From Vibrio sp. SCSIO 43137 (lineage in GTDB: Bacteria > Pseudomonadota > Gammaproteobacteria > Enterobacterales > Vibrionaceae), in the NCBI RefSeq assembly GCF_028201475.1, contig NZ_CP116383.1, positions 992,001-1,056,000 on the forward strand: a stretch of 64,000 nt of DNA. The letters run 5' to 3'. The notes beneath the pieces are model-generated. The model had not been told where the DNA came from and ran no database searches. It was given only the letters and a program-made list of their open reading frames with translations. This document shows, one piece after another, positions 1 to 64,000 of this stretch; position 1 is the first letter of the stretch, and every line of letters begins with the position of its first letter. Both the position numbers and the translations under genes were made by a program.

Positions 1-331
1 TACCCGCTGAGATGAGGTAGCCGGTATGCTTGTCCAGACCAATTTTTCTGGTAATCAGTGTACCAATCACAAGGGTGCCGGCAATGGTGGCAATAATAAT
101 ACCTATACCCTGTCCGGTAACTGCCAGCGCCTGTTGAAAGTGAATACCGAACCCCAGCCCGACAATAGAGTAGGCCAATAGCTTTTTGGTGATTGCAGCG
201 ACTTTCAGCTCTTTCGGCACTAATCCGAGGGCGGAAAGCATAAAGCCGATAACCAGTGCTGCCGGTGAAGAAACCCACGGAGTGAGGCAGAGTAGTCCGC
301 ACAGATAAAACAGAAGGTTCTTTACAGGCAT
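1..331 (-). CDS. YeiH-family putative anion (sulfate) exporter, N-terminal part
   Basis: This is the first 110 codons of a membrane protein whose remainder lies left of the window. The translation begins [18 protein letters not shown] and continues through alternating hydrophobic segments, including a Gly-rich stretch ([13 protein letters not shown]) and a long Ile/Ala-rich helix, as in the YeiH/UPF0324 family of predicted sulfate exporters. The ATG at 329-331 is the first start after an in-frame TGA at 335-337, so the N-terminus is probably complete. The ribosome-binding site is weak. It lies 114 bp downstream of the MFS/acyltransferase gene on the same strand. The function is known only by family prediction. 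Confidence 0.75.
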
Positions 332-445
332 AGTTCAGGTCGCATTTACATCATAGAGTTGCGCTATCATAGCGCAAGCTCTGGGTTAAGTATGTCTTAT
401 CTTATTTTACTAAGGGTTAAGGAAAATTGAACGGGCTATAACCAT

Positions 446-2320
446 CTAACGATGGTCTCCGCGAAGTTCTGCTACCTTCTCTTGCAACAGATTACTGCTG
501 GCCTGACTGGCATTAACAGGTTCACCGGCTACAATTTCCAGTTTTGACCAGAATCGGCCGGGAAGGCCTTTACAGGCTCTGCCTCTGTAACGGCTGAAAT
601 AGCTACCCCATAAACCTTTCAGCGCCATAGGAATAACCGGAGCTGAGGTTCTGCGCAGAATAATATCGATACCGCGCATAAAAGTTTTTATTTCGCCATC
701 GCTGGAGAGTTCACCTTCAGGAAATATACAGACCAGCTCGCCATTCTCCAGTGCTGTTTCAATTTCAGCAAAAGCTTTTTTTATGGATGAACGGTTTTCA
801 GCAGAGATTGGGATAATACCGATTCGTCTCAGAAAGCCTCTGATGGGAGCAAACTCAGTATACTCTTCCTGCATTACGAAGCGGATTAGCCGGGGAGAAA
901 CCGCGCTGATAAGCAAACCGTCAAGATAGCTGACATGATTACAGACAATCAGTGCCCCGCCTTTTTCCGGCAGATGGTGAAGATCGACATGTCTTACCCG
1001 GTACATGGTATGAGTCAGTATCCACACCACAAAACGGACAGCAAAGATCGGCACCTGAGTAAAGATAGCGATGGCGACCAAAAGATTCAGCACTGACAGC
1101 AGAATAAACAGTTGCGGGATCTCAAGGCCGATTACCGACAGGCAGATAATGGCCAGTACGGCACTGGCAACCATAAACAGAGAGTTATAAATATTATTGG
1201 CTGCAATAACCTGAGAGCGCTCTTTTTTCTCTGCCCTCGACTGTATCAATGCATAGAGAGGCACGATAAAAATACCACCTGAAGCACCAATCAGTAGCAG
1301 ATAGATAAAGGTTGGCCAGAGCTCACGATAGCTGACAAAGTCGGTGAAATTGGTTAGTACCGGCAGGCTCTCCGGTATGGAAAGGGCCATAAGAGCACCG
1401 AACAGGGTAATACCTAAGCTACCGAGCGGCACAATGCCCAGCTCAATTCTGTGGTTAGAAAGCTTGTCACAAAGCAGAGAGCCTAAGGCTATGCCGACAG
1501 AAAACAGAGACAGCAGGAAAGAGACACCACTTTCGCCGCCGTTCAGGTATAAGCGGGTAAAATTAGGAAACTGTGTCAGGTAACAGGCGCCGAGGAACCA
1601 AAACCAGCTGATGGCCAGTATGGTTTTATGCACCACCTTATCTTTTTTCGCAATTCCCAGAGTATGGCGGGTCTGAGTAACTGGTCTCCAGCGAAGCTTT
1701 GCCAGCGGGTTCGCGGCAGGTGTTTTGGGGATAAAGCGACTGGCCAGATAACCCAGCAGGGCAAACAGTACAACAGAGGCTGCGGCAATATGGGTGGCAC
1801 GTTCAGCTGAGGCAATAAATCCTGCCCCGATAGTGCCAAGCAAAATCGCCAGAAAGGTACCGGTTTCTACTAGCGCATTGCCGGGAACCAACTCTTTCTC
1901 ATTAAGATGCTGGGGTAATAAGGCGTACTTTACTGGTCCGAAAAAAGCCGACTGGGTACCCATTAAAAACAGTAACAGCAGCAGGATCTGATAACTCTGG
2001 GTAATAAACCCTATGGCACCGAGACACATGATGCCAATCTCAGCCAGCTTCACTTTACGGATAAACCAGTCTTTGTCGTATTTGTCTGCCAGCTCACCGG
2101 CGGTGGCAGAGAAAAGAAAGAAGGGTAGGATAAACAGACCGGCTGCAAGATTGATAAACAGATCCGTCGAGATAGGCAGCGCACCACTACCGGCAAAAGC
2201 GACCAGAATCAGCAATACGTTCTTAAAGATATTATCGTTAAAAGCGCCGAAAAACTGGGTAACAAAGTAGGGTAGAAAACGTCGTTGTGCCAGTAGGGCG
2301 GCGGTAGAAACGCTGTTCAT
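446..2320 (-). CDS. MFS transporter fused to a PlsC-type acyltransferase (lysophospholipid repair)
   Basis: A 624-residue two-part membrane protein. Residues 1-430 form a 12-helix major-facilitator domain of the LplT type (FGAFNDN at 24-30). Residues 445-624 are a glycerolipid acyltransferase with the catalytic HX4D motif (NHVSYLD, 461-467) and the substrate-binding FPEGELSSDG motif (533-542). The combination resembles the first two domains of the three-domain Aas-type proteins that import and re-acylate lysophospholipids, but the AMP-binding acyl-ACP synthetase domain is absent, so acyl donor supply must come from elsewhere. The expected role is flipping lysophospholipid across the inner membrane and acylating it. 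It lies 4 bp downstream of a TetR regulator and is almost certainly co-transcribed with it. Confidence 0.88.
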   Translation of the reverse strand: MNSVSTAALLAQRRFLPYFVTQFFGAFNDNIFKNVLLILVAFAGSGALPISTDLFINLAAGLFILPFFLFSATAGELADKYDKDWFIRKVKLAEIGIMCLGAIGFITQSYQILLLLLFLMGTQSAFFGPVKYALLPQHLNEKELVPGNALVETGTFLAILLGTIGAGFIASAERATHIAAASVVLFALLGYLASRFIPKTPAANPLAKLRWRPVTQTRHTLGIAKKDKVVHKTILAISWFWFLGACYLTQFPNFTRLYLNGGESGVSFLLSLFSVGIALGSLLCDKLSNHRIELGIVPLGSLGITLFGALMALSIPESLPVLTNFTDFVSYRELWPTFIYLLLIGASGGIFIVPLYALIQSRAEKKERSQVIAANNIYNSLFMVASAVLAIICLSVIGLEIPQLFILLSVLNLLVAIAIFTQVPIFAVRFVVWILTHTMYRVRHVDLHHLPEKGGALIVCNHVSYLDGLLISAVSPRLIRFVMQEEYTEFAPIRGFLRRIGIIPISAENRSSIKKAFAEIETALENGELVCIFPEGELSSDGEIKTFMRGIDIILRRTSAPVIPMALKGLWGSYFSRYRGRACKGLPGRFWSKLEIVAGEPVNASQASSNLLQEKVAELRGDHR

Positions 2321-2324
2321 AATA

Positions 2325-2918
2325 TCAGGTCCAGCTGTTGGTATAGTTTTCTATCAGGTTTTTGATCAGGGCTTTTCCGTCAACAGGTGAGGCGGTAAAG
2401 AACTTATCGTCAACACTCAGAAGGGTAATTCCGTGTACACCTGCCCAGAGCACCCGGCTGGCCTCAATTGCCTGCTGTTTGGATTTTTGTGGTGCCAGTA
2501 GCATCATCAGCTCTTCCAGCATAGCTGTCATATCGTCAATTCTTTCCGCCTGCCATTCCGGAAGCTGTTCACCGTTCATGGTGTGCTGAAAAATTAGTTG
2601 CCAGCGATGTGGGTTGGCCTGAGCAAAGTCATGATAACAGTAGGCAAGCTCATATAGGGCCTGCTTTGGGTCGTCTGTGTGAGAAATGGCTTCGGAAGCT
2701 TGCTGCTTCAGTTCATCAACAGTCTGGGCGACGGCTTGCAGCAACAACAGATTATAGTTGCCGAAGATATTGACTAATGTACTTGGCACATAGCCAATCA
2801 TATTGGCCAGCTTTCTCAGGCTGAGATCATGATGAGGGTGGTTATGGAGGAACTCTTTTACTTTCTCAAGAGTAAGTGAAATAAGCTCTTCGCGGGTATG
2901 ATCGTTTCTGCGTGCCAT
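2325..2918 (-). CDS. TetR/AcrR-family regulator
   Basis: A 197-residue repressor-type protein. The N-terminal helix-turn-helix (about residues 10-58) carries the LSLRKLANMIGYVPSTLVNIF pattern in its recognition segment. The C-terminal half contains a WAGVHG motif near residue 165, typical of the WHG-type TetR ligand-binding domain. It starts 14 bp from a perfect palindrome (2932-2950) at the predicted transcription start and is followed after 4 bp by the MFS/acyltransferase gene. It is therefore probably an autorepressor that also controls that gene. The ligand is unknown; a lipid or acyl compound would suit the neighbour, but that is inference. Confidence 0.88.
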   Translation of the reverse strand: MARRNDHTREELISLTLEKVKEFLHNHPHHDLSLRKLANMIGYVPSTLVNIFGNYNLLLLQAVAQTVDELKQQASEAISHTDDPKQALYELAYCYHDFAQANPHRWQLIFQHTMNGEQLPEWQAERIDDMTAMLEELMMLLAPQKSKQQAIEASRVLWAGVHGITLLSVDDKFFTASPVDGKALIKNLIENYTNSWT

Positions 2919-2931
2919 GGATACAATCTGT

Positions 2932-2978
2932 TAATGAACAATGTTCATTATTCTATTGACCCGCTTATACAGGGTCAA
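2932..2978 (-). promoter_or_regulatory. Sigma-70 promoter with overlapping TetR operator
   Basis: Read on the minus strand, TTGACC (2978-2973) and TAGAAT (2955-2950) are separated by exactly 17 bp, a near-consensus sigma-70 promoter. Directly downstream, TAATGAACA-A-TGTTCATTA (2932-2950) is a perfect 9-bp inverted repeat that covers the last base of the -10 element and the expected start point. It ends 14 bp before the tetR ATG. A second inverted repeat, TTGACCC/GGGTCAA, spans the -35 element and the spacer (2956-2978). The layout is the classic one for an autorepressing TetR protein. Binding is inferred. Confidence 0.8.
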
Positions 2979-3131
2979 GCTTCTGCGGGGGGTGAGGCAA
3001 AAATGAAGCAAAACTGTGAGCTTAATGATAGAAATATAGGCCGATAGCGGCAAGGCTTGCATTAGCAGGGGCTTGATATTAGTGTTTGTAGCACGCATAT
3101 ATCATATGAGTTACTCAGAAACAGAAGGGAA

Positions 3132-3995
3132 ATGATGAAACGTATATTAGCTATGTTCACGCTAATCATCTTTGCAGTCTCCGCGGCGCCAGAGGCGGAA
3201 GCAAAAAAGTTTGGTGGCGGTAAGTCGTTTGGCAAGTTATTTAAAACTGCTCCTGCTCCTAAGCAGAAAACCACCAACACCAGTACAATAAAAAAAGATC
3301 AGACAGCGCCTAAGAGCTCCACAAAACGTGGTTTATTTGGCGGCTTAATGGGTGGTTTGCTGGCAGGCGGACTGCTGGCCGCATTCTTCGGCGGCGCATT
3401 TGAAGGTATTCAGTTTATGGATATCCTGATCTTTGGTTTGATTGCTTACTTTGCCTTTAAGTTCTTACGTGGCATGTTGGGCGCCAAGGCGGGTAGCATG
3501 AATCAGCAGGCATACTCCGCTGCTGGTCAGGGCTATCAACAGCCTCAGCCAAATGTACATCAATTTGAGCAACCTCAGGCAACTAGCGGCTTTGGGTCAA
3601 CGGGTCAGAGTGATGTACCTTACAACTTCCCTCCGGGTTTTGATCAGGCAGGCTTTATTAATGGGGCCCGTGAGCACTATAGAATTATTCAGGGTGCATG
3701 GAACCACAATGAACTGCATACCATACAGGAGTACGTTTCTGCTGAACTATTTGCGGAGCTGAGCGCCGAACGGGCAGAGCTTTCTGGCGAGCAACATACA
3801 GACGTTATGTATGTGGATGCGGAAATCGTACGCGGCGATTGCGATGCAACTAAGGCTCAGTTGAGTATTCAGTTTAGTGGTCGCTACCGTGATGCTGTTG
3901 AAGGTATTGAGGAAGATATTCACGATATCTGGCACCTTGAGCGGGATTTAACCGCACCAAATGCCCCTTGGCTGATTATCGGTATTCAGGGATAA
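3132..3995 (+). CDS. Tim44-like domain protein, exported or membrane-anchored
   Basis: A 287-residue protein with a cleavable-type signal peptide (residues 1-24, ending AEAEA/KK), a Lys/Thr/Pro-rich linker (25-70), one or two Gly/Ala/Leu-rich membrane segments (about 72-118), a Gln/Pro-rich linker (125-160) and a C-terminal Tim44-like fold (about 165-287) beginning PPGFDQAGFINGAREHYRIIQ. The Tim44 domain in mitochondria tethers the import motor; in bacteria the family role is unsettled. An AGAAGGGA ribosome-binding site precedes ATG ATG at 3132; either ATG could be used. It stands alone, with a bidirectional terminator downstream facing pta. Confidence 0.85.
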   Translation: MMKRILAMFTLIIFAVSAAPEAEAKKFGGGKSFGKLFKTAPAPKQKTTNTSTIKKDQTAPKSSTKRGLFGGLMGGLLAGGLLAAFFGGAFEGIQFMDILIFGLIAYFAFKFLRGMLGAKAGSMNQQAYSAAGQGYQQPQPNVHQFEQPQATSGFGSTGQSDVPYNFPPGFDQAGFINGAREHYRIIQGAWNHNELHTIQEYVSAELFAELSAERAELSGEQHTDVMYVDAEIVRGDCDATKAQLSIQFSGRYRDAVEGIEEDIHDIWHLERDLTAPNAPWLIIGIQG

Positions 3996-4030
3996 GCGTT
4001 ATCACTCATCCGGTTTAAACCGTCAGATAA

Positions 4031-4068
4031 GAAAAAGGGTCGGTACTTTGCAGTGCTGACCCTTTTTG
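4031..4068. terminator. Bidirectional terminator between the Tim44-like gene and pta
   Basis: The arms AAAAAGGGTC (4032-4041) and GACCCTTTTT (4058-4067) form a 10-bp perfect stem. Each strand leaves a U-run at the 3' side, so it can end both convergent transcripts. Confidence 0.85.
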
Positions 4069-4083
4069 ATCCAGAAGCGGAGA

Positions 4084-6219
4084 TTAGGCGTTGTCTGCCT
4101 GAATCGCTGTTAGTGCGATAGTGTAAACAATATCGTCTACCAGTGCGCCACGGGACAGGTCGTTTACAGGCTTACGCATGCCCTGAAGCATTGGACCGAT
4201 TGATACAAGGTCAGCAGAACGCTGTACAGCTTTGTAAGTTGTGTTACCTGTGTTCAGGTCAGGGAATACGAATACTGTCGCTTTACCTGCTACCGGAGAG
4301 TTAGGCGCTTTAGAAGCAGCCACGTTTTCCATGATAGCGGCATCGTACTGTAGCGGACCATCGATAACCAGATCAGGACGCTTGGCTTTGGCCAGTTTGG
4401 TTGCTTCACGTACTTTATCTACGTCAGCACCTTTACCGGACTCACCAGTAGAGTAGGAGATCATTGCAACACGAGGGTCGATACCGAACGCAGCAGCAGA
4501 GTCTGCTGACTGGATAGCGATTTCTGCAAGTTGTTCAGCCGTTGGATCCGGGTTGATTGCACAGTCACCGTATACCAGAACTTGATCAGGAAGCAGCATA
4601 AAGAACACGGAAGATACAATTGAAGCATCCGGAGCCGTCTTAATGATCTGGAACGGAGGAACGATAGTGTTCGCTGTTGTATGAACAGCACCAGAAACCA
4701 GACCGTCAACTTCGTCATTTTCCAGCATCATAGTGCCCAGGAATACAGAGTCTTCCAGCTTCTCACGAGCTACAACTTCTGTCATACCTTTCTTCTCACG
4801 AAGCTCTACAAGGCGGGCAACGTATCTTTCACGTACGGCATCAGAGTCGATGATCTCAACACCTGCACCCAGCTCAACACCTTGCTGCTCAGCAACACGA
4901 CGGATTTCGTCAGGGTTACCAAGCAGTACACAGTTAGCGATACCGCGCTCTGCACAGATTGCTGCTGCTTTAACAGTACGTGGTTCGTCACCTTCTGGAA
5001 GAACGATACGCTTACCGGCACGACGGGCAAATTCAGTCAGCTGGTAACGGAATGCCGGCGGGCTCAGACGACGGATACCTTCTGAACCTTCAGACAGAGT
5101 ATCAATCCAAGGGCCGTCAATATGGCTTGCAACGTGGTCGTTAACAAACTCGATACGCTCTTTATCGTCTGCAGGTACTTCTAAGCTGAAGCTTTGCAGG
5201 TTAAGAGAGGTTTGCCATGTGTTGCTTTCAGTTTTGAAGATAGGCAGGCCGGTATCAAATGCGCGTTGGCAAAGCTTCTGGATCTCCTGAGGAAGATCGT
5301 AGCCGCCTGTCAGCAGCATGGCACCAATTTCAACACCGTTCATTGCAGCAAGAGCAGCCGCAACGATTACGTCCGGACGGTCAGCTGACGTTACCAGCAG
5401 AGAGCCCGCTTTAAAGTGCTCGATCATATGAGGAACAGAGCGTGCACAGAAGGTGATGCTCTTAATACGGCGAGTCAACATCTCACCTTCATTAACTACT
5501 TCAGCATCAAGGTGTTTGGCCATATCGATGGCACGGGTAGCGATTAGGTCGATCTTCCACGGCACACAGCCAAGAACACGGATAGGGCTGTTGTTGATGA
5601 TCTCCATCGCCTGCATATTTGCCTGCTGGGCAGCATCGGCTTCATCGAAGATCTCAGAAAGGTCAGGACGGGTACGGCCTGCTTCATCAACAGGAGCGTT
5701 CAGTTTGTTAATAATAACGCCTGAGATGTTCTTGTTTTTAGCACCACCGAAGTTAGAAACGGCAAGCTCGATACGCTCTCTCAGCTGAGTGGCGTTGTAA
5801 GTGCCCGGAGTGGCAACAAATACAATTTCAGCACCCAGAGTCTTAGCGATCTCTTCGTTTACCTGGTTAGCAAACGGGTGTTTTCTGGTAGGTACTAAAC
5901 CTTCGATTAATGTCACTTCAGCATCGTTAACCTGATTGTAGCGTTCAACGATTGACTCAAGCAGTACATCCATCTTCTCGTTACCGATCAGAGACTCTGC
6001 TTCATGCATTGGTGTCGGCTTAGCCGTTTTAATCGCAGTGTTGGCAGAAATGATGGTTGACGTCAGGTCTGGCTGGTTACCGCCGTGACGTGGCTGAGCA
6101 ATTGGTTTCAGGAAAGAAACATTAACGCCTTTTCGCTCCATAGCGCGAATTACACCTAAACTAACACTGGTTAAACCAACACCAGCGCTAATCGGTACAA
6201 GCATGATAGTACGGGACAT
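4084..6219 (-). CDS. pta: Phosphate acetyltransferase (long form)
   Basis: Interconverts acetyl-CoA and acetyl phosphate in the cytoplasm, partner of AckA in acetate overflow and re-uptake. The 711-residue length is that of the long enteric Pta: an N-terminal P-loop-like dethiobiotin-synthetase-fold domain ([20 protein letters not shown]), a central DRTGG-type domain and the catalytic PTA/PTB domain from about residue 390 ([15 protein letters not shown] [15 protein letters not shown], and the C-terminal [19 protein letters not shown]). The start chosen is the ATG at 6217-6219 ([10 protein letters not shown]); a further in-frame ATG 39 bp upstream exists, but family proteins begin at MSRTI and an AGAGGTA ribosome-binding site fits it. 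It lies 103 bp downstream of ackA in the same direction. Confidence 0.97.
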
Positions 6220-6292
6220 TCGTAGGGTACCTCTGATTACGGGGAAATGGCTCAGCAATATGGCTTTAAGATTTACTGAGCCTTAATAGAGA

Positions 6293-6338
6293 ACTGGCTA
6301 ACTTATGTTAGCCAGTAATTTTTTATAGGTTAGCCAGT
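6293..6338 (-). promoter_or_regulatory. ackA-pta intercistronic hairpin with an alternative partner arm
   Basis: ACTGGCTAAC (6293-6302) and GTTAGCCAGT (6307-6316) form a perfect 10-bp stem with a 4-nt loop. A second exact copy of GTTAGCCAGT lies at 6329-6338, within the last codons of ackA. On the transcript, one downstream arm can therefore pair with either upstream arm, and the longer pairing would enclose the ackA stop codon (6323-6325). No U-run follows on the minus strand, so this is not a standard terminator. It may tune read-through or stability of the pta part of the message. Confidence 0.6.
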
Positions 6339-7519
6339 CTTGCTGTATCTTCTGCAATGACCAGCTCTTCGTTGGTAGAGATCACCATTGCAGGGATGCG
6401 ACTCTCTGCAGAAGTGATAGTACCTTCACCACCAAAGCGTGCTTTCAGGTTAGCTTCACCATCAACTTCGATGCCAAATACACCCAGACGGTTAAGAACC
6501 ATTTCACGGATAGGCGCAGAGTTTTCACCGATACCGCCAGTGAATACGATAGCGTCCAGACGGCCTTCAAGCGTTGCTGTGTAACCGGCAACGTACTTAG
6601 CCAGACGGTGACAGAATACGTCCATTGCGCGGGTCGCTTCTTCTTTCTCACCGTAGTTGTCTTCAACGAAACGACAGTCAGAAGTCACCTGAGTAAGACC
6701 TTGCAGGCCAGACTCTTTAGTCAGCATAGTGTTGATCTTCTCTACTGAGTAACCAAGAGTGTCATGCAGGTGGAAGATGATTGCAGGGTCGATATCACCA
6801 CAACGAGTGCCCATTACCAGACCTTCAAGAGGAGTCAGACCCATAGAAGTGTCTACAGACTGGCCGTTCTTGATAGCACAAACAGATGCGCCGTTACCAA
6901 GGTGGCAGTTGATGATATTTAATTGATCAGCTGGTTTACCCAGACGCTCTGCAGCTTCACGGGCAATAAACAGGTGAGAAGTACCGTGCATACCGTAGCG
7001 ACGAATGCCGTGCTCTTTATATAGATCGTATGGAAGTGCGTACAGGAACGCTTCTTCAGGCATTGTCTGGTGGAATGCAGTGTCAAATACCGCAGACATT
7101 GGCAGGCCAGGGAAAGCTTTCTGAGCCGCTTTAATACCAACGATAGCAGCCGGGTTGTGAAGAGGTGCCAGTGCAGCGCAATCTTCGATACCTTTAACAA
7201 CAGCATCATCAATAAGAACAGACTGAGTGAATTTTTCACCGCCGTGAACAACACGGTGGCCGATAGCAGATAGTGCTTCAGAAAGTTCTGGCTTAGAAGC
7301 AAGAATAGTTTCAACGATAAAAGCAAGAGCTTGATCGTGAGCGGCACCATCGCCTAGTTGTGCTTCGTGCTTGCCATCAAGTTTCCACTTGATACGTGCT
7401 TCAGGAAGGTGAAGACATTCTGCAAGACCTGTAAGGTGTTCGGTACCGTTATCTGCATCTACAATAGCAAACTTAAGAGAAGAGCTACCGCAGTTTAAAA
7501 CTAAAACCAGCTTGGACAT
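6323..7519 (-). CDS. ackA: Acetate kinase
   Basis: Catalyses acetyl phosphate + ADP to acetate + ATP, completing the overflow pathway with Pta. The 398 residues match the usual length. Signature stretches are visible: [10 protein letters not shown] at the N-terminus (phosphate-binding), [11 protein letters not shown] near residue 90, [10 protein letters not shown] near 147, YGMHGTSH near 177 (catalytic His region) and FTGGIGENS near 330 (adenosine site). The ATG at 7517-7519 is preceded by an AGGTAATCAC leader. It is the first gene of the ackA-pta unit, and its promoter must lie in the divergent space shared with yfbV. Confidence 0.98.
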
Positions 7520-7844
7520 GAGTGATTACCTGCTAATCAAGGGTGAAAAATCAATCTCAAGAATAGTAGAGGATGATACAACCCCGCTACTTTCTCAGTT
7601 ATAAATATTAATTATCCGTATATGAAACAAGATCATTTAATCTATGATTTTGTCAGCAATCCTTGCTTATAAATGCCATTTGGTTGCTAATTTCGAAAAT
7701 AAAGTCAACAATGACATTGAGGGTCTGCAAAGGATAGCGATATTAGGCCAATATAACAAAAAATATTTTAGAGAATATTAACTTTCATCAAGTTTTTTAT
7801 AGTTTTTGTTGAATGATTCAACTTTTTTTTAGTGAGAGGTCGTG
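7520..7844. other. Divergent promoter region between ackA and yfbV
   Basis: A 325-bp AT-rich gap with no coding potential seen. It must hold the start sites for ackA (leftward) and yfbV (rightward). A GAGAGG ribosome-binding site for yfbV sits at 7835-7840. No clear regulator palindrome was recognised. Confidence 0.6.
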
Positions 7845-8297
7845 ATGGATACTAATTCAGGGTTGGTTCACAATCTGAGAGATGGTCAGAAGTACATGGA
7901 TACCTGGCCGATGCGAAAAGAGTTATCTCCTATTTTTCCTGAACAGCGGGTGATTAAGGCGACTCGTTTCGGTATCAAGGTGATGCCGGCGGTTGCGGCC
8001 ATCAGCATTCTTTTTCAGATGAGCTTTCACAATGAGCAGGCAATGCCTCAGGCCGTAGTTATCGCTCTGTTTGCTATTAGTTTACCGCTGCAGGGTATGT
8101 GGTGGCTGGGTAACCGGGCAAATACACAACTGCCTCCCGCTTTAGCTGGCTGGTATCGCGAACTGCATCAGAAGATCATCGAGTCAGGTTTTGCGCTGGA
8201 GCCGGTAAAATCCAAACCAAGATATAAAGAGCTGGCCAACATCCTTAACAGGGCCTTTCGCCAACTTGATAAACGAGCGCTTGAGCGTTGGTTCTGA
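7845..8297 (+). CDS. yfbV: YfbV family (UPF0208) inner-membrane protein
   Basis: A 150-residue protein of the UPF0208 family, encoded divergently from ackA as in many enterics and vibrios. Two hydrophobic helices (about residues 44-63 and 68-88; [19 protein letters not shown], then [19 protein letters not shown]) are flanked by polar N- and C-terminal cytoplasmic regions. The C-terminal part ends with [24 protein letters not shown], conserved in the family. E. coli YfbV has been linked to insulation of the Ter macrodomain; whether this holds here is unknown. ATG at 7845 is preferred to GTG at 7842 because it fits the ribosome-binding site spacing. Confidence 0.93.
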
Positions 8298-8330
8298 TCC
8301 TGCATTAGTCAGCAAATGATTTAATAGATA

Positions 8331-8361
8331 AAACGGCAGCTTTTCTAAGCTGCCGTTTTTC
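8331..8361 (+). terminator. yfbV terminator
   Basis: AAACGGCAGCTT (8331-8342) pairs with AAGCTGCCGTTT (8347-8358) around a TTCT loop, followed by a U-run. The 247 bp after it, up to the next gene, are AT-rich, with a short inverted repeat ATGGT/ACCAT at 8570-8584 and no recognised operator. Confidence 0.92.
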
Positions 8362-8608
8362 GTTCGCCTCTTTTCTGTTGTTTACCCTATTCATTTTTCC
8401 GCATAAATATCCGGCTCTAATGGTAGTTTGCAACGTAAACAACTTCTCATTTCTACTAAATTGAAATAATAAATTAAAAAGCTTCTTCCATTCTTCAGTC
8501 AATGCTGGTAAAAATGTTTACGAAGCGTAAAGAAATACGTACGAACCGAATAAATAAAAAATAGACTCATGGTATTGAAACCATATATTTGCTAATCAAG
8601 GAGTTAAG

Positions 8609-9574
8609 ATGAAAGCAAGCAGAATTCTGGCAACCGCATGTCTAACCGGGGTTGCTCTCCTCTCCTCAACGGGTGTTATTGCTAAAACAGTGAAAGTCGC
8701 TGTCTCTCAGATTGTAGAACACCCGGCACTGGATGCGACCCGACAAGGCCTTATCGACGGACTGAAAGCGAAAGGGTACGAACAGGGCAAAAATTTAGAT
8801 TTTGATTTTAAAACGGCACAGGGTAATCCGGCCATTGCTGTTCAGATCGCACGTCAGTATGTTGGTGAGCGTCCTGATGTTCTGGTGGGTATCGCTACTC
8901 CGACAGCACAGGCTCTGGTTTCTGCCACCCGCGACATTCCTGTGGTATTTACCGCAGTAACAGACCCAGTAGGCGCTAAGCTGGTAAGTAATGTTGAAAA
9001 GCCGGGCAAGAACGTAACTGGTCTGTCGGATCTTTCTCCTATCGCACAGCATGTTGATTTGATTAAAGAGATTCTGCCTAACGTAAAAACCGTTGGTGTG
9101 GTTTACAACCCGGGTGAAGCAAACTCAATCAGCCTGATGAAGCTGCTTAAAGAGAGCGTGGCTAAAAACGGTCTTGAGCTGATCGAAGCGACTGCCCTTA
9201 AGAGTGCTGATGTACAGAGTGCCACTCAGACTATCTCTGCAGAGTCAGATGTGATTTACGCCATGATCGATAACACGGTTGCCAGTGCCATTGAAGGTAT
9301 GACCATTGCGGCTAATCAGGCTAAGACGCCTGTGTTTGCAGCGACAACGACTTATATTGATGCAGGGTCTATTGCTGCTCTGGGCTTTGACTACTACCAG
9401 ATTGGCGTACAGACAGCAGACTATGTTGCCGACATTCTGGAAGGCAAAAAGCCGGGTGATCTGCCTGTACGTGTTGCCAAAGGTTCAGACATTGTTATCA
9501 ACAAAACGGCAGCCGACAAACTGGGTATCGTGATTCCTAAGTCCGTTATGGATAAAGCTACGGCTGTTAAGTAG
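8609..9574 (+). CDS. ABC importer substrate-binding protein (TrpX/COG2984 type)
   Basis: A 321-residue periplasmic binding protein with a signal peptide (residues 1-25, cleavage after GVIA). The mature part starts KTVKVAVSQIVEHPALDATRQG, the usual beginning of the ABC_sub_bind (COG2984) family, and holds the hinge-region stretch VVYNPGEANSISLMK near residue 164. It is first of three genes with a permease and an ATPase. Related Gram-positive systems are predicted tryptophan or tyrosine importers; a tryptophan role here is inference and no TrpR or TyrR operator was recognised upstream. A strong AAGGAG ribosome-binding site precedes the ATG. The order after pta-ackA-yfbV matches the V. cholerae arrangement. 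Confidence 0.9.
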   Translation: MKASRILATACLTGVALLSSTGVIAKTVKVAVSQIVEHPALDATRQGLIDGLKAKGYEQGKNLDFDFKTAQGNPAIAVQIARQYVGERPDVLVGIATPTAQALVSATRDIPVVFTAVTDPVGAKLVSNVEKPGKNVTGLSDLSPIAQHVDLIKEILPNVKTVGVVYNPGEANSISLMKLLKESVAKNGLELIEATALKSADVQSATQTISAESDVIYAMIDNTVASAIEGMTIAANQAKTPVFAATTTYIDAGSIAALGFDYYQIGVQTADYVADILEGKKPGDLPVRVAKGSDIVINKTAADKLGIVIPKSVMDKATAVK

Positions 9575-9664
9575 TCATGCGTGAGGCAGAGCTTGCCTCG
9601 GCATAATCGAGATCTGGCTGGTATTTATACCAGCCAGAACATTTGAAGCAGAGAAGGAGTAAAT

Positions 9665-10609
9665 ATGTCTGCTTTTGCATTTTTTGGCGCACTTGAGATT
9701 GGCTTAATCTACGGATTGGTTGCTCTTGGTGTTTATCTCACTTTCAGAGTATTAGATTTTCCCGATCTGACCGTAGACGGAAGTTTCCCTATGGGAGCCG
9801 CAGTGGCGGCGACTCTGATTGTTGCCGGTGTTGACCCCTGGATAGCGACTCTGCTGGCCATTATTGCCAGTGCTATGACAGGTCTGGTTACGGCGTTTCT
9901 GGCTGTGAAGTGTGGCATATTGCATCTGCTTGCTTCAATACTGACTATGATTGCCGCTTTCTCCATCAACATCCGTATTATGGGACGGCCAAATATTGCT
10001 CTGCTCGGTTCAGATACCATTCTGACTCCGTTTGAAGCCATGGGCGATTCCATGTATATCCGTCCGTTGGTGGTGGGTGTTCTGGTACTGATCTCCGCCT
10101 TCTTTATTGTCCGCTTGCTGAACAGTGACTTCGGTCTTGGATTGCGTGCGACTGGTGTTAATGCCCGTATGGTGCGCTCACAAGGCGCGAGTACCTCATT
10201 TTATACCTATTTCTGTCTGGCACTCTCTAATGCTTTTGTTGGCTTCGCCGGTGCACTGTTTGCCCAGACCAACAGCTTCGCTGATGTCACTTCTGGCGTG
10301 GGTACCATTGTGGTCGGTCTTGCTGCGGTAATCCTTGGTCAGACTCTTATTCCGGGAAGAAAAATCTGGGTGGCTGTGACCGCAGTAATTGTCGGTTCGG
10401 TTCTTTATCGTCTTGCCGTAGCCTTTGCCCTGAGCTCAGGCATGTTCGGCTTGCAGGCATCGGATCTGAATCTGGTGACAGCAGTATTGGTGGCAGCAGC
10501 ATTAATTGCACCAAAAGTGAAAGGAAACCTGAAAGCAAAAAAGGTCTCAAAGCCGGCTAAGGGTGAAGCGGTATCTAAGTTGGCTAAAAATTCAGGAGAG
10601 GCAGTATGA
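9665..10609 (+). CDS. ABC importer permease (TrpY-like, branched-chain type fold)
   Basis: A 314-residue inner-membrane permease with about nine hydrophobic segments. It starts with LEIGLIYGLVALGVYLTFRV, typical of the COG4120/LivH-like permeases. The loop LRATGVNARMVRSQGAS (residues about 161-177) is the coupling region expected to contact the ATPase. The C-terminal 35 residues are Lys-rich and cytoplasmic. Its stop codon overlaps the start of the ATPase gene by 4 bp (ATGA), so translation is coupled. An AGAAGGAG ribosome-binding site precedes the ATG. Confidence 0.92.
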   Translation: MSAFAFFGALEIGLIYGLVALGVYLTFRVLDFPDLTVDGSFPMGAAVAATLIVAGVDPWIATLLAIIASAMTGLVTAFLAVKCGILHLLASILTMIAAFSINIRIMGRPNIALLGSDTILTPFEAMGDSMYIRPLVVGVLVLISAFFIVRLLNSDFGLGLRATGVNARMVRSQGASTSFYTYFCLALSNAFVGFAGALFAQTNSFADVTSGVGTIVVGLAAVILGQTLIPGRKIWVAVTAVIVGSVLYRLAVAFALSSGMFGLQASDLNLVTAVLVAAALIAPKVKGNLKAKKVSKPAKGEAVSKLAKNSGEAV

Positions 10610-11400
10610 TTCATTTGGAAGATATTCAGGTGACCTTTAATCCCGGAACCATACTGGAAAACCGGGCGTTGCGCGGCGTTTCAATTGAAGTTCCTGAGCA
10701 TCAGTTTCTGACGGTTATCGGCTCTAATGGTGCAGGTAAATCAACCCTACTGGGTGCGGTAACAGGCGAAACGCCTATGGTTGGCGGTCGTGTACGTATC
10801 GATGATTTGGATGTAACCCGTCATACCGTCGATCAGCGAGCCAGTCAGTGCGCAAGAGTGTTTCAGGATCCGCTGGCCGGAACTTGTGCGGACCTTACTA
10901 TTGAAGAGAATATGGCGCTGGCTTATCTGCGCGGTAAACGTCGTGGCTGGCACCACAGTTTGTCAGGTAAAAGACGTAAGCTGTTTCAGGAGCGTATTAG
11001 TATTCTTGGCTTAGGTCTGGAAGACCGGCTGGGGGACAATATCGGTCTGCTTTCCGGTGGACAGCGTCAGGCAGTGAGCCTTGTTATGGCAACACTTTCA
11101 GAGAGTAAACTGTTACTGCTTGATGAGCATACAGCGGCACTTGATCCGCGTATGGCGGCCTTTATTATCGACCTGACGAAAAAGATCGTAAAAGAGTTTA
11201 ACCTTACCGTGATGATGGTGACTCACTCAATGAAGGATGCGCTGGCTTGTGGTGACAGAACCATTATGCTCCATCAGGGTGAGGTGGTGCTTGATGTGGC
11301 TGGTGAGCAGAGAAGCAACATGAAGGTGCCTGATTTGTTAGAGATGTTCTCTAAAGTCAGGGGCGAAGAGTTGGCTGACGATGGTTTGCTATTGAACTAG
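10606..11400 (+). CDS. ABC importer ATPase (TrpZ-like)
   Basis: A 264-residue nucleotide-binding subunit. Walker A is GSNGAGKST (39-47), the signature LSGGQRQAVSL lies near 145-155, and Walker B plus catalytic Glu is LLLLDEH near 165-171. The His that follows the catalytic Glu instead of Pro (DEHTAALDP) is, to my recollection, a feature of this subfamily. It completes the three-gene importer and is followed by a strong terminator shared with dusC. Confidence 0.94.
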   Translation: MIHLEDIQVTFNPGTILENRALRGVSIEVPEHQFLTVIGSNGAGKSTLLGAVTGETPMVGGRVRIDDLDVTRHTVDQRASQCARVFQDPLAGTCADLTIEENMALAYLRGKRRGWHHSLSGKRRKLFQERISILGLGLEDRLGDNIGLLSGGQRQAVSLVMATLSESKLLLLDEHTAALDPRMAAFIIDLTKKIVKEFNLTVMMVTHSMKDALACGDRTIMLHQGEVVLDVAGEQRSNMKVPDLLEMFSKVRGEELADDGLLLN

Positions 11401-11429
11401 TTTAGCTCTGCTATAACGCTTTAATTGAG

Positions 11430-11461
11430 ATCCCTCTTTATCTGAAGAGGGATTTTTTATT
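11430..11461 (+). terminator. Terminator of the ABC importer operon
   Basis: ATCCCTCTT (11430-11438) pairs with AAGAGGGAT (11445-11453) and is followed by TTTTTTATTTT. It lies between the convergent importer operon and dusC. Confidence 0.92.
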
Positions 11462-11496
11462 TTGCCTTGTTATGGGGAAAATCTGCCTGTAGCGCA

Positions 11497-12456
11497 TCAG
11501 TTCATGGCAGAGCAGTACTCAGCCTGATATTTTTCAATATACTCAACAATTGGCGCCGCTTTATTAAACTTGCGGATATTGCGGAACAGCTCATCGGCCT
11601 CGGTATACTCTTGTCTCAGGTAGGCGAGCCACTGTTTTACCCTGTTGGGATAATAGAGCCCTTTATCGCCTTTAATTTCGTACTGAGAATATTTCAGCAA
11701 TAGTGAAATCACCTGAGACCAGTTCATCGGCTGATGGTTATACTTAACCACATTGCCCAGATTAGGTACGTTAAATGCGCCTCTGCACACCATTAGCGAA
11801 TCTATTCCCGTTACTTCAATACAGTTCTGGCCGTCCTGATAGTTCCAGATTTCACCGTTGGCAATAATAGGAAGGTCAACAGACTGCCTGATCTTGTTGA
11901 TATACTCCCACTTAATTTCTTCAGCCCGGTAACCGCCTGCTTTAGTTCTGGCGTGAATGGTTAGCTCGCTGGCTCCGGCTGACTGAATCGCATCTGCAAT
12001 CTCGAAGCAGTCATCGGGGTTTTCCCAGCCAAGGCGAATTTTGGCGCTAACAGGAACCTCTTTACTGACTGCATCACGACACGCTTTTACTATTTTGTAG
12101 ATCTGCTGCGGATCTTTCAGCAGCGCCGCGCCGCCACGGCTTTTATTCACCATTTTGGCCGGGCAGCCAAAATTCAGGTCAATTCCTGCTGCGCCTAACT
12201 CTTCTGCCTGAATCGCATTCTCAGCCATCCACTCAGGCTCCTGTCCCAGTAACTGAACATGTACAGGCGTGCCGGCGGCGGTTTTTGAGCCGGTGGCGAG
12301 CTCAGGGCAGAGCTTAGTAAAAACATGTTGAGGCAGCTTCTGATCCACTACGCGTACAAACTCAGTAACGCAGAGATCATAATCATTGATATCAGTCAGG
12401 ATCTCTCGCATCAGGTGGTCAAGTACGCCCTGCATCGGGCCGAGTATTACGCGCAT
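11497..12456 (-). CDS. dusC: tRNA-dihydrouridine(16) synthase
   Basis: An FMN-dependent enzyme reducing a uridine of the tRNA D-loop. The 319 residues include the FMN-binding N-terminus (VILGPMQGVLDHLMREIL), the catalytic Cys in LNFGCPAKMVNKSRGGAALL (about residues 96-115), the phosphate-binding region SAKIRLGWE and LTIHARTKAGGY near 166-178. The PMQGVLD and FGCPAK variants, rather than PMAGVTD/GCP, favour DusC over DusA or DusB. ATG at 12454-12456. It converges with the ABC importer and diverges from the YecA-like gene. Confidence 0.93.
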   Translation of the reverse strand: MRVILGPMQGVLDHLMREILTDINDYDLCVTEFVRVVDQKLPQHVFTKLCPELATGSKTAAGTPVHVQLLGQEPEWMAENAIQAEELGAAGIDLNFGCPAKMVNKSRGGAALLKDPQQIYKIVKACRDAVSKEVPVSAKIRLGWENPDDCFEIADAIQSAGASELTIHARTKAGGYRAEEIKWEYINKIRQSVDLPIIANGEIWNYQDGQNCIEVTGIDSLMVCRGAFNVPNLGNVVKYNHQPMNWSQVISLLLKYSQYEIKGDKGLYYPNRVKQWLAYLRQEYTEADELFRNIRKFNKAAPIVEYIEKYQAEYCSAMN

Positions 12457-12588
12457 AGTCTGGAGCTCTGGTTTTAGGGAGCGGGCATTCTACCTAGCTT
12501 TAGGGCTAAACCCAAGCAGGAAATCACATGGACGAAGCAGCTCTAATCATATACTCTCTGCAAAAATTACTTGTTTAGGTTGTATGCT

Positions 12589-13179
12589 ATGGAATTAATC
12601 AGTTTGCCGTCAGACTGGCAGGGTGAATCAGAGTACTTTCTGGAAGGTGCAATTTTAGCCTCCAATTTTGCTGTTAAACCCCTTGAGCCGGAGGCCTGGT
12701 GTCAGCAGGCTGGCGTGGATGCTGATGAAGCGTCTTCTCTTTTGGTTTCTCAAATCAATAAGCAACACAACTTGTTACAGCGGAACGAGTATTCTGTTTC
12801 TCATCTGCAGCAGAGCCAGCTGGCAGAAGTTGCCAGAGGGTTTTTCTCCGTCTGGCCGGTTGTAGAACAGCAGTATCAGTCAGTGACATTAAATGATGGT
12901 TCCCTGCGTATGCTACAGGCACTGCTGACGACCTTTATGTTATTGATTGATGAGCAGCAGACGTTAAGTGAAATGGAGCAGGCAGGTGTTACTCCGCTGC
13001 CTGAGTTATCTCAGTTGCTTAGTCAGATAGATCTAATGATTTCAGAAGTCGCTCAGTCAGCAGACGAAAACATGCTGGGAGGTAAAGCTCAGAGTGTTAA
13101 CCCGTTTAAGCAGGTGGGAAGAAATGACCCTTGTCCGTGCGGTAGCGGTAAAAAGTTTAAGCGCTGCTGCGCCAAATAA
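12589..13179 (+). CDS. YecA/UPF0149-family protein with SEC-C zinc motif
   Basis: A 196-residue cytoplasmic protein. The main body (residues 5-160) is the helical UPF0149 (YgfB/YecA) fold. The last 20 residues form a SEC-C motif, [16 protein letters not shown], which binds zinc through the CXC...CC cysteines as in SecA and YecA. The start is ATG 12589 (MELISLPSD). A TTG 18 bp upstream would add LFRLYA, which is not family-like. The function of the family is not settled; YecA has been reported to associate with ribosomes and translocation. Confidence 0.88.
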
Positions 13180-13200
13180 CATTTTAGAGAGTGTTAAATT

Positions 13201-13222
13201 AAAGGCCGCTGATGCGGCCTTT
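13201..13222. terminator. Terminator between the YecA-like gene and dsbB
   Basis: AAAGGCCGC (13201-13209), loop TGAT, GCGGCCTTT (13214-13222). U-rich sequence follows on both strands, so it serves both convergent genes. Confidence 0.88.
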
Positions 13223-13233
13223 ATTGTGAGCGG

Positions 13234-13743
13234 TTATTTTTTCGCTGCAAACTGCGACAGAACAATAACAGCAAGAGCAACCAGGTTGCCGGCAAAGATA
13301 ATCACCAGCCACTGAGGCATAGAAAGAGTCATAAACTGCCAGACCACTTCACTGCAGTTACCCGGTGCTTCGAAGTACCACGGAACCCACTTATTCAGTG
13401 GTGCCCAGTCAGGGAAGATAAGCGGCTCACAGGTGGCAAAAATATTGGTCTGGTAACCTACATGCTCAATGGCAAGCATCATTCCCTTATAAGCACTGGC
13501 TCCCCATGCCGCCAGCCCCAGCCAGCGGACAGCGCTGTTTTTCGGCTTAACCATTCCAATCAAGGCCGCCAGGCCTATGGATATCATTGCAACCCTTTCA
13601 TAAATACACATTACGCAGGGTTCTAAGTTCATGCCGTGCTGGAAGTAGAGGGCACAAAGAAGGAAGGCGAAACTAAAAGCGAACAGCAGTAACCAGGAGA
13701 GACGGGACTGGGAAAAGGCTTTAACCGGAGAGAGAAAATTCAC
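13234..13743 (-). CDS. dsbB: Disulfide bond formation protein B
   Basis: A quinone reductase of the inner membrane that re-oxidises periplasmic DsbA. The 169 residues contain four membrane helices (about 14-32, 46-64, 70-88 and 144-162). The first periplasmic loop has the CVMC redox pair (residues 41-44, followed by IYERV) and the second has the cysteines of TCEPL and GNC (about 104 and 130) that form the second pair. The start codon is GTG (13741-13743) with an AAGGA site 6-10 bp upstream; the N-terminus MNFLSPVKAFSQSRLSW agrees with the family. It follows nhaB but is separated from it by a strong terminator. Confidence 0.96.
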   Translation of the reverse strand: MNFLSPVKAFSQSRLSWLLLFAFSFAFLLCALYFQHGMNLEPCVMCIYERVAMISIGLAALIGMVKPKNSAVRWLGLAAWGASAYKGMMLAIEHVGYQTNIFATCEPLIFPDWAPLNKWVPWYFEAPGNCSEVVWQFMTLSMPQWLVIIFAGNLVALAVIVLSQFAAKK

Positions 13744-13755
13744 GTTTTTATCCTT

Positions 13756-13787
13756 AAAAAAAAGCTCTGATAACTCAGAGCTTTTTA
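13756..13787 (-). terminator. nhaB terminator
   Basis: AAAAAGCTCTGA (13759-13770), loop TAAC, TCAGAGCTTTTT (13775-13786). It lies between nhaB and dsbB, so dsbB needs its own promoter or depends on read-through. Confidence 0.88.
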
Positions 13788-13819
13788 TAACTATTTAGTT
13801 CAATATTCAACTGGAAATT

Positions 13820-15412
13820 TTAATGACCAGAAGAATTTACTGCTGCGTCTGCGGCACCGGCAACATGGTGGGAAATCCAGCCAAGGTCATACATCCAGGT
13901 TGTCATAGGATCAAGCAGATAAGTGATACCGAACAGACCTACTATGGTCAGCACAATGGTGTATGGCAGTGCCATGTAAACCATGCGGCCGTATGAGAGT
14001 CTTACCAGTGGTGCAAGTGCTGATGTCAGCAGGAACAGGAATGCAGCCTGACCGTTTGGCGTTGCAACTGAAGGCAGGTTAGTACCTGTGTTGATTGCTA
14101 CGGCAAGCAGGTCAAACTGGTCACGGGTAATAACATCATTAATCAGGGCAGCTTTAACTTCATTAATGTATACCGTACCTACAAACACGTTGTCAGATAC
14201 CATTGAAAGAATACCGTTAGCCAGATAGAACATACTTAGCTGAGTATCACCTTCCATTGCCAGTACAGCACTAATGATTGGTGTGAACAGGTGCTGGTCG
14301 ATAATGACCGCAACAACGGAGAAGAACACAGCAAGCAGCGCGGTAAACGGCAGCGCTTCTTCAAATGCTTTACCCATTGAGTGCTCTTCGATCACACCGG
14401 TAAATGAAGTTGCCAGAATAATAACAGACAGACCAATCAGACCTACTGCTGCAAGGTGAAATGCCAGACCAACAATCAGCCAGACAGCGATGGCACCCTG
14501 AACATAAAGCTTAGCGATATCCTGATTAGTACGGCGTTTTTTCTCTTCGTTCTCGTAATCGTTAAGAATGTTACGTACGTGCTCCGGAAGTTCTGCACCG
14601 TAGCCGAATACTTTAAACTTCTCGACCAAAACACAAGTCAACATACCGAAGATAAATACCGGAAGGGTCACCGGAACCATACGAATGATAAATTCACCAA
14701 ACAGCCAGCCTGCCTGATCAGCAATAATCAGGTTCTGTGGTTCACCTACCATAGTGGTTACACCACCAAGTGCGGTACCTACACCAGCATGCATCAGCAG
14801 TGAACGCAAGAATGCACGGTAGTTGTCTAGGTCATCACGGGTCAGTTCAGACAGATGCTCATCTATTGTGTGATCATGTGAAGCGTTAGAGCCTTTTCCT
14901 GATACCACTTTGTGGTAGATGGAGTAGAAACCAACAGCAACACTGATAACAACGGCGATTACTGTCAGTGCATCAAGGAACGCAGACAGGAAAGCAGCAG
15001 TAAAACAGAAGGCGGCAGAAAGCAGCATTTTTGAGCGTATGCCCAGAAGTATCTTAGTAAAGATAAACAGCAGAAGCTGCTTCATAAAGTAGATACCGGC
15101 AACCATAAAGATAAGCAGCAACAATACTTCTAAGTTGCCTTCAATCTCATGCATTACCTGAGCAGGTGTGGTCATTCCAATGGCGACTGCCTGAATAGCC
15201 AGAAGGCCGCCGGGCTGTAACGGGTAGCATTTTAGTGCCATTGCCAGTGTGAAAATAAATTCAATGACCAACAACCAACCAGCAACAAATGGGTTTATCA
15301 GAAAAAATACAATTGGGTTAATAACGAGGAAAGCGATAATGGTAACTTTATACCAATCGGGTGCTTTACCAAGAAAGTTCTTAATAAAGGCGTTTCCGAG
15401 TGAAATCGGCAT
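13820..15412 (-). CDS. nhaB: Na+/H+ antiporter NhaB
   Basis: A 530-residue inner-membrane sodium/proton antiporter for pH and sodium homeostasis. It has about 12 hydrophobic segments. Family stretches are visible: the N-terminal [43 protein letters not shown] near residues 146-170, [18 protein letters not shown] near 222-240 and [21 protein letters not shown] near 440-460. Length matches Vibrio NhaB. It diverges from fadR, an arrangement common to vibrios and enterics. Confidence 0.97.
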
Positions 15413-16006
15413 GGGAGTACTCTTAAATGTGAAAAAATTATAAACAGTATGTTTGCTTTAAGTTATTTTTATTAAAAATAATCCAAATAGGATTTATCAG
15501 TTCCAACTATAAAAAAAATACTGAAAAGTGTGCTTTTTATAACCGGTACTTTCTGATGGGCAAACACTCCGGGTAATATTTCCAACCATTATTGTCTTGT
15601 TATGCCTTTCAGAATTTGACTCATTTAAATTATGAAAAGCTCAAAAATCCAACAATGCGGAGAATAAAACGCGCATAGCATATCACGGAAAACAATGTTT
15701 GCTTACTATTTTCTTAGGGGATTTGTAGCATGGAAAGTGATAACTGTTATTTTATTAACAAAATTAATAAAAACAATTGCTTATGTTGACATTTTGGCTC
15801 TGAAAATGGTTAGCAGACGGGTAAGAAATCAGGTGAATATTGTGCTTTATATGCCCTTTAACTGCGGATATCTATTTCGTACGCTGTTTTTTACAAAGAC
15901 GTGATGTTTGGCGTAACTGAATCTGCAAGGCCTGTTTCCGCTGGGTTTAACTAGTGGTATGATGAGTCATTCGGCCTTAAAAATAACTACTCGGATATAT
16001 CAATAC
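15413..16006. other. Divergent nhaB-fadR intergenic region
   Basis: A 594-bp AT-rich region. It must contain both promoters. One 69-codon open frame (15695-15904, +) lacks a ribosome-binding site and family resemblance and is not called. No clear operator or structured RNA was recognised. Confidence 0.5.
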
Positions 16007-16846
16007 ATGGTCATCAAGGCAAAAAGTCCGGCGGGATTTGCAGAAAAATATATTATTGAAAGCATCTGGAACGGACGCTTTCCACCAGGCTCCATACTGC
16101 CAGCAGAGCGCGAGTTATCAGAGTTGATTGGTGTTACACGCACCACATTACGTGAAGTATTACAAAGGCTGGCCAGAGATGGTTGGTTGACTATTCAGCA
16201 TGGCAAGCCAACTAAAGTAAATCAGTTTATGGAGACCTCAGGTCTACATATTCTGGATACCCTAATGACACTGGATGCGGACAATGCATCGGGAATTGTT
16301 GAAGATTTACTTGCGGCACGTACAAATATCAGCCCTATCTTTATGCGTTACGCCTTTAAAGCGAATAAAGAGACCTCTATCCGCACTATTCAGAGTGTGA
16401 TTGAATCTTGTGAAAGCCTGCTTGAGGCAGATTCATGGGATGAGTTTGTTGCATCTTCTCCTTACGGGGAAAAAATCACTCAGTCAGTTAAAGATGAAGG
16501 TGAGAAAGATGAAAGCAAGCGTCAGGCTATGTTAATTGCTAAAACATTTAACTTTTATGATTACATGTTATTTCAGCGACTGGCTTTCCATTCAGGCAAC
16601 CAGATTTACGGTCTGATATTTAACGGCCTTAAAAAGCTATATGATCGTGTAGGTAACTATTATTTCTCTAATCCGGAATCCCGCGCTTTAGCATTATCAT
16701 TTTATAATGAGCTGCTGGAACTTTGTCAGTCGGGTGAAAGAGAAAAGTTACCAGTTGTGATTCGTAATTATGGTCTTGCCAGTGGTCAAATCTGGAATCA
16801 GATGAAAGTAGAGCTTCCGACGGATTTTACTGAAGACGACCATTAA
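16007..16846 (+). CDS. fadR: Fatty acid metabolism regulator FadR with the Vibrio insertion
   Basis: A GntR-family regulator that represses fad beta-oxidation genes and activates fab synthesis genes; long-chain acyl-CoA releases it from DNA. The winged helix is at residues 10-75 ([36 protein letters not shown]). The ligand domain is longer than in E. coli (279 versus 239 residues) because of an insertion of about 40 residues near 130-175 ([20 protein letters not shown] and following). In V. cholerae FadR this insertion is known to create a second acyl-CoA site. The start is ATG 16007 ([16 protein letters not shown]), as in other FadR proteins, not the ATGs 48 bp upstream. Confidence 0.97.
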
Positions 16847-16860
16847 AATTAATTAAATAT

Positions 16861-16929
16861 AAAAAATCCCGCTGTTTAAATAGCGGGATTTTTTTATCTA
16901 TTTTCAGCCCGCTTTATTAGCAGGCTGAA
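16861..16929. terminator. Terminator pair between fadR and metG
   Basis: AAAAAATCCCGCT (16861-16873) pairs with AGCGGGATTTTTT (16882-16894), a bidirectional terminator. A second stem, TTCAGCC (16903-16909) with GGCTGAA (16923-16929), is closer to the metG stop. Confidence 0.9.
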
Positions 16930-16943
16930 GTTGAGCACCAAGC

Positions 16944-18983
16944 TTACATTACACGCATACCCGGTTTGGCACCTTGATGAGGTTCCAGAATCCAAAGATC
17001 TTCTCCACCCGGACCTGCCGCAAGAACCATACCCTCAGACATGCCGAACTTCATCTTTCTTGCCTTCAGGTTAGCGACCATTACAGTGTGCTTACCGATG
17101 AGGTCTTCTGGCTTATAAGCAGACTTAATACCGGCAAATACCTGACGGGTTTCACCACCGATATCCAGTTGTAGCTTCAGCAGTTTGTTTGCCTTTGGTA
17201 CCTCTTCACAGGCAACAATTTTAGCAATACGCAGATCCACTTTAGCGAAATCGTCAAACTCAATTTCATCTGCAATTGGATCTTTGCTTAGTTCTGTTTC
17301 AGTCGCTTTCTCTGTCGCTGCTTTTTCCGCTGCAGCATCCTCTTTAGAGGCTTCAATCATAGCTTCAACCTTTTTAGGGTCGATGCGGTTGAACAGAGCT
17401 TTAAACTTGCTGATCTCATGATCGGTCAGAGGCTGGGCAATAGCCTGCCAGTTTAGTTCCTGATTCAGGAAGGCTTCTGTACGGGCTGCCAGTTCAGGCA
17501 TAACAGGCTTAAGATAAGTCATCAGAACGCGGAACAGGTTAATACCAACAGAACAGATATCCTGAAGTTCCTGATCTTTACCTTCCTGCTTAGCAATAAC
17601 CCAAGGGGCTTTCTCGTCTACATATTGGTTAGCTTTGTCTGCCAGCGCAGTGATTTCGCGGATAGCACGGCCAAACTCACGGCTCTCATACAGATCACCG
17701 ATTTTCTCTGCGGCATCAGCAAATTCCTGATAAAGCTCAGGTTCAGCAAAGTTTGCAGATAGCTTGCCTTCAAAGCGCTTGCTGATGAAACCTGCATTGC
17801 GTGATGCAAGGTTAACAATCTTGTTAACCACATCTGAGTTAACCCTTTGAGTAAAGTCTTCAAGGTTGAGATCCAGATCATCGATTCTGCTGTTCAGCTT
17901 AGCGGCGTAGTAGTAACGCAGACACTCAGGATCAAGGTGATCAAGATAGGTAGCTGCTTTAATAAATGTCCCTTTAGACTTAGACATTTTCGCACCGTTA
18001 ACCGTTACATAGCCGTGTACAAACACGTTGTTTGGTTTACGAAAGCCAGAGCCTTCCAGCATTGCAGGCCAGAACAGGCTGTGGAAGTAGACGATATCTT
18101 TACCGATAAAGTGGTAAAGTTCTGTTTTGCTGTCTTTGTTCCAGTACTCATCAAAGTCCAGATCACCGCGCTTGTCACACAGGTTCTTAAATGAGCCCAT
18201 ATAGCCGATAGGTGCGTCCAGCCATACGTAGAAAAACTTGTTCTTCTCACCCGGAATTTCAAAACCGAAGTATGGTGCGTCGCGGGAGATATCCCACTGT
18301 TGCAGTCCGGACTCAAACCACTCCTGCATCTTGTTGGCCGTTTCTGCCTGAAGAGAACCGGAACGAGTCCACTCCTTTAGCATGCTTTCAAACTGCGGAA
18401 GGTCGAAGAAGAAATGCTCTGAATCCTTCATTACCGGTGTCGCGCCTGAAACAGCCGACTTAGGATCGATAAGATCTGTCGGGCTGTAAGTCTCACCGCA
18501 GCTGTCGCAGTTATCACCATACTGATCTTCAGATTTACACTTAGGGCAGGTGCCTTTTACAAAGCGATCCGGCAGAAACATCTCTTTCTCAGGGTCAAAC
18601 AGCTGAGAAATAGTGCGGCTGGTAATAAAGCCATTCTCTTTCAGACGGGTGTAGATCAGTGATGCAAGTTCGCGGTTTTCATCACTATGGGTGCTGTGAT
18701 AGTTGTCAAAACTGATATCAAAACCGGCGAAATCTTTCTGATGCTCTTCACTTACTGCAGCGATCATCTCTTCTGGCGTAACGCCCATCTGTTGTGCTTT
18801 CAACATAATCGGGGTGCCGTGGGCATCGTCTGCACAGATGAAGTTTACCGAGTTGCCTCTAAGACGCTGATAACGAACCCAGATATCTGCCTGAATATGC
18901 TCGAGCATATGTCCCAGATGGATAGAGCCGTTAGCGTACGGAAGGGCACAAGTTACCAAAAGTTTTCTTGGATCAGTTGCCAT
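16944..18983 (-). CDS. metG: Methionyl-tRNA synthetase
   Basis: Charges tRNA-Met. The 679 residues show, in order: the class I HIGH motif as HLGH (22-25), the zinc-binding CPKC...CDSC knuckle (Cys 146, 149, 159 and 162), the KMSKS loop (AKMSKSKGT, near 333), the helical anticodon-binding domain (about 390-540), an Ala/Glu-rich linker (about 555-580) and the C-terminal EMAPII-like tRNA-binding and dimerisation domain (from [19 protein letters not shown]). All key residues are present. It diverges from apbC, as in E. coli (metG/mrp). Confidence 0.98.
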
Positions 18984-19209
18984 ACTTAATAATTCGCTAT
19001 AGTTGGAAGGAAAAAATAAGCAGTAATACTACCTTATGCTGTGACGGACTCCAAGACGGTAAAGATTGATTCCATAAGATTTTTAAGGTTTAGCTAAACA
19101 GGCGGGAGTGCTAGCATACAAGAAACCTAATAATAATAGCCTTATAGAAGCTGAGAGCTTCAGATTTCATTTTCTGTCTGACTTTTCAGTTCTCGGCCGG
19201 GAGTAAATA

Positions 19210-20274
19210 ATGTCCATATTCGAATCCAAGAAGTCTGTCTGTCAGTGGCTGAACCAGTTTCAGCACCCTTTGCTTATTGAAGGCTGGAGTGACGATAACC
19301 GTATCGTTAAGCTGCTGAAAAGCGGTAAGGTTGAAATTAATCTGCCATTTGCTTCTGCGTCGCTGATGAGTTCACTACAAGAGTGGCTCAATAGCAGTGG
19401 CGAAGATACGTCAAAGGTAGAGGTAAAACTGAACGTTGCAGCGATGGAGACTCAGGTTCAGTCAGAACTGAAAAATGTAAAGAACATCATTGCGGTGACT
19501 TCGGCTAAGGGCGGTGTCGGCAAATCAACCTCAGCGGTTAATCTGGCGCTGGCGCTTCAGGCGCAGGGAGCGAAAGTTGGCCTTCTCGATGCCGATATTT
19601 ACGGCCCTTCCGTACCTATGATGTTAGACAAAGAAGATGAAACGCCCGATGTACGTGACGGCCAGTATATGATCCCTATTGAAGCCTATGGTCTGTATAC
19701 CAACTCTATCGGTTATCTTGTCGATAAGTCAGAGGCGGCCATCTGGAGAGGGCCTATGGCGTCCAAAGCCCTGAGTCAGCTTTTAAACGAAACTGACTGG
19801 CCTGAGCTGGACTATCTGGTGATCGATATGCCGCCGGGAACCGGTGATGTGCAACTTACCCTTTCGCAGAATATTCCGGTAACCGGAGCCGTTATTGTCA
19901 CTACTCCGCAAGATCTGGCTCTGGCTGATGTAAGGAAAGGGCTGGCCATGTTTGAAAAGGTGGCGGTGCCGGTACTGGGCATTGTCGAGAATATGAGTTA
20001 TCACATCTGCGCAAACTGTGGTGAGAAAGAGTATATCTTCGGCACTAACGGTGCAGTAAAAATGGCGCAGGAGTTTGGTAGTTCACTGCTGGCTCAGGTT
20101 CCTCTGCATATCTCTATGCGTGAAGATATTGATCAGGGTAAGCCAACGGTTGTTTCCAGACCTGATAGTGAGCACTCACAAATTTATTTAGCGCTGGCAG
20201 AAAAAGTCACCAGCCAGATGTACTGGACAGGCAGAGCAAGACCGGAAAGCATTCCTTTTATGGAACTGAAGTAA
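19210..20274 (+). CDS. apbC: Iron-sulfur cluster carrier ATPase ApbC (Mrp)
   Basis: A 354-residue Mrp/NBP35 P-loop ATPase that carries Fe-S clusters to apo-proteins. A short N-terminal domain (1-85) precedes the deviant Walker A TSAKGGVGKSTSAVNLALAL (near 97-116). Also present are Walker B-like LDYLVIDMPPGTGDVQLTL (near 200-218) and the cluster-binding CXXC in YHICANCGEKEY (near 264-275). ATG 19210 follows a GGGAG site 6 bp upstream. It is transcribed divergently from metG. Confidence 0.95.
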   Translation: MSIFESKKSVCQWLNQFQHPLLIEGWSDDNRIVKLLKSGKVEINLPFASASLMSSLQEWLNSSGEDTSKVEVKLNVAAMETQVQSELKNVKNIIAVTSAKGGVGKSTSAVNLALALQAQGAKVGLLDADIYGPSVPMMLDKEDETPDVRDGQYMIPIEAYGLYTNSIGYLVDKSEAAIWRGPMASKALSQLLNETDWPELDYLVIDMPPGTGDVQLTLSQNIPVTGAVIVTTPQDLALADVRKGLAMFEKVAVPVLGIVENMSYHICANCGEKEYIFGTNGAVKMAQEFGSSLLAQVPLHISMREDIDQGKPTVVSRPDSEHSQIYLALAEKVTSQMYWTGRARPESIPFMELK

Positions 20275-20309
20275 TATATTTTCAACGGTTATAAGAACTA
20301 TTGTCTTTA

Positions 20310-20342
20310 TTGGTTGGTAGAAACTGCTTTTTTACCAACCAA
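20310..20342. repeat. Perfect 10-bp inverted repeat after apbC
   Basis: TTGGTTGGTA (20310-20319) and TACCAACCAA (20333-20342) flank a 13-nt loop containing a run of six T. The T-run is inside the loop rather than after the stem, so this is not a typical terminator. It may stabilise the apbC 3' end. A TATAAT hexamer (20391-20396) downstream could be the -10 element of udk, although no good -35 was seen. Confidence 0.6.
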
Positions 20343-20431
20343 CTAGCCATTCACTTGATACAAATCCTAGTATCTCGCCTTCGAACCCCTTATAATCGGG
20401 CGGTTTATTTAATTATCACCAAGTGCTTATC

Positions 20432-21073
20432 ATGTCTGAAAATAATCAATGCGTCATAGTCGGCATCGCCGGCGCATCAGCCTCCGGGAAAAGTCTAATT
20501 GCAAGTACCATTTATGAAGAACTACTGGAGAAAGTAGGTGATCACCAGATTGGTGTGATTACAGAAGATTGCTACTACCGCGATCAAAGTCACCTGAGCA
20601 TGGAGGAGAGAGTTAAAACTAACTACGACCACCCAAGTGCACTGGACCATGACTTACTTTGCGAGCACTTAAAGCAACTTATCTCGGGTCAGTCTGTAGA
20701 AGTGCCTGAGTACAGCTACACAGAACATACCCGTACCGAAAATACTGTCACTATGACACCGAAAAAAGTGATTATTCTTGAAGGTATTCTGCTGCTGACG
20801 GATCCCCGTCTTCGCGAACTGATGCACGCATCAATCTTTATGGATACTCCTCTGGATATCTGTCTGCTGAGACGTGTTACCCGTGATGTTCAGGAACGTG
20901 GCAGAACAATGGAATCCGTACTGAACCAATACCAGAAGACCGTTCGCCCTATGTTTATGCAGTTTATTGAGCCTTCTAAGCAGTACGCAGATATTATTGT
21001 TCCCCGTGGTGGTAAAAACCGCATTGCTATTGACGTATTAAAAGCGCATATCGCAAAGCTGTTGAACTCATAA
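20432..21073 (+). CDS. udk: Uridine/cytidine kinase
   Basis: Phosphorylates uridine and cytidine in pyrimidine salvage. The 213 residues carry the P-loop GASASGKS (14-21), the ITEDCYYRD substrate region near 48-56, [13 protein letters not shown] near 70-82 and the [18 protein letters not shown] lid region near 155-172. ATG 20432 ([16 protein letters not shown]) is chosen over an upstream in-frame TTG; the ribosome-binding site is poor. A terminator follows. Confidence 0.97.
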
Positions 21074-21207
21074 ATTATTATTCGTCGCTGTTTGCAGGCA
21101 ATGGAATGACCCCAGTCATAAACCAGCAAAGCTCTGCAATAATGTCCATAGGAGTTCAACTTAGCTATGAGTGACGAATAAAATAAAAAAAACAGATTAT
21201 CTGATTG

Positions 21208-21236
21208 AAAAAATGGCACTATTCGTGCCATTTTTA
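21208..21236 (+). terminator. udk terminator
   Basis: AAAAATGGCAC (21209-21219), loop TATTC, GTGCCATTTTT (21225-21235). Confidence 0.9.
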
Positions 21237-21275
21237 GTCTTAGTAGCTTAGATTCAAGTGTCAGGGATAACTTCA

Positions 21276-23423
21276 ATGAAAAAACTACTTCTGGTTCTCT
21301 CCGTTCCTTTAGTTGCCATCGTGATAGCGGTCGCAGCTCTGGTATTTCTGGTCGATGCCAATCAATTTAAACCTCTTATTGTTGAACAGACAAAAAAACA
21401 GACCGGCTTAGATCTGGTTATTGAGGGTGATATTGGCTGGAGGGTATTTCCTTCTGTCGGGCTCTCTCTGGGTAAAACGGAACTGAAAAACCCTCAAGGC
21501 TTTAAAAACAGTAATTTACTCAAGATTGAGCGGGTTGGCGTTGATGTTTCTGTTATGCCTTTGCTTAGCCGTGAACTAATGATAGGCAATGTTTCCCTTG
21601 ATGGCGCTGAGATTCATCTGGAAACCCTGAAAGATGGCCGTAGTAATCTGGATTCTCTGAGTAAAGCGAAATCAGAACAGGCTAATCAAGCTGTTGCAAC
21701 AGAATCGTCAGAAACGGTAACTGATACAGAGCAACAGCCTGCAGCGGAGAGCCAGCCATGGAAAATTAACCTTGCCGGTGTTTCTGTTACTAACGGCCTG
21801 CTGGAAATTCGTGATGATGCCAAGGGCAGTTACACCAAGTTGTATGATGTTGGTTTGTCGGTATCTGAGTTTGTATTTGATCAGTGGACCAGCGTTCAGT
21901 TTGCCGCTAAAGGTGATAATAACCAGCAGCATTTCACTGCAGAGGGTAAAGCTGAGTTTAAACTGGCACAGAGCCTTGCGGACTACGCGTTAAGAGATAT
22001 TGCTCTGGATGCGACTTTTAAAGATCCAACTACAGATATCTCGTCTGTAAAAGTAACGCTGGATAGCTTTGTATTTGATCAATTAAATAAGCTGACTCTG
22101 GCGGTTAAAGGCAAAGCGGCTGAGATGGATATCGATATGTCTCTTAGCTCAAACTTGCAGGTTGATAAAGCCATTAGCAAAGTCTCTATGCAGAACATGA
22201 GCCTGAACAGCCAGCTAATTGGCGCAAGCCTGCCTCAGTCTCCGATGACCATTACTGCAGATTCAGATTTTAGTTTTGATCTGAATAAGCAGTTCCTTTC
22301 CCTGATGCTGAACAAACTAACCATGAACAAGATTGCGGTTGATGGTAAAGCCAGCGTGCAGCTTGCAGAGATACCGGCGATTCGTTTTTCTGTCCATAGT
22401 CCGGAAATTGATCTGGATGAGTTCCTTGGTTTGAACAAAACAGAGCAAGCTGCTTCAGAGCCAGCAACGGAAGGTGAAAAAGCACCAGAGCCGGCAGCTA
22501 AAGAGCCTGTAGCTGAGCAGGAACCGGATCTTACGGCGCTGAAAACACTGGATATTGCCGGTGAAGTGACCATAGACAAGTTTAAAGCCAACAATGTACA
22601 TATGCAGAACGTACAGAGCCGCTTTAGTGTTAATCGTGGTGTGGTTAAGCTGAGCAAGTTCCACTCTGACCTTTATCAGGGTTCCATCGATGCTACCGCT
22701 TATCTGGATGGGCGAAAGGTTCCGGCAACTTACTGGGCTAAGAAGCAGATTAAAAACGTAAAGGTACAACCATTACTTAAAGATGCCGCAGACAACGATA
22801 TGCTGGAAGGTACTGGTAATATTGATGTGGATGTGAAAGGCAGCAGCCTTAAACCTTCAGCGATTAAGAAAAATCTGGCCGGTATTATCAAAATCAAATT
22901 TGCTGACGGTGCCATCAACGGCATTAATATCGCTCAGGTTATCCGGGTCAATTACGCCAAGATTAAAGGTGAAAAAGTTCCGGAAGATGCCAATGACTCT
23001 AAGAAAACTGACTTTAGTGCCATGGGAGCAACACTTAAGCTGGCTAAGGGTGAAATGACCACAAATGATCTTTCGGTTCAGTCGCCGCTTTTACGTGTAC
23101 ACGGTGCCGGTAAGGTTAACTATATTGATGAGACCATGGATATGGAGCTCAATACCTCTATCGTCGGAAGCCTTGAAGGTCAGGGCGGTAAAGATATTGA
23201 TGAATTAAGGGATGTCACCATTCCGGTTCGTTTGTATGGTCAGTGGGCTAAGCCTCAGTATGATATTGAGCTGGATAAGTTATGGAAGAAACTTCAGGAA
23301 GAGAAAAAGAAACAGCTGGAGAAAAAGGCAGAGAAAGAGCTGAACAAGTTCTTAGGTGAAAAGATTAAGGATGATGAAACCAGACAGATTGCCGATCAGC
23401 TTCTGAAGGGGCTATTTAACTAG
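21276..23423 (+). CDS. AsmA-family envelope protein
   Basis: A 715-residue protein with one N-terminal membrane anchor (residues 1-30, MKKLLLVLSVPLVAIVIAVA) and a large periplasmic beta-rich part. The N-terminal AsmA domain follows (FKPLIVEQTKKQTGLDLVIE, then GWRVFPSVGLSLGKTELKNP). A Glu/Ala/Pro-rich linker sits near residues 395-420. The C-terminal AsmA_2 domain (GTGNIDVDVKGSSLKPSAIK, and SPLLRVHGAGKVNYIDETMD) ends in a Lys/Glu-rich helix. AsmA-like proteins are thought to bridge the envelope and move phospholipid to the outer membrane. ATG 21276 is preferred to GTG 21258. It is a single-gene unit between terminators. Confidence 0.9.
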   Translation: MKKLLLVLSVPLVAIVIAVAALVFLVDANQFKPLIVEQTKKQTGLDLVIEGDIGWRVFPSVGLSLGKTELKNPQGFKNSNLLKIERVGVDVSVMPLLSRELMIGNVSLDGAEIHLETLKDGRSNLDSLSKAKSEQANQAVATESSETVTDTEQQPAAESQPWKINLAGVSVTNGLLEIRDDAKGSYTKLYDVGLSVSEFVFDQWTSVQFAAKGDNNQQHFTAEGKAEFKLAQSLADYALRDIALDATFKDPTTDISSVKVTLDSFVFDQLNKLTLAVKGKAAEMDIDMSLSSNLQVDKAISKVSMQNMSLNSQLIGASLPQSPMTITADSDFSFDLNKQFLSLMLNKLTMNKIAVDGKASVQLAEIPAIRFSVHSPEIDLDEFLGLNKTEQAASEPATEGEKAPEPAAKEPVAEQEPDLTALKTLDIAGEVTIDKFKANNVHMQNVQSRFSVNRGVVKLSKFHSDLYQGSIDATAYLDGRKVPATYWAKKQIKNVKVQPLLKDAADNDMLEGTGNIDVDVKGSSLKPSAIKKNLAGIIKIKFADGAINGINIAQVIRVNYAKIKGEKVPEDANDSKKTDFSAMGATLKLAKGEMTTNDLSVQSPLLRVHGAGKVNYIDETMDMELNTSIVGSLEGQGGKDIDELRDVTIPVRLYGQWAKPQYDIELDKLWKKLQEEKKKQLEKKAEKELNKFLGEKIKDDETRQIADQLLKGLFN

Positions 23424-23448
23424 TCTGATTTTTCTAATCTCATCACTC

Positions 23449-23479
23449 AACAGGGAGCAGAAATGCTCCCTGTTTGTTT
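23449..23479 (+). terminator. Terminator of the AsmA-family gene
   Basis: AACAGGGAGCA (23449-23459), loop GAAA, TGCTCCCTGTT (23464-23474), followed by TGTTTC. Confidence 0.85.
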
Positions 23480-23596
23480 CAGAAACTACCTGCTTTGCCC
23501 CCTCGGTTCCATTAATGCTGTTTTTGTCTAAACTTTTATTAGCCGGGAGACGATTCGCCCCGGTTTCCCCCTGTACTGATAAGGAACAACAGTGGC

Positions 23597-26248
23597 ATGG
23601 AAAGCATACTACTTATAACCCTGATTTTGTCCGTATTTATTGCTCCTCTGGTGATTTCTATTGTTGCTATACGTAAGGTGAATCAACTGCAAAGGCAGCT
23701 AGAGAAGTTGCTGTCCGGTTATCCGCATAAACTAAATAGAGAGGTCGCTAAACAACCAGCCCCCGAAGAAAAGGTTGTTTACACCGGGGAGAGCAGCACA
23801 CCTGAGCACTTTTCGGATATACAAGCCGATCGGATAGCAGACGAAGAAGCAAAGCTTACAACTGGCATCATTAAACCGGATGGAACTCCCGGGCTGGCGG
23901 AGCCGGAACTTACATTATCAAAAGCGGAACTAACAGCTTTAGCCAGCCAACCAGAGTGGCTGAGCAGAGCTCTGAGTCATCTGAAAAAGCATTGGTTAGT
24001 CTGGGTTGGCGGATTGGCGTTGTTGATTGGGGTAGCCTATCTGGTTGAAGTGATTTCTCACTATATAGAAATTACACCATTGATGCGTATTGTGGCGGCC
24101 TTCTCTGGTTCTTGTCTGGTGCTTGCGCTGGCTGAACGTTTCCACCAGAGGGAAAAGAGCTACGCCAGTATAGGCTTTGCCTATATTCCCGCTGTTATTT
24201 CAGCGGCAGGCTGTATGGGGCTGTATAGCACCATTATCTTCTCCTACATTATCTACAGCTTTTTGCCTCCGGTTGTCTCTCTTCTCTCTATGGGGGCTGT
24301 TTCTGTCTTTACCCTCTCTTTGTATCTTCGCTTTGGACCTCTGATGGCGGTGTTGGGTGTGCTGGCTGGTTATTGTGCGCCTTTCTGGTTTCTGGACCAG
24401 TCCAGTAACGGTTTTGGTCTGGCGGGATATATCAGTTTTATCGCCTTGGCAGGGTTGTTGTTGGCAACTCATGTGAGAAAAGCATGGTTGTTCCCATTGG
24501 TATTGATTCCCTATTATCTGTGGATGCTGGCCATTGAGTTTACTGTGCGTAGTGAGATACTCAGCCACTGGTCACTTCTCTATCTGACCCTGGCAATCTA
24601 TTTTATTCTTGGCGTCCCTTTGATGGGATGGCAACTAAAAACTTCCTATCATCGTAGCGTGACAGAGAAAACTTACAATATTGTAGGGGCTGCTGTTGCG
24701 GTAGGGCTTTTGGTTGCGATATCGTTTTATAATCAAGCGGATACAATACTGAGACTGCTTTGCTCAATTTATCTGACGCTTCTGATTGCATGGCTTCCTG
24801 TTGTGTACCAGAAACGCACTCACAGCCGTTATCTCTCTTATACATCCGTTGCCATTGTTTTGGCGCTTTTGATTCTTCTGCTGCCTGTTTCCGCGTCTTT
24901 GTCTGATGGTTTGGTTATTTCTCTTTTGATGGTTATGGTTTCGTTATTGATGGCCAGAAGCTTTATTCAGCATATGTGCAGGCCAAGGGACAAGTATACA
25001 AAGCTGCTGTTACTGGCCGCTCCGGTTGTTCTTACCGGAACTGGCTGGTGGGTGATTTATGACAGCTATTATGACTCCCTCTGGTTATGGGGGGGCTTTA
25101 CGGTATTGGTTATTCTTGGCTATAGCTATTTTTCCTCTCTGGTTAAACCCGTTCAGCGGCATATCTACGCCAGCCAGCACGTCATTGTTGCTATTGCCCT
25201 AAGTTTTCTCTTTTCCGGAACCGAGCTGACTCTGATGATGGCGGTTCAGGTAGCCTGTATTGCATGGCAGATGATAAAGACTCGTTACCGGCCGGCGTCA
25301 TGGGCGATGAAGCTGGCTGTCTCTGCGGCAATCCTGCGGGCGACCTTAATGACAGTAATACCTGAGTGGCAGACAGGAGCGGTTGATTTATCCGGCATGT
25401 TACTGCTGTTTGCTCTGCTTCTGGGGCTGTTCGGTTTTAGTTACTGGTTGATTAAAGCCAAATATAAAAAGCTGGCAGACTGGCTGGAAGGTACGATTAT
25501 GTACCTGCTGGTGGTTACCCTGTTCTCACAGACTCACTACTGGTTATTTGCCGATGTGCGGATATGGGATTGGGACAGGCTGTTGCAACTCAGTATTGTT
25601 TATTCATTGCAGATGTTAATTGTCTCAGCCATTTACCTGCTAAGAGCGAAAAGGGCTGAGCGTCTTAAGTGGCTCTATAGTAAGTATTCAGAGTTGATGT
25701 TTGTTCTGGCGGCAGGCCTGATCCTGATAAACAACACACTGTTGTCCCCGCTTATCAATAACACTATCTCAGCAGATGCTCCGCCTCTGTTTAACTGGCT
25801 GAGTATGGGCTGGCTATTAGCGGCTATTATTCTGCTGTGTGTAAACCACTATAAACTTTGCCCGGCCTTAATTACGGACAAAATGATCAAGATTGTGTCC
25901 GGAGTTTTACTGCTATTGTGGGGAGTAATGTCTATACGCCAGTTCTGGCAGGATGAGAGTATGACTCTCTATGTTGCAACATCTATGGCGGAACAGATCA
26001 GTTACTCTCTGGCGGGAATTATTACCGGCGTTACTTTTGCCCTATATGGTACCTTCAGGCGGAATGATCATAGCAAGCTTATCGGGTTAACCATTCTGAT
26101 CGTTATTATGGCCAAGGTCTTTCTGGTAGATACCTCAGAGCTGGAAGGCATTTTGCGTGCAATCTCTTATCTGGTTTTGGGAGGCACACTAGTGGGGCTT
26201 GGCTGGCTGTTTCAGAGAATTAATGCATCAAGAAAAGAGCAGGGGTAG
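23597..26248 (+). CDS. DUF2339 multi-span membrane protein
   Basis: An 883-residue protein of unknown function. An N-terminal helix (3-22) is followed by a polar, Glu-rich cytoplasmic region (30-125). From about residue 130 (WLVWVGGLALLIGVAYLVEV) to the end the sequence is almost continuous hydrophobic helices, roughly 25 of them. The opening helices with a GG-LLIG pattern are typical of DUF2339 proteins. Several Trp/Tyr-rich loops (TGTGWWVIYDSYYDSLWLW) are notable. An AAGGAAC ribosome-binding site precedes the ATG. The stop codon lies inside the loop of its own terminator. Confidence 0.85.
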   Translation: MESILLITLILSVFIAPLVISIVAIRKVNQLQRQLEKLLSGYPHKLNREVAKQPAPEEKVVYTGESSTPEHFSDIQADRIADEEAKLTTGIIKPDGTPGLAEPELTLSKAELTALASQPEWLSRALSHLKKHWLVWVGGLALLIGVAYLVEVISHYIEITPLMRIVAAFSGSCLVLALAERFHQREKSYASIGFAYIPAVISAAGCMGLYSTIIFSYIIYSFLPPVVSLLSMGAVSVFTLSLYLRFGPLMAVLGVLAGYCAPFWFLDQSSNGFGLAGYISFIALAGLLLATHVRKAWLFPLVLIPYYLWMLAIEFTVRSEILSHWSLLYLTLAIYFILGVPLMGWQLKTSYHRSVTEKTYNIVGAAVAVGLLVAISFYNQADTILRLLCSIYLTLLIAWLPVVYQKRTHSRYLSYTSVAIVLALLILLLPVSASLSDGLVISLLMVMVSLLMARSFIQHMCRPRDKYTKLLLLAAPVVLTGTGWWVIYDSYYDSLWLWGGFTVLVILGYSYFSSLVKPVQRHIYASQHVIVAIALSFLFSGTELTLMMAVQVACIAWQMIKTRYRPASWAMKLAVSAAILRATLMTVIPEWQTGAVDLSGMLLLFALLLGLFGFSYWLIKAKYKKLADWLEGTIMYLLVVTLFSQTHYWLFADVRIWDWDRLLQLSIVYSLQMLIVSAIYLLRAKRAERLKWLYSKYSELMFVLAAGLILINNTLLSPLINNTISADAPPLFNWLSMGWLLAAIILLCVNHYKLCPALITDKMIKIVSGVLLLLWGVMSIRQFWQDESMTLYVATSMAEQISYSLAGIITGVTFALYGTFRRNDHSKLIGLTILIVIMAKVFLVDTSELEGILRAISYLVLGGTLVGLGWLFQRINASRKEQG

Positions 26249-26262
26249 CCCTGCTCGGTTTT
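26237..26262 (+). terminator. Terminator overlapping the DUF2339 stop codon
   Basis: GAGCAGGG (26237-26244) and CCCTGCTC (26249-26256) enclose a 4-nt loop that contains the TAG stop (26246-26248); GGTTTTA follows. The last codons are thus part of the stem. Confidence 0.85.
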
Positions 26263-26290
26263 ACTGTAATATCTCTATCCGTCGACAAGC

Positions 26291-26896
26291 TTACCAGTCG
26301 ACGCCTTTCAGCGCTTTTACCCCGGACTCAAATGCATGTTTGACGTTTTTCACTTCTGATACCGTATCGGCAATCTCTATCAGGGAACGATGAGCCGCTC
26401 TGCCGGTCACAATTACCGACTGCATTTTTGGCCGTGACTCAATGGCTGCTATTACTTCATCTAACTCGATATAGCCGTAGTTCACCATATAGGTAAGCTC
26501 ATCCAGCAGAACCACATCAATAGATTCGTCGCTGAGCATGCGCTTACACTCTTGCCAGACCTGCTGAGCTGCCTGAGTGTCTGTCTCTTTATTCTGGGTT
26601 TCCCAGGTAAAACCAGTCGCCATTACCTGAAACTCTACGCCAAGTTTTTCCAGCAGGTTTCTCTCACCGTTATCCCAGGTTCCTTTAATAAACTGAGCCA
26701 CGGCACAGTTCAGGCCATGTCCGACGGCTCTGGCTACGGTGCCGAAACCAGAAGTGGATTTACCTTTGCCGTTGCCGGTAATAATAAGAAACAGCCCTTT
26801 TTCTATCTGTGCGGCTTCAATTTTGGCATCGACTTTCTGTTTAACTTTTTGCTGCCTCTCTTTGTGGCGGCTGTCCTTTGATTGCTGAGATGGCAT
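26291..26896 (-). CDS. cobO: Corrinoid adenosyltransferase (CobO/BtuR type)
   Basis: Transfers adenosine from ATP to cob(I)alamin to make adenosylcobalamin. The 201 residues contain the P-loop ITGNGKGKSTSGFGTVARA (about 38-56), typical of the CobA/CobO/BtuR family. FIKGTWDNGERNLLEKLGVE follows, then the Walker B-like VVLLDELTYMVNYGYI (near 132-147) and VTGRAAHRSLIEIADTVSEV. It stands alone rather than among cobalamin synthesis genes, consistent with salvage of imported corrinoid. No cobalamin riboswitch was recognised upstream. Confidence 0.95.
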   Translation of the reverse strand: MPSQQSKDSRHKERQQKVKQKVDAKIEAAQIEKGLFLIITGNGKGKSTSGFGTVARAVGHGLNCAVAQFIKGTWDNGERNLLEKLGVEFQVMATGFTWETQNKETDTQAAQQVWQECKRMLSDESIDVVLLDELTYMVNYGYIELDEVIAAIESRPKMQSVIVTGRAAHRSLIEIADTVSEVKNVKHAFESGVKALKGVDW

Positions 26897-27062
26897 GGGA
26901 ATCCTTATTTTTGCTTTTTGTATTAGTAGCTGATGAGAGGAGAAATTAACACTATGACTCTCTTGAGCTTAACCAAGTATATATCTATGATAATTGAAGT
27001 ATACGCCAGTAAAAACCTCGTAATTTTGATGGTCAATATAAACGGAATTAATGGTGCATGGT

Positions 27063-27515
27063 ATGAAAAAAATACTAGTAGTCTGCATGGGCAATATCTG
27101 TCGCTCTCCGACAGGAGAGGCAGTATTAAGATCTACTGCAGAACGATTAGGAGTAGAGGTTGAAATAGATTCTGCCGGGACAATAGATTACCACGTAGGG
27201 GCAAAACCTGACCCGAGGGCGAGGGCGGCAGGAGAGAATCGCGGTTACTCCTTTGCAGGCATTCGTGCACGACAGGTTAACCAGAAAGATTTTGAGTATT
27301 TTGACTATATTCTGGCGGCTGACAGGGACAATGAGAATGAGTTGTTGAGTATTTGCCCGCCTGATCATACTCATAAAATCAGCCTGTTTTTAAGCCATTC
27401 TAATTCTGATCATAGTGAGATTCCTGATCCATACTATGGGGGCGACAGTGGCTTTGAGCTGGTATTGGATTTAATTGAAGAGGCGAGTTATATCTTTCTT
27501 AAGAGATGTCGCTGA
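27063..27515 (+). CDS. Low-molecular-weight protein-tyrosine phosphatase
   Basis: A 150-residue LMW-PTP. The catalytic P-loop CMGNICRSP (C-X5-R, about residues 8-16) and the general-acid loop DPYYGG near residue 125 are intact, so it should be active. In many bacteria such enzymes (Wzb type) reverse BY-kinase (Wzc) phosphorylation in capsule clusters, but no kinase or export gene is adjacent here. ATG 27063 (MKKILVVCMGN) is preferred to the ATG 12 bp upstream. It diverges from cobO and converges with the SulP gene. Confidence 0.93.
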   Translation: MKKILVVCMGNICRSPTGEAVLRSTAERLGVEVEIDSAGTIDYHVGAKPDPRARAAGENRGYSFAGIRARQVNQKDFEYFDYILAADRDNENELLSICPPDHTHKISLFLSHSNSDHSEIPDPYYGGDSGFELVLDLIEEASYIFLKRCR

Positions 27516-27556
27516 AGCCAACACAGGCAGCTAAAAATAGTCTCAGAACAAAGCAA

Positions 27557-27591
27557 AAAAGGGCGGAAACCACTGGTTATCCGCCCTTTTA
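27557..27591. terminator. Bidirectional terminator between the phosphatase and SulP genes
   Basis: AAAAGGGCGG (27557-27566) pairs with CCGCCCTTTT (27581-27590). An inner AACC-act-GGTT stem extends it. Confidence 0.9.
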
Positions 27592-27606
27592 CTATCTGAT
27601 TAGCTA

Positions 27607-29166
27607 TTATCCTGCTAACACGTCCGTAGCAACTTTATAGCTTGGGTCTTCTTTCACGTTAATTTCTACCAGACTACCCGCTTTTTCCAGCAGAGTACGA
27701 CAGTCCGGGCTAAGGTGGCGCAGGTGCAGAGTTTTACCTTGTGCCGTGTAACGCTCAGCCAGAGTCTCAATAGCTTCGATAGCAGAGTGGTCAGCAACAC
27801 GAGAGTTACCAAAGTCGACGATAACGTCCTGTGGGTCATTGGCTGCATCAAACAGCTCAAGGAAGTTTGCTGCAGAGCCGAAGAAGATAGGGCCATTTAC
27901 ATGGTACTCTTTTGAGCCTTCACTGTTCAGCTGGCTGCTTGCGTAGATGTGCTTGGCGTGCTGCCATGCAAACATCAGGGCAGAAGCGATAACACCAACG
28001 GCTACGGCAACCGCAAGGTCAGTCATCACTGTTACTACGGTGACCAGTACGATAACAAAGAAGTCTTGTTTAGGTACCCGGCGGGCCAGTTTGAAGGTTG
28101 CCCACTCAAAGGTGCCGATCACAACCATAAACATAACGCCAACCAGTGCCGCCAGAGGAATCATCTCAATAAGGGATGACGCGAACAGAATAAAGAACAG
28201 CAGTGCCAGCGCCGCAACGATACCGGATAAGCGGCCGCGACCACCTGAGTTAACGTTGATCATCGACTGACCAATCATGGCACAACCACCCATAGCACCG
28301 AAGAAAGAGCAGGTTACGTTAGCAATACCCTGACCTACACATTCGCGGTTAGCTTGTCCGCGTGAGTTAGTCATTTCATCAATAACCGTCAGGGTCAGTA
28401 GTGATTCAATCAAGCCTACCGCAGCCAGAATAATGGCGTAAGGCAGAATAATCTGCAGAGTCTCGAAGTTAAACGGTACAAACGGTACAGCGAAAGTCGG
28501 CAGAGAGCCGGCCAGAGTGGCAGCTTCATCACCAGACATGGTGCGCAGGAAGTCAACAACAGTACGGGTATCAAGACCAAGAAGCTGAACCAGCAGAGTC
28601 ACAGTTACAATAGCAACCAGTGACGAAGGAACCGCAGTAGTAAACTTAGGCAGGAAGTGGATGATTGCCATAGTCAGGGCGATCAGGCCACCCATAAGCA
28701 TCATCTGATCAGCCGGCAACCAGCCGATGACACCATTGATGTCCGGAGCTTTAAACTGCCCCAACTGAGCCAGGAAGATAACGATAGCCAGGCCGTTAAC
28801 AAAGCCGATCATCACCGGATGGGGAACCATACGGATAAATTTACCCAGTTTGAAGATACCGGCCGAGATTTGCAGCACACCAGCCAGAAGTATGGCGGCG
28901 AACAGATACTGGATACCGTGTGTAGCAACAAGGCTGACCATAACAACGGCCATTGCGCCGGTTGCACCGGAAATCATACCCGGGCGGCCACCGAAGATAG
29001 AGGTTACCAGACCAACAATAAAGGCGGCATACAGGCCGACCATAGGGTCAACCCCGGCGACAAATGCGAAAGCAACGGCTTCCGGTACCAGTGCCAGTGC
29101 CACGGTAAGACCGGACAGAATGTCATTTTTAGCGGAATGACTGGAAAACTGAGGAAATTCGAACAT
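27607..29166 (-). CDS. SulP-family anion transporter with STAS domain
   Basis: A 519-residue SLC26/SulP transporter. The membrane part (about residues 15-400) opens with [20 protein letters not shown], the family signature, and contains [22 protein letters not shown] near 265. The C-terminal STAS domain (about 410-519) includes [20 protein letters not shown]. Substrates in the family include sulfate, bicarbonate and C4-dicarboxylates; the substrate here cannot be read from sequence. ATG 29164-29166 ([15 protein letters not shown]) is chosen. A longer frame begins 108 bp upstream, but its extension ([13 protein letters not shown]...) is not family-like. Confidence 0.93.
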
Positions 29167-29535
29167 TTTGGCTCTTTTGTTAAAGATTAAGACGCTGTAC
29201 CAATCTTTAATTGCCGCTAAAGCCAAACCGTTTAGAAAAAGACGCTTTAAAAACAATTGTGATCGGAGACCCATTTAAGTGGGCGCATGCTACAGAAAAG
29301 TGTGATTAAGTTCAAGAATAATCAATTATTAAGAGCTGGAAATTAAATATGAAAGTTATAAAAAACGGATTTTAAAGAAGGAATGGCTATTAAAACAGAT
29401 TGGCCGCTATAAAATGCTGCTGATAAGCATTTTCATATAGCAATCATAGCGAAGTGAAATATGTACGTTCTGATGGATGAGTCGCTTACTTTGCATGCAG
29501 ATAATAGCAGCAGAGTAAGCGACTTATAAGCCGGA
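29167..29535. other. Intergenic region between the SulP gene and hutD, with a long hairpin
   Basis: A 369-bp AT-rich gap holding the promoter of the SulP gene and the 3' end of the hut operon. AGTCGCTTACT (29480-29490) and AGTAAGCGACT (29514-29524) form an 11-bp perfect stem just after hutD. The loop is 23 nt and no U-run follows, so it may be a stability element or a weak terminator. No gene was seen. Confidence 0.6.
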
Positions 29536-30312
29536 TTAACTTAGTATTACCGGATGCCCTGAATCCGGATGTTTAATAACCTGAACCGGATATTGATACA
29601 CCTGCTGAATAATTTCTGCAGTCAGGGTCTCCCATGCAGTGCCGTTAGCCGCCAGTTTTCCGTTGTGCATAATCATCACTCGATCGGCGTACTGTGCTGC
29701 CAGATTTAAGTCATGAATAACAGCGATTACCGATGCGCCTTCCTCAGCCAGTGATTTGGCCAGACTCAGGGTCTGATGCTGGTGGGAGATATCCAGTGCC
29801 GATGTCGGTTCATCGAGCAACAGAATTTTCTGTTCGCCACTCTGCTCCAGTTGCGTCAGCACCCTTGCCAGATGAACCCTCTGCTTTTCTCCGCCGGACA
29901 GGCTAGGGTAGAGGCGCTCAGCAAGATGTAGGATATCGGTTTTAACCATATTGCTTTCGGCGATCTCCCGGATTCTCTTCTGGGTTTCGCTCAGGGCAAG
30001 GGCACCAAGTTCAACCACCTCCCTTACGGTGAAGTTAAACGTCAGGCTACTGGACTGCGGCAGCACCCCCATATGTTTAGCGAGTTCGGAGGCGTGCCAC
30101 TGTTCAAATGGCTGGTCAAAGAAACGGACGTTACCTTTAACACTCCATTCATTGGTCAGAGCTTTAAGCAGGCTACTTTTCCCTGTGCCGTTTGGCCCGA
30201 GCAAAATGGTCAGCTCCCCTTTTTTAAACCGGACAGAAAGATCATCAAGAATAATCCGGTTACCCAGTTTCAGGTGCAGGTTTTTAGCCTCTACAGCGAT
30301 ATTGCTCATCAT
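29536..30312 (-). CDS. hutD: Heme ABC importer ATPase
   Basis: The 258-residue ATPase of the heme importer, family HmuV/HutD. Walker A is GPNGTGKSS (39-47), the signature LSGGEKQRV (138-146) and Walker B ILLLDEPTSALD (163-174). It works with the permease HutC and the binding protein HutB to move heme from periplasm to cytoplasm. Two adjacent ATGs exist (30312 and 30309); the first overlaps the hutC stop (ATGA), giving translational coupling. Last gene of tonB-exbB-exbD-hutB-hutC-hutD. Confidence 0.95.
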   Translation of the reverse strand: MMSNIAVEAKNLHLKLGNRIILDDLSVRFKKGELTILLGPNGTGKSSLLKALTNEWSVKGNVRFFDQPFEQWHASELAKHMGVLPQSSSLTFNFTVREVVELGALALSETQKRIREIAESNMVKTDILHLAERLYPSLSGGEKQRVHLARVLTQLEQSGEQKILLLDEPTSALDISHQHQTLSLAKSLAEEGASVIAVIHDLNLAAQYADRVMIMHNGKLAANGTAWETLTAEIIQQVYQYPVQVIKHPDSGHPVILS

Positions 30313-31364
30313 AACCGTCCTCTCTGTTTAACCAGCAACCAGATAAAAAACGGTGAGCCAATCAGTGCGGTGATAATGCCTACCGGCATATCCAGAGGTG
30401 GCTTGATGGTACGGGCGATAATATCCGCCACCAGAAGAATGAGTCCGCCAAGAACCATAGATACCGGTAACAGAGAGCGGTGATTTGGCCCTGACAACAT
30501 ACGTCCGAGATGGGGAACGATCAGGCCGATAAAGCCGATCATACCGGAAAGAGAAACGGTAATTCCTACCCCGGCAGCGGTAAGAAGAATGAGTCTTCGT
30601 TTCATGGACTGAACATTAATTCCCATATGCTTGGCTTCCGGTTCGCCCAGCAGAAGTGCGTTAAGCTTATCGGCGTCGCGGTAGAAGAAGGTAAACAGAA
30701 TACCCAGACTGACAAAGGCCAGTGTAATGCCAGACCAGTTGGCTCCGGCAAGGGAACCCATGGTCCAGAGAGATAAATCCCGTAATGCCTGATCATCGGC
30801 AAAGTAGTTCATCAGTCCGAGTCCCGCACCGGCAAGGGCGCTGATGGCGACACCCGCCAGCAGCATCATGGTGACTGAGGTTCCGTTCTGGCTGGTGCCC
30901 AGACGATAGACAATTAGGGTGGTTATGGTCCCGCCTAAAAAAGAGAAAACAGGAACCGTACCTAACAGCAGAAGCTGAGGGTAGTTTTCAGCCATACCGG
31001 CAAAAAGAACGATAGCAATAGCTGCGCCTAACGACGCTCCGGCTGAGACTCCGATAATGCCCGGATCTGCAAGGGGGTTACGGAACAATCCCTGCATAAC
31101 AGCGCCGCACAGTGCCAGCATGGCACCGACGGCAACAGATAGCAGGGTTCTTGGCAGGCGGACTTCCTGAATGATCATCTGAATGTGATTTTCTGATTCT
31201 TTCAGCGGATATAGCCAGTCCGGCACAATAGCCAGAACACTTTGCGATAAGGGTATATCCATCGGCCCCACCGCTACCGATGTTGCAATGGCAACATACA
31301 GGGCGACCAAGCCTACCGGAATCAGAAAGCGAACTGAAATCCGACCGTTTGTTTTTATTTTCAT
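30309..31364 (-). CDS. hutC: Heme ABC importer permease
   Basis: A 351-residue permease of the FecCD/BtuC family with about nine or ten helices. Family stretches are EVRLPRTLLSVAVGAMLALCGAVMQG (residues about 68-93, beginning EVRLPRTLLSVAVGAML), NPLADPGIIGVSAGASLGAA near 97-116 and the coupling-helix region IGFIGLIVPHLGRMLSGPNH near 272-291. It forms a dimer with HutD in the inner membrane. A 76-bp gap containing a hairpin separates it from hutB. Confidence 0.95.
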   Translation of the reverse strand: MKIKTNGRISVRFLIPVGLVALYVAIATSVAVGPMDIPLSQSVLAIVPDWLYPLKESENHIQMIIQEVRLPRTLLSVAVGAMLALCGAVMQGLFRNPLADPGIIGVSAGASLGAAIAIVLFAGMAENYPQLLLLGTVPVFSFLGGTITTLIVYRLGTSQNGTSVTMMLLAGVAISALAGAGLGLMNYFADDQALRDLSLWTMGSLAGANWSGITLAFVSLGILFTFFYRDADKLNALLLGEPEAKHMGINVQSMKRRLILLTAAGVGITVSLSGMIGFIGLIVPHLGRMLSGPNHRSLLPVSMVLGGLILLVADIIARTIKPPLDMPVGIITALIGSPFFIWLLVKQRGRL

Positions 31365-31379
31365 AGTGCTTTGAATAGT

Positions 31380-31409
31380 AAATAGCCTCAGCAGGTAATC
31401 AGGCTATTT
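31380..31409 (-). promoter_or_regulatory. Intra-operon hairpin between hutB and hutC
   Basis: AAATAGCCT (31380-31388, 31401-31409 as AGGCTATTT) forms a 9-bp perfect stem with a 12-nt loop. No U-run follows in the direction of transcription. Such hairpins after a binding-protein gene often protect the upstream message and raise binding protein over permease; this role is inferred. Confidence 0.65.
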
Positions 31410-31440
31410 AAGCATGAAACGAGGTGAAGCATAACCAAGA

Positions 31441-32271
31441 TTATCCTGAAAATTTATCATAAAGGGTTTTAGCCAGTTTAATACTCTGCAGTCCGAACCC
31501 TCCGCTAAGGGCACCGCCCGGTATGGCGACTATCTGTTTTTTCTCGCCTGCCGGTGTCAGCTTAAGTAGCGGGTAGAGTTTAAGTACTCCCTCAGCACCA
31601 CCATGTTTCTGCCACGCATACTCACTGACCAGAATATAGTCCGGCTTCATGGCAATAATGGCTTCAAGGGATATAGGTTTGTAGGATTCGACCTCTTCTG
31701 CTGCCGGATTGCTGGCACCGGAAAGGGAGATAACCTTGTTTACCGGTGTTTTATCACCGCCGACAGAGAGGGGACGGGCTTCATTGATCAATAAAAAGAT
31801 CACCGAAGGCTGTTCTTTCAGGCTGGCGTTTTGCAGTTGTTCAACAGAGTCAGCGACCTGTTGCTTTATTTGCTCTGCTTTCTCCGTGGTATCAGTCAGC
31901 TTTGCCACAGTATCAATGCGCGAGTAAAGGTTGGCAATTTCATCACCGGGAGGGACGACAACCACATTTACATTGGCCGACTCCAGTTTAGCCAGTGTGG
32001 TCTCCGGCCCCATCTCATTTGAACCGAGTAACAGGGTAGGGTTTAAAGAGAGCAGCCCTTCGGTTGAAAGGCTTCTGTGATAGCCGACCTGAGGTATCTG
32101 GCTTCCCTTGGTAAAGTTCCGGCTGGTGGAATCTACCGCGACCAGTTTTTTTTCCGCACCTAAGGCATAAATCAGCTCTGTGACACTGGCACCGGCACTA
32201 ATTATGCGCTGCTGAGCAAAACCCGACAGTGGGAGTAGCAGCAGGCTAGTCAGTAAAATGAATTTTTTCAT
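31441..32271 (-). CDS. hutB: Periplasmic heme-binding protein
   Basis: A 276-residue class III periplasmic binding protein with a signal peptide (1-19, cleavage after SGFA). The mature protein opens QQRIISAGASVTELIYALGA, the usual HmuT/HutB start, followed by GYHRSLSTEGLLSLNPTLLL. Heme ligands in the family include a Tyr or His near this region; the YHR at about 63-65 is a candidate. Its ATG overlaps the exbD stop by 4 bp, so it is translationally coupled to the energy-transducing genes. Confidence 0.94.
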   Translation of the reverse strand: MKKFILLTSLLLLPLSGFAQQRIISAGASVTELIYALGAEKKLVAVDSTSRNFTKGSQIPQVGYHRSLSTEGLLSLNPTLLLGSNEMGPETTLAKLESANVNVVVVPPGDEIANLYSRIDTVAKLTDTTEKAEQIKQQVADSVEQLQNASLKEQPSVIFLLINEARPLSVGGDKTPVNKVISLSGASNPAAEEVESYKPISLEAIIAMKPDYILVSEYAWQKHGGAEGVLKLYPLLKLTPAGEKKQIVAIPGGALSGGFGLQSIKLAKTLYDKFSG

Positions 32272-32687
32272 AGAGTATTTTCTTCCATTACTATATTGGT
32301 GGTCTGAATATGATTTTTTTGCAGAAAGGCCAGTAACCTGAGCATGGACTGCACATCAGCGGATTTATCTGCGGCGATAATCAGTTCTTTGTCAGGGTTA
32401 GTTTTAACGGTTTGCAAAAGTGCTGAAGTAAATTCACCCCAGTTTTGGTATTTGTTACTGTCCAGTGCCCATCGCGATTCACCGGCAAGAATATTGATAG
32501 TGATAACCTGCTTCTCTATCACAGAGAGCACATTGCTCTCTTCTGTCTGAGGAACATTGATCTCCATGGTCTGCACCTGAACATTTGTGCTCAGCAGCAG
32601 AAACACCATAACAATAAAGATCAGATCCAGCAGAGGGGTAAGATCCAGAGAGAGGCTCTCTTCTCTGTCTGTCTGAGTCTGAATCAT
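32268..32687 (-). CDS. exbD: TonB-system proton channel subunit ExbD
   Basis: A 139-residue inner-membrane protein that forms, with ExbB, the proton-driven motor for TonB. The single N-terminal helix has the essential Asp in SLDLTPLLDLIFIVMVFLLL (residues about 13-32), followed by a periplasmic domain ending ASTIVMEE-like TTNIVMEENTL. The start is ATG 32685-32687 (MIQTQTDREESL), overlapping the exbB stop (ATGA); an upstream frame of 10 more codons lies inside exbB and is not used. Confidence 0.94.
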   Translation of the reverse strand: MIQTQTDREESLSLDLTPLLDLIFIVMVFLLLSTNVQVQTMEINVPQTEESNVLSVIEKQVITINILAGESRWALDSNKYQNWGEFTSALLQTVKTNPDKELIIAADKSADVQSMLRLLAFLQKNHIQTTNIVMEENTL

Positions 32688-33400
32688 GCCGGCTCCGCTG
32701 ATGATTTTTTGTCGCAAAGACCGTCTGCTGTATGGTGGCAGGGAACCGGGGAGGCAGGCCTTTCAAAGCTGATGCCTTCCAGATATAGGTTGGCATGATT
32801 AAGGGTGTGCTCAATACTGCCGATGATTCTGTTCGCCCAGAGCTGCATTATTTGCGCGCCTGTTATGGCCGGCAGAGCGATAATCAGGCCGGCGGCTGTG
32901 GTGGACATGGCCAGTCCCAGACCATCAGCAAGATCAGAGGGCGAAATAGAACCGGATGTCTCTGCTAATCCTTTGAACATCTCCATCAGGCCGAGAACCG
33001 TACCCAGCAGGCCGACTAACGGACTTATTACCCCGATAACAGAAAGAAACTTCAGGCCGGCAATAAACTGCTGTTTCTGTTTAATCAGCCAGATGCTGAC
33101 GGTCTCTTCACGCAAATCTTTACGAAAGTGTTTATGGGAAAGCAGTACGCATATGCCCTGACTTAAGGTGTTTTTCCGGCCGGAGTTGGCATCGATAAAA
33201 TTTTTTACCGCCTGACTATCGTCAATATCCGTTTGATAGAGTTGCCTGAGAATTGATTTGCTGTGAGTTCGGTTTTTAAGCAATAAAAATAGGGATCTTT
33301 CTATCAGCAATAATAGGGTGATAACGGACATAAGTGAGAGAGGCCAGGTCATCACACCCAGTTGTGAGTGAATAGTGGCCGCGATTTGGGTGATTTGCAT
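32684..33400 (-). CDS. exbB: TonB-system proton channel subunit ExbB
   Basis: A 238-residue MotA/TolQ/ExbB protein. Three helices are visible (about 16-36, 122-145 and 168-190). The family core LKFLSVIGVISPLVGLLGTVLGLMEMF (residues about 117-143) and GLGLAMSTTAAGLIIALPAI near 165-184 form the channel. The C-terminal tail continues past the usual end with a His/Cys-containing sequence (PVPCHHTADGLCDKKS). It sits 3 bp downstream of tonB and overlaps exbD by 4 bp. Confidence 0.94.
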   Translation of the reverse strand: MQITQIAATIHSQLGVMTWPLSLMSVITLLLLIERSLFLLLKNRTHSKSILRQLYQTDIDDSQAVKNFIDANSGRKNTLSQGICVLLSHKHFRKDLREETVSIWLIKQKQQFIAGLKFLSVIGVISPLVGLLGTVLGLMEMFKGLAETSGSISPSDLADGLGLAMSTTAAGLIIALPAITGAQIMQLWANRIIGSIEHTLNHANLYLEGISFERPASPVPCHHTADGLCDKKSSAEPA

Positions 33401-33403
33401 AAA

Positions 33404-34150
33404 TTAATCCAGCTTAAAATTAACAGGGATATTGACCCTGTGAACAACAGCGATTCCGTCTTGTTGGTACGCTTTAAATTTCCAGTAAGCAATGGTGTCT
33501 ATAGCCACCTTATCCAGCAGATCATGACCAGATGATTCCAGTATTACTCTTGCCAACTGCTGACCGTTTTTATCTATAGAGACTTCAACCAGAACCCGTC
33601 CCTGATAGCCCTTTTTTCTGGCGATACGCGGATAACGTACTTTGGTTGGTCTGGCAGCAAAGCGCGGTTTTTCTACCAGTTTTGGCTTAGCGGCCACCTG
33701 TGCAACAGAAGAACTTTTGGCAGTTTCTGTTGAAGTCTCGGGTTGTTTTTGTTCTTCTGTTTTTTGTTTTTCTTGCGTTTTTTTAACCGGTTCGGCTTGC
33801 TTTACCTCTGTGACCGATTTTTTAATAATTGGCTTTGGCTTTGGCTTTGGCTTTGGCTTTGGCTTTGGCTTTGGCTTTGGCTTTGGCTTTGGCTTTGGCT
33901 TTGGCTTTGGCTTTGGGGGTGGCGGTTGAACAACTGCTTCTGCTTTGGCTACCGTTTCTTTTGGCTGTTTCTTCTGCTCCGGAGGTCTGTTTTTTGCCGG
34001 GGCTGAGGGAGCACGAAACTGAATATTGACAGCGGTTCCTGCATCATGATCAGAAATTCTCCGTTCGCTAACCTTGGCGGTAGCGGAAAAAAACAGGCTG
34101 TGCAGCAGCATAGACAAAGCCCCACAAAGCACATATCGGCTAATATTCAA
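33404..34150 (-). CDS. tonB: Energy transducer TonB (TonB1 type) with long Pro-Lys spacer
   Basis: A 248-residue periplasm-spanning protein. An N-terminal membrane anchor (5-25) is followed by a spacer containing an uninterrupted Pro-Lys repeat (about residues 76-107), a charged Lys/Glu/Gln region and the C-terminal TonB domain (about 160-248). That domain has RYPRIARKKGYQGRVLVEVS and ends IPVNFKLD. The start codon is TTG (34148-34150), supported by AGGGA 7 bp upstream and by MNISRY, which resembles other Vibrio TonB1 N-termini; the next ATG would cut into the anchor. First gene of the leftward heme operon, with a Fur-box-like palindrome upstream. Confidence 0.93.
   Translation of the reverse strand: MNISRYVLCGALSMLLHSLFFSATAKVSERRISDHDAGTAVNIQFRAPSAPAKNRPPEQKKQPKETVAKAEAVVQPPPPKPKPKPKPKPKPKPKPKPKPKPKPKPKPIIKKSVTEVKQAEPVKKTQEKQKTEEQKQPETSTETAKSSSVAQVAAKPKLVEKPRFAARPTKVRYPRIARKKGYQGRVLVEVSIDKNGQQLARVILESSGHDLLDKVAIDTIAYWKFKAYQQDGIAVVHRVNIPVNFKLD
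33831..33914. repeat. Fourteen tandem hexamers in tonB
   Basis: The unit GGCTTT (CCAAAG in the coding frame, Pro-Lys) is repeated 14 times without a change over 84 bp. Because the unit is two codons, slippage would change spacer length without shifting the frame. Confidence 0.97.
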
Positions 34151-34207
34151 ACAGCTATCCCTATAACGTTCTATGATAAGTACCTAACAGGCCACGATTC
34201 TAGATCT

Positions 34208-34234
34208 AAATGATAATGAGATCAATTATCATTT
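34208..34234. promoter_or_regulatory. Fur-box-like palindrome between tonB and hutW
   Basis: AAATGATAAT (34208-34217) and ATTATCATTT (34225-34234) are perfect inverted repeats around a 7-bp centre. The halves match the GATAAT/ATTATC core of the Fur consensus. It sits between the two divergent arms of the heme locus, 58 bp from the tonB start and 83 bp from the hutW start. Iron repression of both arms is inferred. Confidence 0.85.
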
Positions 34235-34316
34235 ACATTTGAAAATAGATAGGTAAAATCCAGCCCGTCGTCAGAAATGAGACGGACAGGTTTTGATAAC
34301 TAGAATTAGTGATTAC

Positions 34317-35669
34317 ATGAATATTGATCTTGATGATGTATCCATTGTCGGAGTGAGCTCCCCCGATCCGCTGCGATTTGCCTTTAGCCGTAAGACCAGT
34401 GCCCATGCCGGTGGTATGACCCGGCCGTTAGCCGGGGATAAAACCCAAAGTGCGTTGCACTCAGCTCTGTCTACTGCAACTGCAGAGAACAGGGATCGCT
34501 GTTTGTATATTCATATTCCCTTTTGCAGAGTCCGTTGTACTTATTGCAATTTCTTCCAGTACGCCACTAACACTTCTCTGATTGAACAGTATTTCAATGC
34601 TCTGCTGGAGGAGATCCGCTGGAAGTCCTCATTTAACTGGAGCCAGAGCGCACCGTTTCAGGCGGTATATATCGGTGGCGGTACCCCAACGGATCTTTCA
34701 GCGCAGCAACTTCAACAACTGGGCGAGGCTATACGTCGTTATTTCCCTTTGGCACCAGATTGTGAAATTACCCTTGAAGGGCGTATCAACCGCTTTGCTG
34801 AAGATAAGTTTGAAGCGGCACTGGAAGGTGGTTTTAACCGTTTCTCTTTTGGTGTTCAGAGCTTTGACAGCCATGTAAGACGTGCTGCTAAGCGTCTGGA
34901 TGACAGAGAAGTTGTAATTAAAAGACTGAATGCTATGAGCCGTTACAACGCCGCCCCAATAGTTATTGATCTCTTATTTGGCCTGCCGCATCAGACATTA
35001 GATATCTGGCAGGATGACTTACAGCAGTATTTGGAGTCCGGAGCTGACGGAGTAGATCTTTATCAGTTGATAGAGATGCAGGGGCTTCCGATGGAGCGAA
35101 TGGTGAGTCAGGGTAAACTGCCCCATCCGGCGGACACCCAGATGAAGGCGACCATGTTTGAAATGGGCGTCAGTTTTATGGCCAGACACCACCAGAGACG
35201 GTTAAGTGTCAGTCACTGGGCTTCATCAAACCGTGAGAGAAGTATTTACAACAGTCTGGCGAAGAATAATGCCGAGGTGTTGCCTCTGGGGGCAGGAGCG
35301 GGCGGCAACGTTAACGGTCTGCAGATGATGAACCATCGTGATATGGAGCAGTATAGCCAGGCAGTTAAACAGCAGCAGTTTCCTGTCGCTATGGCGCTTT
35401 ACAGCGAAACAGATCATCAGCTTTATGCTGTGATTAAAGCCGGTTTTGACAGAGGTGTATTAGCGAAGCGTTCTCTGGCAGAAATTGGCAAACAACATAT
35501 CTTTCAACAACTCACGCCACTATTTCTGGCGTGGCAAAACAATGGTCTGGTTAACTTAGATGGCGACTATCTGAGCCTTAACCTTGCCGGTGAGTTCTGG
35601 TCAGTTAATCTGGCTCAGAATGTCATTACTGTGTTGCAAAAAAATCAATTAGAAAAAAGAGTCGCATAA
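34317..35669 (+). CDS. hutW: Heme-utilisation radical SAM protein
   Basis: A 450-residue HemN-like radical SAM protein, named HutW/ChuW in heme clusters. The cluster motif is CRVRCTYC (C-X3-C-X2-C, near residues 75-82), preceded by LYIHIPF, with the SAM-binding YIGGGTPTDLS near 119-129. Enterohaemorrhagic E. coli ChuW opens the heme ring anaerobically and releases iron; a similar role is likely. It uses ATG 34317; the in-frame TTG 24 bp upstream adds no conserved sequence. First gene of hutWXZ. Confidence 0.93.
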   Translation: MNIDLDDVSIVGVSSPDPLRFAFSRKTSAHAGGMTRPLAGDKTQSALHSALSTATAENRDRCLYIHIPFCRVRCTYCNFFQYATNTSLIEQYFNALLEEIRWKSSFNWSQSAPFQAVYIGGGTPTDLSAQQLQQLGEAIRRYFPLAPDCEITLEGRINRFAEDKFEAALEGGFNRFSFGVQSFDSHVRRAAKRLDDREVVIKRLNAMSRYNAAPIVIDLLFGLPHQTLDIWQDDLQQYLESGADGVDLYQLIEMQGLPMERMVSQGKLPHPADTQMKATMFEMGVSFMARHHQRRLSVSHWASSNRERSIYNSLAKNNAEVLPLGAGAGGNVNGLQMMNHRDMEQYSQAVKQQQFPVAMALYSETDHQLYAVIKAGFDRGVLAKRSLAEIGKQHIFQQLTPLFLAWQNNGLVNLDGDYLSLNLAGEFWSVNLAQNVITVLQKNQLEKRVA

Positions 35670-35681
35670 GGAGAAAAAAGA

Positions 35682-36203
35682 GTGTACTCAACACATTCAC
35701 TGACCGATGTTCAGCTTTTGGTGGCTGAAATGACCGAGAAGCAACCAAATCTTTCTCTGGCCGAGATGGCCGGCGAGCTTGCCCTGACAGAGGGAGAAGT
35801 GACACTGGCTCTTGATCAGACAATGATGACAAGGGCGGACGGCAAGTTTGCAGAGGCGATACTGCAGTTGCTGCCTGAATGGGGCACAGTAACCACTATT
35901 GTCCATTCTGCGGGTTCAATATTTGAAGCCAAAGCCCCCTTTCCTAAAGGAAAGGCCGCACATGGCTACTATAATTTGATGGGTGGTAAAGAGGGGCAGC
36001 TTCACGGCCACCTGAGATTAGATCTGGTAACAGATATTGCCTTTGTCAGTAAACCCTTCAGAGGCACAGAGAGCCACTATATCGGCTTTTACAGTGCAGC
36101 AGGAAGTTGCGTGTTTAAAGTGTATCTGGGAAGAGATAAGAGACGCCAACTGATACCTGAACAGATAGAGAGATTTAACCAAATGAAAACGGAGTTTGTT
36201 TGA
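35682..36203 (+). CDS. hutX: Cytoplasmic heme carrier HutX
   Basis: A 173-residue HutX/ChuX family protein that holds heme in the cytoplasm and, in V. cholerae, passes it to HutZ. The family core is KGKAAHGYYNLMGGKEGQLH near residues 86-105, then the FRGTESHYIGFYSAAGSCVF strand region near 127-146. The start is GTG 35682 (MYSTHSLTD) with an AAGGAG site 7-12 bp upstream. It is 12 bp after hutW, and its stop shares one base with the hutZ ATG. Confidence 0.94.
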   Translation: MYSTHSLTDVQLLVAEMTEKQPNLSLAEMAGELALTEGEVTLALDQTMMTRADGKFAEAILQLLPEWGTVTTIVHSAGSIFEAKAPFPKGKAAHGYYNLMGGKEGQLHGHLRLDLVTDIAFVSKPFRGTESHYIGFYSAAGSCVFKVYLGRDKRRQLIPEQIERFNQMKTEFV

Positions 36204-36724
36204 TGGAAAGCAAGCAGGAGAGATTGCAAAATCGTATCGGGCCGGAAGTTGAAGAGTTTCGTCAGCAGCAAAAAACATTGCAACTGGCAACCATCACTCC
36301 TGAAGGTGTTCCCCATGTCAGCTATAGCCCCTTCGTTTTCTTGCCAGGCGGCTATTACATTCTAATCAGTGATGTCGCTCAGCACGGGCAGAATCTGAAG
36401 CAGTCCCGTGATGCTTCCATCATGATGATTGAAGATGAGCAACAGGCGAAAAGTATCTATGCCAGAAAACGCCTTAGTTTTGATACTCAGGCAAATTTGA
36501 TTGAACGGGATTCTCAGGAGTGGCAGCAGGGTATCTCTGCCCTTGAAGAGAGATTCGGTGAGATTGTCACCGGCTTAAGTACACTTGAGGACTTTAATCT
36601 ATACCGTCTGGTGCCGGAAAAAGGCCGTTTTGTAAAAGGTTTCGGAAAGGCATTCGACATATCAGGTCAGGACATGGTGGGCTTTGTTCACCTTGATCAG
36701 GGCCACCGCTCTGTAAGCAAGTAG
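36203..36724 (+). CDS. hutZ: Heme-degrading protein HutZ
   Basis: A 173-residue protein with the split-barrel FMN-oxidase-like fold. V. cholerae HutZ binds heme through a C-terminal His and degrades it with release of iron. Family stretches are LATITPEGVPHVSYSPFVFL (near 28-47) and RLSFDTQANLIER near 88-100. The C-terminus, HLDQGHRSVSK, places His168 where VcHutZ has its axial His (His170 by memory). The start used is ATG 36203; a TTG one codon earlier is possible. Confidence 0.94.
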   Translation: MESKQERLQNRIGPEVEEFRQQQKTLQLATITPEGVPHVSYSPFVFLPGGYYILISDVAQHGQNLKQSRDASIMMIEDEQQAKSIYARKRLSFDTQANLIERDSQEWQQGISALEERFGEIVTGLSTLEDFNLYRLVPEKGRFVKGFGKAFDISGQDMVGFVHLDQGHRSVSK

Positions 36725-36820
36725 CAATAACAAGAAAGTAAATTACTAACTAAATAACAGTAACTTAGGTGAAATACATTATTTCGCCCGGGATTATTTT
36801 GTCCAAAAAAAGGATTAATC

Positions 36821-38956
36821 ATGTTTAATAAAACACCATTGGCAATGGTTATCGGGGCCCTTGTAGCTGCTCCGGCCGTTGTAAATGCAGAAAACTATAC
36901 TTTTGATGAGGTGGTGGTTTCTGCCACCCGTACCGAGCTTGCAAAGCAAGATGCGCCTTCTTCTATTGAAACTGTCTCTGCGGAGCAGATGGAACAAACC
37001 ATGGCGGGTGATATCAAGCAGGCACTGAAATTCACTCCCGGTGTTGATGTAAAGGGATCAGGCAGATTTGGTATCTCAGGCTTTAATATTCGTGGCGTGG
37101 AAGACAGCCGCATAAAAATGATGATCGATGGTGTTCAGCAGCCAGTGCCATACAGTGCTGGACGTACAGAGCAGAGAAGTTATCCAAACTCTATTGAAAT
37201 CGATACTCTGCAGAGTATCGAAGTGAACAAAGGGCCATCTTCAACCTTGTTCGGCTCAGATGCCCTAGGTGGTGTTGTGCTGCTGAGGACGAAAAACCCT
37301 GAAGATATTCTGCTGACTGACGGTGATGAGCATCGTTTTGGCATTAAATCAGGTTATTCATCGGAAGATGAGCAGTTTAAAAATACTCTGACCTGGGCAA
37401 TGCGTAAGGATAAGCTGGAAACATTAGTTATGGCGACTTATGCCAAAGGCCATGAAACGGAAACCCATGGTTCAGGTTCGACAGTTTCAGGGCCGGACAG
37501 GGGGGCTGCAAACCCGGCGGATAAAGAGCTGGGTAACCTGCTGGCAAAAGCTTTTTACCAGATAAATGACGATCACAGAGTTGGCTTTACTACTGAGTTT
37601 TATAATAAGCAGTACGATGAAAATGAGATCAACTATGAAGGCTATAGTGCAGGCCCCGGCTTTGTGTATACCGACAGCAGTAATAAAGATACTAATAAGC
37701 GGCTGAGAGTTGGCTTTGAACATGAAATGACCATGCAAACCTTGATGGCAGATTCACTGAAATGGTCGGTCAACTATCAAGATTCCAGCACGCTGAACAA
37801 AAACTTTGATAACACTCCGGCAAATGGTAAACGCCTGAGACAAAGAGAGGCGATCAATAAGTCAGTTCAACTGGAATCTCAGCTTTCCAAACTGGTACAG
37901 ATTGGCGATAACAGCCACGAGTTCACTTATGGGGCAAGCTATCGTAACAATGACTTTGAGCTGAAGAATAAGGACATTAAGTTCGATACCAATACGGTTT
38001 CTCCGGGTAGCTCGTTAATTCCGGATGCCAAAGTAACTCAGTGGGGTGTCTTTACTCAGGATCAGGTTTATCTGATGGAGGATCGCTGGGTAGTGACGGC
38101 GGGTCTGCGTTATGACTCCTTCAGGGCTAATCCTTCTGCTGATGAAGCCTACACGGCAAACTATAAGGCTAATAATGACAGCGCACTGACCGGGCGATTA
38201 GGGTCTGCTTATCACCTTAATGACAACTTCACCCTGTTTGGCCAGATAAGTCAGGGCTTTAAGGCTCCGACGATAAATGATCTGTATTACTCCTATAATT
38301 CTTTTGCCATTATCGAAGCCAACCCAGATTTGAAAGCAGAGCGCAGCCTTGCCTATGAGCTTGGTCTGAGAGGTCAGAATGATATTGGTAACTTTGAAAT
38401 TACCACCTTCTACAATGACTATGAGGACTTTATCGCACAGGTAACAACGGGCACCCGTATGGGCAGAACCGTTTACACCAACAAGAACCTTGATGAAGTT
38501 AAGATTTATGGTGCTGAGTTCAGCGGTCAGCTGGATCTGGAAAACACGGTTGATGCACCTCAGGGATCTTACGCCCGTATTGCCGTTACCTATGTGGATG
38601 GTGAAGATAAGAAATCCGGTAAGTCTCTCGATTCGACAGCGCCTCTGACTACTGTGGTTGGTCTTGGTCTGGACAGGGATGCCTTCGGTGGCTTGATGAA
38701 TGTGAAAATGGTTAAAGGAAAAGATGAGTGGCAAACAGATAACAATGTTAAAGCGCCGGGCTATACATTGGTCGACCTAACCGCTTATTACAAGCCGATA
38801 AAAGATCTGAAATTATCTGCCGGGCTGTTTAACGTGTTTGATAAGAAATACTGGCTATACGATGATATCGCCGGCCGTACATCAAGTACTTTCCATATTG
38901 ATGGTAAATCTCAGCCAGGCAGAAACTGGGCTGTTACTCTGGATTACCAGTTTTAA
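36821..38956 (+). CDS. hutA: TonB-dependent outer-membrane heme receptor
   Basis: A 711-residue receptor with a signal peptide (1-23, cleavage after VVNA). The TonB box-like FDEVVVSATRTE comes next, then the plug domain (about 40-150, ending VNKGPSSTLFGSDALGGVVL) and a 22-strand barrel ending in the aromatic signature YQF. The family boxes GFKAPTINDLY (near 479) and NPDLKAERS (near 501) mark it as a hemin receptor type. No His is found between them. It follows hutWXZ by 96 bp with its own AAGGA site and could be co-transcribed. The match to HutA specifically, rather than another heme receptor such as HuvA or HupA, is less certain than the class. Confidence 0.85.
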   Translation: MFNKTPLAMVIGALVAAPAVVNAENYTFDEVVVSATRTELAKQDAPSSIETVSAEQMEQTMAGDIKQALKFTPGVDVKGSGRFGISGFNIRGVEDSRIKMMIDGVQQPVPYSAGRTEQRSYPNSIEIDTLQSIEVNKGPSSTLFGSDALGGVVLLRTKNPEDILLTDGDEHRFGIKSGYSSEDEQFKNTLTWAMRKDKLETLVMATYAKGHETETHGSGSTVSGPDRGAANPADKELGNLLAKAFYQINDDHRVGFTTEFYNKQYDENEINYEGYSAGPGFVYTDSSNKDTNKRLRVGFEHEMTMQTLMADSLKWSVNYQDSSTLNKNFDNTPANGKRLRQREAINKSVQLESQLSKLVQIGDNSHEFTYGASYRNNDFELKNKDIKFDTNTVSPGSSLIPDAKVTQWGVFTQDQVYLMEDRWVVTAGLRYDSFRANPSADEAYTANYKANNDSALTGRLGSAYHLNDNFTLFGQISQGFKAPTINDLYYSYNSFAIIEANPDLKAERSLAYELGLRGQNDIGNFEITTFYNDYEDFIAQVTTGTRMGRTVYTNKNLDEVKIYGAEFSGQLDLENTVDAPQGSYARIAVTYVDGEDKKSGKSLDSTAPLTTVVGLGLDRDAFGGLMNVKMVKGKDEWQTDNNVKAPGYTLVDLTAYYKPIKDLKLSAGLFNVFDKKYWLYDDIAGRTSSTFHIDGKSQPGRNWAVTLDYQF

Positions 38957-38991
38957 TAACAGAAGGTTATCGCCTTTACCTATCAGGCAAC

Positions 38992-39103
38992 TTTGTCATA
39001 CTGGAAATAGCGATAAACAAACCCTCCGCGCCAAGGATGGCGCGGCGGAGCCTCATGGATGGGGGTTATGCGTGTTTGTGTTCGCTATTTGCCAAAGTGA
39101 CTT
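38992..39103 (+). repeat. Structured intergenic element, copy 1
   Basis: A 112-bp element also found at 53221-53331. The outer arms AAATAGCGA (39005-39013) and TCGCTATTT (39082-39090) pair, reinforced by ACAAAC/GTTTGT (39017-39022, 39074-39079). Inside are two hairpins: CCGCGCCA/TGGCGCGG (39026-39033, 39038-39045) and CCTCA/TGGGG (39051-39055, 39060-39064). Together they make a three-way junction. It lies downstream of hutA and upstream of the ABC exporter. Confidence 0.85.
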
Positions 39104-39231
39104 ATATTTAACAACAGTTAGTTAGCCGTCCGATCATATAGTCAAGTAATCTAAGAAGTGGTTCTGAACTCTGCATCTTGAGGTCACTTGGGTATAATAG
39201 AGAGGACGGCTTTTTAAATTGGAAGTAAATC

Positions 39232-41028
39232 GTGTCGGACAACGCCTTATTTGAACTCAATACAAAATGGTTACTCAGGGAAGCGGGTAAGCATAAAAAC
39301 AAACTGATTTTTGCCAATATCGTGGCTCTGTTTGCTGCCCTTATCAGCATTCCTATTCCGCTGTTACTACCCTTATTGGTGGATGAAGTTTTACTTGGCC
39401 AGCCGGCTGGCGGATTAAACCTGCTCAACTATCTGTTGCCTGAATCTCTACAAACTCCGCAGGGCTATATAGCACTTGTGCTGCTGCTGGTAATTGTAAT
39501 GCGGATCAGCAGTCAGGCACTGAATATTCTTCAGACAAGGCAGTTTACCCTTATCTCTAAAACCCTTACCTGCTTTTTGCGTCAGCAGATCTTAGCCAAG
39601 CTGGGCAGAATCAGCATGCGCCAATACGAAGAGCGGGGCAGCGGGGCACTAACCTCTCATCTGGTTACCGATATAGAAACCATAGACAGCTTTATCAGTT
39701 CCAGCCTTAGTCGCTTTGTTGTCAGTGTATTAAGCACTATTGGTATCTCACTGGTGCTTTTCTGGCTCGACTGGAAACTGGCACTGTTTATCATTCTGCT
39801 TAACCCGGTGATTATCTACTTCTCCAAAAAGATGGGGCAACGGGTTAAGGTACTGAAAAAACGCGAAAACAGATCTTTTGAGCGTTTTCAGCAGCGGTTG
39901 GTGGAGACACTGGACGGCCTGTATCAGCTTCGTGCTTCAAACCGGGAAAGAGAGTACCTGAACAGGCTAAAGCAAGATGCCGAATCTATCCGGCAGGATG
40001 CCGACAGCTTCGCATGGCAGTCCGATGCGGCGAACCGAATCTCTTTTCTGCTATTCCTGTTGGGCTTTGAAGTTTTCCGCGCCGTTTCAATGGTGATGGT
40101 GCTGTGGGGCGACCTTACTGTGGGGCAGATTATTGCAGTATTTGGTTATCTATGGTTTTTGCTCTCGCCGATACAGGACTTGTTAAGCATTCAATATTCA
40201 TGGTTTGGTGCTTCAGCGGCAATGAAACGGTTAAACAGCATTCTTCATCTGGAAGAGGAGCAGAAGAGTCGGGCGGTTATCAACCCATTCCAGCCTAATA
40301 CTTCGTTTGATATTGAACTGAAAAATATCGATTTTTCTTATAATGAAGAGCGAAAGATTATCGATGATCTCAGCCTGCATATTCCGCAAGGTAAGCGGGT
40401 GGCACTGGTCGGCGCCTCCGGTGGCGGTAAATCTACCCTGATCCAGTTGCTGCTCGGTATTTATCAGAAAAATAGCGGCGAGATATTGATAAACGGTCAC
40501 CCCATTGAGCAAGTCGGTTATGACCAGTTACGGGAGAAACTGGCCGTTGTATTGCAGCAGCCGATGATTTTTAACGATACGTTAAGAGAAAATCTGACGC
40601 TCGGTGAAGAGATAGCAGAGAGCCGCTTGTGGCATGCGCTGGAAGTCGCCCAGCTTAAAGAGTTTGTCGAAGGCTTGAGTGATACCCTTGATGCAGAACT
40701 TGGCCGTCAGGGGGTACGTCTGTCAGGAGGACAGAGACAGAGGCTGGCGATTGCCCGTATGGTACTGGCTAACCCGGATCTGGTTATTCTGGATGAAGCA
40801 ACTTCAGCACTGGATACCTCGACAGAAGCAGCATTACATTCGGCACTAAATGAGTTTCTTGACGGCAGGACGGTACTGATTGTGGCTCACCGGTTGTCGG
40901 CAGTGAAACAAGCTGATTTGATCTATGTGCTGGAGGACGGCAAGGTGATTCAGACCGGCCGCCACCATGAACTGGTTAATGAGGACGGGCTGTATCAGAC
41001 TCTATACGGTTCTCTTCAGGCAGGCTAG
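39232..41028 (+). CDS. ABC exporter, fused permease-ATPase
   Basis: A 598-residue half-transporter of the exporter type. The membrane domain (about 20-320) has six helices, and the nucleotide-binding domain (360-598) carries Walker A GASGGGKST (394-402), signature LSGGQRQ (497-503) and Walker B LVILDEATSALD (517-528). No peptidase domain is present. The substrate cannot be deduced; lipid, peptide or drug export are all possible. The start is GTG 39232. It lies between the heme locus and rne, and the GNAT gene follows within 2 bp, so the pair forms a small operon. Whether it belongs functionally to either neighbour is unknown. Confidence 0.88.
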   Translation: MSDNALFELNTKWLLREAGKHKNKLIFANIVALFAALISIPIPLLLPLLVDEVLLGQPAGGLNLLNYLLPESLQTPQGYIALVLLLVIVMRISSQALNILQTRQFTLISKTLTCFLRQQILAKLGRISMRQYEERGSGALTSHLVTDIETIDSFISSSLSRFVVSVLSTIGISLVLFWLDWKLALFIILLNPVIIYFSKKMGQRVKVLKKRENRSFERFQQRLVETLDGLYQLRASNREREYLNRLKQDAESIRQDADSFAWQSDAANRISFLLFLLGFEVFRAVSMVMVLWGDLTVGQIIAVFGYLWFLLSPIQDLLSIQYSWFGASAAMKRLNSILHLEEEQKSRAVINPFQPNTSFDIELKNIDFSYNEERKIIDDLSLHIPQGKRVALVGASGGGKSTLIQLLLGIYQKNSGEILINGHPIEQVGYDQLREKLAVVLQQPMIFNDTLRENLTLGEEIAESRLWHALEVAQLKEFVEGLSDTLDAELGRQGVRLSGGQRQRLAIARMVLANPDLVILDEATSALDTSTEAALHSALNEFLDGRTVLIVAHRLSAVKQADLIYVLEDGKVIQTGRHHELVNEDGLYQTLYGSLQAG

Positions 41029-41030
41029 TG

Positions 41031-41513
41031 ATGCTAAGACCATTTGAAAAGCCGGACTACCCTCTGCTTATAAGCTGGATTAATAGTGAAAAGCTTAACC
41101 GGCTTTGGGGATCAACGACTTATTCCTTTCCTCTTACGAAGCAGAGTATTGCTCAGCACTGCTCTAAAGCAGAAATCAGCGCTTTTCTGTTTCTGGTAGA
41201 GGGTAAAGAAGCTGGTTTTGCTGAACTTTGCCGTGTATCACAAGGGCATTACCGGATCTGCCGGGTATTTATTGCTGATAAGTACCGCGGAAAAGGTTTC
41301 TCTGAGGTTATGCTGACGGAGTTAATCTGTCTGGCTGAGAATGAATATAACTGCTCAGAACTGAGCCTGCGTGTCTTTGCTCATAACCGTGCTGCAGTTG
41401 CTTGTTATCACTCTCTGGGATTTGTTATTACATCAACTGAGAAAGGCGTGTTAATGCTTGAGGGAGAGCAGTGGGATCTGTTATTGATGCATAAATACCT
41501 AAAGTCAGGGTAG
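41031..41513 (+). CDS. GNAT-family N-acetyltransferase
   Basis: A 160-residue acetyltransferase. The acetyl-CoA-binding motif A region is visible as RVFIADKYRGKGFSEVMLTE (near residues 77-96), followed by LRVFAHNRAAVACYHSLGFV near 120-139. These fit the RimI/RimJ-like GNAT group. ATG 41031 is chosen; a GTG one codon earlier overlaps the stop codon of the ABC exporter. The substrate is unknown. A bidirectional terminator separates it from rne. Confidence 0.9.
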   Translation: MLRPFEKPDYPLLISWINSEKLNRLWGSTTYSFPLTKQSIAQHCSKAEISAFLFLVEGKEAGFAELCRVSQGHYRICRVFIADKYRGKGFSEVMLTELICLAENEYNCSELSLRVFAHNRAAVACYHSLGFVITSTEKGVLMLEGEQWDLLLMHKYLKSG

Positions 41514-41560
41514 CTTAAGCAAAACTACTCGCTGTCTTTGAGTAATAAACTGCAGGCAAT

Positions 41561-41591
41561 AAAAAAGCCGGATATCAAATCCGGCTTTTTT
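41561..41591. terminator. Bidirectional terminator between the GNAT gene and rne
   Basis: AAAAAAGCCGGAT (41561-41573) pairs with ATCCGGCTTTTTT (41579-41591) around a 5-nt loop. Confidence 0.93.
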
Positions 41592-41607
41592 GTCACTGAT
41601 TTTTCAG

Positions 41608-44556
41608 TTAGCTGAAGTCAGGTTTTGTCATTTCAGCAAATGCTTTATTACTGGCTGCCTGACTGCCTGCGCCTTTACCCTGGAACATTTGATCACGGAA
41701 AGGAGCGGCAACCACTTCAATCTCTTTGATCTCCTGAGGACCCGGCGCTTTAGCCATTGCAGAGCTTGCATGTGATTTACGCTGAACCGGTGCAGGTTTT
41801 TCTTCTGCTACTTGTTTTACGGCTACCGGTTCTGCGACAGGAGCCGGTTCAACAGCTTCAGGTTGTTGTACTTCAACTTTTTCTTCCACAACAACTGCTT
41901 CTGGTTCTGCAACTACAGCTTCAACTGCAACTTCTTCCGCTTTCTCAACCTGAGGTGCCGGCTGAGGGCTGGTTTCTGCTACCGTTTGTACGGTTTCAGT
42001 TGTTTGCACAGTTTCAGTTACAGCGGCTTCTGCCTGAAGCTCTACAGTCACTTTCTCTTCTGCGGCTTTCAGGATAATAACTTTACCCATTGCCATTTCA
42101 GGACATGAGAATCCGCCCAGAGTCAGCAGTTCCGTATCACGCTTCTTATTGCGATTACGTTCCCTGCGCTTAGGTTTCGGCAGGTCGTATTTCGGCATAA
42201 CTTTACCCATCGCCATCTCAGGAGAGGCTACACCACCTTTACGCAGGCGGAATGGGTTTGGTCTGCGATCACGGCCACGACGACGACGCTGTCCGCTGGC
42301 ACGAAGATGACGAGGAGAACGACGGCTACGACGCTTGTTTTCTTCCTTCTCAACTTCAACTGCTGGCTTAGCGGCTTCTGCTACTGCAGCTTGTTCTGCA
42401 ACAATAGCAGCTGAATCAACAACATTCTGCTCTTCAGCCGCTTTACCACGAACCTTCTTCTGTAGCTGGCGACGTTGACGACGCTGTTTAACCTGTACGG
42501 TTTTCTCTTCAGCTGAACTATCAGACTGAGCATCAGCAGCAAGTTGCTTACCTTGTTCGGCTAGTTTAGAAGGAGCTTTGTTGCCTTTTCTCTCCTGCTT
42601 GCCTTTACGGTTCTGCTCTTTGCGTTGCTCTTGTTTGTTAGTTTGCTGCTCATCATCGCGGCTTGGCTTACGCTTACGGCGATTCTGATCTCTGTCTTGG
42701 TCACGCGAACCATCGCGATTATTGCGGCGACGGTTATCGTTACGGTCACGGCGATCGCGACGGTTACGATTATTGCGGTTGTTTCTTGGTTTTTGCTCTT
42801 TCTTCTCTTCTTTTACTTCTTCTTCCGAAGAGCCGGAGAACAGATTACCAAGAGCTTTAAACAGTTTTGCAAACAGACCCGGCTGGCTTGGCTGAGGTTT
42901 CTTCTCAACTGGCTTAGGTGCCGGTGCTGGTGTTGGTGCAGACTGAGCAGGACCTGCGAACCCTTGCAGGGCTGGCTCTTCGATCTTGCGAGGCTTAATT
43001 TCAGCTTCTTCCGGCTCAGCGGCTTCTGCTTCTTTCAGCGCTTCCAGTTTCTTAGGCAACAGATAAGAGAGTAGTTCCTGCTCTTCGCCTTCACGGATAC
43101 GGACGACCTCAAAGTGAGGTGTTTCCATATCTGAGTTCGGAACGATAATAATCTTAACTTTCTGCGACTTCTCAATATGGTTCACTGAACGACGTTTTTC
43201 GTTCAGCAGGTAAGAAGCAATGGCAACAGGTACGATGGCCATAACCTGAGAGCTGTTGTCTTTAAGGGCTTCTTCCTCAATCAGACGCAGTACTGACAGA
43301 GCCAGAGACTCGTTGTCACGTACAACACCAGTACCCATACAGCGAGGACAGATGTGATGGCTCGCTTCTGCCAGAGACGGGCTCAGGCGCTGACGGGACA
43401 TCTCAAGAAGACCAAAGCGGGAGATACGACCGATCTGTACACGTGCACGGTCCATACGGACAGCTTCACGAAGACGGCTCTCTACTTCACGCTGGTGGCG
43501 AACCGGTGTCATATCGATAAAATCGATTACAACCAGACCACCTAAGTCACGAAGACGTAGCTGACGGGCAATCTCGTCTGCGGCTTCAAGGTTAGTATTC
43601 AGGGCTGTTTCTTCAATATCGCCGCCTTTAGTTGCACGGGCGGAGTTGATATCGATAGAAGTGAGTGCTTCAGTCGGATCGATAACAATTGAGCCGCCGG
43701 ACGGAAGACGAACTTCACGCTGGAAGGCTGATTCAATCTGGCTTTCGATTTGGTAGTGACTGAACAGAGGCACTTCGCCGTCGTACTTCTTAACTCTGTT
43801 AAGGAAGTCCGGACGAACAAACTGAATATGCTCACGGGCGCGCTCATAGATGCTGTTGCTGTCAATCAGGATCTCACCGATATCACGGCGCAGGTAGTCA
43901 CGGATTGCACGAACAATCACGTTACTCTCCTGATGGATCAGGAACGGAGCAGGTCTGGACTCGGCCGTCTCTTTAATCGCTTCATGGCGGTTAAGAAGAA
44001 GGTTAAGGTCCCATTCCAGCTCTTCAGCACTTTTACCAACACCTGCGGTACGAACAATCAGGCCCATGCCCTGAGGCAGTTCCAGCGTGCTCAATGCGGC
44101 TTTTAGTTGTGTGCGTTCATCACCTTCGATACGGCGGGAAATACCACCGGCGCGAGGGTTATTCGGCATCAGAACAAGATAGCTACCGGCAAGAGAGATA
44201 AAAGTGGTTAGTGCCGCACCTTTGCTACCGCGTTCCTCTTTTTCAACCTGCACAATAACTTCCTGACCTTCCTCAAGTACTTCTTTAATACTTGGGCGGC
44301 CTTGATAGGTATAACCATCAGGGAAATAATCTTTTGCAACTTCTTTTAGAGGGAGGAAACCGTGTCGTTCAGCGCCGTAATCAACAAATGCGGCTTCAAG
44401 ACTTGGTTCAATGCGGGTGATACGTCCTTTGTAGATATTCGCTTTTTTTGATTCGTGGCCAGGGCTTTCGATATCAAGATCGAAAAGTCGCTGTCCGTCA
44501 ACCAAAGCGACACGCAACTCTTCTTTTTGAGTTGCGTTAATTAACATTCTTTTCAT
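41608..44556 (-). CDS. rne: Ribonuclease E
   Basis: The 982-residue endoribonuclease that starts mRNA decay and processes rRNA and tRNA. The catalytic half (1-520) starts [20 protein letters not shown] and contains the S1 domain (35-120). Its catalytic aspartates lie in SIDINS (Asp302) and VIDFIDM (Asp345), with the zinc link at CPRC (403-406). The C-terminal scaffold is disordered: an Arg/Asn/Asp-rich RNA-binding block (about 605-680), a long Glu/Ala/Val region and two copies of PEMAMGKV. The start is ATG 44554-44556; the frame continues 26 codons upstream without family similarity. Confidence 0.97.
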
Positions 44557-45183
44557 TGTAGAAATTCTCGTTTTTTCTCTATTTTTGATTGTTACTTGCC
44601 GCTGCGCGTCGATACTGATGGCGTCTGATCCCATGGTTTATTAGTTGCAACCTCACGGCTGGAAGGGATGCTCTCGGACACTCCAGTTATCAGGAAATAA
44701 TAAAATCCTGATCCACACTTTTGGTGGTTAATACTCAACATCAGTAAACGATGAGTAGTGCGACAAGCAAGCTCTATTCTCAATGTCTTACGCCAGTTGC
44801 TGCATTTTGATATAGGGCGATCTACTCATTCTGCTGACTAAAAGGCAATCGATAAAGTTCAAAATATAATCAATTCGCCTATTACAGGTGTGAACTATAG
44901 CAGTGAAGGGCAATTTCAGCAATCTGCTTTGTTATAAACAGGGGTGGTTTTTTATTTTGTTTGCAAAAATAAGACAGTTAACATAATGAAAAATAAATAT
45001 TTATTGCCTTTGATTTCCCGTTTGTCCAAATTTAATCCCAGAATTTATACACAATCTGTTCTGATAAGAATTTTTTAGCTGAGTCCGGTGTTTAGTGACA
45101 AGTAATGTTGGATTTTTTTCCTTTTCCGGCAAGTTATCAATAAAAAGTGATAATTCACCTGTTTGAGTGCTAAAATACGCGCC
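44557..45183. other. rne leader and divergent rne-rluC promoter region
   Basis: A 627-bp AT-rich gap. By analogy with E. coli, rne should have a long 5' leader through which RNase E regulates its own message; several short inverted repeats occur at 44640-44790, but no specific match to the E. coli leader hairpins could be confirmed. The rluC promoter lies near 45080-45170. No gene was seen. Confidence 0.5.
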
Positions 45184-46128
45184 ATGAATGAGATAAAAAC
45201 CCAAGTACAGTTTATTGATATTGATGCGGATATGGCCGGTCAGCGTATCGATAACTTTCTGAAAAACCAGTTAAAGAACGTACCAAAAAGCCTGATTTAC
45301 AGAATTATCCGTAAAGGCGAGGTGCGGGTGAATAAAAAACGCGTTAAAGCCGAATATAAGCTTAAGGCGCAAGATATTGTCCGGGTTCCGCCCGTTAAGG
45401 TTGAGCAGAGTGAGTCACCGGCTCCTTTGAGTACCAAGCTGGATAAAGTTGCTCAATTAGAGTCTTGCATCATCTTTGAAGATGACCATCTGCTGATACT
45501 GAATAAACCGTCTGGTACTGCAGTACACGGCGGAAGCGGGCTTAAGTTTGGTGCCATTGAAGCATTAAGGGCACTCAGGCCGGAAGCCCGTTTTCTTGAA
45601 CTGGTTCATCGTATCGACAGAGATACATCAGGCATTTTGCTTGTTGCCAAGAAACGCTCTGCCTTAAGACAACTGCAGGAGCAGTTCCGAAATAAGACGG
45701 TACAAAAGTATTACTACGCTTTAGTAATGGGGCGTTGGAAGCCAAGTTGCAAAGTGGTTAATGCTCCGCTGCTGAAAAATGAAGTTAATAGCATTGTCAG
45801 GGTAAATCCCAACGGTAAAGCGTCAGAAACCCGCTTTAAGATAATAGAAGCGTTTGATGAAGCGACATTAATTCAGGCGAGCCCGATTACCGGCCGTACT
45901 CATCAGATCCGGGTTCATACTCAATACACTGGCCATCCTATTGCCTGGGATGACAGATATGGTGACAGACGTTTTGATGCTTATACCGGCAAGTGCGGTT
46001 TGGACAGGCTCTTCTTGCATGCAGCTCATATCCGTTTTACTCATCCGGCAAAAGGTGAGGTTATGGAGATAGCCGCGGAGATGGAAGATAAACTTAAAGC
46101 TGTGCTAAATAAGCTGCGTAATCAGTAA
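45184..46128 (+). CDS. rluC: 23S rRNA pseudouridine synthase RluC
   Basis: A 314-residue RluA-family enzyme that isomerises uridines in 23S rRNA (955, 2504 and 2580 in E. coli). An N-terminal S4 domain (about residues 14-75, GQRIDNFLKNQLKNVPKSL) precedes the catalytic domain. The catalytic Asp is in ELVHRIDRDTSGILLVAK (near 139-156), and GRTHQIRVH occurs near 238. ATG 45184 is chosen (MNEIKTQVQFI). It diverges from rne, the conserved arrangement. Confidence 0.96.
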   Translation: MNEIKTQVQFIDIDADMAGQRIDNFLKNQLKNVPKSLIYRIIRKGEVRVNKKRVKAEYKLKAQDIVRVPPVKVEQSESPAPLSTKLDKVAQLESCIIFEDDHLLILNKPSGTAVHGGSGLKFGAIEALRALRPEARFLELVHRIDRDTSGILLVAKKRSALRQLQEQFRNKTVQKYYYALVMGRWKPSCKVVNAPLLKNEVNSIVRVNPNGKASETRFKIIEAFDEATLIQASPITGRTHQIRVHTQYTGHPIAWDDRYGDRRFDAYTGKCGLDRLFLHAAHIRFTHPAKGEVMEIAAEMEDKLKAVLNKLRNQ

Positions 46129-46139
46129 ATACCCGAATC

Positions 46140-46165
46140 AGGCTACGGAGCGATTCCCGTAGCCT
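46140..46165. terminator. Hairpin between rluC and yceF
   Basis: AGGCTACGG (46140-46148), loop, CCGTAGCCT (46157-46165). It overlaps the yceF stop and has no clear U-run, so termination efficiency is uncertain. Confidence 0.55.
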
Positions 46166-46745
46166 ATAAAACTACCGAGCCCTGACTTTCAAGCATGGCG
46201 ATCAACTTTATTAACGGCAGGCCGATAAGAGTATTCGGATCATCCCCTTCCAGCTTTTCAAACAGGGCAATGCCCAAACCTTCACTCATAAAACTGCCGG
46301 CACAGTTTAATGGCTGTTCTTTATCTACATAGGATTCAATTTGAGCTTGTGTAAGCTGGCGGAAATGTACCTTAAAGGTATCCAGCTCAACCTGAGCTTT
46401 ATCTGTTTCTGTGTTGTACAGAGCGATGCCGGTATAAAAGCAGATGGTTTTGCCGCTCGCAGCCATCAACTGTTTAATAGCATTTTCTCTGCTATGAGGT
46501 TTACCTACGATTTTATCGTTGATAACACAAACCTGATCAGAACCGATAACCAATGCCGGTTTATCAATATGACAGCTTTTAGCCTTAGTCAGAGCCAGCC
46601 TTGTAACCAGTTGCTGAGGTGTTTCATCTGGCAGCGGAGTCTCGTCGCAGTCCGGGCTGGCAAGTTCAAATGGTATCTGCAGTTTATCCAGAATAGACTT
46701 CCGGTACTGTGAGGTTGAAGCGAGTATAATGTCAGGCTGATTCAT
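46164..46745 (-). CDS. yceF: Maf-family nucleotide pyrophosphatase YceF
   Basis: A 193-residue Maf-like enzyme; the YceF branch hydrolyses 7-methyl-GTP in E. coli. The N-terminus IILASTSQYRKSILDKLQIP is diagnostic of Maf proteins, and the catalytic Asp region VIGSDQVCVINDKIVGKPHS (near 66-85) is intact. The start is ATG 46743-46745; a longer frame of 20 codons upstream is not family-like. The ribosome-binding site is poor. It diverges from yceD. Confidence 0.94.
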   Translation of the reverse strand: MNQPDIILASTSQYRKSILDKLQIPFELASPDCDETPLPDETPQQLVTRLALTKAKSCHIDKPALVIGSDQVCVINDKIVGKPHSRENAIKQLMAASGKTICFYTGIALYNTETDKAQVELDTFKVHFRQLTQAQIESYVDKEQPLNCAGSFMSEGLGIALFEKLEGDDPNTLIGLPLIKLIAMLESQGSVVL

Positions 46746-46897
46746 AAGGATTTGATTGTATAAATTTAGAATTGGCTGGCATATTACACCTAATCCCTGC
46801 CTCAAAGAACAGTATCGGATAAGGTGATAAAAGAAAGCGCATTTTTTTTCTCTTTTCCTTTGACTCAGAGCGATTTGAAAGATAATATTCGCGCCCT

Positions 46898-47422
46898 ATG
46901 CAAAAGGTAAAAATACCGCGTACGGTTGATCCGGCTAAAGCCGCTCAGAAACGACTTGATTACAATGGCATCATTCAAATCAGTCTTTTCAAGCGTTTAC
47001 TGGAATCAGTCGAAGGCGTAAAACGCGATGCAGAAGTCTCATTGTCATTTGAGCTTGATGAACAGCGATTAGTCGTTATCTCTGGTAAAGCTAACGTCGA
47101 AGTCGATTTAGAGTGTCAGCGTTGTAATGAAGTTTTCGCACATGAGTGCGAGGTTCAATTCACTTATACTCCTTACTATAGTGAGAAAAGTGAAGAGGAC
47201 GCACCGGAAGAGTACGATTTGGTAGATCTGAACGAGTACGGTGAAGTAGACCTCATTCAACTAGTTGAAGACGAGTTCATTTTAGGATTGCCTCAGGTAG
47301 CAATGCACGACGAAGCAGATTGTAGCGTTAACTCAAACAACTTGGTATTTGGCGATCTTCCTGAAGAACAAGAGGAAGAGAAACCGAATCCCTTCGAAGT
47401 TTTAAAGAACTTAAAACGTTAA
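46898..47422 (+). CDS. yceD: YceD (DUF177) protein, 23S rRNA accumulation
   Basis: A 174-residue protein of the DUF177 family, reported to be needed for 23S rRNA accumulation. A Cys pair lies in DLECQRCNEVF (about residues 67-77) and the C-terminal half is strongly acidic. It is co-transcribed with rpmF 33 bp downstream, the universal arrangement. It starts the yceD-rpmF-plsX-fab cluster. Confidence 0.95.
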   Translation: MQKVKIPRTVDPAKAAQKRLDYNGIIQISLFKRLLESVEGVKRDAEVSLSFELDEQRLVVISGKANVEVDLECQRCNEVFAHECEVQFTYTPYYSEKSEEDAPEEYDLVDLNEYGEVDLIQLVEDEFILGLPQVAMHDEADCSVNSNNLVFGDLPEEQEEEKPNPFEVLKNLKR

Positions 47423-47455
47423 TTCGTTTAAAGTTAGGACAAAGGAGTAGGGTCA

Positions 47456-47626
47456 ATGGCCGTACAAAAGAGCAAGAAATCACGTTCAATGCGTGGCATG
47501 CGTCGTTCACACGATGCGCTAACTACAGCAGCTGTATCTGTAGACGCAACTTCAGGTGAAACTCACCTACGTCACAACGTGACTGCTGACGGTTACTACC
47601 GTGGCAAAAAGGTTATCAACAAGTAA
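47456..47626 (+). CDS. rpmF: 50S ribosomal protein L32
   Basis: A 56-residue basic protein: [20 protein letters not shown] at the start and [11 protein letters not shown] at the end, the typical L32 pattern. No zinc CXXC pair is present, as in other gammaproteobacterial L32. An AAAGGAG site lies 11 bp upstream of the ATG. Confidence 0.98.
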
Positions 47627-47635
47627 GGTTAACCT

Positions 47636-48661
47636 TTGCAAACTATTACCGTTGCACTTGATGCAATGGGCGGGGATTTCGGTCCCCGCGTAACAGTGCC
47701 TGCCGCCGTGCAGGCATTGTCGCATTTCCCTGAGCTGAAAGTGATTCTCACAGGTGATCAACAACTGATCACATCTCAATTATATAAGCTGGGACAACTG
47801 CCCGGTTCCCGTTTAATTATCCGGCACACAGAACGTGTGATAGCCAATAGCGAAAAACCTTCTCTTGCACTGCGCAACAGTGACGGAACTTCCATGCGTG
47901 TTGCTCTTGATCTGGTCGCTTCAGGTGAAGCTGATGCCTGTCTGAGTGGTGGCAATACCGGTGCCTTGATGGCGCTGTCCCGTTTTCGTTTAAAGCTTCT
48001 TCCCGGCATTGAAAGGCCAGCGTTAGTTTCTGCCCTGCCTACAGCACAAAGCAAAAAGACCTGGATGCTGGACTTAGGCGCCAACGTCTCAGTTGATGCA
48101 GATACCCTTTTCCAGTTTGCTGTCATGGGCAGTGCTTTGGCACAGGAACATCTGACTAGCGCTCCGAGAGTCGCCATTCTTAATATTGGTGAAGAAGAGA
48201 TCAAAGGAAATGATTTAGTAAAGCGGTGTGCAGAGATGCTTAGCCAGACAAAATCCATTAATTTCACCGGCTATATAGAAGGTGATCAACTTTTCCATGA
48301 TGTTGCCGATGTAGTGGTATGTGACGGTTTTGTCGGTAATGTCTGCCTGAAGACATCTGAGGGCGTAGCCCATCTGTTTTTAGGCAAGCTAAAGGCACAT
48401 ATGATGGCATCCAGCCTAAAAGGTTGGATTGCAAGAAAATTATTCTCAGAGTTATTTAATGAGCTAAAAACTCTGAACCCCGACCAGTATAACGGCGCAA
48501 GTTTGTTAGGATTGCGCGGCATCGTAATAAAAAGTCACGGAAGTGCTGATGTAGCTGCTATTATCAATGCTATTGGTGAGGCAGTACACGAAGTCAAACG
48601 ACAAGTACCAAGCCGTATTAGCGATCGCTTAGAGGCGGTTTTACTCGAGAGGCATTATTAG
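47636..48661 (+). CDS. plsX: Phosphate acyltransferase PlsX
   Basis: Makes acyl-phosphate from acyl-ACP, the first step of the PlsX/PlsY route to phospholipid. The 341 residues start [20 protein letters not shown] and contain [22 protein letters not shown] near 102-123 and [18 protein letters not shown] near 222-239. The start codon is TTG (47636-47638), 9 bp after the rpmF stop, with a weak AAGG site upstream; the next ATG would delete the conserved nucleotide-binding N-terminus. Confidence 0.96.
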
Positions 48662-48666
48662 TCTTC

Positions 48667-49623
48667 ATGTTTAGCAAAATTTTAGGAACAGGCAGCTACC
48701 TGCCATCTCAAATCCGTTCAAACGCGGATCTGGAGAAAATGGTAGACACCAGTGATGAGTGGATCGTTACCCGTACCGGCATTAAAGAGCGTCGTATCTC
48801 TGCCGATGATGAATCAGTATCTGATATGGCGACTCATGCCGCCCGTAACGCTATCGAAATGTCAGGTATCGATCAGGATGACATCGATTTAATTATTGTT
48901 GCCACCACTTCTGGTTCACATGCGTTTCCTTCTGCTGCTTGTCAGGTTCAGGCTAACCTTGATATTAAAAACTGTGCAGCGTTTGATTTAGCTGCAGCCT
49001 GTTCAGGCTTTGTTTATGCCTTGTCTGTTGCAGATCAGCATATCAAATCAGGCATGTGTAAAAATGTTCTGGTCATTGGTTCTGATGCATTGTCAAAGAC
49101 CTGTGATCCGCAAGACCGCTCAACCATCATTCTGTTTGGTGACGGAGCCGGTGCCGTTGTTGTCGGTCAGAGCGAAGAGCCGGGCATTATGTCGACGCAT
49201 ATTTATGCAGACGGACACTTCGGTGAACTGCTAAGTCTTCGTTATCCGGAGCGCCGCAGCAACGAAGATATCAATACCTGGCTGCATATGGCAGGAAATG
49301 AAGTATTTAAAGTAGCGGTAACTCAGCTTTCGCGTCTGGTTAAAGAGACCCTAAAAGCGAACGGTATGGATAAGTCCGAGCTGGACTGGCTGGTTCCTCA
49401 TCAGGCCAACTACCGTATTATTTCAGCAACAGCTAAGAAGCTGTCACTGCCGATGGAGCAGGTGGTTGTTACTCTGGATCGCCACGGCAATACCTCAGCG
49501 GCTACTGTGCCTACCGCCCTTGATGAGGCCGTTCGTGATGGACGCATTCAGCGCGGTCAGACAGCACTGCTGGAAGCCTTCGGTGGTGGTTTTACCTGGG
49601 GCTCAGCTCTAATCAAGTTTTAA
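48667..49623 (+). CDS. fabH: 3-oxoacyl-ACP synthase III
   Basis: Starts fatty acid synthesis by condensing acetyl-CoA with malonyl-ACP. The 318 residues carry the catalytic triad: Cys in AAACSGF (near 112), His in [11 protein letters not shown] (near 246) and Asn in [10 protein letters not shown] (near 276). ATG 48667 is 5 bp after the plsX stop. Confidence 0.97.
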
Positions 49624-49694
49624 TCTAATTTTTAATCAGGATGGACCTGCTGGTGCATCCTGCTGTTATTGCATTGCTTAAAGGAAAATAAACT

Positions 49695-50618
49695 ATGAGC
49701 AAGTTTGCTATTGTATTTCCGGGTCAGGGTTCACAGGCAGTTGGTATGCTTGCGGAACTTGGCGAAAAATTTGAGGTCGTAAAACAGACTTTTGCTGAGG
49801 CGTCTGAAGCCCTTGGTTATGATCTGTGGGCACTGGTTCAGCAAGGACCGGCAGAAGACCTTAACCAGACTTTCCGTACTCAGCCTGCGCTGCTTGCATC
49901 ATCTGTTGCTATCTGGCGTGTCTGGCAGGAGCTTGAGATGGATCAGCCAGAACTATTGGCAGGTCACAGTCTGGGTGAGTACTCAGCACTGGTTTGCGCT
50001 GGTGTGATTGACTTTAAACAAGCGATCAAGCTGGTTGAGCTTCGTGGCCAACTGATGCAGGAAGCAGTACCGGCTGGCGTTGGTGCTATGTATGCCATTA
50101 TCGGTCTGGACGATGAGTCTATTGCTAAAGCTTGTGAGGAAGCAGCACAAGGCGAAGTAGTTTCTCCGGTAAACTTTAACTCACCTGGTCAGGTGGTTAT
50201 TGCCGGTAACAAGGCCGCTGTTGAACGTGCTGGTGCGTTATGTAAAGAAGCGGGCGCTAAGCGCGCTCTGCCTCTGCCGGTATCAGTACCTTCACACTGT
50301 GCACTAATGAAGCCTGCTGCGGATAAGCTGGCTGAAGCGCTGAAAGAGATTGAATTTAATGCTCCTTCGGTTGCTGTTATCAACAACGTTGATGTAGCAC
50401 CGGAGAGCGATCCAGCCAAGATTAAAGATGCGCTGGTAAGACAACTGCACAGTCCGGTTCGCTGGACTGAGGGCGTTCAGAAGATGAACGAGCAGGGTGT
50501 TGAGAAATTGTATGAGTTAGGCCCGGGTAAAGTTCTGACCGGTCTGACAAAACGAATCGTAAAATCTATGACGGCAGCAGCAGTAAATGATGCCGCGTCA
50601 CTGGATGCAGCGAAATAA
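49695..50618 (+). CDS. fabD: Malonyl-CoA-ACP transacylase
   Basis: Transfers malonyl from CoA to ACP. The 307 residues include the oxyanion QGSQAVGM near 10-17, the nucleophilic Ser in GHSLGEYSALVCAG (Ser about 92), and the catalytic His in SVPSHCALM near 200. An AAGGAAA site precedes the ATG. Confidence 0.97.
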   Translation: MSKFAIVFPGQGSQAVGMLAELGEKFEVVKQTFAEASEALGYDLWALVQQGPAEDLNQTFRTQPALLASSVAIWRVWQELEMDQPELLAGHSLGEYSALVCAGVIDFKQAIKLVELRGQLMQEAVPAGVGAMYAIIGLDDESIAKACEEAAQGEVVSPVNFNSPGQVVIAGNKAAVERAGALCKEAGAKRALPLPVSVPSHCALMKPAADKLAEALKEIEFNAPSVAVINNVDVAPESDPAKIKDALVRQLHSPVRWTEGVQKMNEQGVEKLYELGPGKVLTGLTKRIVKSMTAAAVNDAASLDAAK

Positions 50619-50634
50619 GGTTAGAGAGAATAGA

Positions 50635-51372
50635 ATGAAAAATCTAGAAGGCAAGATTGCACTGGTAACCGGTGCCAGCCGTGGCATCGGCCGCGCAATT
50701 GCTGAATTGCTGGTAGAACGTGGTGCGACAGTAGTCGGCACTGCTACCAGTGACAAAGGTGCTGAAGCTATTAGTGAGTATCTTGGTGATAACGGCAAGG
50801 GAATGGCGCTGAACGTGACTGACTCTGACTCGATTCAAACAGTATTAAAAAATATCGCTGATGAATTTGGCGGTTTGGATATTCTGGTTAATAATGCAGG
50901 TATTACCCGCGATAACTTGTTGATGCGTATGAAAGATGACGAGTGGACAGATATCATGGATACTAACCTGACATCAATTTTCCGTCTGTCTAAAGCTGTG
51001 TTACGCGGAATGATGAAAAAACGTAACGGCCGCATCATCAATGTCGGTTCAGTGGTTGGTACTATGGGCAACGCTGGTCAGACTAACTATGCGGCAGCAA
51101 AAGCAGGTGTAATCGGCTTCACTAAATCAATGGCAAGAGAAGTAGCGTCTCGCGGTGTTACCGTGAATACGGTTGCGCCAGGGTTTATTGAAACTGATAT
51201 GACGAAAGCACTGAACGATGAGCAGCGTGCTGTAACATTGTCTCAGGTGCCGGCTGGTCGCTTGGGTGATCCTCGCGAGATAGCATCAGCAGTAGCATTT
51301 TTAGCTTCTCCAGAAGCCGCTTATATTACCGGCGAAACGCTTCATGTGAATGGCGGAATGTACATGGTTTAA
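50635..51372 (+). CDS. fabG: 3-oxoacyl-ACP reductase
   Basis: NADPH-dependent reductase of the SDR superfamily. The 245 residues have the cofactor motif TGASRGIG (12-19), NNAGITRD near 86-93, the catalytic Ser in GSVVG and the YAAAKAG motif (Tyr about 152, Lys about 156). ATG 50635 (MKNLEGKIALVTGAS) is chosen; an upstream frame overlaps fabD and is not family-like. Confidence 0.97.
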   Translation: MKNLEGKIALVTGASRGIGRAIAELLVERGATVVGTATSDKGAEAISEYLGDNGKGMALNVTDSDSIQTVLKNIADEFGGLDILVNNAGITRDNLLMRMKDDEWTDIMDTNLTSIFRLSKAVLRGMMKKRNGRIINVGSVVGTMGNAGQTNYAAAKAGVIGFTKSMAREVASRGVTVNTVAPGFIETDMTKALNDEQRAVTLSQVPAGRLGDPREIASAVAFLASPEAAYITGETLHVNGGMYMV

Positions 51373-51538
51373 ATTTTATGCAGTTTTTATGCATGATTTA
51401 AGTCAAAAATTGTAGTAATTTCGGTTAAAATCGTGAAAATTGTGGTTTGACCAGCAAGGTCAGTCTTGCAACTTTTAAAAGTTTGAATAAACTACGGAAA
51501 AACATCGCATATTGCGAAGTCTGTAAAGGAAAAATAAA

Positions 51539-51772
51539 ATGAGCAACATCGAAGAACGCGTAAAGAAAATCATTGTTGAACAACTAGGTGTAGACGAAGC
51601 AGAAGTTAAAAACGAAGCTTCTTTCGTTGACGATCTAGGTGCTGATTCTCTAGACACTGTTGAGCTTGTAATGGCTCTAGAAGAAGAATTCGACACTGAG
51701 ATTCCAGATGAAGAAGCTGAGAAAATCACTACTGTTCAAGCTGCTATCGACTACGTAAACAGCGCTCAGTAA
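51539..51772 (+). CDS. acpP: Acyl carrier protein
   Basis: A 77-residue acidic carrier. The phosphopantetheine attachment Ser is Ser37 in [10 protein letters not shown]. The 166-bp leader upstream suggests its own promoter, in keeping with high expression. An AAGGAAA site precedes the ATG. Confidence 0.98.
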
Positions 51773-51783
51773 TAGTTCTCTCC

Positions 51784-51813
51784 CAGGCGGTCATCCTTGA
51801 CCGCCTGAGTTTT
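51784..51813 (+). terminator. Terminator or attenuator after acpP
   Basis: CAGGCGGTCA (51784-51793), loop TCCT, TGACCGCCTG (51798-51807), then AGTTTTA. It probably limits read-through into fabF, giving more acpP message. Confidence 0.82.
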
Positions 51814-51869
51814 ACCAAATATCCTTTTATCCTCACACTATCAATAATTCAATCCCGGAGAATAGAGTC

Positions 51870-53117
51870 GTGTCCAAGCGTCGTGTTGTAATCACTGGCA
51901 TGGGTATGTTGTCACCGGTAGGCAACAATGTAGAATCCTCGTGGAAAGCCCTGTTAGCAGGTCAAAGTGGTATCGTTGATATCGAGCACTTTGATACATC
52001 CGAATTCACTACTCGTTTTGCAGGTCTGGTTAAAGACTTTGACTGTGAAGCGTATATGTCTAAGAAAGATGCCCGGAAAATGGATCTGTTTATCCAGTAC
52101 GGCATCGCAGCTGGTATGCAGGCACTGGATGACTCTGGTTTGCCTGTAACAGAAGAGAACGCAGCCCGCGTTGGTGTTGCTATTGGCTCTGGTATTGGCG
52201 GTTTAGGCTTAATTGAAACAGGCCATAGTGCGTTGGTGAACAAAGGTCCACGTAAGATCAGTCCTTTCTTTGTTCCGTCTACCATTGTGAACATGATTGC
52301 CGGTCACCTTTCTATTATGAAAGGCCTGCGCGGTCCGAATATCGCTATCTCTACGGCTTGTACTACTGGTCTGCACAATATCGGTCACGCTGCCCGTATG
52401 ATCGCTTATGGTGATGCAGACGCTATGGTCGCCGGTGGTGCGGAAAAAGCATCTACACCTCTTGGTATGGGCGGTTTTGCTGCCGCTAAAGCGCTTTCTA
52501 CCCGTAACGATGAGCCGCAAAAAGCGTCTCGCCCTTGGGATAAAGACAGAGATGGCTTTGTTCTGGGTGATGGTGCCGGTGTGATGGTACTGGAAGAGTA
52601 CGAACACGCCAAAGCCCGTGGTGCCAAAATCTACTGTGAGCTGGTTGGCTTCGGTATGAGTGGTGATGCTTACCATATGACAGCACCAAGTGAAGACGGT
52701 TCAGGTGGTGCTCTGGCAATGGAAGCGGCTATGCGTGATGCTGGTGTTACTGGTGAGCAGATCGGTTATGTTAACGCACACGGTACTTCTACACCGGCTG
52801 GTGACGTTGCTGAGCTGAGAGGCATTAAGCGCGCTCTGGGTGAAGAAGGTTCTAAGCAGGTGCTGGTTTCTTCAACCAAGTCTATGACTGGTCACCTTCT
52901 GGGTGCAGCGGGCTCTGTTGAAGCGATTATCACCGCTATGAGTCTGGTAGACCAAATGGTTCCGCCGACAATCAATCTGGACAATCCGGATGAAGGTTGT
53001 GATATAGACCTTGTTCCTCACACTGCCCGTAAAGTGGATATGGAATATGCCCTTTGTAACTCGTTTGGATTTGGCGGAACCAATGGTTCGCTGATCTTTA
53101 AGAAAGTAAGCGAGTAA
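51870..53117 (+). CDS. fabF: 3-oxoacyl-ACP synthase II
   Basis: Elongates acyl-ACP and makes cis-vaccenate. The 415 residues contain the catalytic Cys in [13 protein letters not shown] (Cys164), His in [11 protein letters not shown] near 304 and His in [11 protein letters not shown] near 341. The start is GTG 51870 ([13 protein letters not shown]) with GGAG upstream. A terminator follows at 53161. Confidence 0.97.
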
Positions 53118-53160
53118 CTGCGGAAAGGTAAGACTTAAAGTCATACCCATAAAGTAGATA

Positions 53161-53192
53161 ACGGCCTGATGTTTTGCATCAGGTCGTTTTTA
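53161..53192 (+). terminator. fabF terminator
   Basis: ACGGCCTGATG (53161-53171) pairs with CATCAGGTCGT (53177-53187), one G-U, then TTTTTATTT. Confidence 0.88.
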
Positions 53193-53220
53193 TTTGCGCT
53201 ACAGCATTATTCATCAAGAG

Positions 53221-53331
53221 TTTGTCGCAAAGGAAACAGCGATAAGCAAACCCTCCGTGCCAGGGAGGGCACGGCGGAGCCCCATGGATGGGTTTACGCG
53301 TGTTTGTATTCGATGTTTGTTAGAGTGACTT
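53221..53331 (+). repeat. Structured intergenic element, copy 2
   Basis: A 111-bp relative of 38992-39103 in the same orientation. Outer arms AAACAGCGA (53234-53242) and TCGATGTTT (53310-53318); inner hairpins CCGTGCC/GGCACGG (53255-53261, 53268-53274) and CCCA/TGGG (53281-53284, 53289-53292). Versus copy 1, the T-A pair becomes C-G in the outer stem and a C-G pair becomes T-A in the inner stem. It occupies most of the 367-bp fabF-pabC gap; nothing else was seen there except the fabF terminator. Confidence 0.85.
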
Positions 53332-53484
53332 CCATTAAGGTCACGTTATTTTGGCTGAGCTATTGCTTATATTTTCGTACCTGAAAGATCAACAGACCTT
53401 AATGTCTGGTATGATTACGCTTCATTTTTTGCAAGCTTGAAAAGGTAACGCTGACTTGCGTCGATAAGATGATTGAGGTGAGAG

Positions 53485-54288
53485 ATGTTTTGGGTTAACG
53501 GAGAACCCGCCACACAAGTGTCTGTTTCTGACCGTTCATTTCAGTATGGTGATGGTTGCTTTACCACCATATTGACACGAAATGGTAAGCCGGAGTTCTG
53601 GCAGTTTCACAAGGAACGGTTGCAGGCTTGTCTGGATCTGCTGGAGATTACTCAGCCTGACTGGCAGCAGGTACTGTTGTGGCTGGAGAAAGCAGCACTA
53701 ACGGAACAGCAAGCTGGCTTAAAGCTGCATATCAGCAGGGGAGCCTGCGGCAGGGGCTACAGCCCGCTTGGAATATGCACGCCACAAATTACTATTAGCC
53801 ACTTTGCCTACCCGCAACATTACCCTGACTGGCAAAGTAGGGGAGTAGCGTTAGGCATTTGTCAGCGCCGTCTGGGTCATAACCCTATGCTGGCCGGACA
53901 TAAGCATAATAATCGTCTGGAGCAGGTATTAATTAAGTCAGAGGCGGATAAGCTGGGTTATCAGGATGCGCTGGTTTTTGATATTCAGCATAAGGTGATT
54001 GAAACCACCATGGCGAACCTTTTCTGGGTAAAAGATGGTGTGCTATATACGCCTGACCTGTCTGATTGTGGTGTAGCAGGCGTGGCGCGGCGAAGAGTGC
54101 TTCAGCTTGCCGAAAGCTGCGGAATAGAATTAAAAATTGCTCAGTATGAAGCTGAGCACGTTTATAAAGCTGATGAAGTCTTTATAACCAACTCAATACT
54201 GACGGTTGCGCCAGTCTGCAAAATTGCAGATAAAGCCTTTCAGATTGGATCACTAACACGAGATTTTCAGAGGAAGTACAGTTCGTGA
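53485..54288 (+). CDS. pabC: Aminodeoxychorismate lyase
   Basis: A PLP enzyme that makes p-aminobenzoate for folate. The 267 residues start MFWVNGEPATQVSVSDRSFQ, with FQYGDGCFTTI near 24-34, the Lys region GHKHNNRLEQVLIKSEADKL near 138-157 and ETTMANLFWVKDG near 173-185. The stop overlaps the mltG start by 4 bp. Confidence 0.95.
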   Translation: MFWVNGEPATQVSVSDRSFQYGDGCFTTILTRNGKPEFWQFHKERLQACLDLLEITQPDWQQVLLWLEKAALTEQQAGLKLHISRGACGRGYSPLGICTPQITISHFAYPQHYPDWQSRGVALGICQRRLGHNPMLAGHKHNNRLEQVLIKSEADKLGYQDALVFDIQHKVIETTMANLFWVKDGVLYTPDLSDCGVAGVARRRVLQLAESCGIELKIAQYEAEHVYKADEVFITNSILTVAPVCKIADKAFQIGSLTRDFQRKYSS

Positions 54289-55298
54289 TTAAAAAGTTAA
54301 CTTTTTTGCTATTGGTTGCTGCGTTCATTGCAGCCGGTGGTTTTTTGTATACCAAGCAGCAGACACAAGCTTATGCAGGGCAGACGCTTAAACTGACAGA
54401 AGCGAGTATTCTGACTATTAAAAACGGCAGCAGCTTTACTTCGGTTTTAAAACAACTAGAGAACTCAGGCTGGATTGAAGCCAGTGAGTTTTCTCCTTTG
54501 TTAAGGCGTTTTCAGCCTGAACTAACCCATATTAAAGCGGGCACCTTTATGATTCAGCCGGAGATGACGCTGGCTGAAACCCTGCTATTTGTTGCTAAGG
54601 GCAAAGAGCATCAGTTTGCCATCACTTTTGTGGAAGGTAGCCGTTTTGATGAGTGGCGCGAGATACTGAAAAACGCTGACCACCTTAGCCATAAGACGGA
54701 TCAGATGTCCGAAGCAGAAATTGCTGACAAGCTGGGCATTGAAAAACAGAAGCTGGAAGGTTTGTTTCTGGCAGAAACGTATCACTATACCGCCGGTACT
54801 TCAGACCTTGAGATTCTTAAGCGGGCAAACAAAGATCTGAAATCAGCCTTGGATGTAAGTTGGGCTTCTAAGCAGGATAAGCTTAAGCTGAAGTCTCCTT
54901 ACGAAGCACTGATACTGGCTTCGATTATCGAAAAGGAGACTGCGCTGGAGTCAGAAAGAGCGACGGTTTCATCGGTATTTAATAACCGCTTACACCGTGG
55001 TATGCGACTTCAGACCGATCCAACCGTAATTTACGGAATGGGTGATAAATATAACGGCAATATCCGTAAAAAGGATCTGCAAACGCCGACAGCATACAAC
55101 ACTTATGTGATTAAAGGCTTACCGCCGACACCAATTGCTATGGTTGGTAAATCGTCCATTGAGGCAGCGCTCAACCCGGAAAAAACCAGTTACCTTTACT
55201 TTGTCGCAAGTGGTAAAGGCGGTCATGTGTTTTCCAAGAGCCTGAAAGAGCACAATCGTGCCGTTAAACAGTATTTAAGACAGTTAAGAAAGAAATGA
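54285..55298 (+). CDS. mltG: Endolytic murein transglycosylase MltG (YceG)
   Basis: Cuts nascent glycan strands at the inner membrane and helps set their length. The 337 residues have an N-terminal membrane anchor (4-21), a LysM-like region (about 40-100) and the YceG catalytic domain. The catalytic Glu is in [14 protein letters not shown] (near residue 220), with [13 protein letters not shown] near 242-254. The start is GTG 54285, overlapping the pabC stop. Confidence 0.95.
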
Positions 55299-55933
55299 TG
55301 AATAAGGCAAAATTTATAGTAGTGGAAGGGCTGGAAGGGGCAGGTAAAAGTACTGCTATTTTAGCAATAAAATCCATGCTTAATCAACACGGTGTAGAAG
55401 AAATAGTTAATACCCGTGAACCGGGCGGAACCGTACTGGCAGAGAAGATGCGAGCTCTGGTTAAAGAGGAGCATGAAGGCGAAGTTCTGCAGGATATGAC
55501 CGAGTTACTGCTGATCTATGCTGCCAGAGTTCAGTTGGTAGAAAATGTCATTAAACCGGCTCTTGCAGAAGGTAAATGGGTAGTGGGCGATCGCCATGAT
55601 ATGTCATCTCAGGCTTATCAGGGGGGAGGCCGCCAAATAGATGCCACAGTAATGAGCAACCTTAAACAGGCAACCCTTGGTAACTTTAAGCCGGATCTGA
55701 CCCTGTATCTGGATCTTGACCCACGGTTAGGGCTAGAGCGGGCAAGAGGACGTGGTGAGCTGGATCGTATCGAGAAAATGGATATCAGCTTTTTTGACCG
55801 CTCCAGAGCACGTTATCTGGAACTGGCTGAGCAGGATGATTCTGTTTTAGTGATTGACGCCAGTCAGGACATTGATGGTGTGACGGCAAGTATTAATTTA
55901 GCCCTGTCCCAATGGCTGGAATCTAACGGGTAA
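55295..55933 (+). CDS. tmk: Thymidylate kinase
   Basis: Phosphorylates dTMP for DNA synthesis. The 212 residues have the P-loop [10 protein letters not shown] (11-20), the DR motif in [17 protein letters not shown] (near 97-113) and the lid [10 protein letters not shown] near 150-159. ATG 55295 overlaps the mltG stop (ATGA); a second ATG is at 55298. Confidence 0.97.
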
Positions 55934-55939
55934 ACAGCT

Positions 55940-56905
55940 ATGCAGCAATTGTATCCGTGGTTAACTCCGGTATGGAAGAAATGGCAGGCGTTAAGTGAAG
56001 GCCATGCGGTCTCAGGCGCTATGCTTTGTAGCTCTGCTCAGGGCACGGGATTGCATACGCTGGCAACTTTTTTTGCTAATACTTTGGTATGCCGAAACTC
56101 AACGTCGGATCCCTGCGGATTTTGTCACTCATGTGATCTGACTAAATCAGAAAATCATCCTGATATTCATTGGATAACTCCGGAGAAAGAAGGCAAGAAC
56201 ATTACCGTTGAACAGATACGTCAGTGTAACAGGTGGGCTCAGGAGTCTTCTCAGTTAGGGGGTAAACGGGTAATTATTATCAGCCCGGCGGAAGCCATGA
56301 ATGAATCGGCCTCTAATGCCTTGCTAAAGACGCTGGAGTCTCCGGCAGAACAGTGTGTATTTCTGCTGCTGAGCCGTAACAAGAATAAGCTATTACCGAC
56401 TATTATCAGTCGCTGCCAGAAGTGGCATATAGCAGAGCCTAATCTGAACGAAACTTACCAGTGGCTTAGTCAACAGGCTCAGGGTGAGGTCAGTTATCAC
56501 GGTATCCGGTTAAGTCAGGGCGCTCCCCTGACGGCACTGCACTTTTTTGATAATGGTGAGTATAAAACCGCTCAGGAACTGGAAAACAGTTTGCTGTTAT
56601 TGCTGCAAAACAGTAGCTGTGACTACGGTGCTGTCTGGAAACATGTAAAAGACGATGTACTAATCCGTCTTGGCTGGTTGGCGCTGCTTCTTGCTGACGT
56701 GCAGAAGGTACACTTTAATATTGGTGAGCAAGGCTTGAGCCCGGCGGCAGAATCCCTTGCTCAGGTTATATCCTATCAGGCTGCTTATAACGCAGGAACT
56801 ACACTGGCCGAGCTGAGAAAACAGCTGGCACAGTTCTCCGGCCTGAACAGCGAATTATTATTTATAAATTGGTTGATACAACTACAAGAGGAAATATGTT
56901 TGTAG
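55940..56905 (+). CDS. holB: DNA polymerase III delta-prime subunit
   Basis: The 321-residue clamp-loader subunit. The degenerate P-loop region (SSAQGTGLHTLATFF, about 32-46) lacks the Lys needed for ATP hydrolysis, as usual for delta-prime. Four zinc ligands are in CRNSTSDPCGFCHSC (about 51-65), and SNALLKTLESPAEQ lies near 120. It overlaps the tatD start by 10 bp. Confidence 0.94.
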   Translation: MQQLYPWLTPVWKKWQALSEGHAVSGAMLCSSAQGTGLHTLATFFANTLVCRNSTSDPCGFCHSCDLTKSENHPDIHWITPEKEGKNITVEQIRQCNRWAQESSQLGGKRVIIISPAEAMNESASNALLKTLESPAEQCVFLLLSRNKNKLLPTIISRCQKWHIAEPNLNETYQWLSQQAQGEVSYHGIRLSQGAPLTALHFFDNGEYKTAQELENSLLLLLQNSSCDYGAVWKHVKDDVLIRLGWLALLLADVQKVHFNIGEQGLSPAAESLAQVISYQAAYNAGTTLAELRKQLAQFSGLNSELLFINWLIQLQEEICL

Positions 56906-57666
56906 ATTCCCACTGTCATTTAGACAAACTTGATTACGACGCTCTGCATGATAGTGTGGCCGATGTTATTCAGAAAGCTAAGCAAGCCAGAGTAACAGAG
57001 TTACTCTCTGTCGGAGTGACCCTTGATGCATTTCCGGCCATGATAAAACTGATTGAGCAGTATGATGAAGTGCATGCTTCATGTGGTGTTCATCCTCTGG
57101 ATGTTGAAAGTCCGTTTTCAGAGCAACTTCTGCGCGAGTACGCAGGCCACAAAAAAGTGGTCGCCATTGGTGAGACCGGTCTGGATTACCATTACCAGCC
57201 TGAAACTGCGCCATTGCAGCGTCAGAGGTTTGAACAGCAGGTGGATCTGGCTGTAGAGCTAAACAAGCCATTGATTATTCATACCCGCGATGCAAGAGAA
57301 GATACACTGGCTATCTTAAATAACGGCCATGCAGAGAAGTGTGGTGGGGTTATTCACTGTTTTACAGAAGATATGCCATTTGCCCAAAAAGCGATGGAGC
57401 TTGGATTCTATATCTCTGTATCCGGCATTGTTACTTTCCGTCAGGCGACAGAACTAAAAGCAGTAGTGAAAGAGTTGCCGTTAGACAGGCTACTGATTGA
57501 AACGGATTCGCCGTATCTGGCTCCGGTTCCCCACAGAGGCAAACAGAATCAGCCAGCTTATGTGGTTGAAGTTGCACAATATATTGCGCAGCTAAAAGGA
57601 ATTTCATTAACGGAAGTCGCTAAAAAGACTACGGATAACTTTAGACAACTATTTTTAAACAGATAG
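56896..57666 (+). CDS. TatD-family metal-dependent hydrolase (YcfH type)
   Basis: A 256-residue TIM-barrel hydrolase. Metal-binding motifs are FVDSHCHLDKL (2-12), AIGETGLDYHY near 89-99, IHTRDA near 127, IHCFTED near 153 and ETDSPYLAP near 202-210. The family includes DNases and D-aminoacyl-tRNA-like hydrolases; YcfH substrate is not settled. Start ATG 56896, with GAGGAAA upstream, lies inside holB. End of the pabC-mltG-tmk-holB-tatD operon. Confidence 0.94.
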   Translation: MFVDSHCHLDKLDYDALHDSVADVIQKAKQARVTELLSVGVTLDAFPAMIKLIEQYDEVHASCGVHPLDVESPFSEQLLREYAGHKKVVAIGETGLDYHYQPETAPLQRQRFEQQVDLAVELNKPLIIHTRDAREDTLAILNNGHAEKCGGVIHCFTEDMPFAQKAMELGFYISVSGIVTFRQATELKAVVKELPLDRLLIETDSPYLAPVPHRGKQNQPAYVVEVAQYIAQLKGISLTEVAKKTTDNFRQLFLNR

Positions 57667-57692
57667 TTTATTTAAGATTAAACCCTGTATCA

Positions 57693-57720
57693 AAACCACA
57701 GTTAAATACTGTGGCTTTTT
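57693..57720 (+). terminator. Terminator of the pabC-tatD operon
   Basis: CCACAGT (57696-57702), loop TAAAT, ACTGTGG (57708-57714), CTTTTTAAT. Confidence 0.88.
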
Positions 57721-57818
57721 AATATCTGCCCGATGGCAAAATCTGTAGCACAATTAGAAGCAGTTATTTAGTCAGAGCTTTAGAAAGATAAGAATAAGAA
57801 ACAGATTTTCAAAATAAA

Positions 57819-57872
57819 AAAGTCCGGACTAAGCCGGACTTTCTAATAAGCCGGCTTAGGGAAACCGGCTTT
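57819..57872 (-). terminator. Double hairpin terminator of ptsG
   Basis: AAAGTCCGG/CCGGACTTT (57819-57827, 57834-57842) and AAGCCGG/CCGGCTT (57848-57854, 57865-57871). The first is followed on the minus strand by a U-run. The repeated CCGG(C/A)CTTA segments allow alternative pairings between the two stems. Confidence 0.85.
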
Positions 57873-57900
57873 TAGCTATTGTAGATTAAGCTAGTGAAAA

Positions 57901-59289
57901 TTATGCAAGTGCTTCAATCTGACCTTTGATGATTTCAGAGTGAGTACCAAATACTGCCTGGAAGTTGTCACCGTTAACGAATACACCAGCCGCACCAAGT
58001 TGCTTAAGTTTGTCAGTGTCAACTTTAGATGAATCGTTAACTGTTACACGAAGACGAGTGATACATGCTTCAAGGTCTTTGATGTTCGCTTTACCACCGA
58101 ATGCTGCAGTGATGTTTGAAGCCAGTTCATCAGTACTTGTATCAGCTTGTACTTTGCTTTCGCTCTCATCTTCACGACCCGGAGTCTGAAGGTTCATCGC
58201 CTTAATCAGGAATACGAATACGAAGAAGTAAACCGCTGCGTATGCAAGACCAACCAGTGGAAGCATCCAGCCGTTAGTTGACTGACCGAATAGCAGAGTA
58301 AAGTCAAACAGACCGTGGCTGAACGTTGTACCGTGCTTAATACCCAGAACAATCATTACAACGAATGCAGAACCCGCCAGCAGAGCGTGTACAACATACA
58401 GTAGTGGTGCAACGAACAGGAATGCGAACTCAATCGGCTCTGTAATACCTGTCAGGAATGAAGTCAGTGCAGCAGAACCAAGGATTGACGCTACAACTTT
58501 TTGCTTGTCACTTTTCGCTGTTACGTACATTGCAAGACATGCAGCAGGAAGACCAAACATCTTGAACATGTAGCCACCAGCAAGGTTACCAGCAGTCGGG
58601 TCACCAGCAAGATAACGTGGGATTTCACCGCGAACAACTTCACCAGCCGCAGTTGTAAATTCACCTACTTCATAGAAGAACGGTGCGTTCCAGATGTGGT
58701 GCAGACCGAATGGAATTAGTGAACGCTCAACGATACCGTAGATACCAAATGCAACTTCAGGAGACTGATAAGCAGCCCAGTGTGAGAATGATGCGATACC
58801 TGCACCGATTGGTTGCCATACGATAGCCAGAATTGCTGCTACCACACACGCCGCAAGGGAAGTGATGATAGGAACAAAACGTTTACCGCCGAAGAAACCA
58901 AGGTAAGTAGGCAGTTTAATCGCGTGGTAACGGTTGAACAGCTCAGCGGCAACCAGACCCATGATAACACCACCGAATACACCGGTATCTGTACCTTCAG
59001 CAACAACGCCAAGTACGCGTGTCATTGTCAGGTAACCCAGAGTTGCTGCCAGTGCTGCAACACCGTCGTTTTTAGTAAAGCCAAGTGCTACACCGATAGC
59101 GAATAGCAACGACATGTTTGCAAACACACCCAGACCGGCCTCGGTCATGATCTGTGCAACGATTTCAGGTAAGAATTTTGCTACTTCTGCGTTACCACCG
59201 ATACCCAGAAGGATACCAGCTGCCGGCATACAAGCTACAGGTAGCATGAGGCTGCGCCCCATTTTCTGCATGGTGCTAAAAAAGTTCAT
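57901..59289 (-). CDS. ptsG: PTS glucose transporter subunit IIBC
   Basis: Takes up and phosphorylates glucose. The 462 residues hold the IIC membrane domain (1-about 370; MGRSLMLPVACMPAAGILLG near the start, ITEPIEFAFLFVAPLLY near 280) and the IIB domain (about 385-462) with the phosphorylated Cys409 in LEACITRLR. No IIA domain is attached, so Crr is needed. A GGGGGTT ribosome-binding site lies upstream. It diverges from the two-component system. Confidence 0.95.
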   Translation of the reverse strand: MNFFSTMQKMGRSLMLPVACMPAAGILLGIGGNAEVAKFLPEIVAQIMTEAGLGVFANMSLLFAIGVALGFTKNDGVAALAATLGYLTMTRVLGVVAEGTDTGVFGGVIMGLVAAELFNRYHAIKLPTYLGFFGGKRFVPIITSLAACVVAAILAIVWQPIGAGIASFSHWAAYQSPEVAFGIYGIVERSLIPFGLHHIWNAPFFYEVGEFTTAAGEVVRGEIPRYLAGDPTAGNLAGGYMFKMFGLPAACLAMYVTAKSDKQKVVASILGSAALTSFLTGITEPIEFAFLFVAPLLYVVHALLAGSAFVVMIVLGIKHGTTFSHGLFDFTLLFGQSTNGWMLPLVGLAYAAVYFFVFVFLIKAMNLQTPGREDESESKVQADTSTDELASNITAAFGGKANIKDLEACITRLRVTVNDSSKVDTDKLKQLGAAGVFVNGDNFQAVFGTHSEIIKGQIEALA

Positions 59290-59699
59290 ATAACCCCCGT
59301 TATACTTTTTAGAATCTATATTTGATTTTTTATTTTCCTGTTAGTTACTTTTAAAAATGTAGAAAATAATTAGCCGTAACTACTCAGAATAAATAATGCT
59401 TTTACTACGAGAACTAATAGAAAATTGTTACTGTTATATATATTAACAATCACTTGGTTCTTGTTTGAAAAATAGCGTTTTGTCGACAGGGAATATAATA
59501 GGCCTTTTACAAAATACATTTCGAGTCAGTGGTCACGCCCAATGTAACAAAAGGTAACATAGCGCAATGACTGCGTAAGGTTGTGGTAAATTTAGGTTAT
59601 TATTTACTAGTCAGCTATATTTACCCGGGTTTATGACATCATTTTAGATTACTTGGGTATATTATTTATCTATATGCGCTCATTTTGAGGAGTACCGAT
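59290..59699. other. Divergent region between ptsG and the two-component system
   Basis: A 410-bp AT-rich gap with no gene. It must carry the promoters of ptsG and of the response regulator. A GAGGAG site for the regulator is at 59687-59692. No convincing CRP site (TGTGA-N6-TCACA) was seen. Confidence 0.5.
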
Positions 59700-60419
59700 A
59701 TGTTCACAAATAAACGAATTCTGGTAGTCGATGATGATCAGGAAATTCGTGAGTTGCTTGATGAGTATTTAACCCGTGCCGGTTACACTGTGATTCTTGC
59801 TTCAGAAGGTGAGGAGATGAAACGTCACCTGCTGGAAGGTGAACCGGATTTGATCCTGCTGGATGTTATGTTGCCCGGCGAAGACGGTTTTACGCTATGC
59901 CAGTACATTCGCAAATCTTCAAATGTGCCTATTATTATGCTGACGGCGGTATCTGATGAGACGGATCAAATAGTCGGTCTGGAAATCGGTGCTGATGATT
60001 ATGTGGCAAAGCCCTTTAGCCCACGTCAGCTTACCGCCAGAATTAAAGCTATGTTGCGCCGTACCCGTGTGGTTGAGGTGCCAAAGCAGAAACCTCAGAC
60101 AATCAAATTCTCTCACTGGTCGTTGCATGTGCTGACCCATACTCTGACAGATCTGGATACCGGTAATGAGATAGAGTTATCTGGTAAAGATTTCACCCTG
60201 TTAATGCTGTTTCTTGATCACCCTAATCAGATACTGGATCGTGATTCTATCTCTCAGGTAATGAAAGGAAGAAATGCTCTGCCTACAGAGCGTGGTCTGG
60301 ATGTTCAGCTAAGCAGGCTGAGAAACCAGCTTGGCGACAGTGGTAAAAAGCCGAAACTGATAAAAACCATGCGCGGTGATGGTTATATTCTGGCGGCAGA
60401 TGTGATCTATGAAAATTAA
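59700..60419 (+). CDS. OmpR-family response regulator (GltR-like)
   Basis: A 239-residue regulator. The receiver domain (5-118) has the acidic pocket VVDDD (9-13), phosphoacceptor Asp55 in LILLDVMLPGEDG, and Lys in VAKPFSPRQL near 107. The C-terminal winged helix (about 140-236) ends TMRGDGYILAADV. ATG 59700 is chosen over an ATG 15 bp upstream because of the GAGGAG site. The gene overlaps the kinase gene by 11 bp. Gene order with the kinase and binding protein resembles gltR-gltS-gtsA of Pseudomonas. Confidence 0.93.
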   Translation: MFTNKRILVVDDDQEIRELLDEYLTRAGYTVILASEGEEMKRHLLEGEPDLILLDVMLPGEDGFTLCQYIRKSSNVPIIMLTAVSDETDQIVGLEIGADDYVAKPFSPRQLTARIKAMLRRTRVVEVPKQKPQTIKFSHWSLHVLTHTLTDLDTGNEIELSGKDFTLLMLFLDHPNQILDRDSISQVMKGRNALPTERGLDVQLSRLRNQLGDSGKKPKLIKTMRGDGYILAADVIYEN

Positions 60420-61905
60420 CTCTGCACACACCGGTGAAGGTAGTGTTTATAGTGATATCTATGCAAAGGTGGCTAAGGTGATTCCCCGTTCTCTGGTCTC
60501 CCGTACCCTTTGGCTGACGCTGCTGTCGGTTATTTTTGCCCAGCTGATAGCGACGGCCATCTGGTATACCCAGTCTAAGTATCGTGAACTGGAAGGGCTT
60601 AAATCCACCTCTATCAGCATGGCGAATAATTTTGCTTCCACGGCTAACTTTTTTCAGTCTCTTCCGCAACAGTACCGCCATATTGTGCTTGATCAGCTAC
60701 GCAATATGGGCGGAACCCGCTTTTTTGTCTCCTTTAATGAGGAAGAGATTAATATTGACCCTGTGCCTGATAATGAGATGCGTAAAACCGCAGTAGAGGT
60801 TTTCAGCTCAATTTTGATACAGAAGCTACCGGGTCAGAACAATATCAAGGTTCAGTTGTCTCGGCCTGAAAACCTGCATGTACTGACCAACGACACCCTG
60901 TTAAGTGATCTGCCTAAATCATGGGCTCATTACACTCTTAGCCTTGAGCCTCTTAATCCGCCGATACTGGTGGTACAGATAGAACTGGCACCGTCAGAGT
61001 GGCTTTATATAGCCGCCTTGCTGCCGTCGCCTTATGTGATGCTTCAGGATGAGGTACTCTCCAATCAACAGGTGTTCTTTATCCTGTTTATTACCGCGCT
61101 GCTAATGACCCTGACCTACTTTATGATTCGCAGGCAGGTGAAACCCCTTAAAAGACTGGCACAGGCGGCAAACGCCCTGAGTATGGATATTGATCAGCCG
61201 CCGTTGACGGAAGAGGGGGCTTCTGAGCTGGTCACGGCTACCCGCGCCTTTAACCGTATGCAGATGCGTCTTGGCCGTCATATAGAGGATAGGGAGCGTT
61301 TGTTTAGTGCTATCTCCCATGATCTTAAAACGCCTATTACCCGGTTGCGGATTCGCTCTGAACTGATTGAGGACGAGCAGCGGGGTATTAAATTTAACCG
61401 TGACCTTGATGAACTGGAGCTAATGGTGAAAGGGGCGTTGCAGACGGTCAAAGATACTGATATCCATGAGAACCTTGAAGAGATGGATTTGCTGGAGATG
61501 ATCGCTGCCATTGCCGAGCATCATAATAGTCAGGAGCGTAAAGTGACCATTGATTCTCCTGAGTCGGTTACTTTCCTCTGTAAACCGCTGGCGCTGAAGC
61601 GTTGCCTGTCAAACATCATCAATAATGGTGTTAAGTATGGCGACAGAGTCAGGGTGACACTATCCGGAACTACAGATTCACTTGATATTGTTGTTCGTGA
61701 TCAGGGGCCGGGCATCCCGGAGAATATGATGGATGAGGTGTTTAAGCCCTATTTCCGACTGGCAAAGGATGAAGAGGGGCATGGACTAGGAATGGGGATC
61801 GCAAAAAGCATCGCTCATGCCCATGGTGGTGATCTCACCATAAAAAATCAGATTGAAGGCGGGCTGATGGTGACCATCAGTCTTCCTAAAGCGTCATTAA
61901 GCTAG
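60409..61905 (+). CDS. Sensor histidine kinase (GltS/GtrS-like)
   Basis: A 498-residue inner-membrane kinase. TM1 is at about 33-52, a periplasmic sensor at 53-220 and TM2 at 221-240. A HAMP linker follows to 292, then the phosphoacceptor His304 in SAISHDLKTPITR. The ATPase domain has the N box NIINNGVKYGD, G1 DQGPGIP and G2 GHGLGMGIAKS. The large periplasmic domain could contact a binding protein. Translation is coupled to the response regulator. Confidence 0.93.
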   Translation: MKINSAHTGEGSVYSDIYAKVAKVIPRSLVSRTLWLTLLSVIFAQLIATAIWYTQSKYRELEGLKSTSISMANNFASTANFFQSLPQQYRHIVLDQLRNMGGTRFFVSFNEEEINIDPVPDNEMRKTAVEVFSSILIQKLPGQNNIKVQLSRPENLHVLTNDTLLSDLPKSWAHYTLSLEPLNPPILVVQIELAPSEWLYIAALLPSPYVMLQDEVLSNQQVFFILFITALLMTLTYFMIRRQVKPLKRLAQAANALSMDIDQPPLTEEGASELVTATRAFNRMQMRLGRHIEDRERLFSAISHDLKTPITRLRIRSELIEDEQRGIKFNRDLDELELMVKGALQTVKDTDIHENLEEMDLLEMIAAIAEHHNSQERKVTIDSPESVTFLCKPLALKRCLSNIINNGVKYGDRVRVTLSGTTDSLDIVVRDQGPGIPENMMDEVFKPYFRLAKDEEGHGLGMGIAKSIAHAHGGDLTIKNQIEGGLMVTISLPKASLS

Positions 61906-61942
61906 GCCTGTAAACAGAGGCCGGCTCTTGAGGAAATGTTAC

Positions 61943-63187
61943 ATGTTTAAGAAATTTATATCGCTGACAGGAGTTGTTCTGGCAACCGGACTTGCGAATG
62001 CAAGCGAGCTGGAAGTCCTCCACTGGTGGACATCAGGAGGAGAGTCGAGATCAGCGGATTTGCTCAAGGAGATGATGGAGAGTGAAGGCTATAGCTGGAA
62101 AGATTTTGCTGTAGCCGGCGGGGGAGGTCAAAGCGCCATGATGGTGCTAAAAGCCAGAGCCGTATCCGGCAACCCGCCGACAGCGGCTCAAATAAAGGGC
62201 CATGATATTCAGGAGTGGGCACAGCTTGGCTTTTTAACCAGTGTTGAGCAGGTAGCGCAGCAGGAGAAGTGGGATGCTGTGTTGCCTAATACCGTTTCTG
62301 ACATTATGAAGTACAAAGGGAAATACGTTGCTGTACCCGTTAACCTGCACAGGGTGAACTGGCTATGGGCTAACCCTGATATCTTTAATAAAGTAGGCGT
62401 TTCTGTGCCCAAGACACTGGAAGAGTTTTTCAGTGCAGCAGATGCCATTAAGGCGGCTGGCTATCTTCCTCTGGCTCACGGCGGGCAGCCATGGCAGGAT
62501 GCCACCTTGTTTGAAGCTGTGGCTTTAGCCGTTCTGGGCGCTAACGACTACCGAAAAGCGTTTGTTGATCTGGATCTGGCTACCTTATCCGGTGAGAAAA
62601 TGGTTGAGGTGTTTAAACAGTTTATCCGTCTGCGGGATTATATTGACGATAAGGCTTTCGGCAGAAACTGGAATACCGCAACCAGTATGTTGATCTCTGG
62701 TCAGGCAGCGATGCAGATTATGGGTGACTGGGTAAAAGGTGAGATTACCGCGGCAGGAAAAACACCGGGTAAAGATTACTGGTGCGTACCGGCTCCGGGA
62801 ACCGGCGGCAAGTTCAGCTACAACATAGATAGCTTTGTATTTTACAAATCTTACAAATCAGATCGGCCGGCAGGCAAAGAGGCATTGGCCCGTACCCTTA
62901 TGTCTAAGCCGTTTCAGGAAGCCTTTAACTACAACAAAGGCTCTTTGCCTGCCAGAACCGATGTTTCATTAGAGCGTTTTGATCTCTGCTCTCAGGAAGC
63001 CATGAGAGTATTTAAACGTTCAGAGGGCACGGAAAACCTATTACCTAGTTTATCGGCCGATATGTCCACTACCAGCTTTGTCCGGGACGCGGTATTAAGT
63101 GTAGTGAGTGAGTACTTTAATAGTGAAAACCCTGATCCGGTTGCCGCCAGTCAGAGTCTGGCCAAGGCGATAAAGGCGGCTAAGTAA
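61943..63187 (+). CDS. Glucose-type periplasmic binding protein without partner transporter (GtsA-like)
   Basis: A 414-residue secreted binding protein; signal peptide 1-20 (cleavage after ANA). The mature start ELEVLHWWTSGGE, then KDFAVAGGGGQSAMMVLKAR, AAQIKGHDIQEWAQLG and LAHGGQPWQDATLFE, closely resemble Pseudomonas GtsA, the binding protein of the glucose ABC importer. In Pseudomonas gtsBCD follow; here a terminator follows and the next gene is on the other strand. ATG 61943 is preceded by GAGGA. It is 37 bp after the kinase, so probably co-transcribed. Confidence 0.9.
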   Translation: MFKKFISLTGVVLATGLANASELEVLHWWTSGGESRSADLLKEMMESEGYSWKDFAVAGGGGQSAMMVLKARAVSGNPPTAAQIKGHDIQEWAQLGFLTSVEQVAQQEKWDAVLPNTVSDIMKYKGKYVAVPVNLHRVNWLWANPDIFNKVGVSVPKTLEEFFSAADAIKAAGYLPLAHGGQPWQDATLFEAVALAVLGANDYRKAFVDLDLATLSGEKMVEVFKQFIRLRDYIDDKAFGRNWNTATSMLISGQAAMQIMGDWVKGEITAAGKTPGKDYWCVPAPGTGGKFSYNIDSFVFYKSYKSDRPAGKEALARTLMSKPFQEAFNYNKGSLPARTDVSLERFDLCSQEAMRVFKRSEGTENLLPSLSADMSTTSFVRDAVLSVVSEYFNSENPDPVAASQSLAKAIKAAK

Positions 63188-63240
63188 TAGCAGAGTTGCC
63201 TTGTAGCCGAGTCATAATTGTTAAGCTAAAACATAACAAC

Positions 63241-63277
63241 AAAAAATCCGATACCAGTAACTGATATCGGATTTTTT
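63241..63277. terminator. Bidirectional terminator after the GtsA-like gene and metS
   Basis: AAAAAATCCGATA (63241-63253) pairs with TATCGGATTTTTT (63265-63277); an inner CAGT-a-ACTG extends the stem. Confidence 0.93.
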
Positions 63278-63320
63278 ATCTTTCTTATCAGGTTAACGGC
63301 TTAACCTGATTCACGATGAA

Positions 63321-63413
63321 TTACTTATCCATTGCACGCTTAATGCAGATAGCTGCTCCGCCCCAGGTTACCCCAAGACCGATAATCATCATAATAATTG
63401 CACCAGTAGTCAT
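63321..63413 (-). CDS. metS: MetS-family small subunit of an NSS symporter
   Basis: A 30-residue single-helix protein, MTTGAIIMMIIGLGVTWGGA at its start, then AICIKRAMDK. It matches the MetS-type small subunits found with NSS methionine/alanine importers. GGAGGT, 7 bp before the ATG, lies over the end of the transporter gene, whose stop is 3 bp upstream. A tight two-gene operon. Small size is why it is easily missed. Confidence 0.88.
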   Translation of the reverse strand: MTTGAIIMMIIGLGVTWGGAAICIKRAMDK

Positions 63414-63416
63414 AAT

Positions 63417-64000
63417 TTATACCTCCGCTAGTGGTTTTTGAGGCTGGCTCTTAAGGTTGATTACAACACCAGCGATTAGTAGTACAGCAATCAGACCCCA
63501 TCCAAGCGTCATCAGTTCGAAAGAGGCGTAACCACCGTATCCTTCCACAATAAGATGCATGAACTTAGTTGCAACAATGATTGCCAGAATAATCGGAGAG
63601 ATAAAGCGCAAGCATACTTCGAACCAGACACCGATAGTGAAGTCAGATACTTTGTTCACATATTCACGGATATCAGACAGTTTCACCAGCCACGCCATGA
63701 TGACAATTTCAATCAGACAGCTAGTCAGGATACCTACGTTGTTAACGAAGTGGTCAACAAGGTCAAGTAGCAGCAGGCCACCGTTGGTTGCAAATGCCAT
63801 TGAGATAACAACACCAGCACCACATACAATAGTCGCTGCTTTCTTACGTCCCATGTTCAGCTTATCAATAATGGCAGAGGTCACCGCTTCCATAATCGAG
63901 ATGTGAGAGCTTAAGCCGGCAACAACCAGTGCCAGGAAGAATAGCGGGCCAAGAATGTATGGCGCAGGCAGCAGGTTAATAGCTGCAGGCAGAGTAACAA
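63417..64000 (-). CDS. NSS-family sodium-dependent symporter, C-terminal part
   Basis: The last 193 residues of a sodium:neurotransmitter symporter-type protein; the start lies right of the window. The visible reading frame runs in from the edge (VTLPAAINLLPAPYILGPLF, then GLSSHISIMEAVTSAIID) and has about five helices, including INNVGILTSC-like FVNNVGILTSCLIEIVIMAW. With MetS behind it, a methionine/alanine-type importer (MetP) is likely, but substrate is inference. Confidence 0.9.
   Translation of the reverse strand, partial: VTLPAAINLLPAPYILGPLFFLALVVAGLSSHISIMEAVTSAIIDKLNMGRKKAATIVCGAGVVISMAFATNGGLLLLDLVDHFVNNVGILTSCLIEIVIMAWLVKLSDIREYVNKVSDFTIGVWFEVCLRFISPIILAIIVATKFMHLIVEGYGGYASFELMTLGWGLIAVLLIAGVVINLKSQPQKPLAEV

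Follow-up and report, generated by a model that had tools for sequence, protein, structure and literature searches.

What recurs in two intergenic gaps of the window, the whole 64,000-nucleotide stretch of Vibrio sp. SCSIO 43137 DNA analysed here, and in which form, DNA or RNA, is its fold under constraint? Both copies lie where an earlier note had placed them from the letters alone, copy 1 with a TonB-dependent receptor gene (36821-38956) on one side and an ABC transporter gene (39232-41028) on the other, copy 2 between a beta-ketoacyl synthase gene (51870-53117, the note's fabF) and an aminotransferase class IV gene (53485-54288). The base changes from which the note argued for a maintained fold are borne out as well: T39008-A39087 becomes C53237-G53315 and C39029-G39042 becomes T53258-A53271; copy 2 has also lost one outer pair, G53239 standing opposite A53313. 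The description as two copies of about 111 bp holds in that both are present and needs revision in its extent, since copy 1 reaches further, intact copies measure about 164 bp, and the window holds a third, partial copy (Table 1). Overlooked at that stage were a CsrA/RsmA motif in both loops and a kinship with the YPAL and TwoAYGGAY families. A repeat scan also marks a tandem array of TTTGGC units at 33817-33935 of the window.

Table 1. Parts of the repeat in the window, with Ysr224 matches in loci from other genomes
Feature	Position	Strand	Remark
Copy 1: core, right arm and right terminal inverted repeat; left arm degenerate	38992..39125	+	
Copy 1, hairpin 1, GCC-AAGGAT-GGC	39030..39041	+	Loop with closing pair CAAGGATG fits CANGGANG
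Copy 1, hairpin 2, loop with closing pair CATGGATG	39054..39061	+	Fits CANGGANG
Copy 1, right terminal inverted repeat CAGTTAGTTAG	39115..39125	+	10/11 bases of CAGTTATTTAG
Copy 2: core; both ends degenerate	53217..53331	+	
Copy 2, hairpin 1, loop with closing pair CAGGGAGG	53261..53268	+	Fits CANGGANG
Copy 2, hairpin 2, loop with closing pair CATGGATG	53283..53290	+	Fits CANGGANG
Third copy, partial: first 56 bases of the element with terminal repeat CTAAATAACTG, without core	57716-57771	-	
Ysr224 at its cut-off	L204:3111-3217, L214:4184-4290, L206:7247-7352, L226:638-745	opposite strand	

With copy 1 as query, 41 stretches of the host genome (4.94 Mb, two contigs) match at E<=0.001, and the element is thus a repeat family of about 40 copies there, far beyond chance. 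A longer query adds four more partial places, among them the third copy in the window and one that consists of the ends only. The intact unit of about 164 bp is bounded by inverted ends, CTAAATAACTG and CAGTTATTTAG; both match at 9 or more of 11 bases in nine of the 39 host copies that we took out with their flanks for analysis. Many copies are truncated, and seven are at least 90% identical to the consensus across their whole or nearly whole length, which suggests that these seven spread more recently than the many degraded ones. At C2:466429-466496 of the host genome lies a 68-base derivative with both element ends and no core, possibly a core-less mini-element. Three other copies (L032, L034 and L038) lack about 22 bases between the two GGAT repeats, leaving the two hairpins fused into one, and look like products of slippage between direct repeats.

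The core folds as a stem enclosing two hairpins. On the + strand copy 1 reaches -51.2 kcal/mol (z -5.5; -5.3 for the opposite strand) and copy 2 reaches -38.8 kcal/mol (z -2.5; -1.8 for the opposite strand). The canonical fold is not the lowest in energy for copy 2 alone, forcing both canonical loops costing 0.6 kcal/mol, so the two-copy comparison of the earlier note was thin by itself. Folding alone also assigns hairpin 2 its hexaloop with a median probability of 0.39 across 22 host copies, with a competing register that places GGA in a seven-base loop. Comparison among the copies is far more informative. When 29 of the 39 host copies are aligned (ten truncated or interrupted ones omitted), 96.3% of 841 cells are paired, against 38-53% in slid controls, and 12 of the 29 pairs carry double changes, a number that none of 500 shuffles attained. 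Because the host copies are related to each other, we widened the search to other genomes, from which 89 model matches were obtained in 81 of 90 chosen loci (genomes of the class and named records). Here 97.4% of cells are paired (56.8% when shuffled, 36-45% when slid), double changes fill 1004 cells vs 285 in shuffles, and the covariation score is 0.952 vs 0.201, in an alignment that is biased towards the model to which it was fitted. A double change occurs in 28 of 29 pairs, hardly more than in shuffles (mean 26.4; 5 of 500 reach this number), because nearly all pairs vary at cross-genus distance. The search of the whole genome on which the earlier note had staked its reading thus returned about 40 copies with covariation among them, and the view that a folded nucleic acid is maintained is supported, both in the host genome and across genera.

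Which strand is constrained can be read from the imperfect pairs. If double-stranded DNA alone mattered, G·U and A·C wobbles would be expected to be equally common; in a MAFFT alignment of the host copies we count 49 G·U vs 12 A·C cells, or 14 vs 4 pairs (p 0.03, a value made optimistic by relatedness among the sites), and in the model alignment 68 vs 11 cells. The same leaning appears in hairpin 1 at 89 distinct sites selected by loop pattern alone, where G·T outnumbers A·C by 17 to 0 over the first five free pairs and by 21 to 2 at positions 6 and 7; at positions 8 and 9, which we read as past the stem, the counts are 2 G·T and 61 A·C. The wobbles favour the + strand, so it is a single strand, with GGA in its loops, that appears constrained. 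The simplest reading is that the constrained form would be RNA rather than single-stranded DNA.

The loops themselves suggest what such an RNA might bind. Loop and closing pair together spell C-A-N-G-G-A-N-G in either hairpin. Among 84 loops of hairpin 1 the C, the A, the first G and the closing G are invariant, the second G is kept in 82 and the second A in 83; the first N is any base, and the second is mostly U (76), also C, A or G. Hairpin 2 keeps its fixed letters in 85-87 of 87 loops, again with any base at the first N, and has U (57), C (24), A (3) or G (3) at the second. These counts leave out loops of non-standard length (5 in hairpin 1 and 2 in hairpin 2, out of 89 each) and include loops selected by a pattern that fixes some of the letters; among matches found by the model only, the model having been trained on host copies, CANGGANG is present in 38 of 42 for hairpin 1 and in 39 of 42 for hairpin 2. 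CsrA regulates translation and mRNA stability on a global scale. The RsmA/CsrA consensus is given as A/U-CANGGANG-U/A (PMC6849547, citing Schubert et al. 2007). The most variable positions of the loops compared here are those left free in the published motif, and the element has the features of a CsrA/RsmA-type site, namely CANGGANG, GGA in a hairpin loop, and sites in pairs. We infer that the core is a predicted CsrA-binding RNA, which would lower CsrA activity.

A covariance model of the core (R1) was used to search other genomes; because these searches score only the best candidates per genome (32 in the genus, 10 in the class and 9 in the phylum), copy numbers there are lower bounds. The core is present in 10 of the 118 genus members searched, in keeping with what the earlier note says of similar elements in other Vibrio genomes, and in 46 of 369 genomes, or 42 of 272 genera, of the class. 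At a stricter cut-off 21 of 398 phylum genomes carry it, all 21 from the same class, the share of the 398 that lies outside the class being unstated. Scanning a collection of named genomes by pattern, independently of the model, returned at least 120 stretches; among the matches listed (80 records) are Stenotrophomonas, Marinobacter, Zobellella, Oceanisphaera, Yersinia, Pantoea, Pectobacterium, Shewanella, Sodalis and Salinivibrio, and the titles among the matches listed are gammaproteobacterial or unclassified. The ends vary from genome to genome. Compared over 9 to 20 copies per genome among genus members, they are CTAAATAACTG-like in the host genome and G098, and ATACCAT/ATACCAA-like in G091 and G039; the unit of G072 extends scarcely beyond the core and has a lengthened stem. 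A constant core between unlike ends points to selection acting on the core.

The family is real, conserved and mobile-looking, and is best explained as the carrier of a putative dual CsrA site. We propose, with a probability of roughly 0.55, that the element, about 164 bases long, is a non-autonomous repeat which an IS630-like transposase likely moved, and that its conserved two-hairpin fold would serve as a scattered CsrA decoy when transcribed. A TA-inserting (IS630-like) transposase would spread the repeat with CTAG as its target; in a transcribed copy the two loops would bind one CsrA dimer; and those copies covered in the sense direction by read-through transcription would titrate CsrA in trans.

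The first step of this scheme rests on the ends and surroundings of the copies. A role as a miniature mobile element, one of those that the earlier note had listed, is supported by the ends, the copy number, the patchy distribution, the widened gap around copy 2 and one insertion site. The gap containing copy 2 measures about 380 bases in the host vs about 80-110 in the six relatives read (G103, G022, G041, G029, G093 and G113). At another host copy, L004, the element ends exactly at the stop codon of the neighbouring gene and has TA on both sides, with flanks C-TA and TA-G. In each of the 29 relatives read the stop codon has the same codon position; TA is present there in 25 and the full CTAG in 7. 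This is consistent with, and not proof of, CTAG as the target and duplication of its TA; because the relatives are only 70-78% identical, they offer no exact empty site. IS630-family elements are said, in the title of one paper, to prefer CTAG. The terminal inverted repeats adjoin TA, and full-length copies inspected by eye show no consistent longer target duplications. TA duplication is a mark of IS630/Tc1/mariner transposition (PMC2170065), and the element was likely moved by a TA-inserting transposase, presumably of an IS630-like type. No DDE_3 (IS630-type) transposase, the only such family tested, is found in the host genome, so an IS630-like partner would have been lost or would have been elsewhere.

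An unlikely alternative is that the fold is a feature of DNA transposition, the hairpins of the + strand being recognised as single-stranded DNA by a transposase, as in IS200/IS605- or REP-like systems, with CsrA uninvolved. A constraint on single-stranded DNA would yield the same wobble bias, and the retention of the core while the ends change, together with the even orientation to genes described below, would fit as well; set against this, terminal inverted repeats beside TA resemble double-strand cut-and-paste, the core-less, ends-only derivative noted above suggests that the core may be dispensable for the presence of a copy, and the loops match the CsrA motif even in which positions vary. 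Linkage to a REP-type transposase, for which the earlier note had proposed to look, finds no support: the sole Y1_Tnp gene found in the host genome (C1:2985666) is IS200-like by Pfam, and none of the element copies among the matches listed lies within 20 kb of it.

Returning to a CsrA decoy as the preferred reading, the placement of copies relative to genes bears on whether an effect would be exerted in cis or in trans. The 39 host copies comprise 11 in tandem sense, 17 in tandem antisense, 7 convergent and 4 divergent positions. For four other genus members, 76 copies could be classified out of 80 fetched from the matches listed (17 sense, 17 antisense, 35 convergent and 7 divergent), and for named records 91 sites out of 120 pattern-scan loci, matches near an edge or without flanking 120-aa ORFs being excluded (24, 24, 28 and 15). 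Orientation was judged from longest-ORF gene calls, which are noisy in GC-rich genomes, and shows no bias to genes, tandem copies being 52 sense vs 58 antisense over the three sets. A role in sense mRNA had predicted such a bias, and was set aside when none was seen in any of the three sets. The absence of a sense-direction preference weakens the case for a fixed role in cis on the mRNA of the upstream gene; the even orientation leaves titration in trans or no host role as readings; a host effect would accordingly be expected in trans.

Improbable for the same reason is a cis role at gene 3' ends, in which the copies would form mRNA end structures that block exonucleases, or that raise or lower the stability of the upstream transcript, whether CsrA takes part or not. 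Copies do lie near gene 3' ends, only 4 of the 39 in the host falling between divergent genes, and convergent gaps dominate in G091 and G039 (29 of 45 fetched copies); the similar numbers of tandem sense and antisense copies are what one would expect if gene 3' ends did no more than offer safe places to land. Precedents come from ERIC, reported to affect upstream transcripts, and from YPAL, for which co-expression with upstream genes and a possible effect on their stability are reported (both PMC2229807). Copies into which a gene reads keep both loop motifs more often than others (57 of 70 vs 28 of 45, p 0.03), in a comparison that was pooled over genomes and chosen post hoc, with neither set significant alone (p 0.33 and 0.32). 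That the element is a plain selfish repeat, its fold a by-product of an inverted-repeat origin and its loops inherited from a master copy without function, would suit the patchy distribution in the genus and the many truncated copies, and is very improbable: pairs covary and wobbles lean to one side, in the host genome as in many genera, and the core stays the same where the ends differ.

The host genome has one csrA match. Within the class, a CsrA match is found in 43 of 46 element-positive vs 270 of 323 element-negative genomes, an association short of significance (p 0.12, and p 0.10 when only genomes of at least 90% completeness are counted). The three element-positive genomes without a detected CsrA are G125 (75% complete), G186 (88%) and G313 (98%, in about 270 contigs); the locus fetched from G186 (L075) retains one of the two motifs and that from G313 (L090) both. 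If dispersed copies with two CsrA sites each are transcribed, regulatory decoys would come from mobile elements as well as from dedicated sponge RNAs, and a dual CsrA site would give a reason for a core that stays constant while the ends of the element change.

Among known systems, the dedicated CsrA antagonists CsrB, CsrC and RsmX/Y/Z are sRNA genes. They share with the Vibrio element hairpins with GGA loops, generally paired (PMC4383904, PMC4333381). Unlike them, the Vibrio element is a dispersed repeat with no promoter shown. Its mobile side recalls other families: ERIC, Correia/NEMIS and RUP are likewise small, with terminal inverted repeats and TA at their ends (PMC2229807). IS630-type MITEs likewise have terminal inverted repeats, here CTAAATAACTG/CAGTTATTTAG, the difference being that a DDE_3 partner transposase with the same ends is not found in the host genome. 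We know of no named TA-inserting MITE or IS630-family element with the two-hairpin core of the Vibrio family. Vic-1 is a V. cholerae repeat family of 184 nt (PMC2267715).

Closer in its core is YPAL/RU-2, described by Delihas as an intergenic, multi-copy, mobile repeat (PMC2229807, PMC2759123). Its length, 168, is near the 164 of the Vibrio element, both have the two-hairpin core, and a 45-column stretch of RU-2 (PMC2759123) aligns with copy 1 through both loops, the local alignment of copy 1 (L001) with RU-2 covering positions 60-105; Yersinia loci L204 and L176, both matches of model R1, align with RU-2 too. In contrast, the arms and ends of YPAL/RU-2 fail to align with the Vibrio element, and the published account of YPAL (PMC2229807) gives it ends free of TA and target duplications of 3-26 bp, features absent from the Vibrio element, whose inverted ends adjoin TA. 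CsrA does not occur in the accessible text of that YPAL review (PMC2229807). Among the papers listed by our searches none links CsrA or RsmA with YPAL or ERIC, in a literature whose subscription part was mostly uncovered and may contain earlier reports, and for CsrA with miniature inverted repeats the searches gave work on mRNA decay in a Gram-positive.

TwoAYGGAY (RF01731) has an outer stem, two hairpins and A-Y-GGA-Y loops. The Vibrio loops have this feature, better written as ANGGAN with any base at position 2; copy 1 nonetheless scores 20.2 bits against a cut-off of 43, copy 2 is not among the matches listed, and one of 38 loci from other genomes reaches the cut-off (1 of 20 and 0 of 18). 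In the window, Rfam at its curated cut-offs gives no match; a weak isrJ match in copy 1 (15.6 bits) is taken as chance. TwoAYGGAY was tabulated as a candidate RNA, without description as a mobile repeat in the accessible part of that source (PMC2864571), and was proposed as CsrA-binding by Gardner and Eldai (PMC4333381). Ysr224 (RF02770) matches the minus strand of copy 1 at 29.4 bits (E 3.8e-5) and of copy 2 at 16.6 bits (E 0.18), both below its cut-off of 70, and is an sRNA model of the strand opposite the CsrA-type loops. That cut-off is reached on the minus strand of YPAL-type copies from Yersinia, Samsonia, Sodalis and Pectobacterium (Table 1), and because it is reached opposite the CsrA-type loops of these repeats, the Ysr224 'sRNA' family models the antisense strand of the repeat.

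We tentatively suggest, as a possibility with the odds against it, that YPAL, TwoAYGGAY-like sequences and the Vibrio family belong to a single superfamily. What they share would be an RNA module with a dual CsrA site, portable enough for mobile elements whose ends are unrelated to have carried it through the gammaproteobacteria, and the copy number of such a mobile repeat would partly set the CsrA-titrating capacity of a genome. CsrA binding has already been proposed for the related TwoAYGGAY, and what is new, as far as our searches show, is the joining of these families as one mobile CsrA-site module. If such repeats are transcribed, a palindromic repeat family described some twenty years ago would gain a testable function.
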